Source: Fibrobacter sp.
GTDB taxonomy: Bacteria; Fibrobacterota; Fibrobacteria; Fibrobacterales; Fibrobacteraceae
Direction: 5' to 3'
DNA length: 64,000 nucleotides
Assembly: GCA_024398815.1 (NCBI GenBank)
Contig: JAKSIL010000005.1
Coordinates: 1-64,000, forward strand
Shown here: piece by piece, positions 1-64,000 of the stretch
How the letters are laid out: each line of letters opens with the position of its first letter
Position numbering within the stretch: the first letter of the stretch is position 1
Made by a program: the position numbers and the translations under genes
Notes under the pieces: generated by a model
Database searches by the model: none
Seen by the model: the letters and a program-made list of their open reading frames with translations, nothing else
Told to the model about the DNA's origin: nothing

Positions 1-794
1 TTTATGTTCTTTACAAAGTCGTAGTCCAGCGGATCCGTCGGCATCACGACAGCGTCGAGCTGTTTTGCAAGAGTCTGGGCGGAACGTTTGCTGAACTGCG
101 GCTGTACGAACACCAGATGCACATCGCGCTTTTTCGCTTCAATAATGACTGTCGCCAAGTCCTTCGGCTTAGGCTCCTTGCCATCTATTTCAATGGAAAG
201 CTGCGTCAGGCCGTAATCGCGGGCAAAATAGCCGTACGACGGATGGAAAACGACGAACGTTCTTCTGTTCTTTGGAAGTTTGCTTACGGCAGTGGTCAGG
301 CGTTCTTCCAACACATCCATGCGGTTTATAAACTGAGTCAGTCTTCTCGTGTAATAAGAACGGCCGGCAGTATCCATTGCACAGAGTTGAAAAGTCACAT
401 TCTGTGCGATTGTAACAGCCTGTTTCGGCGAAGTCCAAAGATGCGGATCAAGGTCATTGTCGTGACGATCCAAAATCCAATCAATGTTTTTGGAGAGGAA
501 AGCCACCTTGACATTTTTATTTACGCCCATAAAGCGCGGAAGCCAAGCCTTGTCCATGCCAGAACCATCGGAGAAATAGACATCGGCCTTAGCGAATTCC
601 TTGAGCACTGCAGGCTTGGGTTCGTACGAATGGGGGTCCGCTCCTGGTGGAACCATGGCCACCACATTGATGCGAGTACCGCCAATATACTGGGCGATAT
701 TTGCATACGGCTGAAGCGTCACGGCAACAGTCAAATCAGCCGCCATAACAGACGCACAGAGAAGAACAACAAACAAACCGATAATTTTTTTCAT
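1..794 (-). CDS. Metal ABC transporter substrate-binding protein, ZnuA-like (3' end cut by window edge)
   Basis: Periplasmic metal-binding component of a cluster A-I ABC importer, probably for zinc or manganese. The minus-strand frame starts at ATG 792-794 with a cleavable signal peptide (MKKIIGLFVVLLCASVMA). Family motifs follow: QPYANIAQYIGG near residue 30, PPGADPHSYEP near 50 and DPHLWTSP near 115, whose histidines are the expected metal ligands, then FHPSYGYFARDYGL. I see no long His-rich loop, so the metal is not settled. It continues past base 1. It begins 1 bp after the HAD phosphatase stop, so the two are probably cotranscribed. No permease or ATPase gene is in view. Confidence 0.85.
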   Translation of the reverse strand, partial: MKKIIGLFVVLLCASVMAADLTVAVTLQPYANIAQYIGGTRINVVAMVPPGADPHSYEPKPAVLKEFAKADVYFSDGSGMDKAWLPRFMGVNKNVKVAFLSKNIDWILDRHDNDLDPHLWTSPKQAVTIAQNVTFQLCAMDTAGRSYYTRRLTQFINRMDVLEERLTTAVSKLPKNRRTFVVFHPSYGYFARDYGLTQLSIEIDGKEPKPKDLATVIIEAKKRDVHLVFVQPQFSKRSAQTLAKQLDAVVMPTDPLDYDFVKNI

Positions 795-795
795 T

Positions 796-1596
796 TTAAA
801 TTGTACCTGCTATAAAGCCTTCAAAATCAATTTCGCTAACATTCTCTACAACGAACTCCGGCTTGACTGCAATTTTTTCAACATCCGCTTTTTTAGTTTC
901 GCCGCAAAGGGGCAGCACAAACCTGCAACCGGAACTCTTGGCCAATTCAAAGTCCGTGTACAGGCGATCCCCTACAAAAAGAATTTCTTCGGGAGCAAAC
1001 TTCTTCAAAACGCGAGCCAGCATCGCCGGATTCGGCTTTCCGAAACTGCGTTCTGGTTCAACACCATACGCCGTTTTCAAAAGCGCCATGAAACTTCCGA
1101 TATCGGGTACCGGACCGCGCGCATCGGGGCAAACAAAATCCGTATGCGTCACCCAGAAGGGAATCCCTCGCTGGACCCTGAAACTCAATTCGCAAAGTTC
1201 CCTGTAATCAAAACTGTTGTGGTACGCCACGAGCACAAGCTCGGTCTCTTCGACAGACGGACGCAAGTTCAAACTAGGGTCCTGGGCCGCAAACCATTCG
1301 AACACTTCCGGATTCGCAAAAAAGTAAACGTTCTTGATTCCCTTTTCGTGAATGGCATCGAGCGAAAGGTACAAGGCGGAAATTATGGAATCCGAAGCAA
1401 GAGGAAGTCCCATGCACTTGAGACGATTTTCATAAAAAACCGGAGACTTGCTCGTATTGTTGCTCAGGTAATAAACCGGAACCTGGTGGGCTACGCGATT
1501 AACCGTTTCAACAGCACCCGGATAAGGGCGACCGCTCAAATAGAGGGTTCCGTCCAAATCAAAGACAACTGCTTTTACCGGTTTGTGATTCGCCAT
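796..1596 (-). CDS. HAD-superfamily (NagD-like, class IIA) sugar phosphatase
   Basis: A cytoplasmic phosphatase of 266 residues, normal for NagD/PgpB-type HAD-IIA enzymes that dephosphorylate sugar phosphates or phosphoglycolate. HAD motif I is near the N-terminus (VVFDLDGTLYLSG), motif II is YLSNNTSKS, the lysine motif is GKPNPAML and motif IV is FVGDRLYTDFELA, where the aspartates bind magnesium. The long segment between motifs II and III is the class II cap. The start at 1596 lies only 35 bp from the divergent rsmE start. The metal-binding protein gene follows after 1 bp. The exact substrate cannot be read from sequence. Confidence 0.85.
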   Translation of the reverse strand: MANHKPVKAVVFDLDGTLYLSGRPYPGAVETVNRVAHQVPVYYLSNNTSKSPVFYENRLKCMGLPLASDSIISALYLSLDAIHEKGIKNVYFFANPEVFEWFAAQDPSLNLRPSVEETELVLVAYHNSFDYRELCELSFRVQRGIPFWVTHTDFVCPDARGPVPDIGSFMALLKTAYGVEPERSFGKPNPAMLARVLKKFAPEEILFVGDRLYTDFELAKSSGCRFVLPLCGETKKADVEKIAVKPEFVVENVSEIDFEGFIAGTI

Positions 1597-1630
1597 ACTG
1601 TAAATTTAGAAAATTTCTATCTTGTTAATT

Positions 1631-2368
1631 ATGAAAACACCCGACAGCCGCTTCTATTGCCCTCTTATCGCCGTAGGCCTAATCACTCTCGACGAGAACG
1701 AAAGTAGCCACGCCGTGCGCGTATGCAGGGCTCAGGCAGGCGACACACTGCAACTTTGCGACGGACTCGGCCACTACGCCGACGCGACCATCGTAAAAGC
1801 GGACTCGAAAGCATGCGAAGTACGGGTCGATCAAGTCGAAAACGCCCCCATGGCAAAACCGCGACTGAACCTCGCCATCGGCTGCCTCAAGGACGACGCC
1901 CTCGAAGAAGTGGTTTTCCACGCCGCGCAAACGGAGCTCGACAGCATCACGTTCCTCCGCACCGAGTTTTCACAGGAACCCAAGAATTCCGACTTGCACA
2001 AACTCGTGCGACGTTCGGAACTCAAGAGCCTAGTAAGCCTGAAGCAATCCAAAAAACCGTGGATGACCCGCATTGAAGGTCCAATTGAATTCGACGCATG
2101 GCTAAAGGATTACAAAGGCGACTTGATTCTCTGCGATATCGACGGCGAAAAAAATTTGGACCACGACACCGTATTCGGTGCAAATAGCGACGGCCGTACA
2201 AACGACACGCCCGTTACATTGCTGGTCGGCCCAGAAGGCGGATTTTCGCCCAAGGAAATCGAAGCGATAAAAAAATTCGCAGGCGGAAAAATCCACCTGC
2301 TGAATCTCGGAAATACAAGGCTTCGCGCACGTACGGCAGCCGTCGTAGCGCTTGGAAAAATCATCTAG
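1631..2368 (+). CDS. rsmE: 16S rRNA (uracil1498-N3)-methyltransferase RsmE
   Basis: SPOUT-class methyltransferase that methylates U1498 of 16S rRNA. The start is taken as ATG 1631 (MKTPDSRFYCP), not an upstream in-frame TTG at 1622. It gives 245 residues, the usual RsmE length. An N-terminal PUA-like region (NESSHAVRVCRAQAGD) precedes the SPOUT domain with the AdoMet-knot motif LLVGPEGGFSPKEIEAIK and a C-terminal knot segment LGNTRLRARTAAV. In most RsmE proteins that last motif reads RILRxETA, so Arg for Glu is a small oddity. It ends exactly where the convergent minus-strand gene ends. There is no clear Shine-Dalgarno sequence. Confidence 0.9.
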   Translation: MKTPDSRFYCPLIAVGLITLDENESSHAVRVCRAQAGDTLQLCDGLGHYADATIVKADSKACEVRVDQVENAPMAKPRLNLAIGCLKDDALEEVVFHAAQTELDSITFLRTEFSQEPKNSDLHKLVRRSELKSLVSLKQSKKPWMTRIEGPIEFDAWLKDYKGDLILCDIDGEKNLDHDTVFGANSDGRTNDTPVTLLVGPEGGFSPKEIEAIKKFAGGKIHLLNLGNTRLRARTAAVVALGKII

Positions 2369-3541
2369 TCACTTGCAGGCTTTGCCAAAAGCGTCGTAGA
2401 TTTTCGTGGCGTTGAGTTTCGTCACCGCTTTCACCTGAGCGGCGCTCATGTCACGACCGACGCCCTGCGCATCAAGCGTCAACTGAGTCTTGCCACTTTC
2501 CATCGAAGCCGTCAAGCGCGAAGTGCAAAGTGTCTTGCCGCTATTCATCTTGTCGCTTGTCGACATCTTCACCGTAAGTTTCGGCAAGTTCGGCTTATCA
2601 AGCGTCGTGATGCCGGCATCGGCCAGGTACTTTTGCATGGCGGCGCAGGCCTCCGTAGGGCCATCGCAGACCAATCGATAAGAACAGTTGCTCTTTTCGC
2701 TCGCATAGCTCACCGTTTGCGTAATAAAGTCGGCCTTGCGCACGTACTTGAAATTCAGGTCGGCATGCACGGTCACTTCGCCGCTCGGCTTCTTCTTTTT
2801 CACCTGTGCAAGCGGGAATACGACGACACCTTCGGCGTTCGTCTTTTCGTGAGCGAGATCCTTGTTGTCTTGCGTGAGGGCGATGGGGAAATATTCCACG
2901 GGGCCAGCCACGTCGGTGATGGTCACCATCAAGGCTTCGCTCGTCAAGTCCGTTTCCATTTTGAGGCTCGCCATGTTCGCCACCACAAATTCCATCAGCT
3001 TTCCGAGAGTGGTCTCAAGTTTCAATTCTTCGGGAATTTTTTGCAGGCACGAAAGATTTTCGAGGTTCAGTTCGTACTCGTCGGCAAGCTTTTCCAAGTC
3101 AATCATGTCCATGGTCATCTTGCGATAGTTGCCATCGAGAATGTCTGCGCGGATAACCTTGTCAAGGCCCTTCATCTTGTCGTTGATGGTAGAAAGGTCT
3201 ACGCGAATCTTCGATGCCATCTGTTCAGTATCCACAGTCGCCGTCGACTGGAACATTCCGTTTTGCTTCGGCCCCGCGGTAAGCTTTGCGCCCTTGATGA
3301 CGATATTGGTGGAAACCTTCTTTTTGCTAAAGACGGTCTCTTCGATATTGCCCTTGGAATCTTCGGTCTTTGTCACCGAAAATTCGGACTCCACCTTGGA
3401 ACGAAGCTGTTTCGCAAGCCCGTCGAGAGCCAACTGGTCGGCATCCTTTTGCGATTTTTTTGAAACTGCGGAATACGAAAGCATTTCGGCAGAGGCAAAC
3501 GTCGCAAGCGCAAGCGCCAAAGACAGGATTAATTTATTCAT
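2369..3541 (-). CDS. Secreted LPP20-domain-like periplasmic protein
   Basis: 390 residues with a signal peptide (MNKLILSLALALATFASA) and no lipobox, so probably periplasmic. Residues about 20-140 look like the LPP20/FlgT-N type of fold (SAVSKKSQKDADQLALDGL, then a strand-rich stretch on conversion of KKVSTNIVIKGAKL), followed by regions I cannot name and a lysine/cysteine-bearing C-terminus. It is last in the minus-strand operon FecR lipoprotein, mini-lipoprotein, CsgG/TolB-like lipoprotein and this gene, starting 1 bp after the preceding stop. Its stop abuts the rsmE stop with no spacer. An envelope role is inferred from context. Confidence 0.6.
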   Translation of the reverse strand: MNKLILSLALALATFASAEMLSYSAVSKKSQKDADQLALDGLAKQLRSKVESEFSVTKTEDSKGNIEETVFSKKKVSTNIVIKGAKLTAGPKQNGMFQSTATVDTEQMASKIRVDLSTINDKMKGLDKVIRADILDGNYRKMTMDMIDLEKLADEYELNLENLSCLQKIPEELKLETTLGKLMEFVVANMASLKMETDLTSEALMVTITDVAGPVEYFPIALTQDNKDLAHEKTNAEGVVVFPLAQVKKKKPSGEVTVHADLNFKYVRKADFITQTVSYASEKSNCSYRLVCDGPTEACAAMQKYLADAGITTLDKPNLPKLTVKMSTSDKMNSGKTLCTSRLTASMESGKTQLTLDAQGVGRDMSAAQVKAVTKLNATKIYDAFGKACK

Positions 3542-3542
3542 A

Positions 3543-4508
3543 CTACTGAATTTCCAGGATAATCAGTTTCTTTGTAATGTTCTGTTTCCTGACCTTAGCC
3601 AGTCCACCGAGGCCTTCGACGAACACGTCGTACACCATCTGGGAATCGTCGTAGGTATCGGGGTCTGCAAACACGAGTAAGTCAAATGTATTGCGGCTCA
3701 TCGAAATCACCTGCATCTTGTTGAACTTCTTGCGGATTTGCGACGAAATCATGCCGGAGATATTTTCAGCCTGCTCATCGGTAAATTCGCCAGTCAAGTG
3801 ACCCACGACCTTGTACTGCACGCCTTTTTCCAAATCGGCGGCCAGACGGTCACGGACCTTGTTTTCGAGCTTGACGATGGCCTCTTGCACGGCCTTTTGC
3901 ACCCAGGCGCGCTGGCTTTCACCTTCGTTCTTGAAGCGCACGGATTCGCTCGCCAAAAGATTCGCCGTCGAAGCCTCGGTTGCACTCAAGTCAATGACCA
4001 AATCCTCGAGCTGGATACTTCCGGAGAAAGTAATGTTGATGTCGGCACCCACAGAAAGACCAGCCACATAAGAAAGGTCTTCGTCGTTTCCGGCAATGTC
4101 GTTCTGGAGCTGCACAACTTCATCGAGCTGCGCCTGGCTTTCGAGGCCAACGACGCTATAGTCGCGACTGCTCAGGTAGGCGTTGATTACTTCCATGGCC
4201 GTCTTTGCAAGCGGATTTTTGCGGATGACATCGATGCTCGGAGCATCACCACGACCAAGAGCCGGAGCCACGAGGACCGTGGGCCTGGACTTGAACGTCG
4301 CATTGGAAACTGCGATTACAGCAGGACCTTCTTCCTTTTTAGGTGCTGGCGCAGGTGCCGCCACTTCGGTTTCACCACCGAACTCACGGTCAGCGGCCTC
4401 GTAACCGGCATGAGCCTTCGCACGGGCAGGGTCGTTATCTACAGGAGGATTCGAAGCGCACGCACCAAGCACAAGAACAGCCGAGCAAATCAACAATTCC
4501 TTTTTCAT
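3543..4508 (-). CDS. Outer-membrane-type lipoprotein, CsgG/TolB-like (resembles DUF6175)
   Basis: Start chosen at ATG 4508, which gives a clean lipoprotein signal (MKKELLICSAVLVLGAC) and 321 residues; longer upstream starts run through the preceding mini-gene. After the cysteine comes a short tail (NPPVDNDPARAKAHAGYEAA) that is nearly repeated in the neighbouring 49-residue lipoprotein. The body (PTVLVAPALGRGD, then AMEVINAYLSSRDYSVVGLE, VGADINITFSG) has the look of CsgG/TolB-N/DUF6175 proteins: a first strand reading as a value-holding motif, then a helix and 'hard-to-detect' strands. The pairing with LPP20 proteins recalls the FlgO/FlgP/FlgT set of Vibrio. Function is inference. Confidence 0.6.
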   Translation of the reverse strand: MKKELLICSAVLVLGACASNPPVDNDPARAKAHAGYEAADREFGGETEVAAPAPAPKKEEGPAVIAVSNATFKSRPTVLVAPALGRGDAPSIDVIRKNPLAKTAMEVINAYLSSRDYSVVGLESQAQLDEVVQLQNDIAGNDEDLSYVAGLSVGADINITFSGSIQLEDLVIDLSATEASTANLLASESVRFKNEGESQRAWVQKAVQEAIVKLENKVRDRLAADLEKGVQYKVVGHLTGEFTDEQAENISGMISSQIRKKFNKMQVISMSRNTFDLLVFADPDTYDDSQMVYDVFVEGLGGLAKVRKQNITKKLIILEIQ

Positions 4509-4548
4509 ATAGTTTCCTTTGTCTAAAATCTTATTTGGAGAGAACCGA

Positions 4549-4698
4549 CTATTCGGCGCTTTCCGCATCGAATTCTTGATCTGCGGAATCGTAAGCAGCG
4601 TGAGCCTTCGCACGAGCCGGATCGTTATTTTCCGGAGGATTCGAAGCGCAGGCCACGAGCATCAAGACAGCAGAGAGAATCAACAACATTTTTTTCAT
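4549..4698 (-). CDS. 49-residue mini-lipoprotein, tandem partial copy of its downstream neighbour
   Basis: A short gene with a full lipoprotein signal peptide (MKKMLLILSAVLMLVAC) followed by 32 residues: ASNPPENNDPARAKAHAAYD and a tail ending EFDAESAE. The same order appears at the start of the 321-residue lipoprotein encoded just downstream. The similarity extends into the DNA upstream of both genes, where both have AAAGGAAA ribosome-binding sites and similar A/T-rich spacers. This looks like a tandem duplication in which one copy kept only the signal, the sorting cysteine and the tail. Intact start, stop and ribosome-binding site argue that it is translated. It lies 36 bp after the FecR lipoprotein gene. 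Confidence 0.75.
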   Translation of the reverse strand: MKKMLLILSAVLMLVACASNPPENNDPARAKAHAAYDSADQEFDAESAE

Positions 4699-4734
4699 AG
4701 TTTTTCCTTTGTTTAAAACTTTTGAGAATTTCGG

Positions 4735-6276
4735 CTATTCCTCTTTAAGCGTCCCCTTGGACTTGAGGCTTTCGTATTCTTCGTCTATAGAAACAGCGTC
4801 TTCGCCGCCCACATGGTTTCTCGGGTTGCAATAAACCTCGTAGGTCTTTTTCGCCGACGAGACCTTGCCATTCTTGAGCGTTACTGCCACTTCGAAATTT
4901 GCAATGACGTTCCTGTCGATTTTCTGTTCAAACTCGAAATTCAAGGAACTCAAAGACGCCCCCTGGAGCGTTTCCACGACAGCGCCCTTGCGTTTCAATA
5001 CGATTGTCTTTACCTGGTCAAGGTCAGCAGTAGTCAAGCCCGAAAGACTTCCCTTGATTCGCGCCGTATAGGATTCCGTCTTGTTGTGGACCTTCTCGGT
5101 ACGCGGTCCGGAAATGCTTACGGAAACCTTCAAGTCCTTTGCAGGCTCTTCGGCCTTGGCCTCGGGCTTCGATGCAGCCTTCGGCTTTTCCTCTGCTGCA
5201 GGTTCCGCCATCGCAGAATCAGCGGCAGCACTTTCAGCTACAGGTGCTACGTATTCCGTTGTCCACATGAAGCACGGGACTTCCACATCGCCATCGCTGC
5301 AACTCGCCAAGAAGCGCTTTGCGCCGTAGGCGTCTTCGGCCCATTCAAACGTACGCTGGTAAATTCCATTGGCGCCCACCGTATCGGTTTCGCCGCTCAC
5401 CGTCACAATCATGCCCGGAGTCGTGCGGGCCTGCAAAGTCACGTTGGGCAAGAATACTTCTGCCGGCAGAGCCGAAGCCTGGAACTTAAGAGACTTTTCG
5501 AATGCGGCCAATCGTTCCTTATAGCCTGCGTCAAACTTCTTGAGTACAGTCTCGAGTTCGCGAGCCACGTCGGCCTCCGAAACAGTCTTTGTAAGCGAAT
5601 CCAAGACCTTCGAAAGAGCCGTAGAACCGGAAGCTTCCAAATCCATCTTCACAGCGCCCTTCTTTTCGTCGACCACCACCGTCTGGTTCTTCACGATAGT
5701 CGTCACCTTTCCATTCTTGTCGGTCACATCGACGCGACCCTCCTTAAGGGAAGCGACCATCTTGCCGTTAACCTCGCCCACAAAGCCTGCCGTACCGCGA
5801 ATTGAAGCGACCGCAGTTCCCGTACGGAAATCAAAGGTACGACCCTTCTGCTTTTGCACATCGAAGTGGACCTGACCGCCACGAATCAACACGGAAACAT
5901 TCTGGGTCAAAGTGTCAAGCATCGATATGGTAAGCGTGACATCGGAATTTTCGGTTATCCACAAGGCGGAACCGTCATTGACGGCGAGCACAGCCTCGGA
6001 CTCGACCAGCGTGCGAATGCGGTCGTTTTCAACAACTTTGTTGCCAATGCGCAACTTTTTCCAATTTTCAGGCTGTCCACGGGTATAATCCGCATCGCCA
6101 AGCACCTTGCGCACCTTGGCCTTGAGCACAGAATGAGCAGGAGCATCATCGCTAGCGACATCCACGGCGTTAGTTTCTTCGGAAACCTTGGCCATCGTCT
6201 TCGGGTCAGCCTTGTCTTTGCAGGCCAAGAAGGCCAAAGAGACAATACAAACGAACAAAAGGAAAAATTTTCTCAT
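4735..6276 (-). CDS. FecR-domain lipoprotein
   Basis: 513 residues from ATG 6276, chosen because it opens a lipoprotein signal (MRKFFLLFVCIVSLAFLAC). Residues about 60-190 form a FecR-type beta domain: LGDADYTRGQPENWKKLRIG, VVENDRIRTLVESEAVL, FDFRTGTAVASIRGTAG, with the characteristic 'threshold, then fixed-charge repeat' order. A helical part near 230-270, an Ala/Glu/Lys-rich linker near 365-390 and a beta-sandwich-like C-terminal region follow. Here FecR is on a lipoprotein, not on a sigma-factor regulator, as in many envelope proteins. It heads the minus-strand operon 6276 to 2369 and is divergent from the LPP20 lipoprotein gene. Confidence 0.75.
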   Translation of the reverse strand: MRKFFLLFVCIVSLAFLACKDKADPKTMAKVSEETNAVDVASDDAPAHSVLKAKVRKVLGDADYTRGQPENWKKLRIGNKVVENDRIRTLVESEAVLAVNDGSALWITENSDVTLTISMLDTLTQNVSVLIRGGQVHFDVQKQKGRTFDFRTGTAVASIRGTAGFVGEVNGKMVASLKEGRVDVTDKNGKVTTIVKNQTVVVDEKKGAVKMDLEASGSTALSKVLDSLTKTVSEADVARELETVLKKFDAGYKERLAAFEKSLKFQASALPAEVFLPNVTLQARTTPGMIVTVSGETDTVGANGIYQRTFEWAEDAYGAKRFLASCSDGDVEVPCFMWTTEYVAPVAESAAADSAMAEPAAEEKPKAASKPEAKAEEPAKDLKVSVSISGPRTEKVHNKTESYTARIKGSLSGLTTADLDQVKTIVLKRKGAVVETLQGASLSSLNFEFEQKIDRNVIANFEVAVTLKNGKVSSAKKTYEVYCNPRNHVGGEDAVSIDEEYESLKSKGTLKEE

Positions 6277-6393
6277 AAACTTTCCATTTTTATAGTTTAT
6301 TGACAAAATTTAATTGGTTCCATCGCTTTCTAGTGAGACGAAACACATTTTTTCATAAAAATAGCCTAAAATAGGGCAAAATGTATTTTTTTA

Positions 6394-6420
6394 TTGACTA
6401 TTTCGTTCATTTATGATAAT
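6394..6420 (+). promoter_or_regulatory. Sigma-70-like promoter of the LPP20 lipoprotein gene
   Basis: TTGACT at 6394-6399 and GATAAT at 6415-6420 with a 15-bp spacer; reading the -10 as the overlapping TAATTT gives 17 bp. The start site would fall near 6427, upstream of the strong AAGGAG ribosome-binding site at 6444-6449. Confidence 0.5.
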
Positions 6421-6456
6421 TTTTAGGCATAAAACAATTATCCAAGGAGATAAAAC

Positions 6457-7005
6457 ATGAAGAAACTTCTCTCTGCACTTGCCGTTGCCGCCCTTTTAAT
6501 CGGTTGCTCCAGCACCCCTCAAGAAAAGGGTGCCAGCGCTCTGGTCGAAATGCAAAAAGAAAAGAGTGCCCTTATTGAAAAAGGCGTTGTCGCCGGTTTC
6601 GGTATCGGTGAATCCCAGGACGAACAGATTGCTTATGACAAGGCAGACTTGAACGCCCGTACCGACGTCGGTCGCGAACTGGAATCCAAACTCCAGAACT
6701 TGACCCGCGCCTACGCTGAAGAAGTGGGTAACGAACTGACCCAGCACTTCGAAGAAGTCAAGAAGAACGTCGTTTCGACCACCCTCCGCGGTGCAACCGT
6801 TATCAAGATCAAGACCGAAGCCACTGAAAACACCATCAAAGTCTATGCCATCATGGCCATGGACCCGAAGATCATCCGCGACGCCCTCGAAGCCGAACTC
6901 GCCGCCAAGCAGGCCGACGTAGCTCGTTTCAGAGCTAGCAAGGCCTACGCCGACGCCAACAAGGAATTCGAAGCTTACGAAGCCGCCAAGGCTGCCAACC
7001 AGTAA
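6457..7005 (+). CDS. LPP20-family lipoprotein
   Basis: 182 residues with lipoprotein signal MKKLLSALAVAALLIGC and an excellent ribosome-binding site (AAGGAG, 7-nt spacing). Residues about 40-145 match the LPP20 pattern: GVVAGFGIGESQDEQIAYDKAD, helical NARTDVGRELESKLQNL, then VVSTTLRGATVIKIKTE and VYAIMAMDPKIIRDALE. The C-terminus is a charged helix (ANKEFEAYEAAKAANQ). The codon choice is strongly biased (GAA, AAG, CGC/CGT, GGT), suggesting high expression. It is divergent from the FecR-lipoprotein operon across a 180-bp region and is closed by its own terminator. It probably acts with that operon at the outer membrane. Confidence 0.8.
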   Translation: MKKLLSALAVAALLIGCSSTPQEKGASALVEMQKEKSALIEKGVVAGFGIGESQDEQIAYDKADLNARTDVGRELESKLQNLTRAYAEEVGNELTQHFEEVKKNVVSTTLRGATVIKIKTEATENTIKVYAIMAMDPKIIRDALEAELAAKQADVARFRASKAYADANKEFEAYEAAKAANQ

Positions 7006-7029
7006 TCCAAGAATTACTTGAAAAATTTT

Positions 7030-7059
7030 GCCCGACATCTTTTGATGCCGGGCTTTTTT
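7030..7059 (+). terminator. Rho-independent terminator of the LPP20 lipoprotein gene
   Basis: GCCCGACATC and GATGCCGGGC pair over ten positions with one mismatch and a TTTT loop, followed by TTTTTT. It lies 24 bp after the stop codon. Confidence 0.85.
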
Positions 7060-7083
7060 ACATATTCAATCCATGTAGAAAAT

Positions 7084-7620
7084 CTACAAGTTGCGCACGC
7101 TCTTGCGCCAGCGTTCGCGAATCAGCTGCAAATCGTGCTGGTACGGGTTCCGCTTGAAATCCTCGAACGCCCAGGCCGTCGGGTGGAACAGCCCCTTGGA
7201 ATAAGTCAAGAGCATGTCGAGCCAAACTCCATCGCCCGCATAGAGCTTGAACGGGCCTCTTTTATAGCTGGGAAGCACCACCTTGTCCAAGTCCATATAG
7301 CCGATATCGACATTCACATGGCGGTTGTCCGGGCTGTCGGAATTTGCGGTCGTAAGTTCAAGGGCGTTGCTGCGGGCTTTTTCAACGGCAATTGTTTCCG
7401 GCGGAATGCACTTTTCGAAGCTCACCACGCCGCGATACAGGCCTTCACCCATTTCGGGCGTGTAATAGTCCGTCTGGTCAAAGGCGAACAGCTTTCCCAT
7501 GTAGCGGAGCTTGCCCCAGGTATTTTCCAACAAATTAACGACATCCGGATTCCACTCGGCGCCCTTTTGCAAAACAAAGGCAATCAACTGCGCTGGTTCA
7601 GAAAAATTTGCAGGTTTCAT
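7084..7620 (-). CDS. DUF4416 family protein
   Basis: 178 residues without a signal peptide or membrane segment. It matches my recollection of the DUF4416 family: a hydrophobic N-terminus (AQLIAFVLQKG), DYYTPEMGEGLYRGVVSFEK, ELTTANSDS, VNVDIGYMDLDKVVLPSYK, GPFKLYAGDGVWLDMLL and a C-terminal PTAWAFEDFK. The family is of unknown function. It starts 10 bp after the stop of the metzincin lipoprotein gene, so the two are very likely cotranscribed, though no functional link is obvious. Confidence 0.75.
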   Translation of the reverse strand: MKPANFSEPAQLIAFVLQKGAEWNPDVVNLLENTWGKLRYMGKLFAFDQTDYYTPEMGEGLYRGVVSFEKCIPPETIAVEKARSNALELTTANSDSPDNRHVNVDIGYMDLDKVVLPSYKRGPFKLYAGDGVWLDMLLTYSKGLFHPTAWAFEDFKRNPYQHDLQLIRERWRKSVRNL

Positions 7621-7630
7621 AGCACAACTC

Positions 7631-8920
7631 TTAATGGGGGAACAGCATCAAGTTCTTGCGAATCATTTCAAGCTGCCCTTCGCTAAAGGAAAAATTCTGC
7701 ATGTCGGCGCTCCAAGGGAACATGTAGTTGCGAACGTCCGGGCATTTATCGATAGAAAATGAAGAACCCACCGCGGCAAACGACTTACGATCTACACCCA
7801 TGACGGGGAAGCTCATGTCCGAACGCTTTTGCAAGATGGACGCCGACGAAACCTTGGAGAACTGTTCCGCAAGGGCTTCCCTGCAAAAAGGCGTATCTTC
7901 GATTCCGTCTTCGTAGATGGATTCGTCCATATAGACCTGCATGTCGTCGCTCGTCGTAGTCGTATGGCGAAGTCCAAAGAAATGTCCGCATTCATGCAAA
8001 GCCGTCGTAATAATTTCATTGGACGAAAGCGGTATTTCGCCCGAAGCTGTCGTCGCCTTGGTCGTGTTGCCGATAATGACCGTGCTCTGATCTCCACCGC
8101 CCAGATTGCTACTGAACAGTCCAGAATACCCCATGATGCCGTTTTGCTCAATTCGATGAACGTAGACAATGTCTAGCGCCCCGAACAATTCCTTTTCAGG
8201 CCAGCCGCCAAGTTCCGTCAAATACAGGCTTTCGGAGGACTTCCCCGCAATCCAAGGCTCGTTGGAAGGGAACTGTTTTCCGAGCGTCGGATGTTCATTG
8301 GCATGGCGAACGTAAAGCGTATCGATGGTCACGCTGGAATAGGCCTTCCTGAATTCCGCAAGAATCATCTTGCCCAAAGTCTCGGCATCGACTCCGTCTG
8401 TCGTCTCCTTGATTTTTCCGACGATTATGAAGTTTATGGAAAAATGGTCGGAATAGTTTCCATCGCCCACCAGTTTCACATTGTTCGTAGAGCCTTTATA
8501 AAAGGTTCCGTTTTGTTCCAAGGAAGTGGCCCACATGGCCTTATCCTTTTCTTCGCAGATAAAGCTGTAAACATACCGCCCGTCAATTTCCTTTGCCGTA
8601 AGCTCGCGAACCTTGCGGCCATTGTAGCCGGTGCTGTCACTATTGAGATACATACGGAAAAGCTGTAGTTTCGGAGCGTCATCCGCATTCCCTTTGTCGA
8701 ACGAAAGTTCATAGCTGGCTCCGGGATGCACAATAAGGCGCACGCCGTGCGACAGGTTCGCCGAAGCGGAATCATTTTTCGCCTCATCGTTGGGGTACAA
8801 CGCGTACACCACGCCGCTATCGGGCAGCAGCACGACTTCCGGGTCGCTCTCCTCGGCGCAGCCAACCAAAAAGGCAACAAGAAAAGCGAGAATTGAAGCA
8901 AATCCAAGTCTTTTCGTCAT
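7631..8920 (-). CDS. Secreted zinc metalloprotease lipoprotein (metzincin type)
   Basis: 429 residues from ATG 8920, selected because it opens a lipoprotein signal (MTKRLGFASILAFLVAFLVGC); upstream in-frame starts would add 35 unrelated residues. The catalytic signature HECGHFFGLRH (HExxHxxGxxH) sits near residue 305, the three-histidine zinc site of metzincins. A methionine-bearing turn may be SFPVMGV further on. The first 280 residues are probably a beta-rich lead domain (PDSGVVYALYP, VRLIVHPGASYELSF). Acidic and cysteine residues follow the zinc motif, including DTPFC. The peptide substrate is unknown. It is divergent from comEC by 93 bp. Confidence 0.8.
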   Translation of the reverse strand: MTKRLGFASILAFLVAFLVGCAEESDPEVVLLPDSGVVYALYPNDEAKNDSASANLSHGVRLIVHPGASYELSFDKGNADDAPKLQLFRMYLNSDSTGYNGRKVRELTAKEIDGRYVYSFICEEKDKAMWATSLEQNGTFYKGSTNNVKLVGDGNYSDHFSINFIIVGKIKETTDGVDAETLGKMILAEFRKAYSSVTIDTLYVRHANEHPTLGKQFPSNEPWIAGKSSESLYLTELGGWPEKELFGALDIVYVHRIEQNGIMGYSGLFSSNLGGGDQSTVIIGNTTKATTASGEIPLSSNEIITTALHECGHFFGLRHTTTTSDDMQVYMDESIYEDGIEDTPFCREALAEQFSKVSSASILQKRSDMSFPVMGVDRKSFAAVGSSFSIDKCPDVRNYMFPWSADMQNFSFSEGQLEMIRKNLMLFPH

Positions 8921-9013
8921 TGTATCAAAAAATTTTCTTTTTTCTAGGCACATTTTTCGGAAAAAATCCGTCTTTATAGGTAGAGAAACAAATCTTCCCT
9001 TTAAAGGTATAAA

Positions 9014-11389
9014 ATGCAAAAGCAAACGTACAGACGACTCGATAAATTTAAAGCCTCTTTACGCGATTTATTGTCGCCGCTCACAGGAAAACCCGCCCTC
9101 ACATGCGCCCTCGTACTCATGGGCGTTTACGCAAGCATAGACTGCCCGGAATTCGCCCCCTTTCTCCTGATTCCGATAATCCTCTTTTTAAGATATTTTC
9201 CAAAAAGCGTACAATGGGCCATATTTTTCGCCCTAGTTGCGGGTTTTGCCAGCCACACCCTACTCGCCCACAAGAAAAGCGATATTTTCTTTGAGCCTTC
9301 CACAAAAGGATGCGGCACCGTAGAAGCCGTGCTGCCAAGGAACAACGGAACCGCATTCATCGTAAAAATCGAGCCGAAAAACGGCGCCCCGAATTATAGA
9401 ATCCGACTCACCGAAAAAAGGGACCTTGCAGAACTGCCGAGGCCGGGCGACGACATTTGCTACGAAGCCAGCTTTTACCCGGTAACGCCACCAACAGTCC
9501 CCGGCGCATTCGACACCCGCGGATGGCTCGAAAGCCAAGGTTTTGCGGCATACGGAAAGTTTTTGCACTGGGAAAGCCACAAAGGCGGCTGGGTGCCCGA
9601 GCGAAGCTTTTACCAATTTCGCATGTGGATAAAATCAAGGTTCGACGACTATCTGGAACCTGCCGAAACTGGGCTTTTGCTCGGCCTCTTGGCAGGAGAC
9701 CGCAGCGGAATTCCGGAAGCCCTGCGGAGCGATTTCCAGCGTTCGGGGCTCGTGCACGTTTTGGCCATCAGCGGATTCCATGTCGTGCTTTTAGCGGGAA
9801 TGCTCATGATATTTTTGAAAGCGACAAGACTCCCCCACAAGGCGGTCAGGATTATCGCCATCGTTCTTTTGTTCGTTTACATTCCGATTACCGGAGGTTC
9901 TCCCGCCGTACGCCGCGCCGTCTTGATGTTCGCCGTGCCGCAAATGGGAGCTTTACTGCAAAGACCGGCCAATACGCTCAACAGCCTTGGAGTAGCGCTC
10001 CTTTTCATTCTTTTACCGAATCCGCAAGAAATTTGGAATCCAGGATTTCAGTTGTCTGTATCGGCGACGGCGGGGATTTTAATAGGCGGGAGTCACAATC
10101 CTTTAAAGAACCTGCCCGATGTTTTCAAGAAGAACAGGATTTGGAATAAATTTCAAGAGTTATTTGTCGATCCGACATACGTCACCTTGTGCGCAACGCT
10201 TTCTACCGCGCCCTTCCTGATTCATCACTTCAAGACGCTTTCGCCATTCGCCTGGCTCGGAAACATTGTCGTTGTCCCTGCGATTTCTTGGGGTATGCAA
10301 GCAGGACTTTTCGCTCTACTTTCGCCCATCGACTTTTTAAGGCAGCACTTTTGCTATGCCGCCGGCTTCTTTTTACGCCTAGCAAGCCTTCTAACACGCA
10401 TGCTTTCGGATTCGGCGCAGGCATCCGTCACGGTGGGGCCTTTCGGGCCGTCCATTTTGCTTATACTGGGCGTACTGTTCCTGATGCTTCCCGCCTTTCG
10501 AAAAAATGAACTTGCACGCATATACAGCTGTTTAAGCATTCTTTTATTTGCAATTCTATTTTGTTTCGGCTCTTACAGGAGCATCGTTTCCCCGAGTTGG
10601 AAGGTGACGCTCATCGATGTCGGGCAAGGCGACAGCATCTTGATTACGACGCCCTCCGGAAGAAACATCCTCGTCGATACAGGGCCAAACGACAGGCAAG
10701 ATGCCGGCAAGGATATCATCGTTCCCTACCTTCATCACATCGGAGTCTTGCAGTTGGACGCACTCGTCATAACACACCCTGACTTGGACCATTTTGGCGG
10801 TGCCGAAAGTATTTTAAAGATGTTCCCCGTAAAGGAACTGTGGATTACCAGTTGCGCCAGGACGGAACCCAAGGAAAACTGGATTAGCGTTTTGGAAGAA
10901 GCTTCGGAAAAGAACATTCCCATTCGCGATATTTACAGAGGGTTCAAATGGAATGAATTTTCCTTCGAAATCATGGCGGTTCATCCGAAGCCCGATGTTT
11001 GCGGAGAGACGAACGAAGGAAGCATCACCTTAAGGGCGAAAGGGCTTGGGCATTCCATTTTGCTTACCGGCGACTTGACCATCGGCGGCGAAAAAGAAAT
11101 TCTACGAACGGACAGCTTTATAAAAAGCGATTTCTTAAAGCTCGGTCATCACGGCAGCAAGACTTCGAGCAGCGTGCCATTCTTGAATGCGGTCTCGCCG
11201 CAGATGGCGTTAATATCCAGCGGTCGAAAAAACAGGTTCAGACACCCAAGCAAACAGGTCATAAACCGTTTGGATTCCCTCCACATTCCTTATTTGAATA
11301 CGGCCACCAGCGGAACCATTTCCATCACGTTCACAAAAGATTCGCAAAACGTGCAGACAATGCTCCCGCAAAGCGGGCAAATCCGTTAA
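9014..11389 (+). CDS. comEC: ComEC/Rec2 DNA-uptake channel
   Basis: Inner-membrane channel that passes single-stranded DNA in natural transformation. The 791 residues have the full ComEC order: N-terminal hydrophobic segments and an OB-like part (residues about 20-200), the competence domain starting at GLLLGLLAGDRSGIPE with HVLAISGFHVVLLAG and several membrane helices (about 215-510), and a C-terminal metallo-beta-lactamase-like domain (LIDVGQGDSILITTPSG, VITHPDLDHFGG, LLTGDL, LKLGHHGSKTSSS). A ribosome-binding site AAAGGT precedes ATG 9014. It ends 1 bp before the convergent hisN stop. No other competence gene is in the window. Confidence 0.95.
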   Translation: MQKQTYRRLDKFKASLRDLLSPLTGKPALTCALVLMGVYASIDCPEFAPFLLIPIILFLRYFPKSVQWAIFFALVAGFASHTLLAHKKSDIFFEPSTKGCGTVEAVLPRNNGTAFIVKIEPKNGAPNYRIRLTEKRDLAELPRPGDDICYEASFYPVTPPTVPGAFDTRGWLESQGFAAYGKFLHWESHKGGWVPERSFYQFRMWIKSRFDDYLEPAETGLLLGLLAGDRSGIPEALRSDFQRSGLVHVLAISGFHVVLLAGMLMIFLKATRLPHKAVRIIAIVLLFVYIPITGGSPAVRRAVLMFAVPQMGALLQRPANTLNSLGVALLFILLPNPQEIWNPGFQLSVSATAGILIGGSHNPLKNLPDVFKKNRIWNKFQELFVDPTYVTLCATLSTAPFLIHHFKTLSPFAWLGNIVVVPAISWGMQAGLFALLSPIDFLRQHFCYAAGFFLRLASLLTRMLSDSAQASVTVGPFGPSILLILGVLFLMLPAFRKNELARIYSCLSILLFAILFCFGSYRSIVSPSWKVTLIDVGQGDSILITTPSGRNILVDTGPNDRQDAGKDIIVPYLHHIGVLQLDALVITHPDLDHFGGAESILKMFPVKELWITSCARTEPKENWISVLEEASEKNIPIRDIYRGFKWNEFSFEIMAVHPKPDVCGETNEGSITLRAKGLGHSILLTGDLTIGGEKEILRTDSFIKSDFLKLGHHGSKTSSSVPFLNAVSPQMALISSGRKNRFRHPSKQVINRLDSLHIPYLNTATSGTISITFTKDSQNVQTMLPQSGQIR

Positions 11390-11390
11390 A

Positions 11391-12203
11391 CTACTTTGTA
11401 TTCATCAAAGACAAAGCTTCGTCGTGCAAAAGACCATTGGTCGCGACGCTTGAATAGCCCTCGTAAATCGGAGCCACTGGCTTCCCATTTTCGTCGAACA
11501 ATTCCGTCTTGCCATCAATCGTACTGAACTTGCCGCCAGCTTCTGCAAACAAGAGCGGATACGGGGCAATGTCCCAAAGCGAAACAACAGGGTCCACCAT
11601 CACATCGGCGCGACCCGCGGCCACCATGTAATAGCCAAAGCAGTCGCCCCAACCGCGATAAAGTTTCGCACTGCGGCGAAGTTTCGAAAAACCTTCGCCA
11701 TACCCTGCCGTTTCCATAGTATTCACCGTTCCCGAAAGCACCGTTGCGTCTTTCAGCGAAGCGGTCTTTTTGCAATGCACCGGGCGTCCATCCAAGAAAG
11801 CGCCACCGCCATTTACAGCCCACACCGCCGTATTCATCGCCGGTATGCGAATTACGGAACAAACAGGAACATTTCTGCGATACAAAGCGATAAGCGTTCC
11901 AAAAAGCGGAACGCCATGAACAAAGGATTTGGTTCCATCAATAGGATCAATCACCCACTGGTATTCCGCATCCGGGCTTTCGATACCAAATTCTTCGCCA
12001 ATCACTCCAAAGCCTGGAGTTTCCTTGGCCCAAAACTTGCGAGCCAGTTCCTCGGTCCCTTTGTCGGCAATGGTCACCGGCGTATTGTCTGCCTTCCATT
12101 CCACGCCCACGTCCGTCTGGAAAAACTTCAGAATGTTTTCCTGTGCAAGTTCAGCCGTTTTCAACGCGATATTAAGAAGGTCTTGAAATTCGGGAGTCGC
12201 CAT
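11391..12203 (-). CDS. hisN: Histidinol-phosphatase, inositol-monophosphatase type (HisN)
   Basis: 270 residues of the IMPase fold. Metal-binding motifs are visible: GEEFG near residue 70, WVIDPIDGTKSFVHG near 85-98 and WDIAPYPLLFAEAGG near 225. The family removes phosphate from histidinol-phosphate, inositol-phosphate or similar. Position directly after hisC, 1 bp apart on the minus strand, makes histidinol-phosphate the likely substrate. An IMPase-type enzyme for this step replaces HisB-N or PHP-type phosphatases in other bacteria. Confidence 0.88.
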   Translation of the reverse strand: MATPEFQDLLNIALKTAELAQENILKFFQTDVGVEWKADNTPVTIADKGTEELARKFWAKETPGFGVIGEEFGIESPDAEYQWVIDPIDGTKSFVHGVPLFGTLIALYRRNVPVCSVIRIPAMNTAVWAVNGGGAFLDGRPVHCKKTASLKDATVLSGTVNTMETAGYGEGFSKLRRSAKLYRGWGDCFGYYMVAAGRADVMVDPVVSLWDIAPYPLLFAEAGGKFSTIDGKTELFDENGKPVAPIYEGYSSVATNGLLHDEALSLMNTK

Positions 12204-12204
12204 T

Positions 12205-13293
12205 TTAAGCCTCCACCCACTTTTTCACAAGTTCCACAAGGAATTCGTTTTCCTCGGGTTTGCCAATGGTAATGCGCACGTGTTCCGGGAGTCCAAAACT
12301 CGCAAGTCCGCGAATAATCATGCCGTTCCGTTCCAAGAAGCCGACCAGTTCCTTGGCGCGTTCACCGATATGGACGCAAATGAAATTACCCTGCGTCGGA
12401 AGCACCTTGAAGCCGAAACCTTCAAACGCTTGCGTCAACGCAGCGCAGCCGTCAGCATTCAACTTGCGGGTCGCATTCACGTGATCCGTATCGCCAAGGG
12501 CGGCAATGGCAGCCACCTGTGCCGCCTGGTTCACGTCAAACGGAGGCTTGATTTTCCACATGGCGCTTATAACAGCTTCGTTCGCCATGGCATAGCCCAC
12601 GCGGAGCCCAGCCAAGCCATAAATCTTGCTGAACGTACGATTGATGAACAAGTTGGGGAACTCACCCAAAAGTTTGCTCATCTCTGGATAATCTGCAGCA
12701 GTAGCAAATTCCGCATAGGCTTCATCGACGAACACTAAAACACTTGCTGGAATCTTCGCCATGAATTCGCGAATTTCCTTTTCGGAGTAATAAAGACCAG
12801 TCGGATTGTTCGGATTGCAAATGAACGCCACACGAGTTTTTTCGTTGACAACGGCAGCAAGGTCAGCAAGACTGGTCTTGGAATCGCCAGCACCCACGCC
12901 AATGAAATCGGCACCGTTCGAAAGCGTCGTAAACTTGTACACGGAGAACGTCGGCGTAATGGCTACGCAATTATCGCCTTGACGGATAAAGGCCTTGCCG
13001 ACCATGTCGATAATTTCGTCGGAGCCGTTGCCAATTACAATCTGGCTCTTGCGTACGCCAAACTTTTCAGCAATCGCATCGATGAGTTTCGGAGCATCGC
13101 CACGAGGATACAAATGCAGGCTATCGGCAATCTTATGGAACGCCTCCACGGCCTTCGGGGAAGCCCCCAACGGATTTTCATTGGATGCAAGCTTTACAAC
13201 TTCAGTAAGTCCAAATTGTTCACGGATTTCTTCAATAGATTTTCCGGGAACATAATCAGAAAGTTTTGAAAGTTCTGGGCGCGGTTCGACCAT
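12205..13293 (-). CDS. hisC: Histidinol-phosphate aminotransferase HisC
   Basis: PLP-dependent fold-type I enzyme that transfers the amino group from glutamate to imidazole-acetol phosphate in histidine biosynthesis. The 362 residues show KLASNENPLGASPKAVEAF near the start, CNPNNPTGLYY and FVDEAYAEFA near 175-210 and the PLP lysine in RTFSKIYGLAGLRVGYAMA near 235. The C-terminus (GLPEHVRITIGKPEEN) is typical. An AGAGGT ribosome-binding site precedes the ATG at 13293. It is the first gene of a hisC-hisN pair and is divergent from the outer-membrane protein gene at 13357. Confidence 0.93.
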   Translation of the reverse strand: MVEPRPELSKLSDYVPGKSIEEIREQFGLTEVVKLASNENPLGASPKAVEAFHKIADSLHLYPRGDAPKLIDAIAEKFGVRKSQIVIGNGSDEIIDMVGKAFIRQGDNCVAITPTFSVYKFTTLSNGADFIGVGAGDSKTSLADLAAVVNEKTRVAFICNPNNPTGLYYSEKEIREFMAKIPASVLVFVDEAYAEFATAADYPEMSKLLGEFPNLFINRTFSKIYGLAGLRVGYAMANEAVISAMWKIKPPFDVNQAAQVAAIAALGDTDHVNATRKLNADGCAALTQAFEGFGFKVLPTQGNFICVHIGERAKELVGFLERNGMIIRGLASFGLPEHVRITIGKPEENEFLVELVKKWVEA

Positions 13294-13356
13294 ATATACC
13301 TCTTTTACGCCTTAAAATTTAGCATATTAACACCCAAATAATTTAAATTTAAAGCA

Positions 13357-14055
13357 ATGAAACGCCTTGTCGCCCTATTGCTTGCCCTGTTGGCCTCCAG
13401 CGCCTTTGCCCTGGACCCCATTTGGAACATGCACTACACCTTCGGCCCCGACAGCAAACACACAACCAAGTTCAACTTGGGCGCAGGTGTAAAGTCCTAT
13501 TTCAACAACAACATTCTAATCCCGATAAATTTTATCGGCTCAGTATCAAAGGACTTTGAAATCGGTGGCAAACTAGACGTTTATACCTATGACGAAATGA
13601 AACATTCACAGTTGACCTTTGACGTAGGTGGAAAGTATTATTTGAATTCAACAAGTTTTCTCGAAGTGGACGGCTACTTTGGACTCAATCGAAACAATGC
13701 GAGTGCAGTGGTCGCCACCTACGGCTTTGAAAAATTCATCGCCAAAAATTTTTCGAGTTTCTATGAACTCCGCGCAGGATTTTTGGACGGCGTCACCGGT
13801 GAAGACGGATACGTAAAATTTTCCTCCAGCATGATTCCGACACTCTATTTCGGAAAGCCCTTCCGCACCATGATTGAAATCATCATGTCGGAAAGTGTCG
13901 GTAACCTCCAGGACGACTTCATGATTGACATCATCCCGAAATTCGAATTGTCCCTGGGAAGCATACGTTTGCGCTTGGACTTTGACCTCGGCATCATGCA
14001 AGAAAAGAACAACGATCAAAAGACCATTGCTCTTTACGCGATGATGGCGTTGTAG
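13357..14055 (+). CDS. Small outer-membrane beta-barrel protein, unknown function
   Basis: 232 residues with signal peptide MKRLVALLLALLASSAFA. The mature part alternates polar and hydrophobic residues in strand-sized pieces (FNLGAGVKSYFNNNI, FEIGGKLDVYTYDE, LTFDVGGKYYLNSTSF, LRLDFDLGIMQ), the pattern of an 8- to 10-stranded barrel. There is no recognisable substrate or enzyme motif. It has its own short upstream region shared with divergent hisC, and ends 45 bp before the convergent clpB stop. Confidence 0.6.
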   Translation: MKRLVALLLALLASSAFALDPIWNMHYTFGPDSKHTTKFNLGAGVKSYFNNNILIPINFIGSVSKDFEIGGKLDVYTYDEMKHSQLTFDVGGKYYLNSTSFLEVDGYFGLNRNNASAVVATYGFEKFIAKNFSSFYELRAGFLDGVTGEDGYVKFSSSMIPTLYFGKPFRTMIEIIMSESVGNLQDDFMIDIIPKFELSLGSIRLRLDFDLGIMQEKNNDQKTIALYAMMAL

Positions 14056-14100
14056 TGGCGAGCGACGTTTCGCGAGTTGCTCAAGCCGGCAACCCTGTTA

Positions 14101-16668
14101 TTATTTCACCGTAAAGTTCGTTCCATCGTAATCAACTACCGCAGGTTTTGCACTGCTGACGGCTCCCGAAAGAATCGCGTGGCTTAGCACACGTTCCACG
14201 TTCCGTTCCAGGTAACGCTGAATCGGGCGGGCTCCGAACTCCGGCTGGTACGCACCTTCGGCAATCGCGTCAAGCGCTACATCAGACAAAGTAATTTCAA
14301 GGCCCTGGCGGGCGGCGCGCTTTGCAAGTTCCGCAAATTTCAATTTCACGATGTCCTTGATTTGCGGTTTCGTAAGGCTCTGGAACACAAGCGTTTCATC
14401 CAGGCGGTTCAAGAATTCCGGACGGAAAAAGGCTCGCAAATTCTGTTCGATGTCGGCAAGCGTCACCGGTTTAAAGTCGTCGCCGGCAGCACTAGCGGCG
14501 CGGTCGCGGAACTTTTCGGCACCCAGGTTCGAAGTCATCAGAATCAAGGTGTTCTTGAAGTTCACGGTGCGGCCCTTGCCATCGGTAAGGCGACCGTCGT
14601 CAAGCACCTGCAAAAGTGTATTGAACACGTCCGGATGCGCTTTCTCGATTTCATCCAAAAGGATGACGCAGTACGGATGCGTACGTACGGCTTCGGTCAA
14701 CTGGCCGCCTTCCTCGTAGCCCACGTATCCTGGAGGCGCACCGATCAAGCGGCTCACGCTGTGCTTTTCCATGTATTCGCTCATGTCGATTCGCACAAGC
14801 GCGTTTTCGCTATCGAAAAGTTCAACCGCCAACGCCTTCGCAAGTTCCGTCTTGCCGACACCCGTCGGGCCGAGGAACAGGAAACTACCTATCGGAGCGT
14901 TTTCACGACTTAAGCCACTGCGGTTGCGCAAAATGGCTTCGGCAACGGCTTCCACGGCATCGTCCTGGCCAATCACGCGCGCATGCAAGCGTTCGTCGAG
15001 TTTCAAAAGTTTCGCCTTTTCGCCTTCGCAAAGTTTTGTCACAGGCACACCCGTCCAACGGCTTACCACTAGGGCAATCGTCTCTTCGGTCACTTCTTCG
15101 CTCAAGTCGTTTGCGTCGGCGGACTTCGAAAGCGCCGCCGTCTTTTCGGCAATTTCCTTTTCGATGTTCACAATCTTGTTGTACTTGAGTTCGGCAGCGC
15201 GGTTCAAGTCGTAGCGGGCTTCGGCCTGTTCCATTTCGTCCTTTGCAGCCTTCAGGGATTTTTTCAAGTCCTGGATTTCGGCAAAGGCGGCACGGCGATC
15301 CTGCCAGCGGGCCTGCATCGCCTTCACGGCAGCACTCGTCAATGCGAGTTCTTCGCGAAGTTCAGCGAGGCGCTTCACACTTACCTCGTCCACTTCTTTC
15401 GAAAGCGCCTGCTCCTCGATTTTCATCTGGAGTTCCTTGCGCTGCAAAGTGTCAAGCGCTTCGGGGACGGTATCCATCTGCGTCTTTACAAGGCTTGCAG
15501 CCTCGTCAATCAAGTCAATCGCCTTGTCCGGCAAAAAACGGTCGCTGATGTAGCGGTTCGAAAGTTTCACGGCGGCCACAAGCGCATTGTCGTGCAAACG
15601 CACGCCATGATGAGCATCAAAGCCATCCTTGATGCCACGCAAAATGGAAATTGCCTCGTCTTCGCTCGGTTCCATCACCTGCACCGGCTGGAAGCGGCGT
15701 TCCAGCGCGGAATCCTTCTCGATGTACTTGCGGTATTCCTGAGTCGTGGTAGCGCCAATGCAATGGAGTTCGCCACGCGCGAGTTTCGGCTTGAGCATGT
15801 TGCCCAAGTCCATGGAGCCTTCGGTCTTTCCCGCACCCACGATGTTGTGGAGTTCGTCGATGAACATAATCGTATTGCCGTCTTCTTCAATCGCGTCGAT
15901 GACGGACTTCAAGCGTTCCTCGAAATCGCCGCGATACTTGGCACCCGCCATGAGCGCCGACAAATCGAGAGCGAACACCTTCTTGCCCTTCAACGCATCC
16001 GGCACGTCGCCACGGTAAATACGTTCGGCGAGGCCTTCCACAATGGCCGTCTTGCCCACGCCCGGTTCACCCACCAAGCAAGGATTATTTTTTGTCTTGC
16101 GGCTCAAAATCAAAACGACGCGACGAATTTCATCTTCACGGCCAATCACCGGCGAAAGTTTTCCGTCGGCAGCCATTTCCACGAGTTCGCGCCCGTACAG
16201 TTTCAAAGGCGACTGTTCTTCGGCATTGGCGGCCCCCGCGAACGGGTCCGAAAGCCAAGTCTCCACCACCTCGGTAGAACCCAGCGCATCTTCGAAAATC
16301 TTGGCGAGGCCACGGTCACCCGTAAACTTCATGAGTGCCACCAGCAAGTCGCCGGGAGTCACCATGCGGCTCACCTGTCTTGCGGCCTGCACAGCGGCAC
16401 GCAAAATGCGGTTCAAGTCGTTATCCGGTTCCACATCCGGATTCACGCCATCCATGCGAGGAACCTTCTGCACAAAGGCTTCCAACTTGCCACGCAAATC
16501 GGCTGTCTTAGCCCCTTTGGACTTGTACAGCTTTTTCAAAGTGGCATCGGGACCTTCCACAAGGCCAACGGCCAAATGCGCCGCTCCCAGGTACGAATGG
16601 GAACAGCGGTCGCGAAGGCTCTGGGCCTTGGCAAGAACTTTTTCGGCGTCATTGTTGAAATCGGACAT
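14101..16668 (-). CDS. clpB: ATP-dependent disaggregase ClpB
   Basis: Hexameric AAA+ chaperone that threads aggregated proteins together with DnaK. The 855 residues have the full ClpB order: double Clp_N repeat (residues about 1-145), first ATPase with Walker [10 protein letters not shown] near 205 and [14 protein letters not shown], the coiled-coil middle domain (about 405-525, [19 protein letters not shown] onward) that separates ClpB from ClpA, second ATPase with GPTGVGKTE near 605 and [16 protein letters not shown], and the C-terminal sensor region ([15 protein letters not shown]). The middle domain makes ClpB certain. The ribosome-binding site is AGAGG. Upstream lies a sigma-54-type promoter, unusual for this heat-shock gene. 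Confidence 0.96.
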
Positions 16669-16681
16669 AAAAACCTCTTTT

Positions 16682-16696
16682 GCCGGACACGCCGGC
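16682..16696 (-). other. Leader hairpin before the clpB ribosome-binding site
   Basis: GCCGG and CCGGC pair around a 5-nt loop immediately upstream of AAAAGAGG in the short predicted clpB leader. It could affect translation or mRNA stability; a temperature-sensing role is only a guess because the stem does not cover the ribosome-binding site. Confidence 0.4.
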
Positions 16697-16715
16697 TTTT
16701 TTCCGCCCCTTCATT

Positions 16716-16732
16716 TGCAATTATCGTGCCAA
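16716..16732 (-). promoter_or_regulatory. Sigma-54 (RpoN) -24/-12 promoter of clpB
   Basis: On the minus strand the sequence reads TTGGCACG, ATAA, TTGCA, which matches the RpoN consensus YTGGCACG-N4-TTGCW at every specified position. The start site would be near 16705, giving a leader of about 37 nt to the clpB ATG at 16668. Confidence 0.7.
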
Positions 16733-16753
16733 ATGTGAAAATCGTCGAAAAAA

Positions 16754-16780
16754 AGCAAAAAAACGGCTTTTGAGCCGTTT
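16754..16780 (-). terminator. Rho-independent terminator downstream of the RND transporter gene
   Basis: AAACGGCT and AGCCGTTT form a perfect 8-bp stem with a 4-nt loop. On the minus strand it is followed by TTTTGCTTTTTTT. It separates the RND gene from clpB; on the plus strand the T-run is short. Confidence 0.8.
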
Positions 16781-16809
16781 TTTCGCTAAATCGTTCCATT
16801 TTACCACAT

Positions 16810-16837
16810 TATCCAGTTTCAAATATGAAACTGGATA
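16810..16837. promoter_or_regulatory. Perfect 12-bp inverted repeat upstream of the clpB promoter
   Basis: TATCCAGTTTCA, spacer AATA, TGAAACTGGATA. It lies about 105-132 bp upstream of the predicted clpB start site, the usual place for a sigma-54 enhancer-binding-protein site, and 15 bp after the RND transporter stop. It has no T-run, so it is a poor terminator by itself, but a 3'-end stabilising stem of the RND message is an alternative. Confidence 0.5.
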
Positions 16838-16852
16838 TTCGCTTTTGAAACC

Positions 16853-19465
16853 TTATTTTCTCTTCAGCCATGCACCACAAAGGAACATGGAGAAAATGAC
16901 ACTCGTAATGAGGAACATGCCGATACCGATGCATGCGAGGTGACCGATTCCTTGCAAGCCGCGGTGCGTCGTGAAGAGGAACCCGACAAAGCCCGCAATC
17001 GTCGTCGTAGAGCTAGCCATCACGTTACGGCCCGTAGTATCGAACAACTGGCGCAGCGTCAAATTCTTGTTGGAAGTCCAAGCCGTGATGAAGTGGATGG
17101 TCGCATCGATGCCAATGCCCAAAGTCATCGGAATCACAATCACGTTATAAATGCTGATTTTTCCAAAATTGCAAATGTACGTGAGGAAACCGAGCAAACC
17201 AAGCGTCAAGACTGCACCCATGCCAAACGAGATGGAGCCCGCAAGGAACATGGAAGGCTTGCGGAACGAAATCACAAGCGTCATGACAATCACAAGCATG
17301 ATGACAGCCGCCAGATTGAAGCTATCGGCCTTCACAGATTCAATCACATCGGAAAGGATAAACTGCGAAGAGAAAGTACGTAGCTTTTCACCCTTGAAAT
17401 TCCAGTTACCGTAACGTTCCTGGAAACGGTGAAGTGCGTGGGCATCCCAGCTCGGAAAATCGCCATAGATGAAGCCGATTTTTCCGTAGGAGCCGTCCTT
17501 TTCACGAAGCAGGTCGAGCGTCCAAGCTGGGACATCCTCTGCAGTAATTGACTTTTCAACTTCGGCGAGTTTACGGAGCGTCGCGATGTTCACAGAATCA
17601 TCACCTTCAGCGCGGTCGAATACGCGCGCCTCGGCAAGGTCACGGATTTCTTCGATGATTTCAAGACGTTTTTCCTGGGAATCCTTGGGCGGCACAAAGC
17701 TCTTCAAAGTGAGGAAGCTGCCAAGCGTAGAATCCTTTTCCACATGCAAGCGCACCATCAAGGTATCGTACAGCATGTCAAGCTGTTCCGGGTCCGAGCC
17801 CATCACGGCGGCAGGCGTCGAGGTAACAGCACGGTTTGTTGCACGGGTCACCTTAGTCGAAATTTTCTTGGTCGTAGAAACTTTTGCTGTTGACGGACGG
17901 CGCAAATTCTTGAGGTCATGTTCAAAATCCACATACGGAGCGAATACGAGGGCAACGGCGCCGAGCACAAAACCCACAATGGCCACGTGCTTGAAGAACT
18001 TGAATATGCGATCTTCGCTCCAGGAATCAGGCAAAAGGCTTTTCTGGGGAGCAGCGGGAATACCGCCCATGCAAGCGACAAATACCGGAAGCACAAGGAC
18101 CGACGTGAGCATACTGAAAAGTACACCCATCGAAGCCACGACACCGAATTCATAGAAACCGCGGAAATGCGCCACAAGGAGCGTGAGGAAAGCGGCAATC
18201 GTCGTAAAACTCGCCAAAACGAACGGCTTGATCATCTTGCGCTGCGTTTCTTGCAAGACTTCTTCCAAAGACGCGTACTTGCCTAAAAGCTTCTGAGCAT
18301 TTCCGAGAATATGAATGGAATAGTCAATGCCGATACCCAAAATAATGGAAGCGACAAACACAGTGAACGGGTTCAATTTGCCATAGAAAAGGGCTGTAAA
18401 GGCAAGCGTCGGAAGGCAAGCGTAAAGCACGGAACCCGTCACAAGCACAGGTCCCTTGAGACTTCTGAAGAAGAACACCGTCAAGAAGAAGATGAGCACA
18501 AGGCTAATGCCAAACGAGAAAATACTGTCGTTTGCAACTTCGTCCACTTCCTTGAGACCTTCGTAGGTGCCTTCCACAGTAAAGCGCGTGGGTACCGGAT
18601 AAGTTTTGCTGCTGAAATACTGCAAAAGCGTATCCGTCTTCGCTAGAATACGAGTCACGAATTCATAGTCGGTAGAAGGCTTGATGAGTTTCGCATTAAC
18701 GACACCATTAAAGAGAATTTCGGTACTGTCCGGCTGCGGAGTGCCAATCAAGCGGGTTTTCAAATGAGCCGGAAGGTAGGCCTTCGGGTTCCATTCATCA
18801 GCCGTCTTGGCGACTTCATTCGTATCCTTCTTGAAGAACGCGTCAAAAGCGCTCACTGCTTCGTCGGGGAGCCCAAGTTCCTGCGGAATTGCAGCATCGA
18901 ACCAAACACGTTCCTTCTTTTCGGCAGGGGCTGCTGCATTAGAAGAAGCAGAAGAATCACCATCAACCGTTTCGTCACCAAGGAGGTCAACAACAAGCGG
19001 GCCATTCTTACGGCCGATTTCCAACTGCAAATCTTCAAGATTATCGCGAATACGTTCCAAATGCTTCATCGGCAAATAAAGGAGTGCATTATCCTTGAAG
19101 AACTGGTTATCGTTATCCACCTGGGTCGAAACGAAATCGCCCTGCCAATTCTTATGGATGTAATCGCTGATGGAATCCTGAAGAGCCGCCACCAACTCCA
19201 CATCCTCACTCTGGATGGCAATCATGAAGCGGTCGGTACTGCCAAAACGTTCAAAGGATTCTTCAAGAGCCTTCACGCTCGGGGTGTCTTCAGGGAGCAA
19301 ATGCGAAAGGTCTGCATCCAACTTAAGTCCCGGAAACACGAGAATCGGGAACGCCATGATAACGGCCAAAACAAGCCAAAATGCGAGAGCCTTGAATTTA
19401 TGTTTGCAAATCAGCGGAATATACCACTGGGAAAATTTCTCCGGAATAGACTTTTTCGTATTCAT
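16853..19465 (-). CDS. RND-superfamily (MMPL/HpnN-like) exporter
   Basis: 870 residues from ATG 19465; longer in-frame starts would add a spurious hydrophobic leader. The topology is the doubled RND plan: one helix (LAFWLVLAVIMAFPILVF), a large periplasmic domain (residues about 55-300), five to six helices with GIGIDYSIHILGN, a second periplasmic domain and a final helix bundle with TLGIGIDATIHFITAW. The paired GxGxDY/A motifs mark the MMPL/HpnN/patched branch, which moves lipids or hydrophobic molecules. No membrane-fusion or TolC gene is adjacent, so it may act alone. It is followed by a terminator. Substrate unknown. Confidence 0.85.
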   Translation of the reverse strand: MNTKKSIPEKFSQWYIPLICKHKFKALAFWLVLAVIMAFPILVFPGLKLDADLSHLLPEDTPSVKALEESFERFGSTDRFMIAIQSEDVELVAALQDSISDYIHKNWQGDFVSTQVDNDNQFFKDNALLYLPMKHLERIRDNLEDLQLEIGRKNGPLVVDLLGDETVDGDSSASSNAAAPAEKKERVWFDAAIPQELGLPDEAVSAFDAFFKKDTNEVAKTADEWNPKAYLPAHLKTRLIGTPQPDSTEILFNGVVNAKLIKPSTDYEFVTRILAKTDTLLQYFSSKTYPVPTRFTVEGTYEGLKEVDEVANDSIFSFGISLVLIFFLTVFFFRSLKGPVLVTGSVLYACLPTLAFTALFYGKLNPFTVFVASIILGIGIDYSIHILGNAQKLLGKYASLEEVLQETQRKMIKPFVLASFTTIAAFLTLLVAHFRGFYEFGVVASMGVLFSMLTSVLVLPVFVACMGGIPAAPQKSLLPDSWSEDRIFKFFKHVAIVGFVLGAVALVFAPYVDFEHDLKNLRRPSTAKVSTTKKISTKVTRATNRAVTSTPAAVMGSDPEQLDMLYDTLMVRLHVEKDSTLGSFLTLKSFVPPKDSQEKRLEIIEEIRDLAEARVFDRAEGDDSVNIATLRKLAEVEKSITAEDVPAWTLDLLREKDGSYGKIGFIYGDFPSWDAHALHRFQERYGNWNFKGEKLRTFSSQFILSDVIESVKADSFNLAAVIMLVIVMTLVISFRKPSMFLAGSISFGMGAVLTLGLLGFLTYICNFGKISIYNVIVIPMTLGIGIDATIHFITAWTSNKNLTLRQLFDTTGRNVMASSTTTIAGFVGFLFTTHRGLQGIGHLACIGIGMFLITSVIFSMFLCGAWLKRK

Positions 19466-19583
19466 GGAGCAAAATATATAAAATAACAAACCGTCGATGA
19501 ACAAGAACATCGCCATTAGGCGACAGGATTCAATTCTAAACGGATAAACGGGAACGGTTTTGTCTATTCAAGGCCAGCTTCGC

Positions 19584-21617
19584 TTATTCCGGACGCATAT
19601 TGTCGTTACGAAGCAACGAACGCAATACTTTACTCGCCCCTACCGCATGATTTTTCCATGCGATATCCATAGAATCCGTCGACACGGAGAAAGCGCCATT
19701 CACACCGCGATAAACGTCGTCGTTATCAATGCCGCCGACAAGCACATGGTCGCGAAAACCCAGATAATACGCATTCTGGGAATAGAACAGCGCCGGCTGC
19801 CCCTCTGGGCGTTCTTCGACAAGCAAATCATAGCCCCAGAAATGATTCGCCGCACGCACCTGCGCCAAATCCAAAATAGTCGGGCCTACATCCAATTGAG
19901 ATGCTACATCTTCGCGGACTTCTAGTGTTTTGAACAAACTTGTATCCGCCGAGAAGATTCCCATGAAAATCTGGGCTGCGGCAACGCCAAGAGGCTGCGG
20001 AATCACGTAATCTACGGAATCCACAGGCGTATCGTGGTCACCAAGAAGTACGATAACGGTACGGTCAAAATCCTCGCGGGCGGAAAGTGCATCAAAAAGA
20101 CGTCCCATCTGCGTATCCGTATAGCGTACCGCATTGCGGTAGCGTTCCATGGCATCTTCCGGCTTCGGGGCAAATTCATCAGGATAGCCGTAGAACGGGA
20201 TGTGCGTTGAAATCGTGTTCGCAGCGAGGAACCAAGGATCGTCCACGGGCATCTTCGAAAGTAAATCCACAGCTAAATCCATGCCGAGACTGTCATCGGA
20301 TTCTGCAATTTTTGTTTCGCCAATCAAGCGCCAATTATCGCCATAAAACTTTTCAACGAAAGGTAAAGTATGGTCAAACACAGGATTCGAAACCGTCATG
20401 TACCACTTTGCATAACCATCCAAATACTCCTGGAACCCTGTAAAATGGTTGGACGCATAAAAACAGGGCACATCGCGATTCGGATGGCTCGGAAATCCAA
20501 GATAAGTCGCCGTCGTTCCGCGAACCGTCGGATAACTTCCGCTGAAGGCGTTCTTGAACCAGAGTCCGCCACCCAGCGGAATGGAATCCACAGCGAGAGC
20601 GGAGTCCGTACTCTGCTGGGCACCCTTCTTGTAGTAGCCGCCAGTTGCAAGTTTCCAGAGATTCGGAGCAAGCGCCGTATCGCCTTCCAACATGCGGTTG
20701 AAAAGACGGCCTTTGTAAGATTCGCCAAAAATGAATACGATGTTGTAGGGTTTCTTCGCCTTGTATTCATGAGTCGGTGCATTTCGATAAGCCGGGTATT
20801 CATCGACATTGACTCGGGCTGCAGCAAAGTCAGACGGAAGGAAAGCGTCCAAGTCTTGAATCAATTCATCTGTAATCGTATAATCGTCACGGACAAATTC
20901 AAAAGTTTCAAGAGCCGCAATATGAAGCACAGGAGCCGTCAACGTGTACTTACCCAGAGTCATGCGCCAATCAATCTTGAACGGAAATTCTGTCGTTCCG
21001 CGAATTCCTGCCACAAAAAGCACCAGAGGAACAACAGAAAGCACAAGCCCAGAAGCAACCATAGTCCGAGGCAGTTTTCTGGAAAGTTTTACACAGCGGT
21101 TTCCGTTTTGGACCACCAGCGAATGCTTTTGACGCACCGTCCAAAATACAACAAAAGAAACTCCACCAGCTACAATCAAGAACAAGAGTGCGAGCCAGAG
21201 GACCGTCCCCAGCAAATCACCGCCCAGTGTAGAAATCGTCGTCGCATCGGTAATATTTGCCGGATGAAAATAGGTACGGATAAAAGAATATGAAAGTCTC
21301 TGATGATTAAAGCGAACGACTTCGTAATCGGCTATCGCCATGAAAAAATAAACGATGTAGAATACAGCGCAAGCCCGCGGAGCCTTCGCAAAGGCAAACA
21401 GCGCCGTCACCACGAGAATCGCACCAAAAGCCATGAACACCTGCCAAATCGCCTTGCCGGAATACATTTCCATAAGCGAAAGGCCAAGCGGATCCGGAAG
21501 GCTGTAAAACAGCACAAGCATCACCACTTGCACTAAAAGTGCCGCAAACGTAATCCACACAAACGGATTTTTTTTAAGTTCGGGCCAAAGCGCGATTATT
21601 TTGCGAAAAAAACTCAT
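19584..21617 (-). CDS. LtaS/OpgB-like membrane phosphotransferase (sulfatase fold)
   Basis: 677 residues from ATG 21617. Five hydrophobic N-terminal helices (for example FVWITFAALLVQVVMLVLFY) precede a periplasmic alkaline-phosphatase-fold domain beginning at NIVFIFGESYKGRLF near residue 285. Expected metal-site and nucleophile motifs are visible: GES, then a threonine in VRGTTATYLG, and LLGDHDTPV near 500. The family transfers phosphoglycerol, phosphoethanolamine or similar groups from lipid donors to glycans. It is last in the minus-strand glycan operon, two codons after the GT4 gene, so it probably decorates that glycan. Confidence 0.82.
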   Translation of the reverse strand: MSFFRKIIALWPELKKNPFVWITFAALLVQVVMLVLFYSLPDPLGLSLMEMYSGKAIWQVFMAFGAILVVTALFAFAKAPRACAVFYIVYFFMAIADYEVVRFNHQRLSYSFIRTYFHPANITDATTISTLGGDLLGTVLWLALLFLIVAGGVSFVVFWTVRQKHSLVVQNGNRCVKLSRKLPRTMVASGLVLSVVPLVLFVAGIRGTTEFPFKIDWRMTLGKYTLTAPVLHIAALETFEFVRDDYTITDELIQDLDAFLPSDFAAARVNVDEYPAYRNAPTHEYKAKKPYNIVFIFGESYKGRLFNRMLEGDTALAPNLWKLATGGYYKKGAQQSTDSALAVDSIPLGGGLWFKNAFSGSYPTVRGTTATYLGFPSHPNRDVPCFYASNHFTGFQEYLDGYAKWYMTVSNPVFDHTLPFVEKFYGDNWRLIGETKIAESDDSLGMDLAVDLLSKMPVDDPWFLAANTISTHIPFYGYPDEFAPKPEDAMERYRNAVRYTDTQMGRLFDALSAREDFDRTVIVLLGDHDTPVDSVDYVIPQPLGVAAAQIFMGIFSADTSLFKTLEVREDVASQLDVGPTILDLAQVRAANHFWGYDLLVEERPEGQPALFYSQNAYYLGFRDHVLVGGIDNDDVYRGVNGAFSVSTDSMDIAWKNHAVGASKVLRSLLRNDNMRPE

Positions 21618-21625
21618 GGGCAAAC

Positions 21626-22789
21626 TTACCTGCCGAGAATAAAGTCGACAGCCTTTTCCAAGTCTTCTTTCTGGCGTTTGCTGACAACGGCGTAACGGGC
21701 GCCGGCGCGTCGAGCATATTCTTCGTAAATGCCGGAATCCAGAAGTTGAACGAGGCGGTTCTTGATTTCGGAAACAGAATACGGATCAAAAAAGAGGGCC
21801 GCGTCACCACAGACTTCGGGAACGGAAGTCGTTCCGCTTGCGGCTACAGGCGCGCCAAAACGCATGGACTGCATCGGCGGATAGCCAAAACCTTCGTTCA
21901 AACTCGGGAAAACGAACGCATAGGCGTTCTTGTGCAAAAAGTCCAGTTCCTTGCTTTCCACATAACCGAGCAGTACAAAACTTTCCTTGTTGCGGATATG
22001 CTTGAGGTAAGCGCGCGGATTCGCAGCACCTGTGACGACCATTTTGAAATCAAAATCTTTATGAAGCGACTTCATCGTCGTCACGAGTTCATCAAAAGCG
22101 ATTGCTGCACGAAGATTGTTCTTTTCCCAGCGGGCTCCACTCGTGAGGAGGAAATACTTTTTTGCAACAACCGTCGGCGGCAGGAATCCTTCCGGTTCGT
22201 ACTCCGTCATGGGGCTATAGAACACAGGTATTTCCTTGTCCATAAGTTCCGGGAAGAACGCCTTGATGCTCGCGCGGCTGTGTTCGCTCACGGTAATCGT
22301 TTCGGCACTTCCATCAGCGATACGTGCGGCCAATTCCTGGTACTTGGGCTTGTAGAACTTGCGCTTCCAAATTTCGCGGTAGCGTATCAAGGCTTCCATC
22401 TTCTGTCCGAACTTTTTTGCAAACGAAACGCCCGCCCAGCTGTACTGCATTTCTAGCGCACGGACGCCATGCCACGTGAACACGAAACGCTTTACATTTA
22501 TTTGCCACTTCTTTTCCAGGGAATAAAGCGGCGTGTAGAAGGCGTCAATCTTGTTTGCGTCAATAATCTCTTGCGGAGTCTCTTTCGCGATGTCGAAAAG
22601 CGGAATGTTCTTTTCTTTGCAGGCATCAAGAATCGCAGGCGACAAAAACTTCCGGCTGTCGTAAACGCAGCTGAACTTAGCGCCACGCTTTACAAGCGCC
22701 CAGAAAATCACCTCGCCGTAAGATCCACCTCCGTGGAACTTCGCACTGTGAATCGGCTGAACCGCAACGAGATTGAAGAGAAGATTCAT
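21626..22789 (-). CDS. Glycosyltransferase, GT4 family (GT-B fold)
   Basis: 387 residues. The donor-site signature EGFGYPPMQSMRFGAPVAAS followed by SVPEVCGDAALFFDP near residue 300-335 is the GT4 pattern. The N-terminal GHGGGS-like loop is seen as SAKFHGGGSYGEV near residue 15-27. It overlaps the upstream GT8-like gene by 4 bp (ATGA) and precedes the phosphotransferase gene by a few bases. It is likely a cytoplasmic enzyme adding one sugar of the surface glycan; the sugar cannot be read. Confidence 0.85.
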   Translation of the reverse strand: MNLLFNLVAVQPIHSAKFHGGGSYGEVIFWALVKRGAKFSCVYDSRKFLSPAILDACKEKNIPLFDIAKETPQEIIDANKIDAFYTPLYSLEKKWQINVKRFVFTWHGVRALEMQYSWAGVSFAKKFGQKMEALIRYREIWKRKFYKPKYQELAARIADGSAETITVSEHSRASIKAFFPELMDKEIPVFYSPMTEYEPEGFLPPTVVAKKYFLLTSGARWEKNNLRAAIAFDELVTTMKSLHKDFDFKMVVTGAANPRAYLKHIRNKESFVLLGYVESKELDFLHKNAYAFVFPSLNEGFGYPPMQSMRFGAPVAASGTTSVPEVCGDAALFFDPYSVSEIKNRLVQLLDSGIYEEYARRAGARYAVVSKRQKEDLEKAVDFILGR

Positions 22790-23796
22790 AGAATTTTTCC
22801 GATAAGCGAAAGGAGCGGCAATACAAACGGCAACTTTTTATAAACGTATCCGAGAGACTTCGCGAAGGCGTAACTGCGAATGATGTCGGCGCCAAACTCG
22901 CCCGCATGCTTCGTCTGGTAAAGGAACTCGTCCTTCGCATGTGCAATCACGTCATCGTAGTATTCGTTAATGGAAATCGTCTTGTCGGCATTCACCGTCA
23001 CAGGGATTTCCTTCAGGTCCGTGTAGAAGCTCTTGCGCAAAATCTTCGGCAGGAATACGTTCATGCTTTCAGGCACCTTGCGTCCGCAGGTATCGATAAT
23101 GCGGGAACCGAAGAAGTGGAACACCTTGCCGTTCGGGATATACTTTTTTCCGTAAGCAAGCTGGCAGTTCCATTCGCCGGGCATCTTCTTTGTGATGTAG
23201 CCGAACTTGAAGTTCGTCTCGGCAAGGCTCGCCATATCGTACGGGAAGTTTTTCGAAACGCAGTACAGCCAAAGTTCATGCCAGGTTTCAAAGAACTTGC
23301 GGGCTTCGGGAGTATCCGCTGCGTACATCACTCCCCCGTTGAAAATTTCGTCGTTCAGAATCGGCGAAAAGCCCATCATCTTCGCATTTCTGAGAATCTT
23401 CTTGCGGTTGATGGCCTGGTGGAGTTTTACGTGGAAATCGAGCACGGCATAGATGCCGCCCTTCCATTCTTCAGGAATCGAGAGGTCGCCTACGATGGCG
23501 ATATCGGAATCCATGTAGAGGAAGTCGCCATCAATCACGTTGCGCATGACCGTCTTCAAATAACGGGAGCGGAGCATCGGGGTAAACTTTTCATCGAGTT
23601 CCAGTGCAACGAATTCATCGACGGCATCTTTCAACGCGGCACGCTTGCCAGTAAGAGTCGCAGCCGTCTTGTCGTCGGTCAGAAGCGTCACGAAGGCGCC
23701 CGGATTATGCACACGCAAGGAGGCAATCGCCACGAGCGTCTGTTCGCAGAAAAAATCCTTCGGGGAACTCGTCAATACAAAAAGGTACTTTGTCAT
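22786..23796 (-). CDS. GT-A glycosyltransferase, GT8-like
   Basis: 336 residues. The early part (YLFVLTSSPKDFFCEQTLVAIASLR, VTLLTDDKTAATL) is the Rossmann-like nucleotide-binding half of GT-A enzymes. FLYMDSDIAIVGDL near residue 95-108 contains the DxD metal motif, and EIFNGGVMYA with FHFFGSRIID are typical of GT8/GT24-like proteins. It lies in the glycan operon, overlapping the GT4 gene by 4 bp. Acceptor and sugar unknown. Confidence 0.78.
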   Translation of the reverse strand: MTKYLFVLTSSPKDFFCEQTLVAIASLRVHNPGAFVTLLTDDKTAATLTGKRAALKDAVDEFVALELDEKFTPMLRSRYLKTVMRNVIDGDFLYMDSDIAIVGDLSIPEEWKGGIYAVLDFHVKLHQAINRKKILRNAKMMGFSPILNDEIFNGGVMYAADTPEARKFFETWHELWLYCVSKNFPYDMASLAETNFKFGYITKKMPGEWNCQLAYGKKYIPNGKVFHFFGSRIIDTCGRKVPESMNVFLPKILRKSFYTDLKEIPVTVNADKTISINEYYDDVIAHAKDEFLYQTKHAGEFGADIIRSYAFAKSLGYVYKKLPFVLPLLSLIGKIL

Positions 23797-23845
23797 AAGT
23801 CGATTCCAGCTTTAGACTTTAAATAACGCACCAAACCAACTTGAA

Positions 23846-24574
23846 CTAGTCTAACGGAATCGTAGACTTTGCATTTTCAAAATCCGCGACCGTATCCAAT
23901 TCACAAGAGAAATAGTCCGACGCATCCAGAACGGTGTACGTGTGGCCCTGCGGAATCAGGCGTTCGAAGGCAAGTTCGTAGAACTTGTTTTCCAAGTGCT
24001 CCTGATTCATCATTTTGTCGAGTTCCTTGTACAGTGCCGTAGAATAAGAAGCGCCAATTTTTTCAATTCCAAGGCTTTCACCGGCAGCTGCAGCCGGCGA
24101 GCAAGTCTTGCTGATTTCCACAATGGCGCCATTCGCATCGACAACCACCTTCATCTCCTCTTCGCCAAGTTCATGCTTAATCAGCGTGAGGACATTCTCG
24201 GAAGGCGAAGCAAGCACGTTTTTGGCAATCTGCGGATCGTAGAGCAAGTCACTATCCAGGAGCAGGAATTCCTTGCCGTTTACCGCCTTGCCCGCAAGCC
24301 AAAGGGAATAGATATTATTGGTCGTTTCGTAGATATCGTTATGGATGAAGTTCACGCGAATGGATTCACCGTAACGCTTTGCCACAAATTCCTGAATCAT
24401 GTGATTCAAGTAGCCCGTAACGATTACGAATTCATTTACACCGCAGCCAATGAGGGCATCCATGGAACGTTCCAAAAGAGAACGACCCTTGACATCCAGC
24501 AAGCACTTCGGCGTGTTGTTCGTAAGAGGGCGAAGGCGCGAAGCCATACCGGCAGCAAGAATAACGGCTATCAT
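23846..24574 (-). CDS. Nucleotidyltransferase, LicC/PntC-like (phosphocholine or aminoethylphosphonate cytidylyltransferase)
   Basis: 242 residues from ATG 24574, which overlaps the aminotransferase stop as ATGA. The N-terminal motif VILAAGMASRLRPLTNNTPKC is the NTP-binding signature, GYLNHMI and NNIYSLWLAGKAV are typical of the LicC branch, and LLLDSDLLYDP carries the metal-binding acidic pair. LicC activates phosphocholine as CDP-choline and PntC activates 2-aminoethylphosphonate as CMP-AEP; a sugar-1-phosphate is also possible. The adjoining aminotransferase and LicD genes favour a small aminoalkyl substrate. Confidence 0.8.
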   Translation of the reverse strand: MIAVILAAGMASRLRPLTNNTPKCLLDVKGRSLLERSMDALIGCGVNEFVIVTGYLNHMIQEFVAKRYGESIRVNFIHNDIYETTNNIYSLWLAGKAVNGKEFLLLDSDLLYDPQIAKNVLASPSENVLTLIKHELGEEEMKVVVDANGAIVEISKTCSPAAAAGESLGIEKIGASYSTALYKELDKMMNQEHLENKFYELAFERLIPQGHTYTVLDASDYFSCELDTVADFENAKSTIPLD

Positions 24575-25602
24575 AGGGCGCAACGCTTGATAGTGTCGAC
24601 GACAACCTGAATCTGTTCCTTGGTGCCAAGCGTAATACGCAGGCAGTCTTCAAGGCCCTTGTCGCTCATGAACTTGATTTTGTAGTCCTGGGCGGCCAAG
24701 GCCTTCTGCAAGGCTTCCTTGATGCGGGTCGGGTACTTGATCAAGATGAAGTTCGCAACGCTCTTGTAAACCTTGAATCCAGGAATCGGGCCGAGTTCCT
24801 TCTTGAAAAGTTGGCGGTCCCATTCCATTTCATCGGCGACCTTGCGGTAGTGATCTTCGCTTTCGATAGCAGCCATGGCGACGGCTTCGCTGAAGCGGTT
24901 GTAGCCAAGGTACTTGTTCGCATAGCTGAGGAAGGATTCGTGCCCTTTGCCCATGAAGCCAAAGCCCATACGGAGGCCCGGAAGGCCAAAGAACTTGGAA
25001 AGCGTACGGGAGATGATAAGGTTAGAATACTTGTTCACGAGCGGTGCGATATAGCCCGTGTCGGTCGTAATGAAGGAAGCGTAGGCTTCGTCGATAAGCA
25101 CCATGGTATCGTTCGGAATATTTTCCATGATGCGAGCAATTTCATCAGGAGTCAGACTGTTGCCGGTCGGATTGTTCGGAGACGCGAGCAAAAGCATGCG
25201 CGGATGGTTTTCGTTCGTAAGCTTGATGACTTCATCGACATCGTAAGCAAACGTATCGTCCTTTTCGTAGAGCGGATACATCTTGAACGATCCACCGCAT
25301 TCACCGGCGATACGGTTGTAGTACCACCAGGAAAATTCCGGAATCATGATGGTCTTGTTGTCGCCCTTCATCAGATAGTAATGAACGGCGTTCTTGAGAA
25401 TATCTTCGCCACCGTAGCCCAAAAGCACCTGTTCTTCGGGCACATTGTAAATTTCGCTGAGTTTCACGGAGAAGATGCTCTTCTTGCCTTCGTCGTAAAT
25501 GCGGGTATAGAAGCAGAGGGTTTCGGGATCAAAGTTCTTAACGGCATCAAGCACCTTCTGGGAAGGTTTGAAATTGAATTCGTTTCTATCCAAAAAATTC
25601 AT
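24571..25602 (-). CDS. PLP aminotransferase, HisC-like, coupled to the nucleotidyltransferase
   Basis: 343 residues of fold-type I. PLP-site motifs are SPNNPTGNSLTPDEI near residue 165, MVLIDEAYASF near 190 and the lysine in ISRTLSKFFGLPGLRMGFGF near 225. It is not the histidine-pathway enzyme, because a full hisC sits at 12205-13293. Translational coupling to a LicC/PntC-like gene suggests it makes or uses the amino group of the activated small molecule, for example 2-aminoethylphosphonate. The ribosome-binding site is AAAGGAAA. No phosphoenolpyruvate mutase gene is in the window, so the phosphonate route is untested. Confidence 0.8.
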   Translation of the reverse strand: MNFLDRNEFNFKPSQKVLDAVKNFDPETLCFYTRIYDEGKKSIFSVKLSEIYNVPEEQVLLGYGGEDILKNAVHYYLMKGDNKTIMIPEFSWWYYNRIAGECGGSFKMYPLYEKDDTFAYDVDEVIKLTNENHPRMLLLASPNNPTGNSLTPDEIARIMENIPNDTMVLIDEAYASFITTDTGYIAPLVNKYSNLIISRTLSKFFGLPGLRMGFGFMGKGHESFLSYANKYLGYNRFSEAVAMAAIESEDHYRKVADEMEWDRQLFKKELGPIPGFKVYKSVANFILIKYPTRIKEALQKALAAQDYKIKFMSDKGLEDCLRITLGTKEQIQVVVDTIKRCAL

Positions 25603-25775
25603 GGTGTTTCCTTTCGCAGAGGAGGTTCCTCGGCGTAAAAATTTACACTATAAATATAGGATTTTATGAGTATCTACGACAGAGAACAGACATCACTCTA
25701 TCTACCCAATACGGCAATTCATCCCCATAAATAGATTTATGCGGAAATACAGCGCGCTATTTAGAGGTTTGAAGG
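25603..25775 (-). promoter_or_regulatory. 173-bp spacer, likely internal promoter region of the glycan operon
   Basis: The only sizeable gap within the locus. The minus strand has A/T-rich -10-like text (TATATTTATAGTG) about 45 bp before the aminotransferase start, and a short GAGGA/TCCTC hairpin. No gene is seen. Confidence 0.35.
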
Positions 25776-26591
25776 CTACTTTTCCTCTTTCCACCACACA
25801 TCGAGACCGTGATTGTAGCGTTTTTCCTCGGGCGGAAGCTGCATGTAGTCGCGATAGAATTCGGAGAGATAGTAGTCGTAATTCTTGACGCCTAGGTATT
25901 CGCGATTTTCAAACGGATACGGCACCACTTCTTCTATTTTCGCTTTATCCAGAATGCGGTCGGTTTTGGAATCGAAGAACATGTTCGCAACACGCGCAGA
26001 ATCCTTAGCCGGGTAGCGACGAGCGGCCCATTCCACGAATCGGCAGAAACGCTTTTTGCCTACAATGCAAGCAAAAGCATAGAAGAAGCGCTTGTAGAAA
26101 AGAGTCCAGGCATCATACCCCTTGGATTTGAAGTCTGTACTCATGGCAAGGCTAAATACGCGAAGGAAGCTCATGAAGAGCACAAACGGACGTTCCAGGC
26201 ACTTGGCCTTGGGCACACCGTCGAGAGGGAAGATATCGACCCACAGGCCAATTTCACCGACATGGCGTTCCATTTTGACGCGGGTGCGATCATCGTAGGC
26301 CTTGGTGAACGGGCAATGGAAATCCTTGCTCGTATCGTCCATGAGGGCAAGCCATTCCTTCTTAGGCACATTCGGATCTTTTAGGAGTGCGATTAATTTG
26401 TCATAATCTTCGCGCAAAAGGAATATATCGATATCGTCGTCCCAAGGGATGTAGCCCTTGTGACGAACAGCGCCAAGCATGGTGCCGTAAGCAAGGCTGT
26501 ACTTCAAATTATTTTCCTTGCAGATTCGAGAAATTTCGTCCAGTACGGACATTTGGATTTCACGACTTTCAACACCGTCAATCTTTTTCAT
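25776..26591 (-). CDS. LicD-family phosphotransferase
   Basis: 271 residues from ATG 26591; an ATG two codons earlier is possible, but AGGA is six bases before the chosen one and touches the other. The defining LicD/nucleotidyltransferase-fold motif YGTMLGAVRHKGYIPWDDDID is at residues about 35-55, with the catalytic aspartates, and WVDIFPLDGVP near 125. LicD enzymes transfer phosphocholine or a similar group from its CDP-form onto a glycan. It lies between the flippase and aminotransferase genes, so it is the natural acceptor-side partner of the LicC/PntC-like enzyme. Confidence 0.88.
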   Translation of the reverse strand: MKKIDGVESREIQMSVLDEISRICKENNLKYSLAYGTMLGAVRHKGYIPWDDDIDIFLLREDYDKLIALLKDPNVPKKEWLALMDDTSKDFHCPFTKAYDDRTRVKMERHVGEIGLWVDIFPLDGVPKAKCLERPFVLFMSFLRVFSLAMSTDFKSKGYDAWTLFYKRFFYAFACIVGKKRFCRFVEWAARRYPAKDSARVANMFFDSKTDRILDKAKIEEVVPYPFENREYLGVKNYDYYLSEFYRDYMQLPPEEKRYNHGLDVWWKEEK

Positions 26592-26603
26592 TTTCATTCC
26601 TGT

Positions 26604-28046
26604 TTACGAATTTGTCTGTACGCCGTTCTTGTCGGCTTCCATTCTCTTTTTCATCACCTTCCAGTACACCCCGAGCGCAGCAAGGATTATCACGTAAGCG
26701 ACAATCTTTTCCACCAGGGTAAATACAAGAACTTGCATATTCAAAAGAATGTAGAAAGCGATAAGGGCCAAGATCCATACGACCTGAGACACCAGTTTCG
26801 ACGAATAAACTCGAAGTCCAAGCTTGAGCAAATAAACATTGTTCCAGACGATGGCCACCACGTTATAAAGAAGCATCGAGAGGGCAGCCCCCACAAGCCC
26901 CATCGATGGCACCAGGAAGTAGCCAGACACAAGCGCCACCCCCAACGAGAACGTATCCATCTTGAGCGTGTAAAGGCTTTTGCCGATGCCATTGATAACC
27001 ACAAGCGTCATGCCGCCAAAGCCCGCCACCAAGTGCACCAAAAGCAAAATGCCAAGCGTTTCCGGCTGCACGATAAAGTCCTTTCCGGCAATGCTCAAAA
27101 TCTCTCCCGGGAAAAGCACAATGAAGAAACCGATAAGCAACTGAATGAACGTCACCATGAACACGCAATAACTGTAAACAGGCTTAAGGTCCGTCTTAAG
27201 GCGTTCCTTGTCCATGCCAGCGACAACAGGAGTTAATATTGGCGTAAAGCCCACGCGAATCGTCTGGAGAGCATTTGAAATCGTAACCATGATGCCATAG
27301 GCACCCGCCTTTTCAGGGCCAAGGAAAAGCATCACCATCCAAAGTCCGGAACGAATCAGGAAAGACGATACGAATTCGTCAAAACCCAGCGGAAGCGAAT
27401 AGACGAGAAGTTCCTTAGAAACGCGCTTGCCCGGCAAAAGTGGCATCTCCGGGAACTGGCGACGAACAAGCACATAATGCAAAACAAAGCCGCCGATTTG
27501 CCCCACAAGAAGGCCAAGCGGAAGCGCATGGGGCACATCCAAAAAATGAAGGACAATGGATGTCGCCGGAGCAAGGACCGCCACAAAGAAAGAGTTGATA
27601 AACACGGCGTTCTGCGGACGGCGATTTCCTTCGGAGACGTTGCTCAGCACATAACAAGCCGCATAGAAAACCAGGGAAAGCCCGTACCACGGCATTTCGT
27701 CGGCAATGTAAGGCGTAAAGGAACCCACAAAAATAACGGCCGTGCAAAGGAGGGCGACCATCACGGCTACCCAGAACGATTCCATCACACCATCGTAAGG
27801 CAAGCGATCACGCAAACGATTCTGCGGAAGATACCAGTAAAGCCCTTTGTCGAGACCCAGAGTCGAAGTTCTTGCAATCGTGAGCAAAAGGGTCTGCGCC
27901 GAAACGAACATGCCAAATTCTGCCGCACCGAAAATACGGGCAAGCAAAATGGTCAAAAGAGGACCGCAAACTTTTAAAACCGTACCCACGATATTTATGA
28001 TTACGGCTTTTTTCAAAAATTTGCTATCTGTCTCTAAGTTATTCAT
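26604..28046 (-). CDS. Polysaccharide flippase, Wzx/MATE-like (MOP superfamily)
   Basis: 480 residues from ATG 28046 with about 14 hydrophobic helices throughout, no soluble domain. The start (KFLKKAVIINIVGTVLKVCGPLL, then ARIFGAAEFGMFVSAQTL) is typical of polysaccharide-exporting MOP proteins that flip lipid-linked repeat units. It heads the minus-strand glycan locus, and the LicD gene follows after 12 bp. No ribosome-binding site is apparent. No Wzy polymerase is in the window, so an oligosaccharide is possible. Confidence 0.88.
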   Translation of the reverse strand: MNNLETDSKFLKKAVIINIVGTVLKVCGPLLTILLARIFGAAEFGMFVSAQTLLLTIARTSTLGLDKGLYWYLPQNRLRDRLPYDGVMESFWVAVMVALLCTAVIFVGSFTPYIADEMPWYGLSLVFYAACYVLSNVSEGNRRPQNAVFINSFFVAVLAPATSIVLHFLDVPHALPLGLLVGQIGGFVLHYVLVRRQFPEMPLLPGKRVSKELLVYSLPLGFDEFVSSFLIRSGLWMVMLFLGPEKAGAYGIMVTISNALQTIRVGFTPILTPVVAGMDKERLKTDLKPVYSYCVFMVTFIQLLIGFFIVLFPGEILSIAGKDFIVQPETLGILLLVHLVAGFGGMTLVVINGIGKSLYTLKMDTFSLGVALVSGYFLVPSMGLVGAALSMLLYNVVAIVWNNVYLLKLGLRVYSSKLVSQVVWILALIAFYILLNMQVLVFTLVEKIVAYVIILAALGVYWKVMKKRMEADKNGVQTNS

Positions 28047-28198
28047 AATCAATTAAATAAGTGTTTTTTACCCCCTAAAAAATAGCTTTTATTGCAATAT
28101 TTCGCAGTACATTTTATCGGCTCATAAAGTACAATCATCCGAAAATTCGGTAAAAAAGGGCATCTCTACGCCACTTTTTTTTACTAGATTTCAAATAT

Positions 28199-28693
28199 AT
28201 GGTACAATTGAGTCAAACTTCATGGCAAGAGTTTTCGCTTCCAAATCTTATGGAAACGCTTCAGTATGCTCCACTGAACTTGACCATCGGCAAAAATCCG
28301 ATTTTGCACTACACGCTCCCAAAAGAATTGGAATCGGGCGCTTTGGTGAAATACCACATTCAATTCGGACTCAAGACAATCAACTGGACCGGCATCATCA
28401 GTTCGGTTAGCGACAACCAGGTGACGGTCCGTCTTGGCGAAGGTCCGTTCCGTGGATTCACGGCTAGCCATCGTTTTGTGTCCGAAGGAAACATCACCGG
28501 CTGCTACGACGAATTTTCATTCCAGGGATTCACGACCATTCCCGAAAGCACTTTCGCCGACATTATGGCAAACGCAAGCGTTGTCTACGGGATTTTCGCC
28601 CGCAAGTCCACTCGCGAAATAATGCTCGCCTACGAAACACAGAAAAAGACACAGGCATTCGAGGCCCTGGACCAGAGCGCCACGGCCGGTTAG
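28199..28693 (+). CDS. SRPBCC-fold protein (START/polyketide-cyclase-like)
   Basis: 164 residues, no signal peptide. The pattern fits the COG4276-like SRPBCC group: SLPNLMETLQYAPLNL, LVKYHIQFGLKTINWTGII, EGPFRGFTASHRFVSEG and CYDEFSFQGF. The fold binds hydrophobic ligands in a cavity; no enzymatic residues are obvious. It is 24 bp upstream of the UbiD-fusion gene and likely cotranscribed with it. It is divergent from the flippase. Confidence 0.6.
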   Translation: MVQLSQTSWQEFSLPNLMETLQYAPLNLTIGKNPILHYTLPKELESGALVKYHIQFGLKTINWTGIISSVSDNQVTVRLGEGPFRGFTASHRFVSEGNITGCYDEFSFQGFTTIPESTFADIMANASVVYGIFARKSTREIMLAYETQKKTQAFEALDQSATAG

Positions 28694-28717
28694 CCCCTTT
28701 GGGACTTTCGGGGTTTT

Positions 28718-31700
28718 ATGTACAGCAATCTTAGACAAGCCCTGCTGGATTTGGAAAAAGCGGGGATGCTAAGGCGTATCCACGAAGAAGTGGATCCGTA
28801 TTTGGAAATGTCCGAAATGGCGAGGCAAGCCTTCGACAATGGCGGTCCCGCTCTTCTTTTCGAGAAAATCAAGGGAAGTAAGTTCATGGCGGCGGCCAAC
28901 ATTTTTGGCACCCGTGAAAGAATGGATTTCTTGTTTCGCGACACAATCAAAGGCACAAAGACTGCTGTACAGTTCAAGGCGGACCCCGTTGCTTTTTTCA
29001 AGCATGCAAGTCCGGCGAAGCTTTTGCAGGCCGCGTCCACCGGCATTCGGGCCCTTCCTTGCAAATCAGGTTCCATCAAGGATTTCGAGGAATGTTCGCT
29101 CGAAGACCTTCCGCAAATCGTAAGCTGGCCCGATGACGGTGGAGCGTTTTTAACGCTGCCACAAGTGGCCACGCGGCCAAGCGATTCGGCAAGCGTCCTC
29201 CAGACGAATCTCGGGATGTACCGCGTACAGATTTCCGGCAACGACTACGCCTCGAATGAATGCGGCCTCCACTATCAAATCAAGCGCGACATCGCAAGGC
29301 ATCATCAAAAGGCGATTGAGGATGGCCGTCCTCTCAAGGTCAGCGTTTTCTTGGGAGGACCTCCAGCACATACGATTGCTGCCGTAATGCCCATGCCGGA
29401 AAACCTTTCGGAGCTCACGTTCGCGGGCATGCTCGCCGGGAAAAGATTCCGTTACTTTATCCATGACGGCTATCTGATTTCCAGTGATGCCGAATTCTGC
29501 ATACTTGGGGAACTCGCTCCGGATTTGAAACCCGAAGGTCCCTTTGGCGACCATGTCGGCTACTATTCCGGAAAGCACCCCTTCCCCTACATGAAGGTCC
29601 ACAAGGTCCTCTGCAAAAAAAATGCGATTTTCCCGTTTACGGCAGTCGGAAGACCGCCGAAAGAAGATACCATCTTCGGTGAATTCATCCACAAGATTAC
29701 AGAGCCCATGGTCCCCACATCGATTCCAGGAGTCCATGCCGTACACGCCGTAGATGCAGCAGGAGTCCACCCGCTGTGCCTAGCCCTTGCAAGCGAAAGG
29801 TTCATTCCCTACGCCGATCCGGAAAAACGCGAGCCCATGGAACTTCTAAAAACGGCCAATGCGCTTTTGGGTTTCAATCAAGTGAGCCTTAGCAAATACT
29901 TGATGGTCGCCGCCAAAGAAGACAATCCGCAACTTGACGTAAACGATGTTCCGTCTTTTTTCAAACATGTGCTGGAACGAGTCAACTTCGCCCGGGATTT
30001 GCACTTTCAAACAGCCACCACCATCGATACGCTGGACTACACAGGTACAAGTCTAAATCATGGATCCAAGCTCGTCATTGCTGCCGCAGGCCCAAAGCGC
30101 AGGGAACTCCGCAACAGCGAAGCCGACTTGGAATCGCTCTTGCTGCCACAGGATTTCGGACAAGTGTCGATTCCCATGGCAGGCGCCTTGATGATTGAAG
30201 GCCCCGCTTACCCAAGCAATCTGGGCCCCTTTATCAAAGCCCTGGAACATTGGGAGTTCCGAGAGAACTATCCATGGATAAGCATCGTCGACCACGAAGC
30301 CTACGCAGGACTCAATGACTTCTTATGGTTTACATTCACGCGCTCCGACCCGGCTCAGGACATTTACGGAATCGATGAAAAAATCACACAAAAGCACTGG
30401 TCCATAGAACCTCCGCTAATCGTGGACGCGCGTCAAAAGCCCCGCCATCAGAAGCCCCTTTCCGTAAGCAAATCCGTCATCGCAAAGGCTAGCGAAATTC
30501 TTAAAAAATCAACAGCCGTTTTCTGCCTTTGTTTTATTTTATCCGCTTTAATGGCCCCGTCCGCCTCAGCCTACCGCTGTGGCACTTCGCACATTTTCGA
30601 AAACAGCGCCATAAAGAAACAAAGCCGGCCCATGGCCAAATCCTACTATGATGAAGTCTGCACTCCGGATGTCTTTTACGACTCCGTTTATACATTAAAA
30701 ACAAAGCACTTCGAAATATTCTACACGTTGAACGGTCCTCACGCCACCACGCAAAATTACATCGACAGTGTCGCTTCAAATTTTGAAAAAGCCTGGGATT
30801 TCCACGTAAACAAATCAGGCATGAGAAAACCGCTGGGTTCACCCAAAACATACCATTACCAGAAAGAGGTGGAATCGGATTTATACCCCATCGAAGTTGT
30901 CGATATAAACCAGATTCGCGACTTGCACTCCATATTGTCCGAAGACTGGTGCAATTCCTGCTTTGGTCTGACCGTCCCTATAAACGAGCTAAAAGCCAAT
31001 CAAACCCAGATTTTCCTGGATAACGATTTCCAATACACTCCGGAATATCCAGACAAATTCGACTCCGTCAAAGTTGAAAGTACATACTGCAAATACCCTG
31101 TAGCCAACGTGGAAATATGGAATACCACCCACAACTATTCCTACAAAAAGAACTGGGCAAACGGGATTCGCGTCACCGCATTCCACGAGCTCTACCACGC
31201 ATCACAGCTCCGCTATCTGGACATGTACAAACATCGTACTTTCTGGTTCGAAGCATCTGCTTCCGGCATTGAAGAAGTTACCGCGCCCGACATAGACGAC
31301 TACATAGCTTCCGTATCGCAATCGCTCAAGAGCACAGGCATTCCCGTAAGCAATTTCAGTTCTCCATACGGAGCTGGAATTCTGTTCCTGTATCTGTACA
31401 ACCATTACGACAAGCGTTTTGACAAGGACATCTGGGAACGTTTTTCGAAAAAGCCCGAAGAAGACTTCCAATACCATCTGACCGCATCACTAAAAGCCAA
31501 GGACAAATCCGCCGACAGCATATTCCATGACTTTGCAACAAAGCTTTCGTTTTCGGGAACACGCAGTTCATTTATAGATTCTGCAAAATGGATTGCAAGC
31601 GACCAAGCCAAATGGGGCAACATTCACTACGATACCGTATCGTCCATCCCGAGTCTATTGAATTTCTCGTACAAATTCAGCAACAGCAACGAAATTTCAA

Positions 31701-32125
31701 CCCAGGATTTTTACGGAAGAATTAGCGCAGCTCTCTATAAAAACGGACATGCCGACATAATGCCCGCTGCAAACACCGGTTCCTTGGATTCCATCCGCAC
31801 ACAAATGGTCCACTACGATTCCGTGGCCTGGATTCTCTCCAGATTCAACGAAGAAACAATATTCCCTGAATATGTCAAGGACTCCACATTAAGAGCTTAT
31901 CCCATGCCTTGGCGAGGCGGAAACCTCTGCTTTACTCCTCTTCCCAGCAACAAGGATTTCATTGAAGTTCGCAACCGCCGTGGAAATCTCGTGTTCAGGG
32001 AATCTTACACGCAAACAACGCACTGCATAGACGAATCCCAGGTCAAATCAAAGATGAAACCGGGACTCTATCGGTTCCGTGCAGGCGCTAGCGGCAAGAC
32101 AAAAGACTTTTTAGTGATTTATTAA
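28718..32125 (+). CDS. UbiD-family decarboxylase fused to a signal peptide and a HExxH peptidase-like domain
   Basis: 1135 codons with no stop. Residues 1-593 are a whole UbiD/MqnL-type prenylated-FMN decarboxylase (GPALLFEKIKGSKFMAAAN, GDHVGYYSGKHPFPYMKVHK, VDARQKPRHQKPLSVSK at the usual end), the menaquinone or aromatic-acid branch. From 594 comes a classic signal peptide (ILKKSTAVFCLCFILSALMA, ending PSASA). Residues 619-1135 look secreted, with HELYH at 823-827 and a glutamate at 845 (WFEASASGIEE), the HExxH-x17-E gluzincin layout. A cytoplasmic enzyme joined to an export signal makes no simple sense, so either one protein is anchored across the membrane, or a stop codon was lost, or the second part starts at the ATT described below. 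The last 15 bp overlap the convergent GH57 gene. Confidence 0.8.
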   Translation: MYSNLRQALLDLEKAGMLRRIHEEVDPYLEMSEMARQAFDNGGPALLFEKIKGSKFMAAANIFGTRERMDFLFRDTIKGTKTAVQFKADPVAFFKHASPAKLLQAASTGIRALPCKSGSIKDFEECSLEDLPQIVSWPDDGGAFLTLPQVATRPSDSASVLQTNLGMYRVQISGNDYASNECGLHYQIKRDIARHHQKAIEDGRPLKVSVFLGGPPAHTIAAVMPMPENLSELTFAGMLAGKRFRYFIHDGYLISSDAEFCILGELAPDLKPEGPFGDHVGYYSGKHPFPYMKVHKVLCKKNAIFPFTAVGRPPKEDTIFGEFIHKITEPMVPTSIPGVHAVHAVDAAGVHPLCLALASERFIPYADPEKREPMELLKTANALLGFNQVSLSKYLMVAAKEDNPQLDVNDVPSFFKHVLERVNFARDLHFQTATTIDTLDYTGTSLNHGSKLVIAAAGPKRRELRNSEADLESLLLPQDFGQVSIPMAGALMIEGPAYPSNLGPFIKALEHWEFRENYPWISIVDHEAYAGLNDFLWFTFTRSDPAQDIYGIDEKITQKHWSIEPPLIVDARQKPRHQKPLSVSKSVIAKASEILKKSTAVFCLCFILSALMAPSASAYRCGTSHIFENSAIKKQSRPMAKSYYDEVCTPDVFYDSVYTLKTKHFEIFYTLNGPHATTQNYIDSVASNFEKAWDFHVNKSGMRKPLGSPKTYHYQKEVESDLYPIEVVDINQIRDLHSILSEDWCNSCFGLTVPINELKANQTQIFLDNDFQYTPEYPDKFDSVKVESTYCKYPVANVEIWNTTHNYSYKKNWANGIRVTAFHELYHASQLRYLDMYKHRTFWFEASASGIEEVTAPDIDDYIASVSQSLKSTGIPVSNFSSPYGAGILFLYLYNHYDKRFDKDIWERFSKKPEEDFQYHLTASLKAKDKSADSIFHDFATKLSFSGTRSSFIDSAKWIASDQAKWGNIHYDTVSSIPSLLNFSYKFSNSNEISTQDFYGRISAALYKNGHADIMPAANTGSLDSIRTQMVHYDSVAWILSRFNEETIFPEYVKDSTLRAYPMPWRGGNLCFTPLPSNKDFIEVRNRRGNLVFRESYTQTTHCIDESQVKSKMKPGLYRFRAGASGKTKDFLVIY
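30484..30571 (+). other. Internal signal-peptide segment with a possible AUU start
   Basis: AAAGG at 30484-30488 is a ribosome-binding-like site 8 nt before ATT at 30497, which begins a 25-codon segment with the n-, h- and c-regions of a signal peptide ending PSASA. AUU is a rare but real initiator in bacteria (infC). Initiation here would give a free secreted 542-residue peptidase. No ATG, GTG or TTG is available before the signal in frame. Confidence 0.4.
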
Positions 32126-33724
32126 TTCCCCGATCCAAGGGAATATATTGTTCTTTTGTTCCAGACGAAGCAATAAACTTTCATCGTTCTTTTTACGGGC
32201 CATTATCAAGGATGCCGTCGCCGCTGCATAAAGAGCGCAGACATTTTTATAATGTTCATTTTGGCGGGACTTGGCGTAGTCTGCCGCAGATTTGTTGTGA
32301 ATCATGAAAGCCCAGTCTGAAGCCTGGAACAGCACAATTTCGCGGGCAATTTGCGCCAAATAGCGCTTTTGCAATTGATTGTCGGCGGAACGAGCGCCCT
32401 TTTTCACATGAGCGCGTAAATCGTCCATCATTTTACGCATGCGGAAGAACATCGGATAAGCCCAGCTGACTTCGTCGTTCATCCACACTTCGCCAAAGCC
32501 GCCTTCGCCCCACGAAGAAAATACGGGACTGTGAACAGACTTGTCTGGAGATGAATGCATGGTGGATTCCAACGAAGCCATTTCAACAACGCGGGAACTG
32601 GCCGCACGTTCGAACATTTTTTCGATGAACAAGGGGCCTTCAAACCACCAGTGTCCAAAAAGTTCGGCATCGTATGGACAAAGAATCGAAACCTTGTTTC
32701 CTTCCATATTCGGAAGCAGTTCAGAGACCGTTGCTTCGCGATTCGAAACAAACAGTCTTGCGTGGTCTTCCACAAGGCGCATGGCATTCCACGGCCTGTA
32801 AACCTGCTTGTTTTCACTTCCCGTGATGCGGTAATACTTGAAGCCCGTTTCAATGGGAGTTGAACCAGCAACAAAGTAATCTCCCAAATACTCCGGAGAA
32901 CGTTCCTGGCAAATATCCTTGAAGAATTCCCTATATTCAGGATGTCCGGGATAGCCAGTTTTTCGACTCCAGACTTCCATGGAGCTGGATTGTTCTCGCC
33001 CCATGCAATAAAGTCCGGCAGGCGTTTTTATGGGAGCAAAAACGCCATATCGCGGAGCCGGCTTTGCCAAAAGCACGCCATGCGTTTCCAAGAAGAAGTA
33101 CTCGAATCCGAATTCGGCAAGAATTGAATCCAAGCCTTCAAAATAGCCGCATTCCGGAAGCCACAGGCCCTTCGGTTTTCTTCCAAAGGCCCGTTCGAAA
33201 GCCTTGACCGTTACGCCCAACTGCAAACGAATCGACGGAACGTCGGATTGATAGGCCGGCAAAAACGGATGCGTGCCCACGCAAGTCAAAAGCGTAAGCT
33301 TACCGCAGTCTTCGAGTTTCTTCAAAGCCGGAATAATTTCGCACTTGTAGACATTTTCCCAGGAGTCAATCAAGGAACGCTGACGGCGATAATAAAAATC
33401 CACGACCTCGATACGCTGCGCATCGTTCTTCAAAGCGTTTTTTTCTTTTTCCAAAAGCGCCATTTGCCTATGCAGATGTTCGGTAAACTTTTTTAACAAA
33501 AGTTCATCGGAAAGCATCGCCAAAAGCGACGAAGAAACACTCAAGTTGAGAGTCCCCGGAACACCTTTTTCTTCTAGGCGAAACAGCGTTTGGGCCAACG
33601 GCAAATACGTTTCCGCCATAGCTTCAAAGAACCAGTTTTCTTCAAGAAAACGGTCATACTCCGGCTCACGCACAAAAGGCAGATGAGCATGAAGCAGCAG
33701 ATGTATTTTTCCTGGCGCAGACAT
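32111..33724 (-). CDS. GH57-family 1,4-alpha-glucan branching-enzyme-like protein
   Basis: 537 residues. The start IHLLLHAHLPFVREPE is the GH57 signature (HAHxPF). The catalytic nucleophile is expected in KGLWLPECGYFEGLDSI near residue 185-200 and the acid in CPYDAELFGHWWFEGP near 350. The C-terminal three-helix part (AIVLFQASDWAFMIHN) is typical of the branching-enzyme subgroup. It acts on glycogen-like glucans in the cytoplasm. It lies after a DUF4912 gene on the same strand, a known partnership. Just upstream is a heptamer repeat and no obvious ribosome-binding site. Confidence 0.87.
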   Translation of the reverse strand: MSAPGKIHLLLHAHLPFVREPEYDRFLEENWFFEAMAETYLPLAQTLFRLEEKGVPGTLNLSVSSSLLAMLSDELLLKKFTEHLHRQMALLEKEKNALKNDAQRIEVVDFYYRRQRSLIDSWENVYKCEIIPALKKLEDCGKLTLLTCVGTHPFLPAYQSDVPSIRLQLGVTVKAFERAFGRKPKGLWLPECGYFEGLDSILAEFGFEYFFLETHGVLLAKPAPRYGVFAPIKTPAGLYCMGREQSSSMEVWSRKTGYPGHPEYREFFKDICQERSPEYLGDYFVAGSTPIETGFKYYRITGSENKQVYRPWNAMRLVEDHARLFVSNREATVSELLPNMEGNKVSILCPYDAELFGHWWFEGPLFIEKMFERAASSRVVEMASLESTMHSSPDKSVHSPVFSSWGEGGFGEVWMNDEVSWAYPMFFRMRKMMDDLRAHVKKGARSADNQLQKRYLAQIAREIVLFQASDWAFMIHNKSAADYAKSRQNEHYKNVCALYAAATASLIMARKKNDESLLLRLEQKNNIFPWIGELINH

Positions 33725-33732
33725 ATAAGTTG

Positions 33733-33821
33733 TTATGAGTTATGAGGTATGAGGTATGAGATTAAATTTGGCGTCGGAGCCGCGATTATCAATCTCATAA
33801 CTCGTAATTCATAATTAATAA
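33733..33821. repeat. Facing arrays of heptamer repeats between GH57 and DUF4912 genes
   Basis: Four 7-bp units (TTATGAG, TTATGAG, GTATGAG, GTATGAG) run from 33733 to 33760. Four related units on the other strand (CTCATAA, CTCGTAA, TTCATAA, TTAATAA) run from 33794 to 33821. The 33 bp between hold GGCGTCGGAGCCG. TATGAGATT and AATCTCATA pair perfectly, so the RNA could form a long hairpin. Confidence 0.75.
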
Positions 33822-33834
33822 TTGGCAAGCGCGC

Positions 33835-35127
33835 TTATTCCGTTCTTTTCACAACAATCGGAACGATGGTCGTCGGAAAATCGCCATCCTTGTCAGTAGC
33901 AAACACAGGAATAATCTTCGTGGAATCAGGAAGGTCTTCTTCAAAGCTGAAAGTGCCATCGGGATTCAGAGGGAACGGTTCGCCACGCACCTGCAAATGA
34001 GCATCAGGGCGAGTTCCGCCGTACACGATCAAGCGAGTCTTGACCCACAAGAAGAAATCCTTGCCGTAGTTCACGGAATCCTTGGGGAGTTCAAGCTTGT
34101 TGCTCTTGAGAGCGGCACTGGAAAGCGCGCCCGAGAACATGGAACCCGAAGAACTGGAAAGACCGTTCAAAGCATTTTCAAGCCAAGTCTTCGCAGACAT
34201 ACTGGAAAGGCCCGAACTGCCAAAGCCGCCCATTGTGGCACCACCGAGGGATGCGCGCACAAAGACATTTTCGCCATCGACGCTAGAGCCATCTACAGAG
34301 AACGTCTGCATCGGACCAGCTTCGACAAGAGCCTCAAACTTTCCGTTTGCAACAACGCCGAGCGTAGCCATGCAGTTCTGAGCGCTGTTCTTTTCCACAT
34401 ACCAGCTCTTGGCATCGGCAGGAACAACGATATCATGGAACTTCACTTTTTTACTGCGCTTTACGGTAAGGTCCTTGGAAATATCGAACAAGCGAAGAAC
34501 CAACTTGCCTTTGCCCTTCTTGGCACTCTTGATTCTGTTTTCGGAAACTTCCCAGAAGGCCTGCATCCAGTTCGGGTCCTTCTGCATAAGCACCAGATAT
34601 TCCGGAGCATAGGACTGGGCAAGAGACTCCGTTTTCATGACGGGCTTGGCGGAAGCCTTCACTGCGGCGACCTTTTCGGAAGCCTTGACGACCTTAGCCT
34701 TTTTGGCGGTCGCGTTCAAAAGCACGTCGGTCTGTTCGTATGCCTTGGGAGCAGACCTTGTCGCAGCGGTCTGTACAACGACTTTCTTCGCGGGAGCCTT
34801 TTTAGCGACAACCTTCTTTTCTGCAGCCTTCTTTTCAACAGGTTTCTTTTCGGCAACCTTTTTCTCGACAGGCTTCTTTTCGACGGCTTTTTTTACAGCA
34901 GCCTTCTTCTCGGCAGTCTTTTCGGCAGCCTTCTTGGCAACTACTTTTTCAACAACCTTCTTGGCGGCAGCTTTGACTGCAGTCTTGATTTTTTCTGCCG
35001 CCTTCACAGGCTTTTCCACAGCAGTCTTCAACGCCTTTGTTTTGGCAGGTTTCTTTTCTGCAACCTTAGCAGCCGATACTTTTACGGCATCACTTTTTTT
35101 TGCGGTTGTTGTTTTCTTTGTAGCCAT
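33835..35127 (-). CDS. Histone-H1-like Lys/Ala-rich protein with a DUF4912 domain
   Basis: 430 residues. Residues 1-120 are nearly all Lys, Ala, Val, Glu and Thr in repeats such as AEKKPVEKKAAEKKVVAKKA, the composition of histone-H1-like tails. Residues about 165-425 match DUF4912: PEYLVLMQKDPNWMQAFWEV (residues after the linker), LVLRLFDIS, SWYVEKNSAQ and FPLNPDGTFSFEEDLP near the end. DUF4912 is often found next to GH57 alpha-amylase-like genes, as here. The tail may bind nucleic acid or polyanionic glucan; no enzyme motif is visible. The repeats are DNA-level too. Confidence 0.75.
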   Translation of the reverse strand: MATKKTTTAKKSDAVKVSAAKVAEKKPAKTKALKTAVEKPVKAAEKIKTAVKAAAKKVVEKVVAKKAAEKTAEKKAAVKKAVEKKPVEKKVAEKKPVEKKAAEKKVVAKKAPAKKVVVQTAATRSAPKAYEQTDVLLNATAKKAKVVKASEKVAAVKASAKPVMKTESLAQSYAPEYLVLMQKDPNWMQAFWEVSENRIKSAKKGKGKLVLRLFDISKDLTVKRSKKVKFHDIVVPADAKSWYVEKNSAQNCMATLGVVANGKFEALVEAGPMQTFSVDGSSVDGENVFVRASLGGATMGGFGSSGLSSMSAKTWLENALNGLSSSSGSMFSGALSSAALKSNKLELPKDSVNYGKDFFLWVKTRLIVYGGTRPDAHLQVRGEPFPLNPDGTFSFEEDLPDSTKIIPVFATDKDGDFPTTIVPIVVKRTE

Positions 35128-35149
35128 TTTTAGCCTCCATTAACAAAAC

Positions 35150-36391
35150 TTATCTACGGGACTGGCCCCAATTACCAATGCCCATCAAGCCTAAACGAAT
35201 CCCAACAAATGTTTCTTCCCAGTTGTGGTCATCATCTACAAAACGCTTGCCACCTTGCAAGGCAAAATCAATAATGGTCCCCTTGCGGCCCAGCGGGAAG
35301 CCGGCACCCAGCGACCCGCCAAATTCATCGACATTCTTTACGTACCACTGTTTGAACCAGGCGCCAACACGGTACGTGATTCTGTCCCAATAGGGATCGT
35401 AGTACAACGAACTACCGTCACGCTGGAAACCGATAGAAGCAAGGATGTCATCCCCGGTTTCAGTAATGTCGTCCAGGCTGTAGCTTCCACCGATGTTTTT
35501 CACATCTTCGTCCCAAGCACGCCATTGCAAATCCATCATGACATTGTTGCGCTTTTTGAAGCGAAGGTTTATACCGGTTGCAAGTGTTGCTGGAATCTTG
35601 ATTTCACGTTCATGACGATTGGGTTCAAGAGTATCGATTTCAGAGAAACGGAAATTATAGTTCAAGTCGTTGAGTAACGTATGCGGCATGGTGTACGAGA
35701 AAAAGTACGAAGCCATGCGTCCGCGATACTGAAGGGCAAACGTATAATAGGCCGGATGATTCTTCAGTTCCCAAGTGCCACTGACGTAGTCCGTAATTTT
35801 CGCCTTGTTCGTAGCCCAGGCATCATCATCGGAAACCTCGCTATTGTCCGGACCAAGCGTCAAACTGCGAATGGAATTACCCATAACAATATGGGCCGAC
35901 GCACCCAACGAGACATTGCGAATAACGGGCAGGCGCACAGAATAGCTGGGAACGATTTCGTAAACGCTGCTCTGGTACTCCATTTTTGCATTCACTGCCT
36001 TGATGGAATCCTGGAATTCTTCGCGGAACACAGACGCATAGCTCTGCCACAAGGAAACGCCCATCGTTCCAAAACTCCCCATGGGGAAAGAGAGGTTAAA
36101 AGAAGGGAGCGAAACGTTCCGTGTTCCAAAATACTGTCCATGGCGTTCTGCCGCCATCATCTCGATAAGGAAATTAAGATTGAAAACCACCTTGGTATCG
36201 AAAGCGGCACGGGCAGGGTTCGAAAGCGACAAGCCTTCGGCATCGCCTGTCTTGGCTCCACCGGCAAAACCACGACCGGCAGTCGAAGTCATACCGCCCA
36301 AAGTCTGCTCTTCACCCAAGGCATCAAGGCCTATCATCGATGCAGAGGCACAGACGGCGGCAACAAGCAACAAGCTCAAAATCTTTTTCAT
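35150..36391 (-). CDS. FadL/OmpP1-like outer-membrane barrel protein
   Basis: 413 residues with signal peptide MKKILSLLLVAAVCASAS. After it, TAGRGFAGGAKTGDAEGLSL and SNPARAA is the opening seen in FadL/PorV-type barrels (pattern of a glycine-rich hatch then NPA). Strand-like stretches continue (FNLSFPMGSFGTMGVSLWQS, VSLGASAHIVMGN, INLRFKKRNNVMMDLQWRAWD) to the C-terminal IRLGLMGIG. Cargo is unknown. Its ATG overlaps the upstream lipoprotein gene by 4 bp, so the pair probably works together. Confidence 0.65.
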   Translation of the reverse strand: MKKILSLLLVAAVCASASMIGLDALGEEQTLGGMTSTAGRGFAGGAKTGDAEGLSLSNPARAAFDTKVVFNLNFLIEMMAAERHGQYFGTRNVSLPSFNLSFPMGSFGTMGVSLWQSYASVFREEFQDSIKAVNAKMEYQSSVYEIVPSYSVRLPVIRNVSLGASAHIVMGNSIRSLTLGPDNSEVSDDDAWATNKAKITDYVSGTWELKNHPAYYTFALQYRGRMASYFFSYTMPHTLLNDLNYNFRFSEIDTLEPNRHEREIKIPATLATGINLRFKKRNNVMMDLQWRAWDEDVKNIGGSYSLDDITETGDDILASIGFQRDGSSLYYDPYWDRITYRVGAWFKQWYVKNVDEFGGSLGAGFPLGRKGTIIDFALQGGKRFVDDDHNWEETFVGIRLGLMGIGNWGQSRR

Positions 36392-37785
36392 TCTTCATCC
36401 CCCCGCTTAGTGGCAAGCCAGAGTTTCAGCGTAACGGGGCTCTTCATCATAGACGTAAAATCGTAACGCGCATAATCAAAATGGCTAAAGAACACGTAGA
36501 TGGAATCGCCCTTGTCGTTGATGTAGTTCGTGTACAGGGAATCCATCGGAGCAAGCACCGGATACCCAAGACGCATCATCATCTTAAAGGTGCGACCATC
36601 GCTAGCCTTGTTCAAGAAATCACGCAAGCCGTAAGTCACCTGCAGCGAAAGCGAATCTCCGTCGTAGAAAACCATATTGGGGTGTCCCACGGAATCCACC
36701 AACTTACGGTTCACATCATAAGCTTCCATTTTACGGACTACAGCATCCGCACTGTCAACGAAGGAGCCGACGACAACTTGAATGGGTTTCCCTAGTTCAC
36801 TGAACCCTTCGGAATCATCGCGAGCAAAAGTCATCTGCGCAAGGACCACCGCCTGGCGTACATCGTTGCTGTCACCAATCACATAAGGGAAATCATCGCC
36901 GTAAAATTCCTCAAGAGCGGCCAAGACTTCCTTCGACGAGAATTCCACGACCAGGGAATCCATCACACCGCCATGCAGTACTTGGCAATCGGAGCAAGTT
37001 TCTTCGTTGGAAACAAGACCCGCCATACGGAACGGATACATGGACTTGAAGTTCGTATCCGAGAGCGTCCTAACCTGGAAAATGGGAGAATAGTCGGTTT
37101 CAGCACCATAGAAGCGATACGCGCGGGCCGCTTCAGGGATAGACAGGCGCAGCTGCAGATGGCAGGCCTTTTTAATGTCCTTCATGCTCTCGACCAGGGC
37201 GTTCGGCAAGTCCAATTTCACCAAGGTGTCCTTGGCTTTCAATGACAAGGAATAAGAAGTATCGGCAGAGCCGTCCGCTTCCCATCCGGTCAAATCGGCA
37301 TACCAGGCGGAATCCGTGATATCGCCAATGCTATCTACAAAAGCCTTTTTGGACCCGGCATCCAACTTCCAGCTCACCTTTATATCGAGGTCTTCTTTCA
37401 AAGGAAGAGAATCTGACGGATAATTCTTGGAGCTGTAGAACGGCCTTAAATTGTAGAGAGCTATAAGCGCCCTTGCCGAGTCGGATTTCTTCAAATCAGC
37501 AAAAAAAGCAGAGTCAATAAAAGCGAAGTCGAATACCAAATCATGAAGCAAATTGGCTTGATGGCCCCAAATGGCACGGTCATTTGCTGAACGAGGCGTG
37601 GTATCCAAGAAGGTTTCCGCCGAAAGAACATTCAAATTTTCAACACTAAGTGTCTGGACCTTATAGCTATCGGGAAGTCCTTGGTCCGAAAGCCAGCGGC
37701 TCAGAGTTGAATCATCCGTATCAAAAATGCACGACGATAGCAAAACCGCCAAACAGGAAAGAAGTACAAAATGTCTTTTTTTCAC
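36388..37785 (-). CDS. Lipoprotein of unknown function, partner of the FadL-like barrel
   Basis: 465 residues starting at GTG 37785, chosen because it opens the lipoprotein signal (KKRHFVLLSCLAVLLSSC) and has GGAG six bases upstream; an in-frame upstream start would add 13 residues without a signal. The rest is strand-rich (YKVQTLSVENLNVLSAETF, VKLDLPNALVESMKD, MVFYDGDSLSLQVTYGL) with the cysteine pair CSDCQ near residue 270. No known domain was recognised. It overlaps the barrel gene by 4 bp. Confidence 0.6.
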   Translation of the reverse strand: MKKRHFVLLSCLAVLLSSCIFDTDDSTLSRWLSDQGLPDSYKVQTLSVENLNVLSAETFLDTTPRSANDRAIWGHQANLLHDLVFDFAFIDSAFFADLKKSDSARALIALYNLRPFYSSKNYPSDSLPLKEDLDIKVSWKLDAGSKKAFVDSIGDITDSAWYADLTGWEADGSADTSYSLSLKAKDTLVKLDLPNALVESMKDIKKACHLQLRLSIPEAARAYRFYGAETDYSPIFQVRTLSDTNFKSMYPFRMAGLVSNEETCSDCQVLHGGVMDSLVVEFSSKEVLAALEEFYGDDFPYVIGDSNDVRQAVVLAQMTFARDDSEGFSELGKPIQVVVGSFVDSADAVVRKMEAYDVNRKLVDSVGHPNMVFYDGDSLSLQVTYGLRDFLNKASDGRTFKMMMRLGYPVLAPMDSLYTNYINDKGDSIYVFFSHFDYARYDFTSMMKSPVTLKLWLATKRGDEE

Positions 37786-37920
37786 TAAAAACTCCGAATC
37801 TATACATGGATTCAAATTCCGCACTATAATATAGAAAGATTGCCCTAGGCAAAAAAGGGAAAACAGTCCGGCGTACGCTAATTTTTTCTACATTTACGCC
37901 CGTAAATTTTAGAGGACATC

Positions 37921-39261
37921 ATGACTCAATTTAATGCTCATTTTAGAAACATCAACGGCGACGACACTTACCCGCTGACCGACGTTATTTACCGCTCCAA
38001 GGTGGACAACAGCCTTTTGGAAGTGGAACACGACCGCAAGGCACTCGCCGAACGCAGCCCGGAAGAATGGAAGAAGTTGTTCGCCGAACGCCGCATGAGC
38101 TTTGAACCTGCCGACCAGAGCGGCATCTGGAGCAAGCGCGAAATGGTCCTCCCCGACATGCCGGTGGAAGACATCGTGACCATGCGCGAAGGCTGGAGCC
38201 CGCTCTTTGACGCGGCCCCCTTGGCCAAGGAACTCGGCATCGGAAGCCTCAAGGTGAAACTTTGCGGCAACTCCCATACGGGTAGTTTCAAGGACCTCGG
38301 CATGACAGTTCTCGTGAGCCAGGTGAACCACATTATCAAGAAGAACATCCACCCGATTGACGCCGTTGCTTGCGCCTCCACGGGCGATACTTCCGCAGCC
38401 CTCAGCGCCTACTGCGCAAAGGCCGGCATCCCCTCCATCGTGTTCCTCCCGGCAGGCAAGACAAGTACCGCACAGCTCATCCAGCCGATCAGTAACGGAA
38501 GCATCGTGCTCGCCCTCGATACCGACTTCGACGGTTGCATGAAGATTGTCCAGGAAGTCACGAAGGACAACCGCATTTACCTCGCCAACTCCATGAACAG
38601 CCTCCGCGTTGAAGGTCAGAAGACCATCTCTCCGGAAATCTGCCAGGAACTCGGCTGGCGCGTCCCGGACACCGTGATTATCCCGGGCGGTAACCTCGGT
38701 AACGTTTCCGCTCTCGCCAAGGGTTTCGAAGACTGCAAGGCCATGGGCCTCATCGACCGCATTCCGCGCATCATCGTGGCACAAGCCGAAAACGCAAACC
38801 CGTTCTTCCAGGCTTACGAACGCGGCTTCGACAAGCTCGTTCCGGTGCAGGCCAAGAAGACTCTCGCAAGCGCCATCCAGATCGGTAACCCGGTCAGTTA
38901 CCCGAAGGCTGTACGCGCCATCCAGAAGACGAACGGCATGGTCGTAAGCGTCACGGAAGAAGAACTTGCAAACGCAGCCCACCGCGGTGACCGCATCGGC
39001 CTCTACTGCTGCCCGCACACCGGTGTCGCTCTCGGCGCCCTGGAAAAACTCTGTGCAGAAGGCAAGATTGCGAAGGACGAAAACGTCGTCGTGATCAGCA
39101 CCGCACACGGCCTCAAGTTCACCGAATTCAAGGTCGGCTACCACGAACAGAAACTCGAAGGGATTGCCAGCAAGTACGCAAACCCCATCTTCAAGGCTCC
39201 CGCCGAAATCGGCCCTGTCATGGACATCTTGAAGAAGGAAATGGCCGCTCGCAAGCGCTAA
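37921..39261 (+). CDS. thrC: Threonine synthase ThrC
   Basis: PLP enzyme that converts O-phosphohomoserine to threonine. The 446 residues contain the PLP lysine motif SHTGSFKDLGMTVLVSQ near residue 118-134, ACASTGDTSAALSAYCAKAG near 150 and PGGNLGNVSALAKGF near 255. The start has GAGG five bases before ATG 37921. Codon choice is strongly biased (CTC, AAG, GGC, TTC), unlike neighbouring lipoprotein genes, suggesting high expression. It has its own upstream region and a strong terminator. Confidence 0.95.
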   Translation: MTQFNAHFRNINGDDTYPLTDVIYRSKVDNSLLEVEHDRKALAERSPEEWKKLFAERRMSFEPADQSGIWSKREMVLPDMPVEDIVTMREGWSPLFDAAPLAKELGIGSLKVKLCGNSHTGSFKDLGMTVLVSQVNHIIKKNIHPIDAVACASTGDTSAALSAYCAKAGIPSIVFLPAGKTSTAQLIQPISNGSIVLALDTDFDGCMKIVQEVTKDNRIYLANSMNSLRVEGQKTISPEICQELGWRVPDTVIIPGGNLGNVSALAKGFEDCKAMGLIDRIPRIIVAQAENANPFFQAYERGFDKLVPVQAKKTLASAIQIGNPVSYPKAVRAIQKTNGMVVSVTEEELANAAHRGDRIGLYCCPHTGVALGALEKLCAEGKIAKDENVVVISTAHGLKFTEFKVGYHEQKLEGIASKYANPIFKAPAEIGPVMDILKKEMAARKR

Positions 39262-39283
39262 TACATATAAATTAATTCCAAAA

Positions 39284-39311
39284 GCCTCGGGACATCCCGA
39301 GGCTTTTTTTT
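39284..39311 (+). terminator. Rho-independent terminator of thrC
   Basis: GCCTCGGG and CCCGAGGC pair perfectly over 8 bp with loop ACAT, followed by eight T residues. It lies 23 bp after the thrC stop. Confidence 0.92.
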
Positions 39312-39345
39312 ACATAAACTACTAAGTAAAAATTTCAATCCATAC

Positions 39346-39376
39346 AAAAAGAAAGTGCCCCGAAAGGGGCACTTTC
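39346..39376 (-). terminator. Strong GC-rich hairpin, minus-strand terminator orientation
   Basis: GAAAGTGCCCC, tetraloop GAAA, GGGGCACTTTC: an 11-bp perfect stem. On the minus strand TTTTT follows. On the plus strand it caps the small transcript region that follows, so both roles are possible. Confidence 0.7.
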
Positions 39377-39393
39377 CTAAGAAGGAGAAAATA

Positions 39394-39453
39394 TTGAGTT
39401 GGCTTACAGAACCTACAGTTGATCAGGAGGGGAAGTGTGATACAACTGCTTAG
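39394..39453 (+). CDS. Possible 19-residue peptide gene
   Basis: TTG start at 39394 with AAGGAG six bases upstream, then MSWLTEPTVDQEGKCDTTA and TAG. The segment PTVDQEG fits the PxLxxxG-like pattern of RiPP leader peptides, and the peptide ends with a cysteine-containing tail, but nothing in the window encodes a maturase. The ribosome-binding site is good, the peptide is very short, and chance is possible. Confidence 0.25.
   Translation: MSWLTEPTVDQEGKCDTTA
39416..39448 (+). ncRNA. Candidate structured RNA between thrC and 39551
   Basis: CAGTTGATCA and TGAT-A-CAACTG pair over 10 bp with one bulged A, showing a purine-rich loop (GGAGGGGAAGTG) that resembles an exposed ribosome-binding site or CsrA-type site. 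Flanked by the hairpins at 39346 and 39491. It overlaps the possible peptide gene. No known RNA family was recognised. Confidence 0.3.
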
Positions 39454-39490
39454 GATTTACCTTTAACCTTCCCAACGAAATTAAATATAC

Positions 39491-39520
39491 AAAAAAGGTA
39501 GGGAAAAAAGCAACCCTACC
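39491..39520 (-). terminator. Rho-independent terminator of the 39551 gene
   Basis: GGTAGGG and CCCTACC pair over 7 bp with a 10-nt loop; on the minus strand TTTTTT follows. It lies about 30 bp after the stop of the 39551-40846 gene. Confidence 0.85.
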
Positions 39521-39550
39521 TATTAAAATTTTGTGTTTTTTTTGATGTAA

Positions 39551-40846
39551 TTATTCTTCTTTAAATACAATTTTGCATTTAGGGACGAATCTGAAGCCAC
39601 CACGACGGTGACGTTCGATTTCAAAATACTTCTTTACGCCTTCCGTAGGTTTCCCCGGGTCCGCAGAACCGTTCACATGAGCGATAACGCGGTTCAACCG
39701 GCTCTCGAAGTTCGGGCGAAGCGGATCCATGCAAATATCCGGTTCACGCTTGAATTCACGGTTTTCGTATTCTTCACGACCGGTAGCCATGTATTCGCGA
39801 AGGAGGTTTCTCAAAATCCTAGCAGGAACGTTGCGCATCAGGTGCTTGTTGTTCACCGAGATGGAATCATCGCTCTTGTAATAGATGATGGAAACGGAAT
39901 CGTTCATCAAGTCCAGCAATTTTTCCTGAGCCTTTTGAATCGGTTCCCAAGCAGCAAATTCCTGTTTGACCACAGAGCCCATCAGCTTGAGGAACGGTTC
40001 CTGAGCCTTGACGTTTGCTTCGAACTTGACATCCAGGATGTTGGACGGAGCGCCGTAATAGCAACCCTTCTGAATCAACTTGGTCCCTGTACGAGGTTCG
40101 ACCACGTCCTCTAGTGCGACCACGCAAGCGATATTGCGTTCAATATCGTTTTCCCATTTAAAGCCGTGTTCATCCAGGCAATCACCGAATGTTTTGGCCA
40201 CACCGACGAGTTTGCCATCCACATAGACGCCGTTATCCTTCATTTCTGCGGAAATACGACCTTCAAGAGCTTCGATAAAGGAAGTCTGCGTAGCAACGCA
40301 TCCCATTTGTTCGTAAGCAGGAGTATTCAAGAGAAGCGGGCCTACACGAAGCATTCCCAAGATCCAGCGCATGGGGTTGGAAACCAGGGAACCCGGAGTT
40401 TCAAAGCGGAATGCAAAATTCATTTCACGGTTTCCGTCGACAATCTCGTTGCGAAGTATGGACGCATGAGTCAGGAACGGATAGCGTTTCGGAATGATTT
40501 CGAGGCAAAGCGCACGAACATCTTCGGTAGAATAGAAACTCGAAATGAAAGGCAAATACGAGCGCAATACGCTACGGGCAGGGACTGCTTCAAAGGATGC
40601 GCAACGCTTTACAATTTTTTCCACAAAATCATCAGGATTTTCACCACGTTCATAAAGCCAGCCTACAAGGTTATCCAATATAAAACGATGGGCGCCCTCT
40701 TCAATCATGGAGTCTTCAAAATACAAGTCATTCAAAAGCTTGACCGTAAAACGAGAATCTCTTTTAACAAGAGACAACACATCCTTAACTGGATAGCTAA
40801 TCAATAGTTCAATGTGAGTCAGCTGTAAAAAAAGATTTGATATCAT
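39551..40846 (-). CDS. Unknown protein with a possible C-terminal winged-helix DNA-binding domain
   Basis: 431 residues, no signal peptide, no transmembrane helix. The first 330 residues (LLISYPVKDVLSLVKRDSRF, TEDVRALCLEIIPKRYPF, GMLRVGPLLLNTPAYEQMGC) match nothing I know. The C-terminal part (SISVNNKHLMRNVPARILRN, LRPNFESRLNRVIAHV, FEIERHRRGGFRFVP) looks like an OmpR-type winged helix: a recognition-like helix, then the Arg-Gly-Gly beta wing. It could be a transcription regulator with a novel sensor. GAGG lies five bases before ATG 40846. It is divergent from mutL across 83 bp and has its own terminator. Confidence 0.55.
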   Translation of the reverse strand: MISNLFLQLTHIELLISYPVKDVLSLVKRDSRFTVKLLNDLYFEDSMIEEGAHRFILDNLVGWLYERGENPDDFVEKIVKRCASFEAVPARSVLRSYLPFISSFYSTEDVRALCLEIIPKRYPFLTHASILRNEIVDGNREMNFAFRFETPGSLVSNPMRWILGMLRVGPLLLNTPAYEQMGCVATQTSFIEALEGRISAEMKDNGVYVDGKLVGVAKTFGDCLDEHGFKWENDIERNIACVVALEDVVEPRTGTKLIQKGCYYGAPSNILDVKFEANVKAQEPFLKLMGSVVKQEFAAWEPIQKAQEKLLDLMNDSVSIIYYKSDDSISVNNKHLMRNVPARILRNLLREYMATGREEYENREFKREPDICMDPLRPNFESRLNRVIAHVNGSADPGKPTEGVKKYFEIERHRRGGFRFVPKCKIVFKEE

Positions 40847-40929
40847 TTCAACCTCTTTTATCTATAATAACACGCAATAAATTTAGCATTTTTTTCGCAA
40901 AAACACACTCTTTTGGCTATATTTAGGCG

Positions 40930-42729
40930 GTGAATTCCTCTAAAATACACCTTTTACCCGACGAAATCATCAATAAAATCGCCGCAGGCGAAGTAATTGA
41001 GCGTCCAGCCTCGGCTGTAAAGGAACTTATTGAAAACGCCATCGACGCGGGAGCCACCCGTATCCAGGTGCAAATCGAGGAAGGCGGAAAAAAGAAAATC
41101 CAGGTTTCCGACAACGGCAAGGGCATGGGCAGCGAAGATTTGGACCTGTGCTACTTACGACACACGACATCGAAACTATTTTCTGCAGACGATCTTTTTC
41201 ATTTACAAACAAACGGTTTTAGAGGCGAAGCGGTGGCATCCATCGCCGCCGTTTCAAAAATGACGATTACCAGCGCCACCGACGAAGGCGAAAGCAATCG
41301 CATTACCTTGGAAGGCGGGAAAGTCATTGAAAAGGAACCCTTTGCCTGCAGCCGCGGCACAACTTTTTTAATCGAAAACCTTTTTTTCAACACTCCCGTT
41401 CGCCGCACATTTTTAGGAAGCGAGACCTCGGAGTGTTCAAAAGTCCTTGACGTTGTCATCAAGACCGCCATAGCACACCCCGACATCAGGTTTGATTACA
41501 AAGTAAATGACAAATCCGTCTTTATCGGGGTACCCGGAGAACTCAAAACACGCATGGCGGAAGCCATCGGTTCGGGTGTCGCCAAGAGTTTACTCACCGT
41601 AGACTATAGCGAAGCCGGCGTACATGTGTCCGGTTTTATTTCACCCACCTCCGAAACAAACGGCAAACGCCATCACCAATTTTTGTACTTGAGAAACAGG
41701 CCTATTGAAAACAAGATGATTGGCAAGGCCATTTCGCAAGCCTATGAACCGTACGGGGCTCAATGCAAGCCCGTCACGGCGCTCTTTTTAGACTTACCCG
41801 ATACGGAATTCGACGTCAACGTTCATCCGGCCAAAAGAGAAGTCCGTTTCGCAAATCAAAATCTGGTATTTCTAGTCGTCAACCACGCCATTCGTGAAAC
41901 TCTTAAAAAGGATTTGGAAGGCGACACCCCCTTCATCGACTTGAGCGACGAAGAATACGCACCGCAAGTTCCTCAAGCAGATTGGCTGCACGAGCAGAAA
42001 AAAGTGGCTAACACATATTCTGCCGTAACGAATCGCACACCCGACAAGGACGAAGTACAGGATTTATTTTCGCAACCGGAATCGGGAAAAATCATTTCAT
42101 TGGAACCCGACCAAGGCAATGTACCTCCACCACCGCCAAGGGAGCCGGCTCCGTGGGCGCCCCCAACGCTATTCCAAATCGCCAAGACATACATTGCCGG
42201 TGAAGACTCCGAAGGTCTTTTGATAATCGATCAGCATGCGGCTCACACGAGAATCCTTTACGAGAAAGCATTGGATTCGCTTAGCAACGGTCTGCAGTTG
42301 GATAGCCAGGAACTTCTATTCCCGGAACTGATTGAATTTTCAAAAATCGAAAAGGAAACATTCAAGAACGTCGATGCACAGCTGAAAAAGCTTGGATTCT
42401 CCGTAGAGGCCTTTGGTGGCGACACTTATCAAATCCGAGCCATCCCTGGCAACCTTCCCCTTTCGCGAGCCGCCAAGGCCGTCCACGATTTTTTGGACAG
42501 CTGCATTGACAGCGAAGGCGAAACCGACATGGTCAAAATTCAAGAATCCATCGCCAAGGCCTGGGCAAAGACAAACGCATTCCAGGCGGGCGACAAGCTT
42601 TCTGCAGAAGAAATGTCCAATTTGGTGTCTCAGCTGATGATAACCGAAGACCCGTTCAAGTCCCCATTCGGAACGCCGACATTAATGCGCTTCACGCTGG
42701 AGGACCTGGCCAAGAAATTCAAGCGGTAA
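40930..42729 (+). CDS. mutL: DNA mismatch-repair protein MutL
   Basis: GHKL ATPase that links MutS to downstream excision. The 599 residues start at GTG 40930. N-terminal ATP motifs are intact: KIAAGEVIERPASAVKELIENAIDAGA (residues about 15-40), VSDNGKGM and LQTNGFRGEAVASIAAVS. The C-terminal dimerisation domain follows a proline-rich linker (PPPPPREPAPW, near 400) and ends with KSPFGTPTLMRF. I do not see the endonuclease DQHAxxE motif as such; IDQHAAHTRILYE is present near 435, so endonuclease activity is likely. The last 48 bp overlap the convergent lpxB. Confidence 0.95.
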   Translation: MNSSKIHLLPDEIINKIAAGEVIERPASAVKELIENAIDAGATRIQVQIEEGGKKKIQVSDNGKGMGSEDLDLCYLRHTTSKLFSADDLFHLQTNGFRGEAVASIAAVSKMTITSATDEGESNRITLEGGKVIEKEPFACSRGTTFLIENLFFNTPVRRTFLGSETSECSKVLDVVIKTAIAHPDIRFDYKVNDKSVFIGVPGELKTRMAEAIGSGVAKSLLTVDYSEAGVHVSGFISPTSETNGKRHHQFLYLRNRPIENKMIGKAISQAYEPYGAQCKPVTALFLDLPDTEFDVNVHPAKREVRFANQNLVFLVVNHAIRETLKKDLEGDTPFIDLSDEEYAPQVPQADWLHEQKKVANTYSAVTNRTPDKDEVQDLFSQPESGKIISLEPDQGNVPPPPPREPAPWAPPTLFQIAKTYIAGEDSEGLLIIDQHAAHTRILYEKALDSLSNGLQLDSQELLFPELIEFSKIEKETFKNVDAQLKKLGFSVEAFGGDTYQIRAIPGNLPLSRAAKAVHDFLDSCIDSEGETDMVKIQESIAKAWAKTNAFQAGDKLSAEEMSNLVSQLMITEDPFKSPFGTPTLMRFTLEDLAKKFKR

Positions 42730-43848
42730 TTTTCCGCCCTGTAATTTTTGACGCAAGGATTCCGCAATTTTTATTGCGGAATCTTTTTTGCAATTTTCGA
42801 GAGCCGAAAGAATTTGTTCAAAAATACCGCCGCGCACGTTCGTCTTACAAGCGCCCGACGGGGTAATGAATTCTGAAATCACTTTTTGCTGCAACAAAAT
42901 GTTCGGCATGGCAAAGGAATCGGTACGAACGAACATCTTTCCCATGGCATACGTCAGGCGGTCCGGAACCGTAGCAACCACCAATGGGCAAGCGGAAAGC
43001 GCAAGTTCAAGCGTTGCCGTCCCTGGAGCGGCAAGAGCACCACAGGCGCTAGCGAAAAGTTGGGCGCGGTCTTTGGCGTTCGTTGGAACAACCTGCACAG
43101 AAAAGCCTTCGGGAACAGTACCATCGAAAAAGAGCTTCAGGCTTTTTTCAAAAGGCGCCACTAACGATGCTCGTGCAGCAAGAATTTTGATGGGATTTTT
43201 TTTGCCAAACTTGACGATATTCAAGTAGAAATTCAAATTGCGAAGAGCCTGGCTTTGGCGACTCCCCGGGAGCAACAAGAAAGCATTCTCCGCAGAGGTC
43301 CGCGACTGTTCCAATGATTGCTGCAATCCCAACGTTCGCGGCTGTTCAGACGACGACTCGGCAAACGGATGCCTCAGCAAGCCCACATTGCAACCGTACT
43401 TTTCGTACACTTCTTTTTCAAATTCAAAAAGCACCGCAAGCTTTACGCCTTGCAACTTTTTCGCGCGGGAATGCTTCCAAGCCCACACTTGCGGCGGAGC
43501 CACGTAGAGTACAGGCTTGTTCAGTTTTTTGGCAAGGATAGTCAAGCCCATGTTGAAGCCGGGGTAATCGATAGCGACAAAAGCGACGCATTCCGGAAAA
43601 CGCAAAGCCGCACTCATTACGTTATACAATTTGCGCAGACGAAAATACCGGGGCAACACATCGCCAAAACCGGAAACGGGCAGTTCTTCAAAATCGATTA
43701 AAGGTTCCAAACCCGCGCGTAACATGCGGGAGCCGCCTGCGCCGCAAGCCTTCAACCCGCTCTGCAAAACAGCCGAAACAAGCCCTTCGCCCAATACATC
43801 GCCGGAATCTTCACCGGCGCACAGCAGCACGAAAGGAGTTTTAATCAC
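42682..43848 (-). CDS. lpxB: Lipid-A-disaccharide synthase LpxB
   Basis: GT19 glycosyltransferase that joins UDP-2,3-diacylglucosamine and 2,3-diacylglucosamine-1-phosphate. The 388 residues carry the family motifs: CAGEDSGDVLGEGLVSAV at the N-terminus, GAGGSRMLRAGLEPLIDFEEL, AIDYPGFNMGL, YVAPPQVWAWKHSRAKKL and FLLLPGSRQSQA. It follows dnaE by 15 bp and overlaps the mutL end by 48 bp. Its presence implies a lipid A pathway, in possible conflict with reports that the genus lacks classical LPS. Confidence 0.9.
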   Translation of the reverse strand: MIKTPFVLLCAGEDSGDVLGEGLVSAVLQSGLKACGAGGSRMLRAGLEPLIDFEELPVSGFGDVLPRYFRLRKLYNVMSAALRFPECVAFVAIDYPGFNMGLTILAKKLNKPVLYVAPPQVWAWKHSRAKKLQGVKLAVLFEFEKEVYEKYGCNVGLLRHPFAESSSEQPRTLGLQQSLEQSRTSAENAFLLLPGSRQSQALRNLNFYLNIVKFGKKNPIKILAARASLVAPFEKSLKLFFDGTVPEGFSVQVVPTNAKDRAQLFASACGALAAPGTATLELALSACPLVVATVPDRLTYAMGKMFVRTDSFAMPNILLQQKVISEFITPSGACKTNVRGGIFEQILSALENCKKDSAIKIAESLRQKLQGGKLPLEFLGQVLQREAH

Positions 43849-43863
43849 AGGATTCCCCTAAAT

Positions 43864-46800
43864 TTAACGGCGTGGCTTTCCCGACACCCAGACCTTGAGA
43901 ACACCCATGTCGCGCTTGAGCCAATTCAAAAGTTCCTGGGAATACAAGAGTTTGCAATTACGGAGAAGTATACCATGTTCGTAATTGGATTCCGTTTCCA
44001 TGTGGCAAACAATCTGGCTAGGATGTTCATCTTCCACAGCCTCGAATTGATGCAAGCCATCTTCCAATTTCTTTAGGAATTCATCCGAGAGCATTTGCGA
44101 GTACAGCGAAACATGGATGTAATTCACCATTTTGCTGCGCACGTAATCCAATTGGAACGCTTCTTCCACCACAATCTGGGTTTCTTCGGTTTCGTTGCGT
44201 TCCTTGTCGCGCTGGAATTCAAGCATTCCCTTAACGAGAATACGATCATCCTGCGAAATGAAATCCCTGAATTTTTCCCAGACGTCCTTCTTGAAGAACA
44301 AACCTGTTTCGCCCTGGAAATCCTGGATTTCGCCAAAGCCGATGGAATCTCCGCGCTTGGTTTCGATGGAGCGCATTTTAGTCACCACGCCGCCAACAAA
44401 AACGGTGCCACCCACTTTACGAGTAAGCTCATCAGGAGCAAGGCTCGTCGTTGTAAATCCTTGAAGTTCCGGGCGGAATTCGTCCAGCGGATGCCCCGAA
44501 AGGAACATGCCCAAGACATCGCGTTCCTTGTTGAGCATTTCCATGCAACTCCAAGGTTCCGCTTCTTCCAACACTTCCGCAGTATTGTCGATAACAGGAG
44601 CCGCACCGCCCAAATCAAAAAGCGACATCTGTCCTTTGGACTTGTCCTCTTGATGCTTCATGCCCACTTCCAAGGCGCGGTCTACGGTTGCCATGAGGTC
44701 GGCACGATTCCCAGGGAAGCAGTCCATGGCACCAGCCATAATGAGGCATTCCAGAACCTTCTTGCTTAAAGGCGGGCGCTTTTCTTTTTGTGCACCCTGA
44801 TATTCATCGACGCGCTTGCAGAAATCGAAAATATCCTTGAAGGGGCCGTTCTTTTCGCGCTCGGCCACAACGTCTTCGATAACGCCCAAGCCCACGTTGC
44901 GAATGCCGGCAAGGCCATAAAGAATTTGATGCTTTTCGTTTGCCGTAAACACACCATAAGAGGTATTGATATTCGGCGAAACCACATCGATTCCAAGGCG
45001 CTTACATTCCTGCACAATGGTCACGATGTCTTCCGTCTTGCCCATCTTGGATGTCATGGATGCGGCCATGTATTCGGGACCGTAATGCGTCTTGAGATAA
45101 GCCGTCTGGTAAGCCACATAAGCGTATGCTGCTGCATGGCTCTTGTTGAATGCGTATCCGCAGAACGGGAGCACGGCTTTCCACACCTTATCGATAACAG
45201 CATGGTCGTATCCGCGGGCTTCGCACTTCGCAAAGAATTCCGGTTCCAGCTTCGCCATTTTATCGGGCATTTTCTTGGCCATGATACGGCGAATGTTGTC
45301 TGCACCGCCCAGAGAGTAGCCGCCCAGAATCTGGGCAAGCTTCATCACCTGTTCCTGGTAAACAATCACACCGTAGGTTTCACCCAGCACCTGATTCAAA
45401 TCCGGATGGTAGCAGTCGATTTCTTCCTTGCCCTGTTTACGGGCAATAAAATGCGGAATCTGGTCGATAGGCCCCGGACGATACAGGGCGTTCATAGCGA
45501 TAAGGTCCGCAATACGGTTCGGTTTGAGTTCACGCAGGTATTTTTGCATACCCGGAGATTCAAACTGGAACACCGTTGTCGTAAGGCCTTTACTGAGAAG
45601 AGCGAAAGTTTCCTGGTCGTCCAGAGGAATGTGGCCCATGTCCAATTCTATCTGACGATTTTTCTTGACCATGGCTACCGTATCTTGAATGATGGACAAG
45701 TTGATAAGGCCCAAAAAGTCCATTTTCAAAAGTCCGATATCTTCAGCATAGTGCTTGTCGTACATCACCACCTGGGTATCGGCAGGTGCCGCACGGTACA
45801 GAGGCGCCAAGTTGTAAATCGGAGTCGGCGTAATCACCACGCCACAGGCATGCACACCTGTTTGACGAGGCAGGTCTTCCAACTTCAAAGCCGTATTCCA
45901 TACGTTCTGGTAACTGGACCTGCTGTTGACCAAAGCCTGCAAAGGTTCAGGGCTGTAACCATCCTCCAGGTTGTTGCCTTTTTTATCCTTACCCGTCCAG
46001 GCCTGCTTCAAACTAAAATTCAACGTACGCTGCGGGAAAAGTTTCGTAATGGCTTTCGCTTCTTGCGGAGGGAGCCCAAGTACGCGGGCCACGTCGGTAA
46101 TCACGGCCTTTGACTTGAGCATACCGTAAGTAATAATCTGGCCTACGCAATCCTTACCGTACTTTTGCGTCACGTAATCAATCACGCGACCACGGTCCCT
46201 ATCGGCAAAGTCCGTATCGATATCCGGCATACTCACGCGTTCCGGGTTCAGGAAGCGTTCAAAAAGCAAGTCAAACTTCAGAGGGTCAATGTCTGTAATA
46301 CCGATAATGTACGTGACCAAGGAACCAGCAGCGGAACCACGACCCGGACCCACGGGAATTCCGTTACGGCGAGCCCAGTTGATGAAGTCCCACACAATGA
46401 GCAGGTAACCCGCCACGTTCATGTTGCGGATACAGTTCAGCTCCTTGTACATGCGTTTGGCAACTTCGGTTTCGTGTTCCGGAAACTTGAAGTTCTCGTC
46501 GGGGAATCGCCAATGCAAAAAGTCGTTGCAAAGGTGGATGATGTAAATATCGGAATCGGAGCCCGGTTTGCACCAGCGGTGCACCGCCTTGTCCCAAGCC
46601 TTGTTATCGTCTTCGTCGAAGAATTCAGGAGCGGACAAGCGCTCGATTTCGGCCTTGTCCTCGTCGGTCAGGGCGTCAGGTTCGATCCCCTTTTCGGCAC
46701 AAAGTTTTTCTTGCAGTTTTTTCTTTCTGTCCTTGATGACGCCTTTCAATTCGCGTTCACGGACCACCGGATATTCCGCATCGTACTCGGCCTTCATGAT

Positions 46801-47739
46801 AGCCTTGATGCTCTGGTATTCTTCACCTTGCAAGAATTCATCTGGAATCTTGAATCGTGGCCAAAATTCATCGCCGATGCCAGTCTTGACGGTATAGTTG
46901 CAGCGCTCCGCAATCTTTACCGTATTTTCGATGGCTCCTGGAATATGGCCAAAGAGTTCGCGCATTTCGGCTTCGCTCTTGAAGTAGAAGCCTTCCGTAG
47001 GGAAACGTTTATCATCGGATTCCAATAAGGTCGTCTTTGTGGAAATGCAACGGAGAATCTTATGGGCCTGTGCATCTTCAGGTTTGATATAGTGCACGTC
47101 GCCCACAGCGACAATTTCGCGACCCATTTCGTTCGCCAGTTGCACGGTAAATTCGTTCACCGCCTTTTGAGGCAGATGGCCATTATCGCAAACAGAGAAA
47201 TACAGGTGATCGTGGTCAAAAATCGTGTCCAGCGCTTGCATGTACTCGCGAGCCAAGGTATTTCGACCAGCGGCCACGTTCTGCCCGTACTTGCTAAAGA
47301 AATCGCCAGCAATGGCAATCACGCCTTCTTTGAACTGATTCACCACATCCAGGGGAACAGCCGGAATTTCCGCCCAACGGTCTCCATCTTCGTAGCGGTT
47401 ACTCACAATACGGAGCAGGTTATAATAACCTTTTTCGTTTTCCACCAAGAGCGTCAGACGCTCATAAGACATAGGGTCTTTCAAATTGGCACTGGGAGTA
47501 TCCACATAGACATGACATCCATAAATCGTCTTGATTGGCGGAAGCCCCTGTTCCTTGCGTTTTTTATTTAAATCCTTTCCTCGCGTCTGGATTTCAAGAA
47601 TGCCGAACATGGCACCGTGGTCAGTAAGCGCCACGGCTGGAGCATTTTCTTCGGCGGCAGCAGCCAAAATACCATCAAGGCGTGCAGACGCCTGCAAAAC
47701 AGAAAACTCGGAATGAACTTGCAGGTGAACAAAAGCCAT
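43864..47739 (-). CDS. dnaE: DNA polymerase III alpha subunit DnaE
   Basis: Replicative polymerase core of 1291 residues, longer than the 1160 of E. coli. Order is typical: N-terminal PHP domain (VHLQVHSEFSVLQASARLDG), palm and fingers with GRGSAAGSLVTYIIGITDID and PDIDTDFADRDRGRVIDYV near 500, helix-hairpin-helix (YAFNKSHAAAYAYVAYQTA) near 900, OB-fold (VFVGGVVTKMRSIETKRGD) near 1130 and an extended C-terminus. The three catalytic aspartates lie in the middle motifs. It precedes lpxB by 15 bp. Upstream is a hairpin described as a terminator. Confidence 0.97.
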   Translation of the reverse strand: MAFVHLQVHSEFSVLQASARLDGILAAAAEENAPAVALTDHGAMFGILEIQTRGKDLNKKRKEQGLPPIKTIYGCHVYVDTPSANLKDPMSYERLTLLVENEKGYYNLLRIVSNRYEDGDRWAEIPAVPLDVVNQFKEGVIAIAGDFFSKYGQNVAAGRNTLAREYMQALDTIFDHDHLYFSVCDNGHLPQKAVNEFTVQLANEMGREIVAVGDVHYIKPEDAQAHKILRCISTKTTLLESDDKRFPTEGFYFKSEAEMRELFGHIPGAIENTVKIAERCNYTVKTGIGDEFWPRFKIPDEFLQGEEYQSIKAIMKAEYDAEYPVVRERELKGVIKDRKKKLQEKLCAEKGIEPDALTDEDKAEIERLSAPEFFDEDDNKAWDKAVHRWCKPGSDSDIYIIHLCNDFLHWRFPDENFKFPEHETEVAKRMYKELNCIRNMNVAGYLLIVWDFINWARRNGIPVGPGRGSAAGSLVTYIIGITDIDPLKFDLLFERFLNPERVSMPDIDTDFADRDRGRVIDYVTQKYGKDCVGQIITYGMLKSKAVITDVARVLGLPPQEAKAITKLFPQRTLNFSLKQAWTGKDKKGNNLEDGYSPEPLQALVNSRSSYQNVWNTALKLEDLPRQTGVHACGVVITPTPIYNLAPLYRAAPADTQVVMYDKHYAEDIGLLKMDFLGLINLSIIQDTVAMVKKNRQIELDMGHIPLDDQETFALLSKGLTTTVFQFESPGMQKYLRELKPNRIADLIAMNALYRPGPIDQIPHFIARKQGKEEIDCYHPDLNQVLGETYGVIVYQEQVMKLAQILGGYSLGGADNIRRIMAKKMPDKMAKLEPEFFAKCEARGYDHAVIDKVWKAVLPFCGYAFNKSHAAAYAYVAYQTAYLKTHYGPEYMAASMTSKMGKTEDIVTIVQECKRLGIDVVSPNINTSYGVFTANEKHQILYGLAGIRNVGLGVIEDVVAEREKNGPFKDIFDFCKRVDEYQGAQKEKRPPLSKKVLECLIMAGAMDCFPGNRADLMATVDRALEVGMKHQEDKSKGQMSLFDLGGAAPVIDNTAEVLEEAEPWSCMEMLNKERDVLGMFLSGHPLDEFRPELQGFTTTSLAPDELTRKVGGTVFVGGVVTKMRSIETKRGDSIGFGEIQDFQGETGLFFKKDVWEKFRDFISQDDRILVKGMLEFQRDKERNETEETQIVVEEAFQLDYVRSKMVNYIHVSLYSQMLSDEFLKKLEDGLHQFEAVEDEHPSQIVCHMETESNYEHGILLRNCKLLYSQELLNWLKRDMGVLKVWVSGKPRR

Positions 47740-47748
47740 AAAAAACTC

Positions 47749-47777
47749 ACAAAAAAAAGGACCCAGAACAGGTCCTT
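47749..47777 (-). terminator. Terminator-like hairpin upstream of dnaE
   Basis: AAGGACC and GGTCCTT pair over 7 bp with a 7-nt loop and, on the minus strand, an eight-T run. It ends the lipoprotein gene at 47810 and lies about 10-38 bp before the dnaE ATG (47739), with a TATACT -10-like site between the lipoprotein stop and the hairpin. It might act as an attenuator. Confidence 0.7.
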
Positions 47778-47809
47778 AAAGTATAGAAATTTTTGGATTT
47801 TTATTTAGC

Positions 47810-49063
47810 CTACTCTTCAAACATCATCTCTTCAAAAGTCACTGTTCCATCAAGCAGGGCATCGCACATATAATCTGACAGAAGCTTCATTTCAGCAAGT
47901 GTCAAGGACTCATCCCACGTGCCATCAATAGTAATTTTTCCGCCATCGCAAACAACGGACCCATTATCAGGATCACTCTTATCAGAAAGACACATCTTTT
48001 CGGCCATATCGCCATAATCACCGGTAAACAATTCTTCTTCATGGCTTACGGAACCGCTTATCTGAATCGTTGAAGAATAAGCCCAATCGCGGTAGCTTAC
48101 GTTCACCGTAAGTGACGATTCACCTTCGGTCACTTTGCACGAAGTCGGGAGATCGCTCGGTGTTTCACGAGGGCCATCAAAATCCACACCATTGTAATCC
48201 GACTTCATTGCTTCGCATTCTTTCTGAAGAAACGTCACCAGTTCATCAGCATCACCAACGCCACCGTAGTCCATGCTGTAACTCACCTTGTTTCCAGTAC
48301 AAGAAACATTCTCGGACTCACTTTTGAATTCTTCACACACATCCGCCGCCATAGATTCTGCAGCAAAGCCATCAAACAACAATTCGATAGAAAGATTCCA
48401 TTCCTCCATTCCAGGAGCATATGTGGCAGTCATTTTTTCAACAGAGCCAAACTCATTCAAAGTCATGCGCTGAACAACATTGTTCCCTTCCTTAGAGACA
48501 TCGCATGTCACGGAATTTTTAAAGCTGCTTTCTTCGGGCGAGCCGAAACTAGAACTGCTGAAGTTAGAATTAGATTCACTGGATTCAACAGGAACATTTC
48601 CAGGTTGCGAGTTCTCCTTATATTCAGCCTCATTATTTTCGCATTCTTTTTTTGCATCCTTTTCTACTTCATCCAAGTTAATTTTATTGTTATCTACCAA
48701 AATTTTGTATCTGAAATAGCCGTTCTTGCACTGATAGGAACCCGGAACAAACACATTGGATATTTCAGACAAACTATCACAAATAGATTCATACTCCTCT
48801 GCAGACTTTCCATAAACCGTCATTTCAGTACTCATCAGAGAAGTTCCGTCGCCATTATCGACAATTTCGGCAAAAGCTTCGCATTCTCCAGGAATGTTCG
48901 CCTCCTGTAGCAGGTTTCCGCCATTGCGAGTGACCTTGCAGTAAAAATCGTCACTATTGCCTGAACGTAACGGATTTCCATTGTCGCTAGACGATCCACC
49001 ATCGCAAGCCACAAAGAGAAACGGAAGTAAGGATATCACGAGACAACAGCCCAAATTTTTCAT
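47810..49063 (-). CDS. Lipoprotein of three four-cysteine repeats
   Basis: 417 residues from ATG 49063, opening the lipoprotein signal MKNLGCCLVISLLPFLFVAC. After a short linker come three repeats of about 105-120 residues, each beginning C(K/D)V and holding four cysteines: FYCKV, SICD, SYQC, KKEC; then VTCDV, DVCEE, VSC, KEC; then TSCKV, EKMC, VVC, DYMC. A Ser/Asn/Glu-rich linker separates the first two. The spacing suggests two disulphides per repeat. No known family was recognised. It is divergent from gmd and followed by the dnaE-proximal terminator. Confidence 0.65.
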   Translation of the reverse strand: MKNLGCCLVISLLPFLFVACDGGSSSDNGNPLRSGNSDDFYCKVTRNGGNLLQEANIPGECEAFAEIVDNGDGTSLMSTEMTVYGKSAEEYESICDSLSEISNVFVPGSYQCKNGYFRYKILVDNNKINLDEVEKDAKKECENNEAEYKENSQPGNVPVESSESNSNFSSSSFGSPEESSFKNSVTCDVSKEGNNVVQRMTLNEFGSVEKMTATYAPGMEEWNLSIELLFDGFAAESMAADVCEEFKSESENVSCTGNKVSYSMDYGGVGDADELVTFLQKECEAMKSDYNGVDFDGPRETPSDLPTSCKVTEGESSLTVNVSYRDWAYSSTIQISGSVSHEEELFTGDYGDMAEKMCLSDKSDPDNGSVVCDGGKITIDGTWDESLTLAEMKLLSDYMCDALLDGTVTFEEMMFEE

Positions 49064-49121
49064 AGAAGTTCCTTTTAAATGTTTTTCATCAAAGAAAACC
49101 AAATCATTTTATATTGCAAGT

Positions 49122-49136
49122 ATACAAATATTGTAT
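49122..49136. promoter_or_regulatory. Inverted repeat before gmd
   Basis: ATACAA, ATA, TTGTAT, ending 10 bp before the gmd ATG at 49147 within the region shared with the divergent lipoprotein gene. Its position suggests an operator; it may equally be chance in A/T-rich DNA. Confidence 0.3.
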
Positions 49137-49146
49137 CTTTTAGCGT

Positions 49147-50166
49147 ATGAAACGTGCACTTATTACAGGTATTACCGGTCAGGACGGATCCTATCTCGCC
49201 GAATTTCTTCTCGAAAAAAACTACGAGGTTTACGGTCTTGTCCGTCGCAAAAGCAAACTCGACTTCAACAACGCCGAACACCTCAAGGGCAAGGTCAACT
49301 TCATTTTCGGCGACATGACGGACTCCGCATCGCTTTTACGCGCCATGGAAATTGCGAAACCCGACGAAATCTACAATCTCGCCGCACAGTCTTTCGTGAC
49401 CACCTCCTGGGAAACCCCGCTTTCCACAGCGGACATCAACGCTATAGGCGTCACCAAACTCCTGGAAGCCGTCCGCCTCGTGAAACCCGACACCCGCGTG
49501 TACCAGGCAAGCACCAGCGAAATGTTCGGCAAGGTGCAGGCCATTCCGCAAAACGAAACGACCCCGTTCTACCCGCGCAGCCCGTACGGAGTCTCCAAAC
49601 TTTACGGTCACTGGATTATCAAGAACTATCGCGAAAGTTACGGCATGTTCGCCTGCTCGGGCATTCTTTTCAACCATGAATCCGAACGCCGCGGTGCAGA
49701 ATTCGTGACCCGCAAAATTACCATCGCCGTTGCAAGAATCAAGGCCGGTCTTCAGGACGTACTTGAACTCGGCAACATGGACGCAAGCCGAGACTGGGGA
49801 CACAGCGCCGACTACATCCGCGCCATGTGGCTCATGCTGCAGCAACCGACGGCCGACGACTACGTCGTTGCAACAGGAGTGACGCACAAAGTCCGCGAAT
49901 TCGTGCAACTCGCATTCAAGGCCGCAGGCATGGAAATTGAATTCCACGGCGAAGGCGTCAACGAGTACGCGACACTCAAAGGAACAGACAAGGTCGTCGT
50001 GAAGGTGAACCCGCAATTCTTCCGCCCTGCCGAAGTCGACCTGCTCATCGGTGACGCCTCCAAGGCCAAGAAAGTCCTTGGCTGGGAGCCGCAAATCAGT
50101 TACGAAGAACTCGTGACCCGCATGGTCAAGAGCGACATCAAACTTTTGGCCGAAGGTAAAATTTAA
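49147..50166 (+). CDS. gmd: GDP-mannose 4,6-dehydratase Gmd
   Basis: Short-chain dehydrogenase/reductase fold enzyme that makes GDP-4-keto-6-deoxymannose, the first step to GDP-rhamnose, fucose or related sugars. The 339 residues contain the NADP site GITGQDGSYLAEFLLEKNY, PDEIYNLAAQSFV, the catalytic STSEMFG and YGVSKLYGHWI (Tyr-x3-Lys), LFNHESERRG and the DASRDWGHSADYI stretch. These are specific to Gmd and not to plain epimerases. The next gene starts at the last base of its stop codon (TAATG), so the two are translationally coupled. Confidence 0.95.
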   Translation: MKRALITGITGQDGSYLAEFLLEKNYEVYGLVRRKSKLDFNNAEHLKGKVNFIFGDMTDSASLLRAMEIAKPDEIYNLAAQSFVTTSWETPLSTADINAIGVTKLLEAVRLVKPDTRVYQASTSEMFGKVQAIPQNETTPFYPRSPYGVSKLYGHWIIKNYRESYGMFACSGILFNHESERRGAEFVTRKITIAVARIKAGLQDVLELGNMDASRDWGHSADYIRAMWLMLQQPTADDYVVATGVTHKVREFVQLAFKAAGMEIEFHGEGVNEYATLKGTDKVVVKVNPQFFRPAEVDLLIGDASKAKKVLGWEPQISYEELVTRMVKSDIKLLAEGKI

Positions 50167-51086
50167 TGGCAGCGGAAACGCAGGCCAAGGCCTTACCCCG
50201 CACGTTGATTATCGGAGCCGCAGGCTTTGTCGGCGGTTATCTGGTGCGTGAACTGGAAAATGCCGGTCATAGCGTGACCGCAGTCGACATCCCTCAGATA
50301 AACCTGCTCGACAAGGAAAGCGTAGAACACTGGATCGAGACATCCCATCCCGACTACGTCGTGAACCTCGCTGCCATCAGTTCTGTCGGAGCCTCCTGGA
50401 AAAACCCCGTACAAACCGTTGAAGTCAACGTGCGCGGCACGCTCCACCTGCTAGACGCCGTTCAAAAGTTCGCACCAGGCGCAAAGACTCTTCTCATCGG
50501 AAGTGCTGAGGAATACGCCCGCAAAGATTCTCCGATTAACGAAGACGACCCTCTCGAAGCAAGCAATCCTTATGGGATTACCAAGATTGCACAAGAAAAT
50601 TTTGCCGAACTTTACCGAAAAAAATATGGAATGAAAATCGTCTGTACGAGGTCATTCAACCACACCGGTGTCGGCCAAACTACGGCCTTTGCAATCCCCA
50701 GTTTCGTCAAACAAGTCGCAGACATTTTCAAGAGTGGCCATCCCGGCGAAATTAAAGTCGGGAATCTCAGCGCCATCCGCGACTTTTCCGATGTGAAAGA
50801 TGTCGTCCGAGTTTATAGATTATTGCTTGAAAACGAAAATAAGTTTAACGTTTACAATGTAGGTTCCGGAATCGCAAATAAACTAAGCGATTTGCTAGAC
50901 TACATCGTAAGCCTAGCCGAAATGGAAATCAAAATTTCAACGGATCCCGAGAAATTCCGCCCCGTTGACTTACCGTATCAATGCGCCGACAACAGCCGCA
51001 TCAAAGAACTAGGTTACTGGAACGCCACTGACATTCACGAAACACTGAAGTGGATGTTCGACAACGAAATGAAATCAGGCCATTAA
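50166..51086 (+). CDS. NAD(P)-dependent reductase/epimerase, Rmd-like (GDP-4-keto-6-deoxy-mannose reductase)
   Basis: 306 residues of the extended SDR fold: LIIGAAGFVGGYLVRELENAG near the N-terminus, VVNLAAISSVGASWKNP, LLIGSAEEYARKDSPINE, NPYGITKIAQENFAELY (Tyr-x3-Lys) and NHTGVGQTTAFAIPSFVKQ. These fit Rmd, which reduces the Gmd product to GDP-D-rhamnose; GDP-fucose synthase is less likely. Its ATG overlaps the gmd stop by 1 bp. The pair supplies a deoxy sugar for the surface glycans of nearby loci. A bidirectional terminator follows. Confidence 0.82.
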   Translation: MAAETQAKALPRTLIIGAAGFVGGYLVRELENAGHSVTAVDIPQINLLDKESVEHWIETSHPDYVVNLAAISSVGASWKNPVQTVEVNVRGTLHLLDAVQKFAPGAKTLLIGSAEEYARKDSPINEDDPLEASNPYGITKIAQENFAELYRKKYGMKIVCTRSFNHTGVGQTTAFAIPSFVKQVADIFKSGHPGEIKVGNLSAIRDFSDVKDVVRVYRLLLENENKFNVYNVGSGIANKLSDLLDYIVSLAEMEIKISTDPEKFRPVDLPYQCADNSRIKELGYWNATDIHETLKWMFDNEMKSGH

Positions 51087-51091
51087 CGCCT

Positions 51092-51117
51092 AAAAAAAGC
51101 CGGCACAAAAACCGGCT
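51092..51117. terminator. Bidirectional terminator between the reductase and FISUMP operons
   Basis: AGCCGG and CCGGCT with loop CACAAAAA. The minus side has TTTTTTTA, the plus side a weak CTTCTT run. It serves the converging transcripts of 50166-51086 and 51141-52949. Confidence 0.75.
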
Positions 51118-51140
51118 CTTCTTCAAATTTCAGTTAAAAA

Positions 51141-52949
51141 CTACTTGACGTTCTTTACACAGCGAACGGACTGCGCATTCGTTTGGACGACCAGCGCAAA
51201 ACTGATTCCGGTCGATGTCAGATGGAGCGTCCAGGCTGCAGGCACATCCCCGTCAAGCACACTCTCTTCGCTAGTCCAGTAATAGCCATCACCCGTACCG
51301 TTAGTGCCCATGCCGCCGCTGGTATAGCCAGACGGAATAAAGTCAAAGTCCCACAAATCGTCACCACGGTTTTCTTCTTGCCAAACTCGGTTCGCTTTCA
51401 AATGCGTAATCGTATTTTCGGCAAAGACCATGACATTGGATTCGTCCAATGTAGCCGAGGCATCTACCGACGTAAAGAGTTCCATCCAGTCGTCGCGACT
51501 GGGCAGGCGCCATCCATCGGGGCAAAGATTTTCTGTAGAAACCCATTTGTAGAGTCGACCGCGATTGTTGCAGTCACCCACATTGTTGCCGCCATCGTTC
51601 CAACCACCGCAGACATTGTCTCCCGATTCCTTGGACGCCACATTTTTGCGTCTCATGTTGTCCATCCACAGCTGGTTCCCTATGCGGACAACCGCATAAG
51701 TTTTTGCAGTGTAGTCAGCCTCTTCGCCATCGGCAAGGACATCTTCAAACGTATCGACAAACGAACTCTTGAGGTTCCCGTTTTCGCAAGTTTCCGTTGC
51801 AGGGTCATACGGAATCGTACCGCAGTAGTACTTGTACAAAGTATCCCGCTGTATGGCAGCATCATTTTGGCAGGCAACAACGACGACTCCGTAGGAATCG
51901 CTTTCTACTACACAATCCTTTCCGTTAGCACCGCCGTTACCAGGCATTCCCGGAGTTCCATCTTTACCATTCCAGAGCGTGTCGGGCGAACCTTCACCAC
52001 AAACGATTTCTACACCGGAAGCGCCATCGTCAAGCGAGAACGGTGTATAGGAGCAGCCAACGCCAGGCAAGCCATCTTTGCCATTTTGACCGTCGAGGCC
52101 ATTCCACAAGGTATCAACGGCATCCCTGCAGGCGATTTCCAAGCCGGAGCGTCCATCGACTAGAACAGCGGTAAATTTACAGACAGAATCCTTCGAGCCT
52201 GGCAAGCCGTCCTTTCCATCAGCGCCATTCCAAATGGTGTCGGGAAGCGCTTCGCCGCATGTCAGCACGAAGCCTGACTTTCCATTTTCAAGACTGAACG
52301 GCGTACTAGAGCAACTAGACCCAGTTTCACCCTTTTCACCAACACCACCGTCAACACCATTGACGCCATTCCACAGAGTATCGATATAGGTAGTGTCGCA
52401 CACGATTTCGAGACCTGTGCGTTTTAAGGAATCGTCAGAAACGATAGGATTCAATTCACAGGAACTAGCGAACGAAGGTGCAGTTCCATTTTTGCCGTTC
52501 TTGCCATTCTTGCCGTCTTTACCATCTACGCCGTTCCAAAGCGTATCGGCAGGAGAATCGCCACAACTTACGACAAAGCCTGTACGAGAGCTATCTTCGC
52601 TTACGATGTTCTTTGCAGAGCAGCCGTCGCCAGGATCACCCGTTTCACCCTGCGCACCTTGGGCACCGGGCTTGCCATTTCGGCCATCGGCACCGTCTTC
52701 GCCGTCTTCGCCATTCAAGATAATCCACCTGTTCAAAGCGCAAACATAAGTCTTTGCGGAATCGGTAGAATAAATGATGTCACCTTCACTGTTTCTGTCG
52801 CAGGTGGGCATTTCCACTCGAGGGTCAAGAACTTCACCCATCAAATCGACAGTTTCGGTCACTTCGGTCACATCGCCGCCACACCCTGATAGCATCAGGG
52901 CCGACGCCGCTACCGCAGTCGATGCATATTTCAATAGTGAAAATTTCAT
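51141..52949 (-). CDS. FISUMP lipoprotein with collagen-like and DTLWNG repeats (602 residues)
   Basis: Lipoprotein signal with cysteine in ALMLSGC. Residues about 75-365 alternate Gly-x-y triplets (GEDGEDGADGRNGKPGAQ, GKDGKNGKNGKNG) with units of about 45 residues that read C, S/T-rich, GxEIxC, then DTLWNGxDGxDG. Residues about 405-602 are a FISUMP domain: VRIGNQLWMDNMRRKN, RGRLYKWVSTENLCPDGWRL, GDGYYWTSEES, SVRCVKNVK. The FISUMP domain is specific to Fibrobacter-like bacteria and of unknown role; lipoprotein repeat arms suggest a surface exposure. It follows a paralogous gene by 14 bp (GAGG ribosome-binding site) and is closed by a terminator. Confidence 0.82.
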   Translation of the reverse strand: MKFSLLKYASTAVAASALMLSGCGGDVTEVTETVDLMGEVLDPRVEMPTCDRNSEGDIIYSTDSAKTYVCALNRWIILNGEDGEDGADGRNGKPGAQGAQGETGDPGDGCSAKNIVSEDSSRTGFVVSCGDSPADTLWNGVDGKDGKNGKNGKNGTAPSFASSCELNPIVSDDSLKRTGLEIVCDTTYIDTLWNGVNGVDGGVGEKGETGSSCSSTPFSLENGKSGFVLTCGEALPDTIWNGADGKDGLPGSKDSVCKFTAVLVDGRSGLEIACRDAVDTLWNGLDGQNGKDGLPGVGCSYTPFSLDDGASGVEIVCGEGSPDTLWNGKDGTPGMPGNGGANGKDCVVESDSYGVVVVACQNDAAIQRDTLYKYYCGTIPYDPATETCENGNLKSSFVDTFEDVLADGEEADYTAKTYAVVRIGNQLWMDNMRRKNVASKESGDNVCGGWNDGGNNVGDCNNRGRLYKWVSTENLCPDGWRLPSRDDWMELFTSVDASATLDESNVMVFAENTITHLKANRVWQEENRGDDLWDFDFIPSGYTSGGMGTNGTGDGYYWTSEESVLDGDVPAAWTLHLTSTGISFALVVQTNAQSVRCVKNVK

Positions 52950-52963
52950 AACGATATCCTCAA

Positions 52964-55420
52964 CTATTCAGCATCCTTAAGGCAACGGACGGTGAGATAG
53001 TAATCACCCAATTGCTCGTTCGTCACCTTGAATTCCGTATCCGTAAGTTGCACATGGCATCCCACGGAATTATTACCGCAAGATGTTGCCGTCCAGAAGA
53101 TATTCCATTGCGTATATTGTGCAGTGCCATTGGCATCCGTTCCAAAGCCAGCAGGAATCGTCGAGAATCCCGTCGTATTTGTTCCGTTATAGCCATTTTG
53201 CGTAAGCTCCGTCCACATATCTGGAGTCCTTATAGAATTGATGTAAGAACTGTTTCTTCCTGTGACAGAGACCGCCTTTCCATAATTACTTGCAGAATTT
53301 GTGCAATTCTTATCCAATGTGCAAATCAAGTTATTCCATTCCGTCGTCGTGGGAAGATGCCAACCAGAAGGGCAAGCCGAATTCGCTGCAGACCAGTTGT
53401 AAAGTCTTCCATAAGTGGAGCAATCTTTATTGCTTCCGCCACACATGCTTCCGCTGGAAGTTGCGTAGTTGAGGTTATCCGCCATCCATGTCTGGGTAGT
53501 CGTGGATGTCGTCACGGTCATCGTCTTGTACGTAACAGTCGTAGATCCGCGGTTATCTTCCAAGGATCCTTGAGTATACACGGCACCATTGATGCAAGTT
53601 CCCTCGGCACCGACAAGCACACCTCCGCACAAAGTCTGTCCCTTTTCGCCGACAAGGCTAGTCGCCGCATTATAGCAAGAATCCTCCGCAGAATCGTAAA
53701 GTTCCGTGCCGCACAAGGCTAGGCCGATATCGCCCACAATGCTGTTCGTTTCGTCGTAGCATTCCTGTGCAGTTTCGTCATAGAGCGCAGTGCCGCATAT
53801 AGAGAGCCCGATATCCGCCACAGTATTGCCAAAGTAGCACTCCTTTTTCGTCGCATCGTAAAGTACGACTCCGCACAAAGTTTGTCCCTTGTCGCCCACA
53901 ATGCTGTTCGTTTCGTCATAGCATTCCTGCGTTTCCGCATCGTAGAGCTCCGTACCGCACTCTGCAAGGCCTATGTCGCCCACAGTAGTTCCAAAGTAGC
54001 AAGCCTTCTTCGCCGGATCATAGAGACTGGTGCCGCACACGGAAAGTCCCCTTACATCGATTGTAGTGCTAAAATAGCAGGAATCCACTTCAGGGTCATA
54101 GGCCGCAGTCCCGCACTGTTTCCAGCCTTTAAGCGCGAACAAACTGATAGAAGCATCAAGGCATTCACTGGTTTCCGGATTGTAGTATTCTTCACCGCAT
54201 GTCACAAAGCCCTTTCCAATAGCCTTGCCGTCTATGCAGTCGAAGTGGTCCGGATCATAGGGTTTGCCTTCGCAAAGTCCCTTGTAAATGTCGAAGGAAC
54301 TTGCCGAGGTACCAGAGCCGCAAGTAATGTGGATAAGTCCAAAGCCATCGTCCGCAGCAACGCAACCGACACCGTTATCGCCATCCGCGCCATCGCCGCC
54401 GTCGCCGCCATTTTCGCCGTCCTTACCAGACCACAATGTTGTCGATTCCGTGCCGCAGGTAATTTCGACGCCCTTGATGCCGTTTTCACCTACTACAGAC
54501 GTCGACGAGCACTTGTTGCCATCAGTACCGGGATTACCGTTCATTCCATCGACGCCGCTCCACAAGGTATCCGGGTCACTGTTGCTGCACGTCATTTCAA
54601 TGCCCTTGCGACCATCGTTATCAACAACCTTCGCCAATTCGCACGAAGCAAGGACAGCACCGACATCGCCATCACTGCCGTCAACGCCGTTCACAATAGT
54701 GTCACGAGTCAAAAGGTCACCGGAGCCACAGGAAATTTCAATAGCCCATACACTGTCCTTTGCATCCACAAGTTTTTTCGACGTACAGCCATCGCCAGTC
54801 AAGCCCTGGTCACCCGGAGCACCGTCCTGGCCGTCAAGGCCATTCCACAAAGTATCCGGTTTGGCATTTTTACATGCGATTTCCACGCCGAAACGAGAAG
54901 AATCTTCGTTAGCGACCTTCGTCAATCCGCATTTAGAAGCAATAGAGCCTGCAACTCCGTCGTAGCCGTCGGTACCGTCAATACCATTTTCTCCATCGAC
55001 ACCACTCCAAAGGGTATCGACATTGGCGCCGCAAGTGACTTCGATTCCGGCAAGGGATTCATCATTTTCAATAGCCTTCATGGTGCAACTGGCACCCTTT
55101 TCGCCAGGTTCACCGGCAACACCCTGGGCGCCGGCCTTTCCGTCTTCGCCATCCTTACCATTCTCGCCATTGGCGCCGCTCATAACGTGCCATTTCTCAT
55201 TCGCACAAATGTACGAAAGACCGTTTTCCGTCACGTACACAATTTCGCCTGAGTTCAACTCGTCGCAATCCGGCAACTTATCTTTTTTAGTAATAAGCGT
55301 TGCTCCAGAAATGTATTCGTCAGTCACTTTCGTAACATCTCCGCTACAAGCCACAAATGCAATGGTAGCGGACAGCATGCTCACGGATGCTGTAGTCATT
55401 GTTTTTACAGAAAGCTTCAT
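52964..55420 (-). CDS. FISUMP lipoprotein with collagen-like and Cys-Gly-Thr repeats (818 residues)
   Basis: Starts at ATG 55420 with lipobox SATIAFVAC; an upstream in-frame start is unlikely since GGAG precedes this one by 8 bases. Residues about 75-400 are the same C-DTLWNG/collagen-like repeat series as in the downstream paralogue. Residues about 405-625 are about eight units of 26-31 residues with the pattern CGTxLYDxxxxxCYxxT, including two nearly identical units. A FISUMP domain is the C-terminus (residues about 650-818: TQTWMADNLNYATSSGSMC, WHLPTTTEWNNLIC, YYLTVRCLKDAE). First gene of a two-gene operon driven by a consensus promoter. Confidence 0.82.
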   Translation of the reverse strand: MKLSVKTMTTASVSMLSATIAFVACSGDVTKVTDEYISGATLITKKDKLPDCDELNSGEIVYVTENGLSYICANEKWHVMSGANGENGKDGEDGKAGAQGVAGEPGEKGASCTMKAIENDESLAGIEVTCGANVDTLWSGVDGENGIDGTDGYDGVAGSIASKCGLTKVANEDSSRFGVEIACKNAKPDTLWNGLDGQDGAPGDQGLTGDGCTSKKLVDAKDSVWAIEISCGSGDLLTRDTIVNGVDGSDGDVGAVLASCELAKVVDNDGRKGIEMTCSNSDPDTLWSGVDGMNGNPGTDGNKCSSTSVVGENGIKGVEITCGTESTTLWSGKDGENGGDGGDGADGDNGVGCVAADDGFGLIHITCGSGTSASSFDIYKGLCEGKPYDPDHFDCIDGKAIGKGFVTCGEEYYNPETSECLDASISLFALKGWKQCGTAAYDPEVDSCYFSTTIDVRGLSVCGTSLYDPAKKACYFGTTVGDIGLAECGTELYDAETQECYDETNSIVGDKGQTLCGVVLYDATKKECYFGNTVADIGLSICGTALYDETAQECYDETNSIVGDIGLALCGTELYDSAEDSCYNAATSLVGEKGQTLCGGVLVGAEGTCINGAVYTQGSLEDNRGSTTVTYKTMTVTTSTTTQTWMADNLNYATSSGSMCGGSNKDCSTYGRLYNWSAANSACPSGWHLPTTTEWNNLICTLDKNCTNSASNYGKAVSVTGRNSSYINSIRTPDMWTELTQNGYNGTNTTGFSTIPAGFGTDANGTAQYTQWNIFWTATSCGNNSVGCHVQLTDTEFKVTNEQLGDYYLTVRCLKDAE

Positions 55421-55451
55421 AATTTCGGCTCCAAATTTACTTTTTCTAGTT

Positions 55452-55480
55452 ATTATAAAACTTTTTTTACCTAAAGTCAA
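55452..55480 (-). promoter_or_regulatory. Consensus sigma-70 promoter of the FISUMP operon
   Basis: On the minus strand TTGACT (55475-55480), 17-bp spacer, TATAAT (55452-55457). The start site would be near 55445, about 25 nt before the ATG at 55420. This is the best sigma-70 promoter in the window. Confidence 0.9.
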
Positions 55481-55576
55481 GATTTTGCATTATTCCAAAG
55501 CGGTCTAAACAAGCCTATTTGGCTTTTAAAGCCATAAAAACGCCTAAATTTTTCCAAAAATGTTATTTTTTATCAC

Positions 55577-56701
55577 ATGAAACAAGTTTCTGCTATAAAT
55601 TCGGCCGACAAGACTGAACCAGCCACAAAGATTGCCGTTGACGCCCGTATGGTACACAAGTCCGGCATCGGCACTTGCATTCAGCACTGGCTGAAAGACG
55701 TCGGCTACAGCGTCGCCATGGGCGACCCGAAGGAACTTGAAGAATACAGGGATTCCGTTCCGGAGCAAATTCCGTTCATCAGCGGGATTTACGGATACAA
55801 GGAGCAGTTAAAATTTCCGTACCGCAAGCTTCGCAAATTCCGCCCGGACGTTCTCCATATCCCCCACTGCAACGTCCCCCTTTTTTACCGCGGCAAGATG
55901 ATCGTGACCATCCACGATCTGACGCACTTGGTCCATCCCGAATTTTTGCCGATAAAGCTTGCGCACCTTTACTTCAAGTTCATTTTCTGGTTCGTATGCA
56001 AGCGAGCCAATCGGATTATGGCCGATTCCCAGAGCACCAAAAACGACCTTTTGCGTTTTTACAAGGTAAATCCCGACAAAATAACAGTCGTTCCCCTGGC
56101 GGTCAGTTCCGAATTCGTAAAAAAACAGGCAAACGAAGTCGAATACCTTTACGAAAAATTCAACATTCCCCGCGACAAGAAAATCATTCTCTACGTCGGG
56201 AACCTTTTGCCACATAAAAACTTGAACGGACTCCTGGAAGGCTTTGCGCAAATGAAAGGTCGCAAAGACTGCCGACTCGTACTCGTCGGGAAAGCCTTCG
56301 ACGGACGCACCGCGAACACCCGCGAAACAGAACTCGGACTCGACGGGCTCACCATCCACGCTGGCATGGTAAGCCAAGAAGACCTCGTAAACTTCTACAA
56401 CCTGGCAGACCTCTTTGTGCTACCCTCGCTGTACGAAGGATTCGGTTTACCCATTCTGGAAGCCTTCGCCTGCGGCACTCCTGTCGCAAGTTCCAACACA
56501 TCCTCGATGCCAGAGGTCGGCGGCGATATCGCCACGTACTTCGACCCGCTAAACGCACAAAGCATCGCTAGCGCCCTTGAAGCGTCCATCGACACCAAAG
56601 GAAAATGTGATGGGAAAATTGCAGCCTGGGTAAAGAATTTCAGCTGGGAATCCAGCGCCAAGCGCATTTACGAAATTGCAAAAGAGGTGGCGGAGCAGTA
56701 A
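55577..56701 (+). CDS. Glycosyltransferase, GT4 family
   Basis: 374 residues, cytoplasmic. GT-B fold with the GT4 donor signature EGFGLPILEAFACGTPVASS and SMPEVGGDIATYFDP near residue 295-335, and ILYVGNLLPHKNLNGLLEGF near 205 that begins the second Rossmann domain. The start KIAVDARMVHKSGIGTCIQH contains the first-domain glycine loop. It is followed after 2 bp by a lysylphosphatidylglycerol-synthase-like membrane protein gene. It probably works on a lipid-linked glycan; the sugar is unknown. Confidence 0.87.
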   Translation: MKQVSAINSADKTEPATKIAVDARMVHKSGIGTCIQHWLKDVGYSVAMGDPKELEEYRDSVPEQIPFISGIYGYKEQLKFPYRKLRKFRPDVLHIPHCNVPLFYRGKMIVTIHDLTHLVHPEFLPIKLAHLYFKFIFWFVCKRANRIMADSQSTKNDLLRFYKVNPDKITVVPLAVSSEFVKKQANEVEYLYEKFNIPRDKKIILYVGNLLPHKNLNGLLEGFAQMKGRKDCRLVLVGKAFDGRTANTRETELGLDGLTIHAGMVSQEDLVNFYNLADLFVLPSLYEGFGLPILEAFACGTPVASSNTSSMPEVGGDIATYFDPLNAQSIASALEASIDTKGKCDGKIAAWVKNFSWESSAKRIYEIAKEVAEQ

Positions 56702-56703
56702 CC

Positions 56704-57651
56704 ATGGCAAGTTCCAGAGCGAAAAAGATTCTCTCGTCCGCATTAAAAGCCATCGTGAGCGTTGGCGGGCTCGCCTACATCTTTTGGAAAGTTCCCTTTG
56801 GCGAAGTTTGCGGCCATTGGACAGCGCATGCTTTCCCTTGGATTGGCTTGATTCTTTTTTGCACTGTTTTCAGCATGATAATCCAGGCGAACCGTTGGCG
56901 CGGGCTTCTCTTGGAAGAAGGAAAGAAAATAAAGTTCTTCACCTTTTACGAATACATTGCACTTGGGTACTTTTTCAACAACCTTCTCCCGAGTGGGTTT
57001 GGCGGTGACGCCGTCAAGACGATTGCCTTCGGGAAGCGCTTCGGCAACACGGCGAATTCCGTAGCGGCAGTCGCCATTTCGCGCGTCATGGGACTTTTGG
57101 CCATGTTCCTCTGCTTTTTCGTGATGCTCCCGTTCGTGGTGACGCGCTACCACATTCCTGCAATCTATACGGGGGCAGTTTGCGGAGTCGCCCTGCTTTC
57201 CATTTTCATCATCGTCGCAGGGCTTTTTTCGGACAAAATAAAATTGCCGACAGCGCTCACTTCCAAAATTCCGTTTTTACTTAAACTGCAGAACGCCTTT
57301 TGCATCTACCGCGGTTACAAGAAAGCATTTTTCCTTTCGGGGCTAGACTCCATCTGGTTGCAAATTTCGTCCATCACCATCCATTACGCTTATTTCCAGG
57401 CAGTGGGAGTTCCCGTTGATTTAGCGACCATCACTGTATTCATGACTATCACCATCACGGTTTCAATGCTCCCCATTTCCATAAATGGAATTGGCCTCAG
57501 GGAAGGCGTCAATGTTAGTTTGTTCACTGGACTTTTGGGAATCCCCGCAGACACAGTCCTTGCGGCAGCCCTTTTAGGCTACATTCCCATGGTTTTCCAA
57601 GCTGCACAGGGTGGAATTTTCCTTTGCCGTCCCCAAAAAACAACAAAATAA
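56704..57651 (+). CDS. Membrane protein of the LPG-synthase TM / UPF0104 family
   Basis: 315 residues with about eight hydrophobic helices (SVGGLAYIFWKVPFG, WIGLILFCTVFSMIIQANRW, VMGLLAMFLCFFVMLPFVV). The signature NNLLPSGFGGDAVKTIAFGK near residue 92-111 marks the PF03706-like family (AglD, MprF membrane half), often coupled to glycosyltransferases and suspected of moving lipid-linked molecules. It starts 2 bp after the GT4 stop. Role in lipid or glycan flipping is inferred. Confidence 0.83.
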   Translation: MASSRAKKILSSALKAIVSVGGLAYIFWKVPFGEVCGHWTAHAFPWIGLILFCTVFSMIIQANRWRGLLLEEGKKIKFFTFYEYIALGYFFNNLLPSGFGGDAVKTIAFGKRFGNTANSVAAVAISRVMGLLAMFLCFFVMLPFVVTRYHIPAIYTGAVCGVALLSIFIIVAGLFSDKIKLPTALTSKIPFLLKLQNAFCIYRGYKKAFFLSGLDSIWLQISSITIHYAYFQAVGVPVDLATITVFMTITITVSMLPISINGIGLREGVNVSLFTGLLGIPADTVLAAALLGYIPMVFQAAQGGIFLCRPQKTTK

Positions 57652-57708
57652 CTATTTTTTCTTTGCCTATAGCATTTCAGTGTCCTAATTTTTAAAAGGA
57701 GCCTCACT

Positions 57709-59415
57709 ATGAAAAGCAGCAAAATACTTTCCGCCATCACCATCAGTTCCTTTGTATTTTTAGCCGCCTGCGGAGACGATTCCGAATCCAGCGGCACAGC
57801 CACAGAAATAAGTTCCGAAAACTATTGCTTTGAAGATTTCGGCATCAATGATGAAGCAACTTGGGAACAGAACAAGTACAACAGCACCTATGTAAAACAA
57901 TCCATTTGCAAAAGCGCAGTCAGTTTTTTAGGGAACTTCGTAAAGGGAGTGAGTTGTGTCTCCGTCAAGAATAGCGAATTCAAGAAACGTCTCAACATAA
58001 CACTCTCGGAAAACGGCAAAGAAAAAAACATTTGGGCCGACATTCAAGGATGTCAATTTAAACTTGGTACCGAAACCGACTACTACTCTATAATCACAGA
58101 CGGAGGCATCTTCACACTTGACCCCTGTCTCTGCAAAACAAGCGATGGAAAAACATACTACAGAGAAATTTCTCTCATAGACGAAGATGAAGAAAGTTCC
58201 TCGTCGTCATCAAGTAAAAAAACTTCCAGCAGCAGTAAAAACAGTGCAAAGTCCAGTGACAGTAAAAGCAAGTCCAGCAGTAGCGAAAGCAAGCAAAAAT
58301 CCAGCAGCAGCAAGGCCGAAGAAAAAACCGCATCCATCGAATTCGTAAAAATTGGCGACAAGGAATGGACAGTCAAGAACCTTGACGTTGAAGTCGAAGG
58401 AAGTTTTTGCTACAACAAAAAAACAGAAAACTGCAAAAAATACGGTCGTATGTACACTTGGGCCACAGCCATGGACATCGAATCCAAATACAATTCCACA
58501 AAATTCGGAAACGTCACCATGCACCAAGGCTTGTGCCCCGAAGGCTCACACTTGCCCAGTCACGAAGAATGGACTGAACTGAGCGAAGCCATTCAATCAA
58601 ACTCAAGCTACATGCAATATTTCAACAATCAACTCGGCGGAGCCTACGACTACAACGGTTATTTCAGGGACGAAAATTACGAATCCCTGTTCTGGAGTTC
58701 TACGGAATATGACGTTTCAAACACCTACCACAATTTTGAATTTGCCTGGTCTTGGTCATTCCGTCAAAACGGCTCCATCGGCACAGACAACGGGCACAAA
58801 ATTACCGGAGCATACATTCGTTGCGTAAAGGATTACGAAATAAAGACCGAAGTTTCATCAAGTTCAGAAGCTCCGAAATCGTCCTCCAGCCTTTACGTCC
58901 ATGAAGAAGACGATTTCGTACAAATCGGCGAACAAATCTGGTCTAAAGAAAATCTAAATGTGGAAATTGAAGGTAGCCGCTGCTATAACGACGAACCCGA
59001 AAATTGCGAAAAGTACGGAAGGATGTACACCTGGGCCCAAGCGATGGACATCAAATCCGATTACAACAAAAAGGAACTAGGCGAAATAACCATGCCACAT
59101 CAAGGCATTTGCCCCGAAGGCATGCACCTGCCGAGCTATGACGAATGGAACGAATTGGAAAAGAACATTCAAAATCAAGACACCTACTTAGCCTATTTCA
59201 ACAACCAGCTGGGCGGAGCCTACGATTACTACGGGTATTACAGGGACGAGGGTTACGAATCCCTATTCTGGAGTTCCTCGGAATACAATGTTACCAACCC
59301 CTACTATGACTTTGAATACGCCTGGTCTTGGTCGTTCCGTAAAAACAATTCCATAGGCACCGACAACGGGCACAAAATCACCGGTGCCTACGTAAGATGC
59401 CTTAAAAACCAATAA
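57709..59415 (+). CDS. FISUMP lipoprotein with two tandem FISUMP domains
   Basis: 568 residues with lipobox VFLAAC and an AAAAGGA ribosome-binding site. An N-terminal region of about 150 residues with a few cysteines (ENYCFEDFGINDEATWEQNK) leads to a serine/lysine linker (SSSSSSKKTSSSSKNSAKSS). Then come two FISUMP domains of about 165 residues, at about 205-380 and 400-568, separated by a second Ser-rich linker. The two are close copies (GRMYTWATAMDIESKYN and GRMYTWAQAMDIKSDYN; FNNQLGGAYDY in both; GHKITGAY in both), a recent duplication. The next gene follows after 70 bp. Confidence 0.85.
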   Translation: MKSSKILSAITISSFVFLAACGDDSESSGTATEISSENYCFEDFGINDEATWEQNKYNSTYVKQSICKSAVSFLGNFVKGVSCVSVKNSEFKKRLNITLSENGKEKNIWADIQGCQFKLGTETDYYSIITDGGIFTLDPCLCKTSDGKTYYREISLIDEDEESSSSSSSKKTSSSSKNSAKSSDSKSKSSSSESKQKSSSSKAEEKTASIEFVKIGDKEWTVKNLDVEVEGSFCYNKKTENCKKYGRMYTWATAMDIESKYNSTKFGNVTMHQGLCPEGSHLPSHEEWTELSEAIQSNSSYMQYFNNQLGGAYDYNGYFRDENYESLFWSSTEYDVSNTYHNFEFAWSWSFRQNGSIGTDNGHKITGAYIRCVKDYEIKTEVSSSSEAPKSSSSLYVHEEDDFVQIGEQIWSKENLNVEIEGSRCYNDEPENCEKYGRMYTWAQAMDIKSDYNKKELGEITMPHQGICPEGMHLPSYDEWNELEKNIQNQDTYLAYFNNQLGGAYDYYGYYRDEGYESLFWSSSEYNVTNPYYDFEYAWSWSFRKNNSIGTDNGHKITGAYVRCLKNQ

Positions 59416-59484
59416 ACAATTTCACCTTTTTTTGCTAGTATTATAAATTAAATGGGATGAGCCCTTTCTCAAAGGAGTTTTTCA

Positions 59485-61311
59485 ATGAACGGGTTTAAAA
59501 AATTTGCATTGGCGCTCTCGTGCGGCACTTTTTTCATTACCGGATGCGGCGACGACAGCAGCAGCGCAAACGAAAGCAGTGCTGACCTTCCGGACACGCC
59601 GAGTTTCAGCGTTTCCTCTTGCGAAGAGGTGACGGACCCCGAAATGTCGGCAAAGCTCGAAATCGCAAAGTCGAACATTTCTGAAATTTTTTCCGCCTTT
59701 GGAGACGGGAATATAGAAAGCATGCAAGCCATGAGCGCAAGCAACAAGGACGTTTTCGCAGAAGTCCTTAACAAGTATCCGGGGAACTGCGAAGCGCAGC
59801 TCGGCTATGCCGTAAGCATTATCACCGACCTCGTGAACAACAGGGAAGTCAAGGGCTTTATCGACAGCGTAACGAACAAACAAAAGTTCGACGACCTGGA
59901 TGTCGAAGACTTCAACAAGTACTTGATTAACGCCGACGGCACGAAGATGACGGACCAGTTGCAAAAGGCTGTCGCCTCCGCCATTCCCTCCGTCGATTCG
60001 GCACTTATTTTCATGAAGAATGTCGTCGCCGACGAAAACTTCGTCTGCCACTACACATACGAAGACAGGACTTTTGAATTGGACCGCGGGGAATTCGCAC
60101 CGACAGTTGCAGCCCTCTACGTAGCCAAATCCATTCTCACCATGGCCGCGAGCCTGAACATCGACTTCAGCAACAACGGAAGCTATGATTGGCTGAACGA
60201 TTACTATGAAAACATGCAGTATGACACCATCTCTAGCGAAACGATGAAGTTCGCCAAAAACATCTTGAGCAAGAGCAGCAGTTTCACGACGGTTTACGAC
60301 GACTGGAAATCGGCCTACAAGAGCATTCCAAGCATGCTTGACTCCGCCATCAGCTACGTGCAGATTGGACTTCAGTACGGCATCGAAGAATCCAAGAAGG
60401 GTTCCGCAAGCCAAATGAACGACCTCTACGTCGTGAGTGACGACGAAATGTCCGACGTGAGCCCGAGCGACCTCCAGAAGGCCATCGACTCACTGGAGTA
60501 CTATCGCAAGACGCTTACCACGGGTGTCGAAATCACGTTCCCCGCCGGCAGCAAAGTAACTATCAACCTCGGCAAGTTCTTCGAAATCACAGACGGTTGG
60601 CAGGACTTCTTCCCTTACCACAAGGTGAACGACATTTCCACATGGCTCATCCCCGAAGAAGGGAACTACTTTTGGGAAGAAGGTTTGTATTACATCTCCT
60701 ATGCAAATCGTTATATCGAAAGCACCATTGAACGCACTTACAAGAATCAAATAGAAGACCTGGATTACACATGGGCCGATATAGATTATTATTTCGGAGA
60801 CACTTTGCTTCTTTATGTAGAAGTTGAACCGAAAAACGACGATTACTATTACGACGTCTTTGACATAGCCATAGACAATTGCACCATAAGTTTCACTAAA
60901 ACGGAATCTAGATATTCTTTCTACAGAACATCCGAAGACGCCCCGATAAAAGCACTCGACCCCATCAACCTCAGTTCAGACTTCTGCAAGGTTGAAAATG
61001 GAGTTACTCTGTTTGCGCAAGCTTTCGATTATCCCGAAAAGAACGTCATCACCTTTACCGATGCCAATGGCAACAAGACGATTTCTTGGCAGAGCCTTGA
61101 ATCGGGCCATATCGTTGACGACAAAATCGAAGATTACAAGATTGACGATCTCAAGAGCCTCATCATATTCCCGGACATCACCTTCGGTGGAATTCTCCCG
61201 GGCATGACCGTCGATGCGTTCTGGGAATTCCTCAAAGCCGAAACCCGTTACGACGACGAAACCGAAGCCCCCTATGTTGTGGACTCCAACTGGGACGATG
61301 AAGATTGGTAA
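59485..61311 (+). CDS. Lipoprotein of unknown function
   Basis: 608 residues with lipobox FFITGC, ribosome-binding site AAAGGAG. A Ser/Asp-rich linker after the cysteine (GDDSSSANESSADLPDTPS) is followed by a helical region with regular hydrophobic patterning (EIFSAFGDGNIESMQAMSAS, LNKYPGNCEAQLGYAVSII, possibly TPR-like), then a strand-rich C-terminal half (VEVEPKNDDYYYDVFDIAID). Two central cysteines may pair. It overlaps the next outer-membrane gene by 7 bp, so the two probably act together. No known domain was recognised with confidence. Confidence 0.6.
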   Translation: MNGFKKFALALSCGTFFITGCGDDSSSANESSADLPDTPSFSVSSCEEVTDPEMSAKLEIAKSNISEIFSAFGDGNIESMQAMSASNKDVFAEVLNKYPGNCEAQLGYAVSIITDLVNNREVKGFIDSVTNKQKFDDLDVEDFNKYLINADGTKMTDQLQKAVASAIPSVDSALIFMKNVVADENFVCHYTYEDRTFELDRGEFAPTVAALYVAKSILTMAASLNIDFSNNGSYDWLNDYYENMQYDTISSETMKFAKNILSKSSSFTTVYDDWKSAYKSIPSMLDSAISYVQIGLQYGIEESKKGSASQMNDLYVVSDDEMSDVSPSDLQKAIDSLEYYRKTLTTGVEITFPAGSKVTINLGKFFEITDGWQDFFPYHKVNDISTWLIPEEGNYFWEEGLYYISYANRYIESTIERTYKNQIEDLDYTWADIDYYFGDTLLLYVEVEPKNDDYYYDVFDIAIDNCTISFTKTESRYSFYRTSEDAPIKALDPINLSSDFCKVENGVTLFAQAFDYPEKNVITFTDANGNKTISWQSLESGHIVDDKIEDYKIDDLKSLIIFPDITFGGILPGMTVDAFWEFLKAETRYDDETEAPYVVDSNWDDEDW

Positions 61312-62729
61312 TTCTTGCCGCTATATTCGCGTTGCTCGTGGTTAGCGCGAGCGCCGCGGAATCTTTCAGCAACAAAAGCTCTGTCGATTGCGGCGGGCTT
61401 TTTTTGCTACACATGGGCGACAAGCAGTTTTCCGCAAGGGGCTGCAACGAAAACGCATCTATCGGCATCAATAATCTCACGCTCTATGGCGGACTCGCCC
61501 ACTACCGCATCATGGGGCGCTACACCGACGAATGGGATGTCAAGGGAGTAAACGACTTGAAATTCGGAAACGCCGGTTTCGAGAGTCGTTTCAAGTACAC
61601 CACTTTAGGCGTCGACATTAGCAGTCTTCCGTTCATCCGTTCAAAAATCGAAATTCACCATCCGGATTCATTGTTCTTCTTCGGAGCAAGCATCATGCGC
61701 GGCGAACCGGAAATCGGAAACATCCGCTGGATTTCAGAGAACAAGTCCGACCTAGTCCACGAAATCTCGGTGGACTGGCAAACGCATTTCCTTTACCGGC
61801 ACTTCGACGCAGGATCAAAAATCGCAAACCATCAATTCGGCATTTTCGCAGGATTCTTTGAAACCAGTCCTGAGAACCCGAGCAAGGAATACTACGTCCG
61901 TGATTCCGTACAAGCGATTATTCTCGGCGGGAACTACAAAGGAAACTTCGCGAAGGACTCTGTAGAGGCCCGCTACATCTTTGCCGATGCAGACATCTAC
62001 CTCTACGGCATCATGCAGCAGGAAGAAAGTCGCAAGAGGTTCATGTACATTCCGCTAAACGCCCAGTTGCATTTCGCCGAAGCCAAATGGAAGCGAAAGT
62101 ACTTGCAGGCGCATCTGGACTTCGCATACGCCACGGCACAAATGGACGCTAATCCCGACAGGTTCTTCGAAACGCTCGCACCGAACCGCGCTCTCCCCAC
62201 TTCCGTTCTAAAGGCGCTCTCGTTCTCTTTCCTGAAAAAGAATTTCCGCGTCGATGCCGATATCGACGCCATGGGAATCTTCGGAGGCGCGACATTGCAA
62301 TGGCCTATCGGTCACCAGCTGACATTTACACCCAAGATAAATATTGACGGCTACTATGCGCAAGGCGAAGCCGACATTCGCAAAAAAACGGAAAACACGG
62401 TCATCATTTCCACGCAAAGCTACATCGAGGAATTCACCCGCAAGTTAAGCAGCTTCGGAAGCGTTCTCACGCTTGGAAGCGAACTTTCACTCTGGAAGAA
62501 CTTGTCCATCGACTACAGCGTCACCCAGCTGATTCCGTTCCACATCAGCTACCGGGAAATCCGGCCCGGCGAAGTCAAAGAAAAAGAAGAAGACGAACGC
62601 AGCCACGGCGGCTCGCACGGTCCAAGGCTTTTCGAACAAGAGAAGACGAAAGGCGACGTAGAGAGCACGGCGTCAGCAGCATTTAGGAACGGATTTGCGA
62701 CAAGTTTATCGGTTGTGTACAGGATGTAA
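61305..62729 (+). CDS. Outer-membrane barrel-like protein, TTG start inside the lipoprotein gene
   Basis: 474 residues. Start taken at TTG 61305, which begins a signal peptide (MVILAAIFALLVVSASAA) lacking the usual basic residues. A frame shift by one T would give MKMVIL instead, so the annotated start or the base call deserves a check. The mature part shows strand-like alternation through its length (YGGLAHYRIMGRYTDEWD, FKYTTLGVDISSL, LTFTPKINIDGYYAQ, FATSLSVVYRM with final aromatic), the pattern of an outer-membrane barrel. Overlaps the lipoprotein stop by 7 bp. Function unknown. Confidence 0.58.
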   Translation: MVILAAIFALLVVSASAAESFSNKSSVDCGGLFLLHMGDKQFSARGCNENASIGINNLTLYGGLAHYRIMGRYTDEWDVKGVNDLKFGNAGFESRFKYTTLGVDISSLPFIRSKIEIHHPDSLFFFGASIMRGEPEIGNIRWISENKSDLVHEISVDWQTHFLYRHFDAGSKIANHQFGIFAGFFETSPENPSKEYYVRDSVQAIILGGNYKGNFAKDSVEARYIFADADIYLYGIMQQEESRKRFMYIPLNAQLHFAEAKWKRKYLQAHLDFAYATAQMDANPDRFFETLAPNRALPTSVLKALSFSFLKKNFRVDADIDAMGIFGGATLQWPIGHQLTFTPKINIDGYYAQGEADIRKKTENTVIISTQSYIEEFTRKLSSFGSVLTLGSELSLWKNLSIDYSVTQLIPFHISYREIRPGEVKEKEEDERSHGGSHGPRLFEQEKTKGDVESTASAAFRNGFATSLSVVYRM

Positions 62730-62734
62730 AAAAA

Positions 62735-63364
62735 CTAGTCCTTTACGCAGCGGACATACAAATTCGAAAAACTGCAAATTACTCGCTGATATTTAAACCC
62801 GCGATCATACGAACAAAAATAAACATCAAGGCAAGAGATTTCCTGCCCCTGCGTATTTTCGGGAGATACCAAATACGGTGTATCAAAATAATGATCTTCA
62901 TACCCGTATTTAGCATAAGAAACACTAAAACCACATTCATCAGTTCCATTTGGATCGTCTTCCGGATTTAAAACAGTCCAACCACTAGATGATTTCAAAC
63001 GTACATTCGCCATAGAATCACCACCTACAGCATCAAAAAGCCGATTCCACTCAGCCTCATTAGGAATATGCCAGCCCAAAGGACACGAGGCTGAATATAC
63101 GCTATATGTGCGTCCCATTGCACGGCAATCATCTTCTTCATAATAACACAAACTACCTTCAACGTCATACTTCAAATTTTCAGCCATCCAAACCTGGTCA
63201 CCAATGGTCGTGTATTTATATTCACGACCGTCGCGTTCGTCAACGAATGTTCCGCGTTTACTTTCCGGGCACACGTCAGATGCGGACCATTCGCCAGCAT
63301 CTGTTGTGCAAGATGTCAATACGATTAATTGAAGAAAGAAAAAAGGAGATAAGTATTTTTTCAT
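62735..63364 (-). CDS. Small FISUMP lipoprotein
   Basis: 209 residues with lipobox VLTSC. The FISUMP domain takes almost the whole protein from KYTTIGDQVWMAENLKYDVE (near residue 50) through GRTYSVYSASCPLGWHIPNE to LYVRCVKD at the end. This is the minimal form of the domain seen in the window. CGGAG lies five bases before ATG 63364, just after a palindrome that separates it from the LolA-like gene on the same strand. Confidence 0.88.
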   Translation of the reverse strand: MKKYLSPFFFLQLIVLTSCTTDAGEWSASDVCPESKRGTFVDERDGREYKYTTIGDQVWMAENLKYDVEGSLCYYEEDDCRAMGRTYSVYSASCPLGWHIPNEAEWNRLFDAVGGDSMANVRLKSSSGWTVLNPEDDPNGTDECGFSVSYAKYGYEDHYFDTPYLVSPENTQGQEISCLDVYFCSYDRGFKYQRVICSFSNLYVRCVKD

Positions 63365-63374
63365 ATATACTCCG

Positions 63375-63395
63375 ATTCTGAATCAAGTTCAGAAT
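63375..63395. repeat. REP-type palindrome between the LolA-like and FISUMP genes
   Basis: ATTCTGAA, loop TCAAG, TTCAGAAT: a perfect 8-bp stem. The flanking minus-strand text (GTCATTCTGAACTTGATTC) resembles a palindrome family I recall from many bacterial genomes. It is 11 bp upstream of the FISUMP ATG. Confidence 0.6.
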
Positions 63396-63412
63396 GACGT
63401 GTTATACCTTTT

Positions 63413-64000
63413 CTAAAATTCAAAGAGTTTGTCCGGGAATTTTTTTGAACTACGGAGCGCAAGGATTTCTGTTGTCACCTTTGTCTCCTTGCCGGAAGCA
63501 ATTACGGAAACTTCCATGGTCTTAAGATTATTTTCGGCGTCGTATGTAAACGTAGTCAAGGCAGACGAAGTAGCGTCATTATGTTCCAGTTTTTCAATCC
63601 GTTTTTTCTTGGAATCGTAATAAAGAGTCCCTTGAGAACCGACTATTTTGTACAAATTCTCCGACACAAAAACAGGTTCCTGCCAATCGCCGGAATCAAG
63701 AGGATTAATCTTGGATAATGTTTTTGAGCCAAGGACTTCACCATTGTATGGTAAAATCTGAATCTTATTCGTTTTCAAGTCAACCACCTTCATGCGCGAG
63801 CCGTTTACAATGCTGCGCTGGCTGATGAAAGGAGCCTTCATTTCGGCATAAATCTTTAAAGGTCCCTTTTTCACCATATAAATTGAGATATTTTGTTTGC
63901 CAGCAGAAGAATTAACCGTGGTACGGATACTCATTTCAATGGAATCCTGCGCAAGAGATGAGGTTTTAAGGTCCGCACGAATTTGATTCAGGGACAGAGC
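63413..64000 (-). CDS. LolA-like outer-membrane lipoprotein-sorting protein (5' end beyond window)
   Basis: The frame is open from 63413 to the right edge, so the start lies outside. The visible part (residues of about 195) has the LolA-like (PF17131-type) strand pattern: IYMVKKGPLKIYAEMKAPF, MKVVDLKTNKIQILPYN, and LYYDSKKKRIEKLEH. The paired 'residue binding to a lipid-bearing half-barrel' fold is typical of periplasmic lipoprotein carriers. The FISUMP lipoprotein gene follows after a 48-bp spacer with a palindrome. Confidence 0.6.
   Translation of the reverse strand, partial: ALSLNQIRADLKTSSLAQDSIEMSIRTTVNSSAGKQNISIYMVKKGPLKIYAEMKAPFISQRSIVNGSRMKVVDLKTNKIQILPYNGEVLGSKTLSKINPLDSGDWQEPVFVSENLYKIVGSQGTLYYDSKKKRIEKLEHNDATSSALTTFTYDAENNLKTMEVSVIASGKETKVTTEILALRSSKKFPDKLFEF

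Follow-up and report, generated by a model that had tools for sequence, protein, structure and literature searches.

Signal peptides normally work at the N-terminus of a protein. In the Fibrobacter DNA analysed here (the window, 64,000 nucleotides in all), a segment with the features of a signal peptide lies in the middle of a coding region. A single open frame of 1135 codons, running from ATG to TAA with zero internal stops, encodes in order a UbiD decarboxylase, the signal peptide, a gluzincin-type zinc peptidase and a C-terminal domain with a weak resemblance to those of type IX secretion (T9SS). Is this frame a real gene, and what would become of a cytoplasmic enzyme made ahead of an export signal? 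An earlier note on this DNA described the frame, which is indeed open over its whole length, and offered a true fusion or a lost stop codon as alternatives. Each is partly right. The fusion is real and a stop has been lost, but through a larger, deletion-type change. The features are collected in Table 1.

Table 1. Features of the fused gene (positions in the window).
Feature	Position	Strand	Basis
Fused gene, 1135 aa	28718..32125	+	Open frame; fused state shared by G081, G022 and G014
UbiD-type prFMN decarboxylase half, residues 1-577	28718..30448	+	Pfam and homology to E. coli UbiD
Last UbiD helix, residues 578-593, positively charged, now signal peptide n-region	30449..30496	+	Predicted helix 585-610 spans the joint; separate UbiD tail and the ATG seen in split relatives absent
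Internal signal peptide, residues 594-618, predicted signal peptidase I site A-S-A/Y after 618	30497..30571	+	Core hydrophobicity, A-x-A
Gluzincin-type zinc metallopeptidase half, MXAN_6640/M30-like	30572..31891	+	Model, structural match, NF045524
HELYH zinc-binding/catalytic motif, residues 823-827	31184..31198	+	H, E and H invariant in 64 orthologues
E845, candidate third zinc ligand	31250..31252	+	Invariant in 64 orthologues
C-terminal beta domain resembling a type IX secretion sorting domain	31892..32122	+	Weak TIGR04183, CHU_C and PorZ matches

Relatives give the clearest view of how the frame arose. Among 80 Fibrobacter genomes, both genes were found on one contig and adjacent in 78. They are separate in 74 of these and fused without an intervening stop in four: the window genome (G000), RUG11357 (G081), SRR12081296_bin.7 (G022) and RUG14062 (G014). 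The last three loci were recovered again under independent record names. In split pairs the peptidase start (ATG or GTG) is at most about 20 nt from the UbiD stop, and an ATGA overlap is frequent; 67 of the 74 pairs are in different frames, and seven share a frame with a stop between the genes. Three loci from further afield (L240, L241 and L244; Fibrobacter or Fibrobacteraceae) are split pairs too. Since the two-gene state is ancestral as well as the commonest (74/78), the stop must have been lost in the fused genes. The earlier note had treated a stop between the two parts in close relatives as evidence against a fusion. Such stops are widespread, and they do not count against it because they represent the ancestral state. 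Long frames also occur in GC-rich relatives, e.g., one of 1061 aa in G026, and these are chance upstream extensions rather than fusions. No relatives were found in the viral contigs searched.

The UbiD gene and the gene for the exported peptidase are closely packed across Fibrobacter (the window and 77 orthologous loci) despite the different compartments of their products, which have no known functional link. Termite-gut Fibrimonadaceae have no UbiD near the peptidase at their peptidase loci, and UbiD homologues in the order- and class-level relatives examined have other neighbours. These loci outside the genus therefore give no sign of an ancient link in function. A 164-aa gene of unassigned family with only weak Pfam matches (28199-28693) ends 24 nt before the start of UbiD and may belong to the same operon.

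The junction itself differs from that of split genes in more than the stop. A start codon is found near the UbiD stop in 74/74 split genes, and 0/4 fused genes have ATG, GTG or TTG at the beginning of the signal peptide. Conserved anchors in the two halves lie 117-141 nt apart in fused genes versus 134-194 nt (median 157.5) in 66 split genes. Lost together are the variable tail of UbiD, its stop codon, the peptidase start and the peptidase n-region. Point loss of the stop as the sole change is ruled out, since the start codon and junction length have gone as well. The fused genes do contain possible rare starts, ATT at codon 594 in the window and CTG, or TTG within the signal core, in the others. 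The peptidase could be translated separately from such an in-frame start, leaving the fusion as a minor readthrough product. ATT594 would yield a textbook signal peptide and has AAGG about 8 nt upstream, and the genes of split relatives are close enough for translational coupling. However, the fused genes share no common start position, and a peptidase initiated on its own should have kept a normal start such as every split gene has by the UbiD stop. Separate translation of the peptidase is therefore rather improbable.

Trees and substitution rates bear on whether the fused genes are functional and how often they arose. G081, G022 and G014 form one clade with 100% support. Within it UbiD has a dN/dS of about 0.09-0.12 and the peptidase one of about 0.2-0.3; these values cover the three genomes, pairs with the window genome being dS-saturated. 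Such low ratios indicate that purifying selection acts on each half within the single frame. A clade of all four fusions is weakly rejected in a tree of UbiD plus peptidase (p-AU 0.028) and is not rejected in a GyrB tree (p-AU 0.09). In the UbiD-only tree, the split G011 adjoins the three-genome fused clade. A search for RpoB in the window genome found none. The trees are compatible with two fusions as well as with a single fusion plus one re-splitting.

Could the frame still be an assembly or sequencing error, or a recent decay in which a chance loss of the stop left a non-functional product? The window genome is an estimated 85.75% complete in 88 contigs, the fused relatives of known record title are all MAGs, and most relatives are split. 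Even so, this explanation is very hard to credit. Four separate assemblies are fused with differing junction sequences, the start codon and junction length were lost besides the stop, and the three-genome clade is well supported with both halves under purifying selection. Fusion in three other genomes, missing starts, a shortened junction, retained signal features and purifying selection argue together against a sequencing error. The comparison of loci indicates a genuine fusion that is conserved but rare, derived and heritable, and that occurs in at least three Fibrobacter species besides that of the window.

The N-terminal half is a UbiD-type decarboxylase. Pfam detects UbiD_N at residues 10-74 (75.4 bits), UbiD at 114-313 (193.2 bits) and UbiD_C at 319-456 (99.4 bits), with cut-offs of about 24 and E-values down to 4e-57. 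It matches E. coli UbiD in sequence (E 4e-44) and in predicted fold (E 1e-27). N164, R169, H185, E273 and D278 are invariant across 37 sequences, and position 259 is E or D. By homology N164, H185 and E259 would provide the metal-ligand set, and R169, E273 and D278 the Glu-Arg-Glu/Asp triad. The N, R, E and E/D positions come from alignment to E. coli UbiD, and H185, assigned from its motif, presumably belongs to the active site. Fibrobacter UbiD (28718-30496 in the window, and its orthologues) is about 600 aa long, with about 100-140 residues past UbiD_C that fall outside the E. coli UbiD alignment. This extension is present in class-level relatives too.

A UbiD-type MqnL and a UbiX-type MqnM have been proposed for the futalosine pathway of menaquinone synthesis (PMC4746308). 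The UbiD of the fused gene is the only homologue found in the window genome (85.75% complete), which also encodes UbiX, the prenyltransferase that would supply prFMN (TIGR00421, 191.5 bits, above cut-off, at G000:C3:35427), and two MqnA/MqnD homologues, a sign of the futalosine route. This genomic context makes it probable that the UbiD half is the menaquinone decarboxylase MqnL. The MqnL equivalog TIGR03701 is its best-scoring model, at 329.7 bits, yet below the cut-off of 495.9. If the role is correct, the fused protein has to function as a cytoplasmic decarboxylase.

The exported half was modelled alone (residues 619-1135) with 64 orthologues, giving a mean pLDDT of 92. The best structural match is the M30 peptidase lugdulysin (Z 19.4), followed by M1 aminopeptidases (Z 12-14). 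HELYH and the glutamate 18 residues on, both pointed out in the earlier note, are present. In the model this HExxH motif and downstream Glu sit in a gluzincin fold, as expected of a gluzincin, and peptidase activity is predicted. The NCBIfam model MXAN_6640_HExxH (NF045524) matches residues 806-949 at 72.6 bits (E 4e-20), below its cut-off of 140, which was reached by no match in 41 related genomes. By sequence the peptidase is related to the MXAN_6640 family, short of membership. A second MXAN_6640-like HExxH protein is encoded outside the window in an 815-aa frame (G000:C14:4756-5220), with counterparts in most of the Fibrobacter genomes searched.

The last 77 residues weakly resemble a divergent T9SS sorting domain, below curated cut-offs. 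TIGR04183 gives 14.1 bits on the fused protein versus a cut-off of 23, and matches 9/32 orthologues (best E 0.002); CHU_C matches at E 0.06, and the fold matches PorZ (5m11) with probability 0.99. TIGR04183 has 57 matches elsewhere in the window genome. The domain is kept in the fused copies, at 71-72% identity versus about 51% for the whole peptidase. Its pattern, AYPxPWRxGxLCFxPLP...PGVYRFRAGxSGKTKDFIIIY, includes two invariant Cys residues that form a pair, and the domain shows stronger conservation than the peptidase overall. It may be a T9SS sorting domain of an unusual type, poorly scored by TIGR04183.

Between the two halves lies the segment that the earlier note recognised as a signal peptide (ILKKSTAVFCLCFILSALMAPSASA), a call that here rests on composition and homology. 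Its core hydrophobicity of 2.8 falls inside the range of 1.74-3.63 for the signal peptides of split orthologues, and the cores of the fused genes are no less hydrophobic than those of split ones. A hydrophobic core and an A-x-A site are kept in 4/4 fused proteins. In the full-length AlphaFold model a single helix (585-610) links the last part of UbiD to the signal core; confidence is low past residue 600 and poor at 601-618. The earlier note took residues 1-593 as a complete UbiD. The enzyme is there, but its boundary is loose. The conserved part stops at about 577-593, and the last helix continues into the signal core.

These features suggest a route by which the protein could be made and sorted. 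A small deletion would have removed the UbiD stop together with the peptidase start codon and n-region, to give one reading frame. The UbiD half would fold in the cytoplasm, its last helix supplying positive charge ahead of the signal core. The internal signal peptide would then enter the Sec translocon with its N-terminus inside, and the peptidase would pass outward. Signal peptidase I would most likely cut at ASA/Y, freeing the peptidase to the periplasm or cell surface, possibly via T9SS. UbiD would keep a short membrane tail at its C-terminus, and a position at the membrane is plausible given its prenylated membrane substrate. From the genes we infer expression, membrane insertion, cleavage, tail anchoring and surface export. 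On balance we favour the view, without great assurance, that coupled UbiD and peptidase genes were merged by a small deletion into one chain that is inserted by Sec, probably cleaved by signal peptidase I, and leaves UbiD with a membrane tail. The chances seem evenly balanced that the product is a polyprotein of an essential-type decarboxylase and an unrelated protease, cut by signal peptidase, in which the old signal peptide serves as a new C-terminal anchor for UbiD, an arrangement that possibly evolved twice in the genus.

The earlier note gave an internal membrane anchor as one of its two readings and overlooked the A-x-A site, which would permit a signal peptidase cut. An uncut type II signal anchor would yield a stable bifunctional protein that spans the cytoplasmic membrane, its UbiD half held on the inside and its peptidase half on the outside. 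The predicted helix continues through the joint, tethering of UbiD to the membrane is plausible given its prenylated substrate, and signal peptidase may be less efficient on an internal signal core than on one at the N-terminus. Against these points, A-x-A is kept in all four fused proteins even though the junction/signal segment is only 20-49% identical among them. The T9SS-like domain would also be useless on a chain anchored in the inner membrane; because a chain held there could not cross the outer membrane, retention of this domain favours release of the peptidase. Cleavage is rated above a permanent anchor, which we consider unlikely.

The few species with the fusion and their split sister species form a natural experiment on whether a large folded cytoplasmic enzyme is tolerated ahead of a cleavable signal peptide, and on how one deletion could give a protein a membrane tail. 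For annotation, the case is a warning that an absent stop between a cytoplasmic and an exported protein may be no error.

Each part of the fused protein can be compared with known systems. Like E. coli UbiD and MqnL-type UbiD, the N-terminal half has full UbiD_N, UbiD and UbiD_C domains and the active-site residues, and is the single copy found, alongside UbiX and MqnA/MqnD homologues; unlike them, the protein continues with the extension after UbiD_C, the signal peptide and the peptidase. The peptidase shares HExxH, the downstream Glu and the gluzincin fold with the MXAN_6640 family and M30 lugdulysin, but it scores below the family cut-off and has an extra C-terminal beta domain, and it is usually encoded separately, with a signal peptide of its own. 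By analogy the fused gene may be regarded as a variant of an idea already known, that of a bacterial polyprotein with its signal peptide inside the chain. The closest known precedent is FbcH, from which Bradyrhizobium japonicum makes its cytochromes b and c1; it is reportedly a single chain that signal peptidase cleaves at an internal signal sequence to yield two proteins. A search of a literature library for FbcH, or for bacterial internal signal peptides of this kind, found nothing. Like FbcH, the fused protein has an in-frame internal signal peptide with a predicted signal peptidase I site, and it would give two mature products. In FbcH, however, an integral membrane protein of the same complex forms the N-terminal part, whereas here a soluble cytoplasmic enzyme precedes an unrelated exported peptidase. 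ToxR, CadC and RodZ are type II signal-anchor proteins, with a cytoplasmic N-terminal domain, one hydrophobic segment and a periplasmic C-terminal domain. The same three-part topology is predicted for the fused protein, but its hydrophobic segment is derived from a cleavable signal peptide and still carries the A-x-A site.
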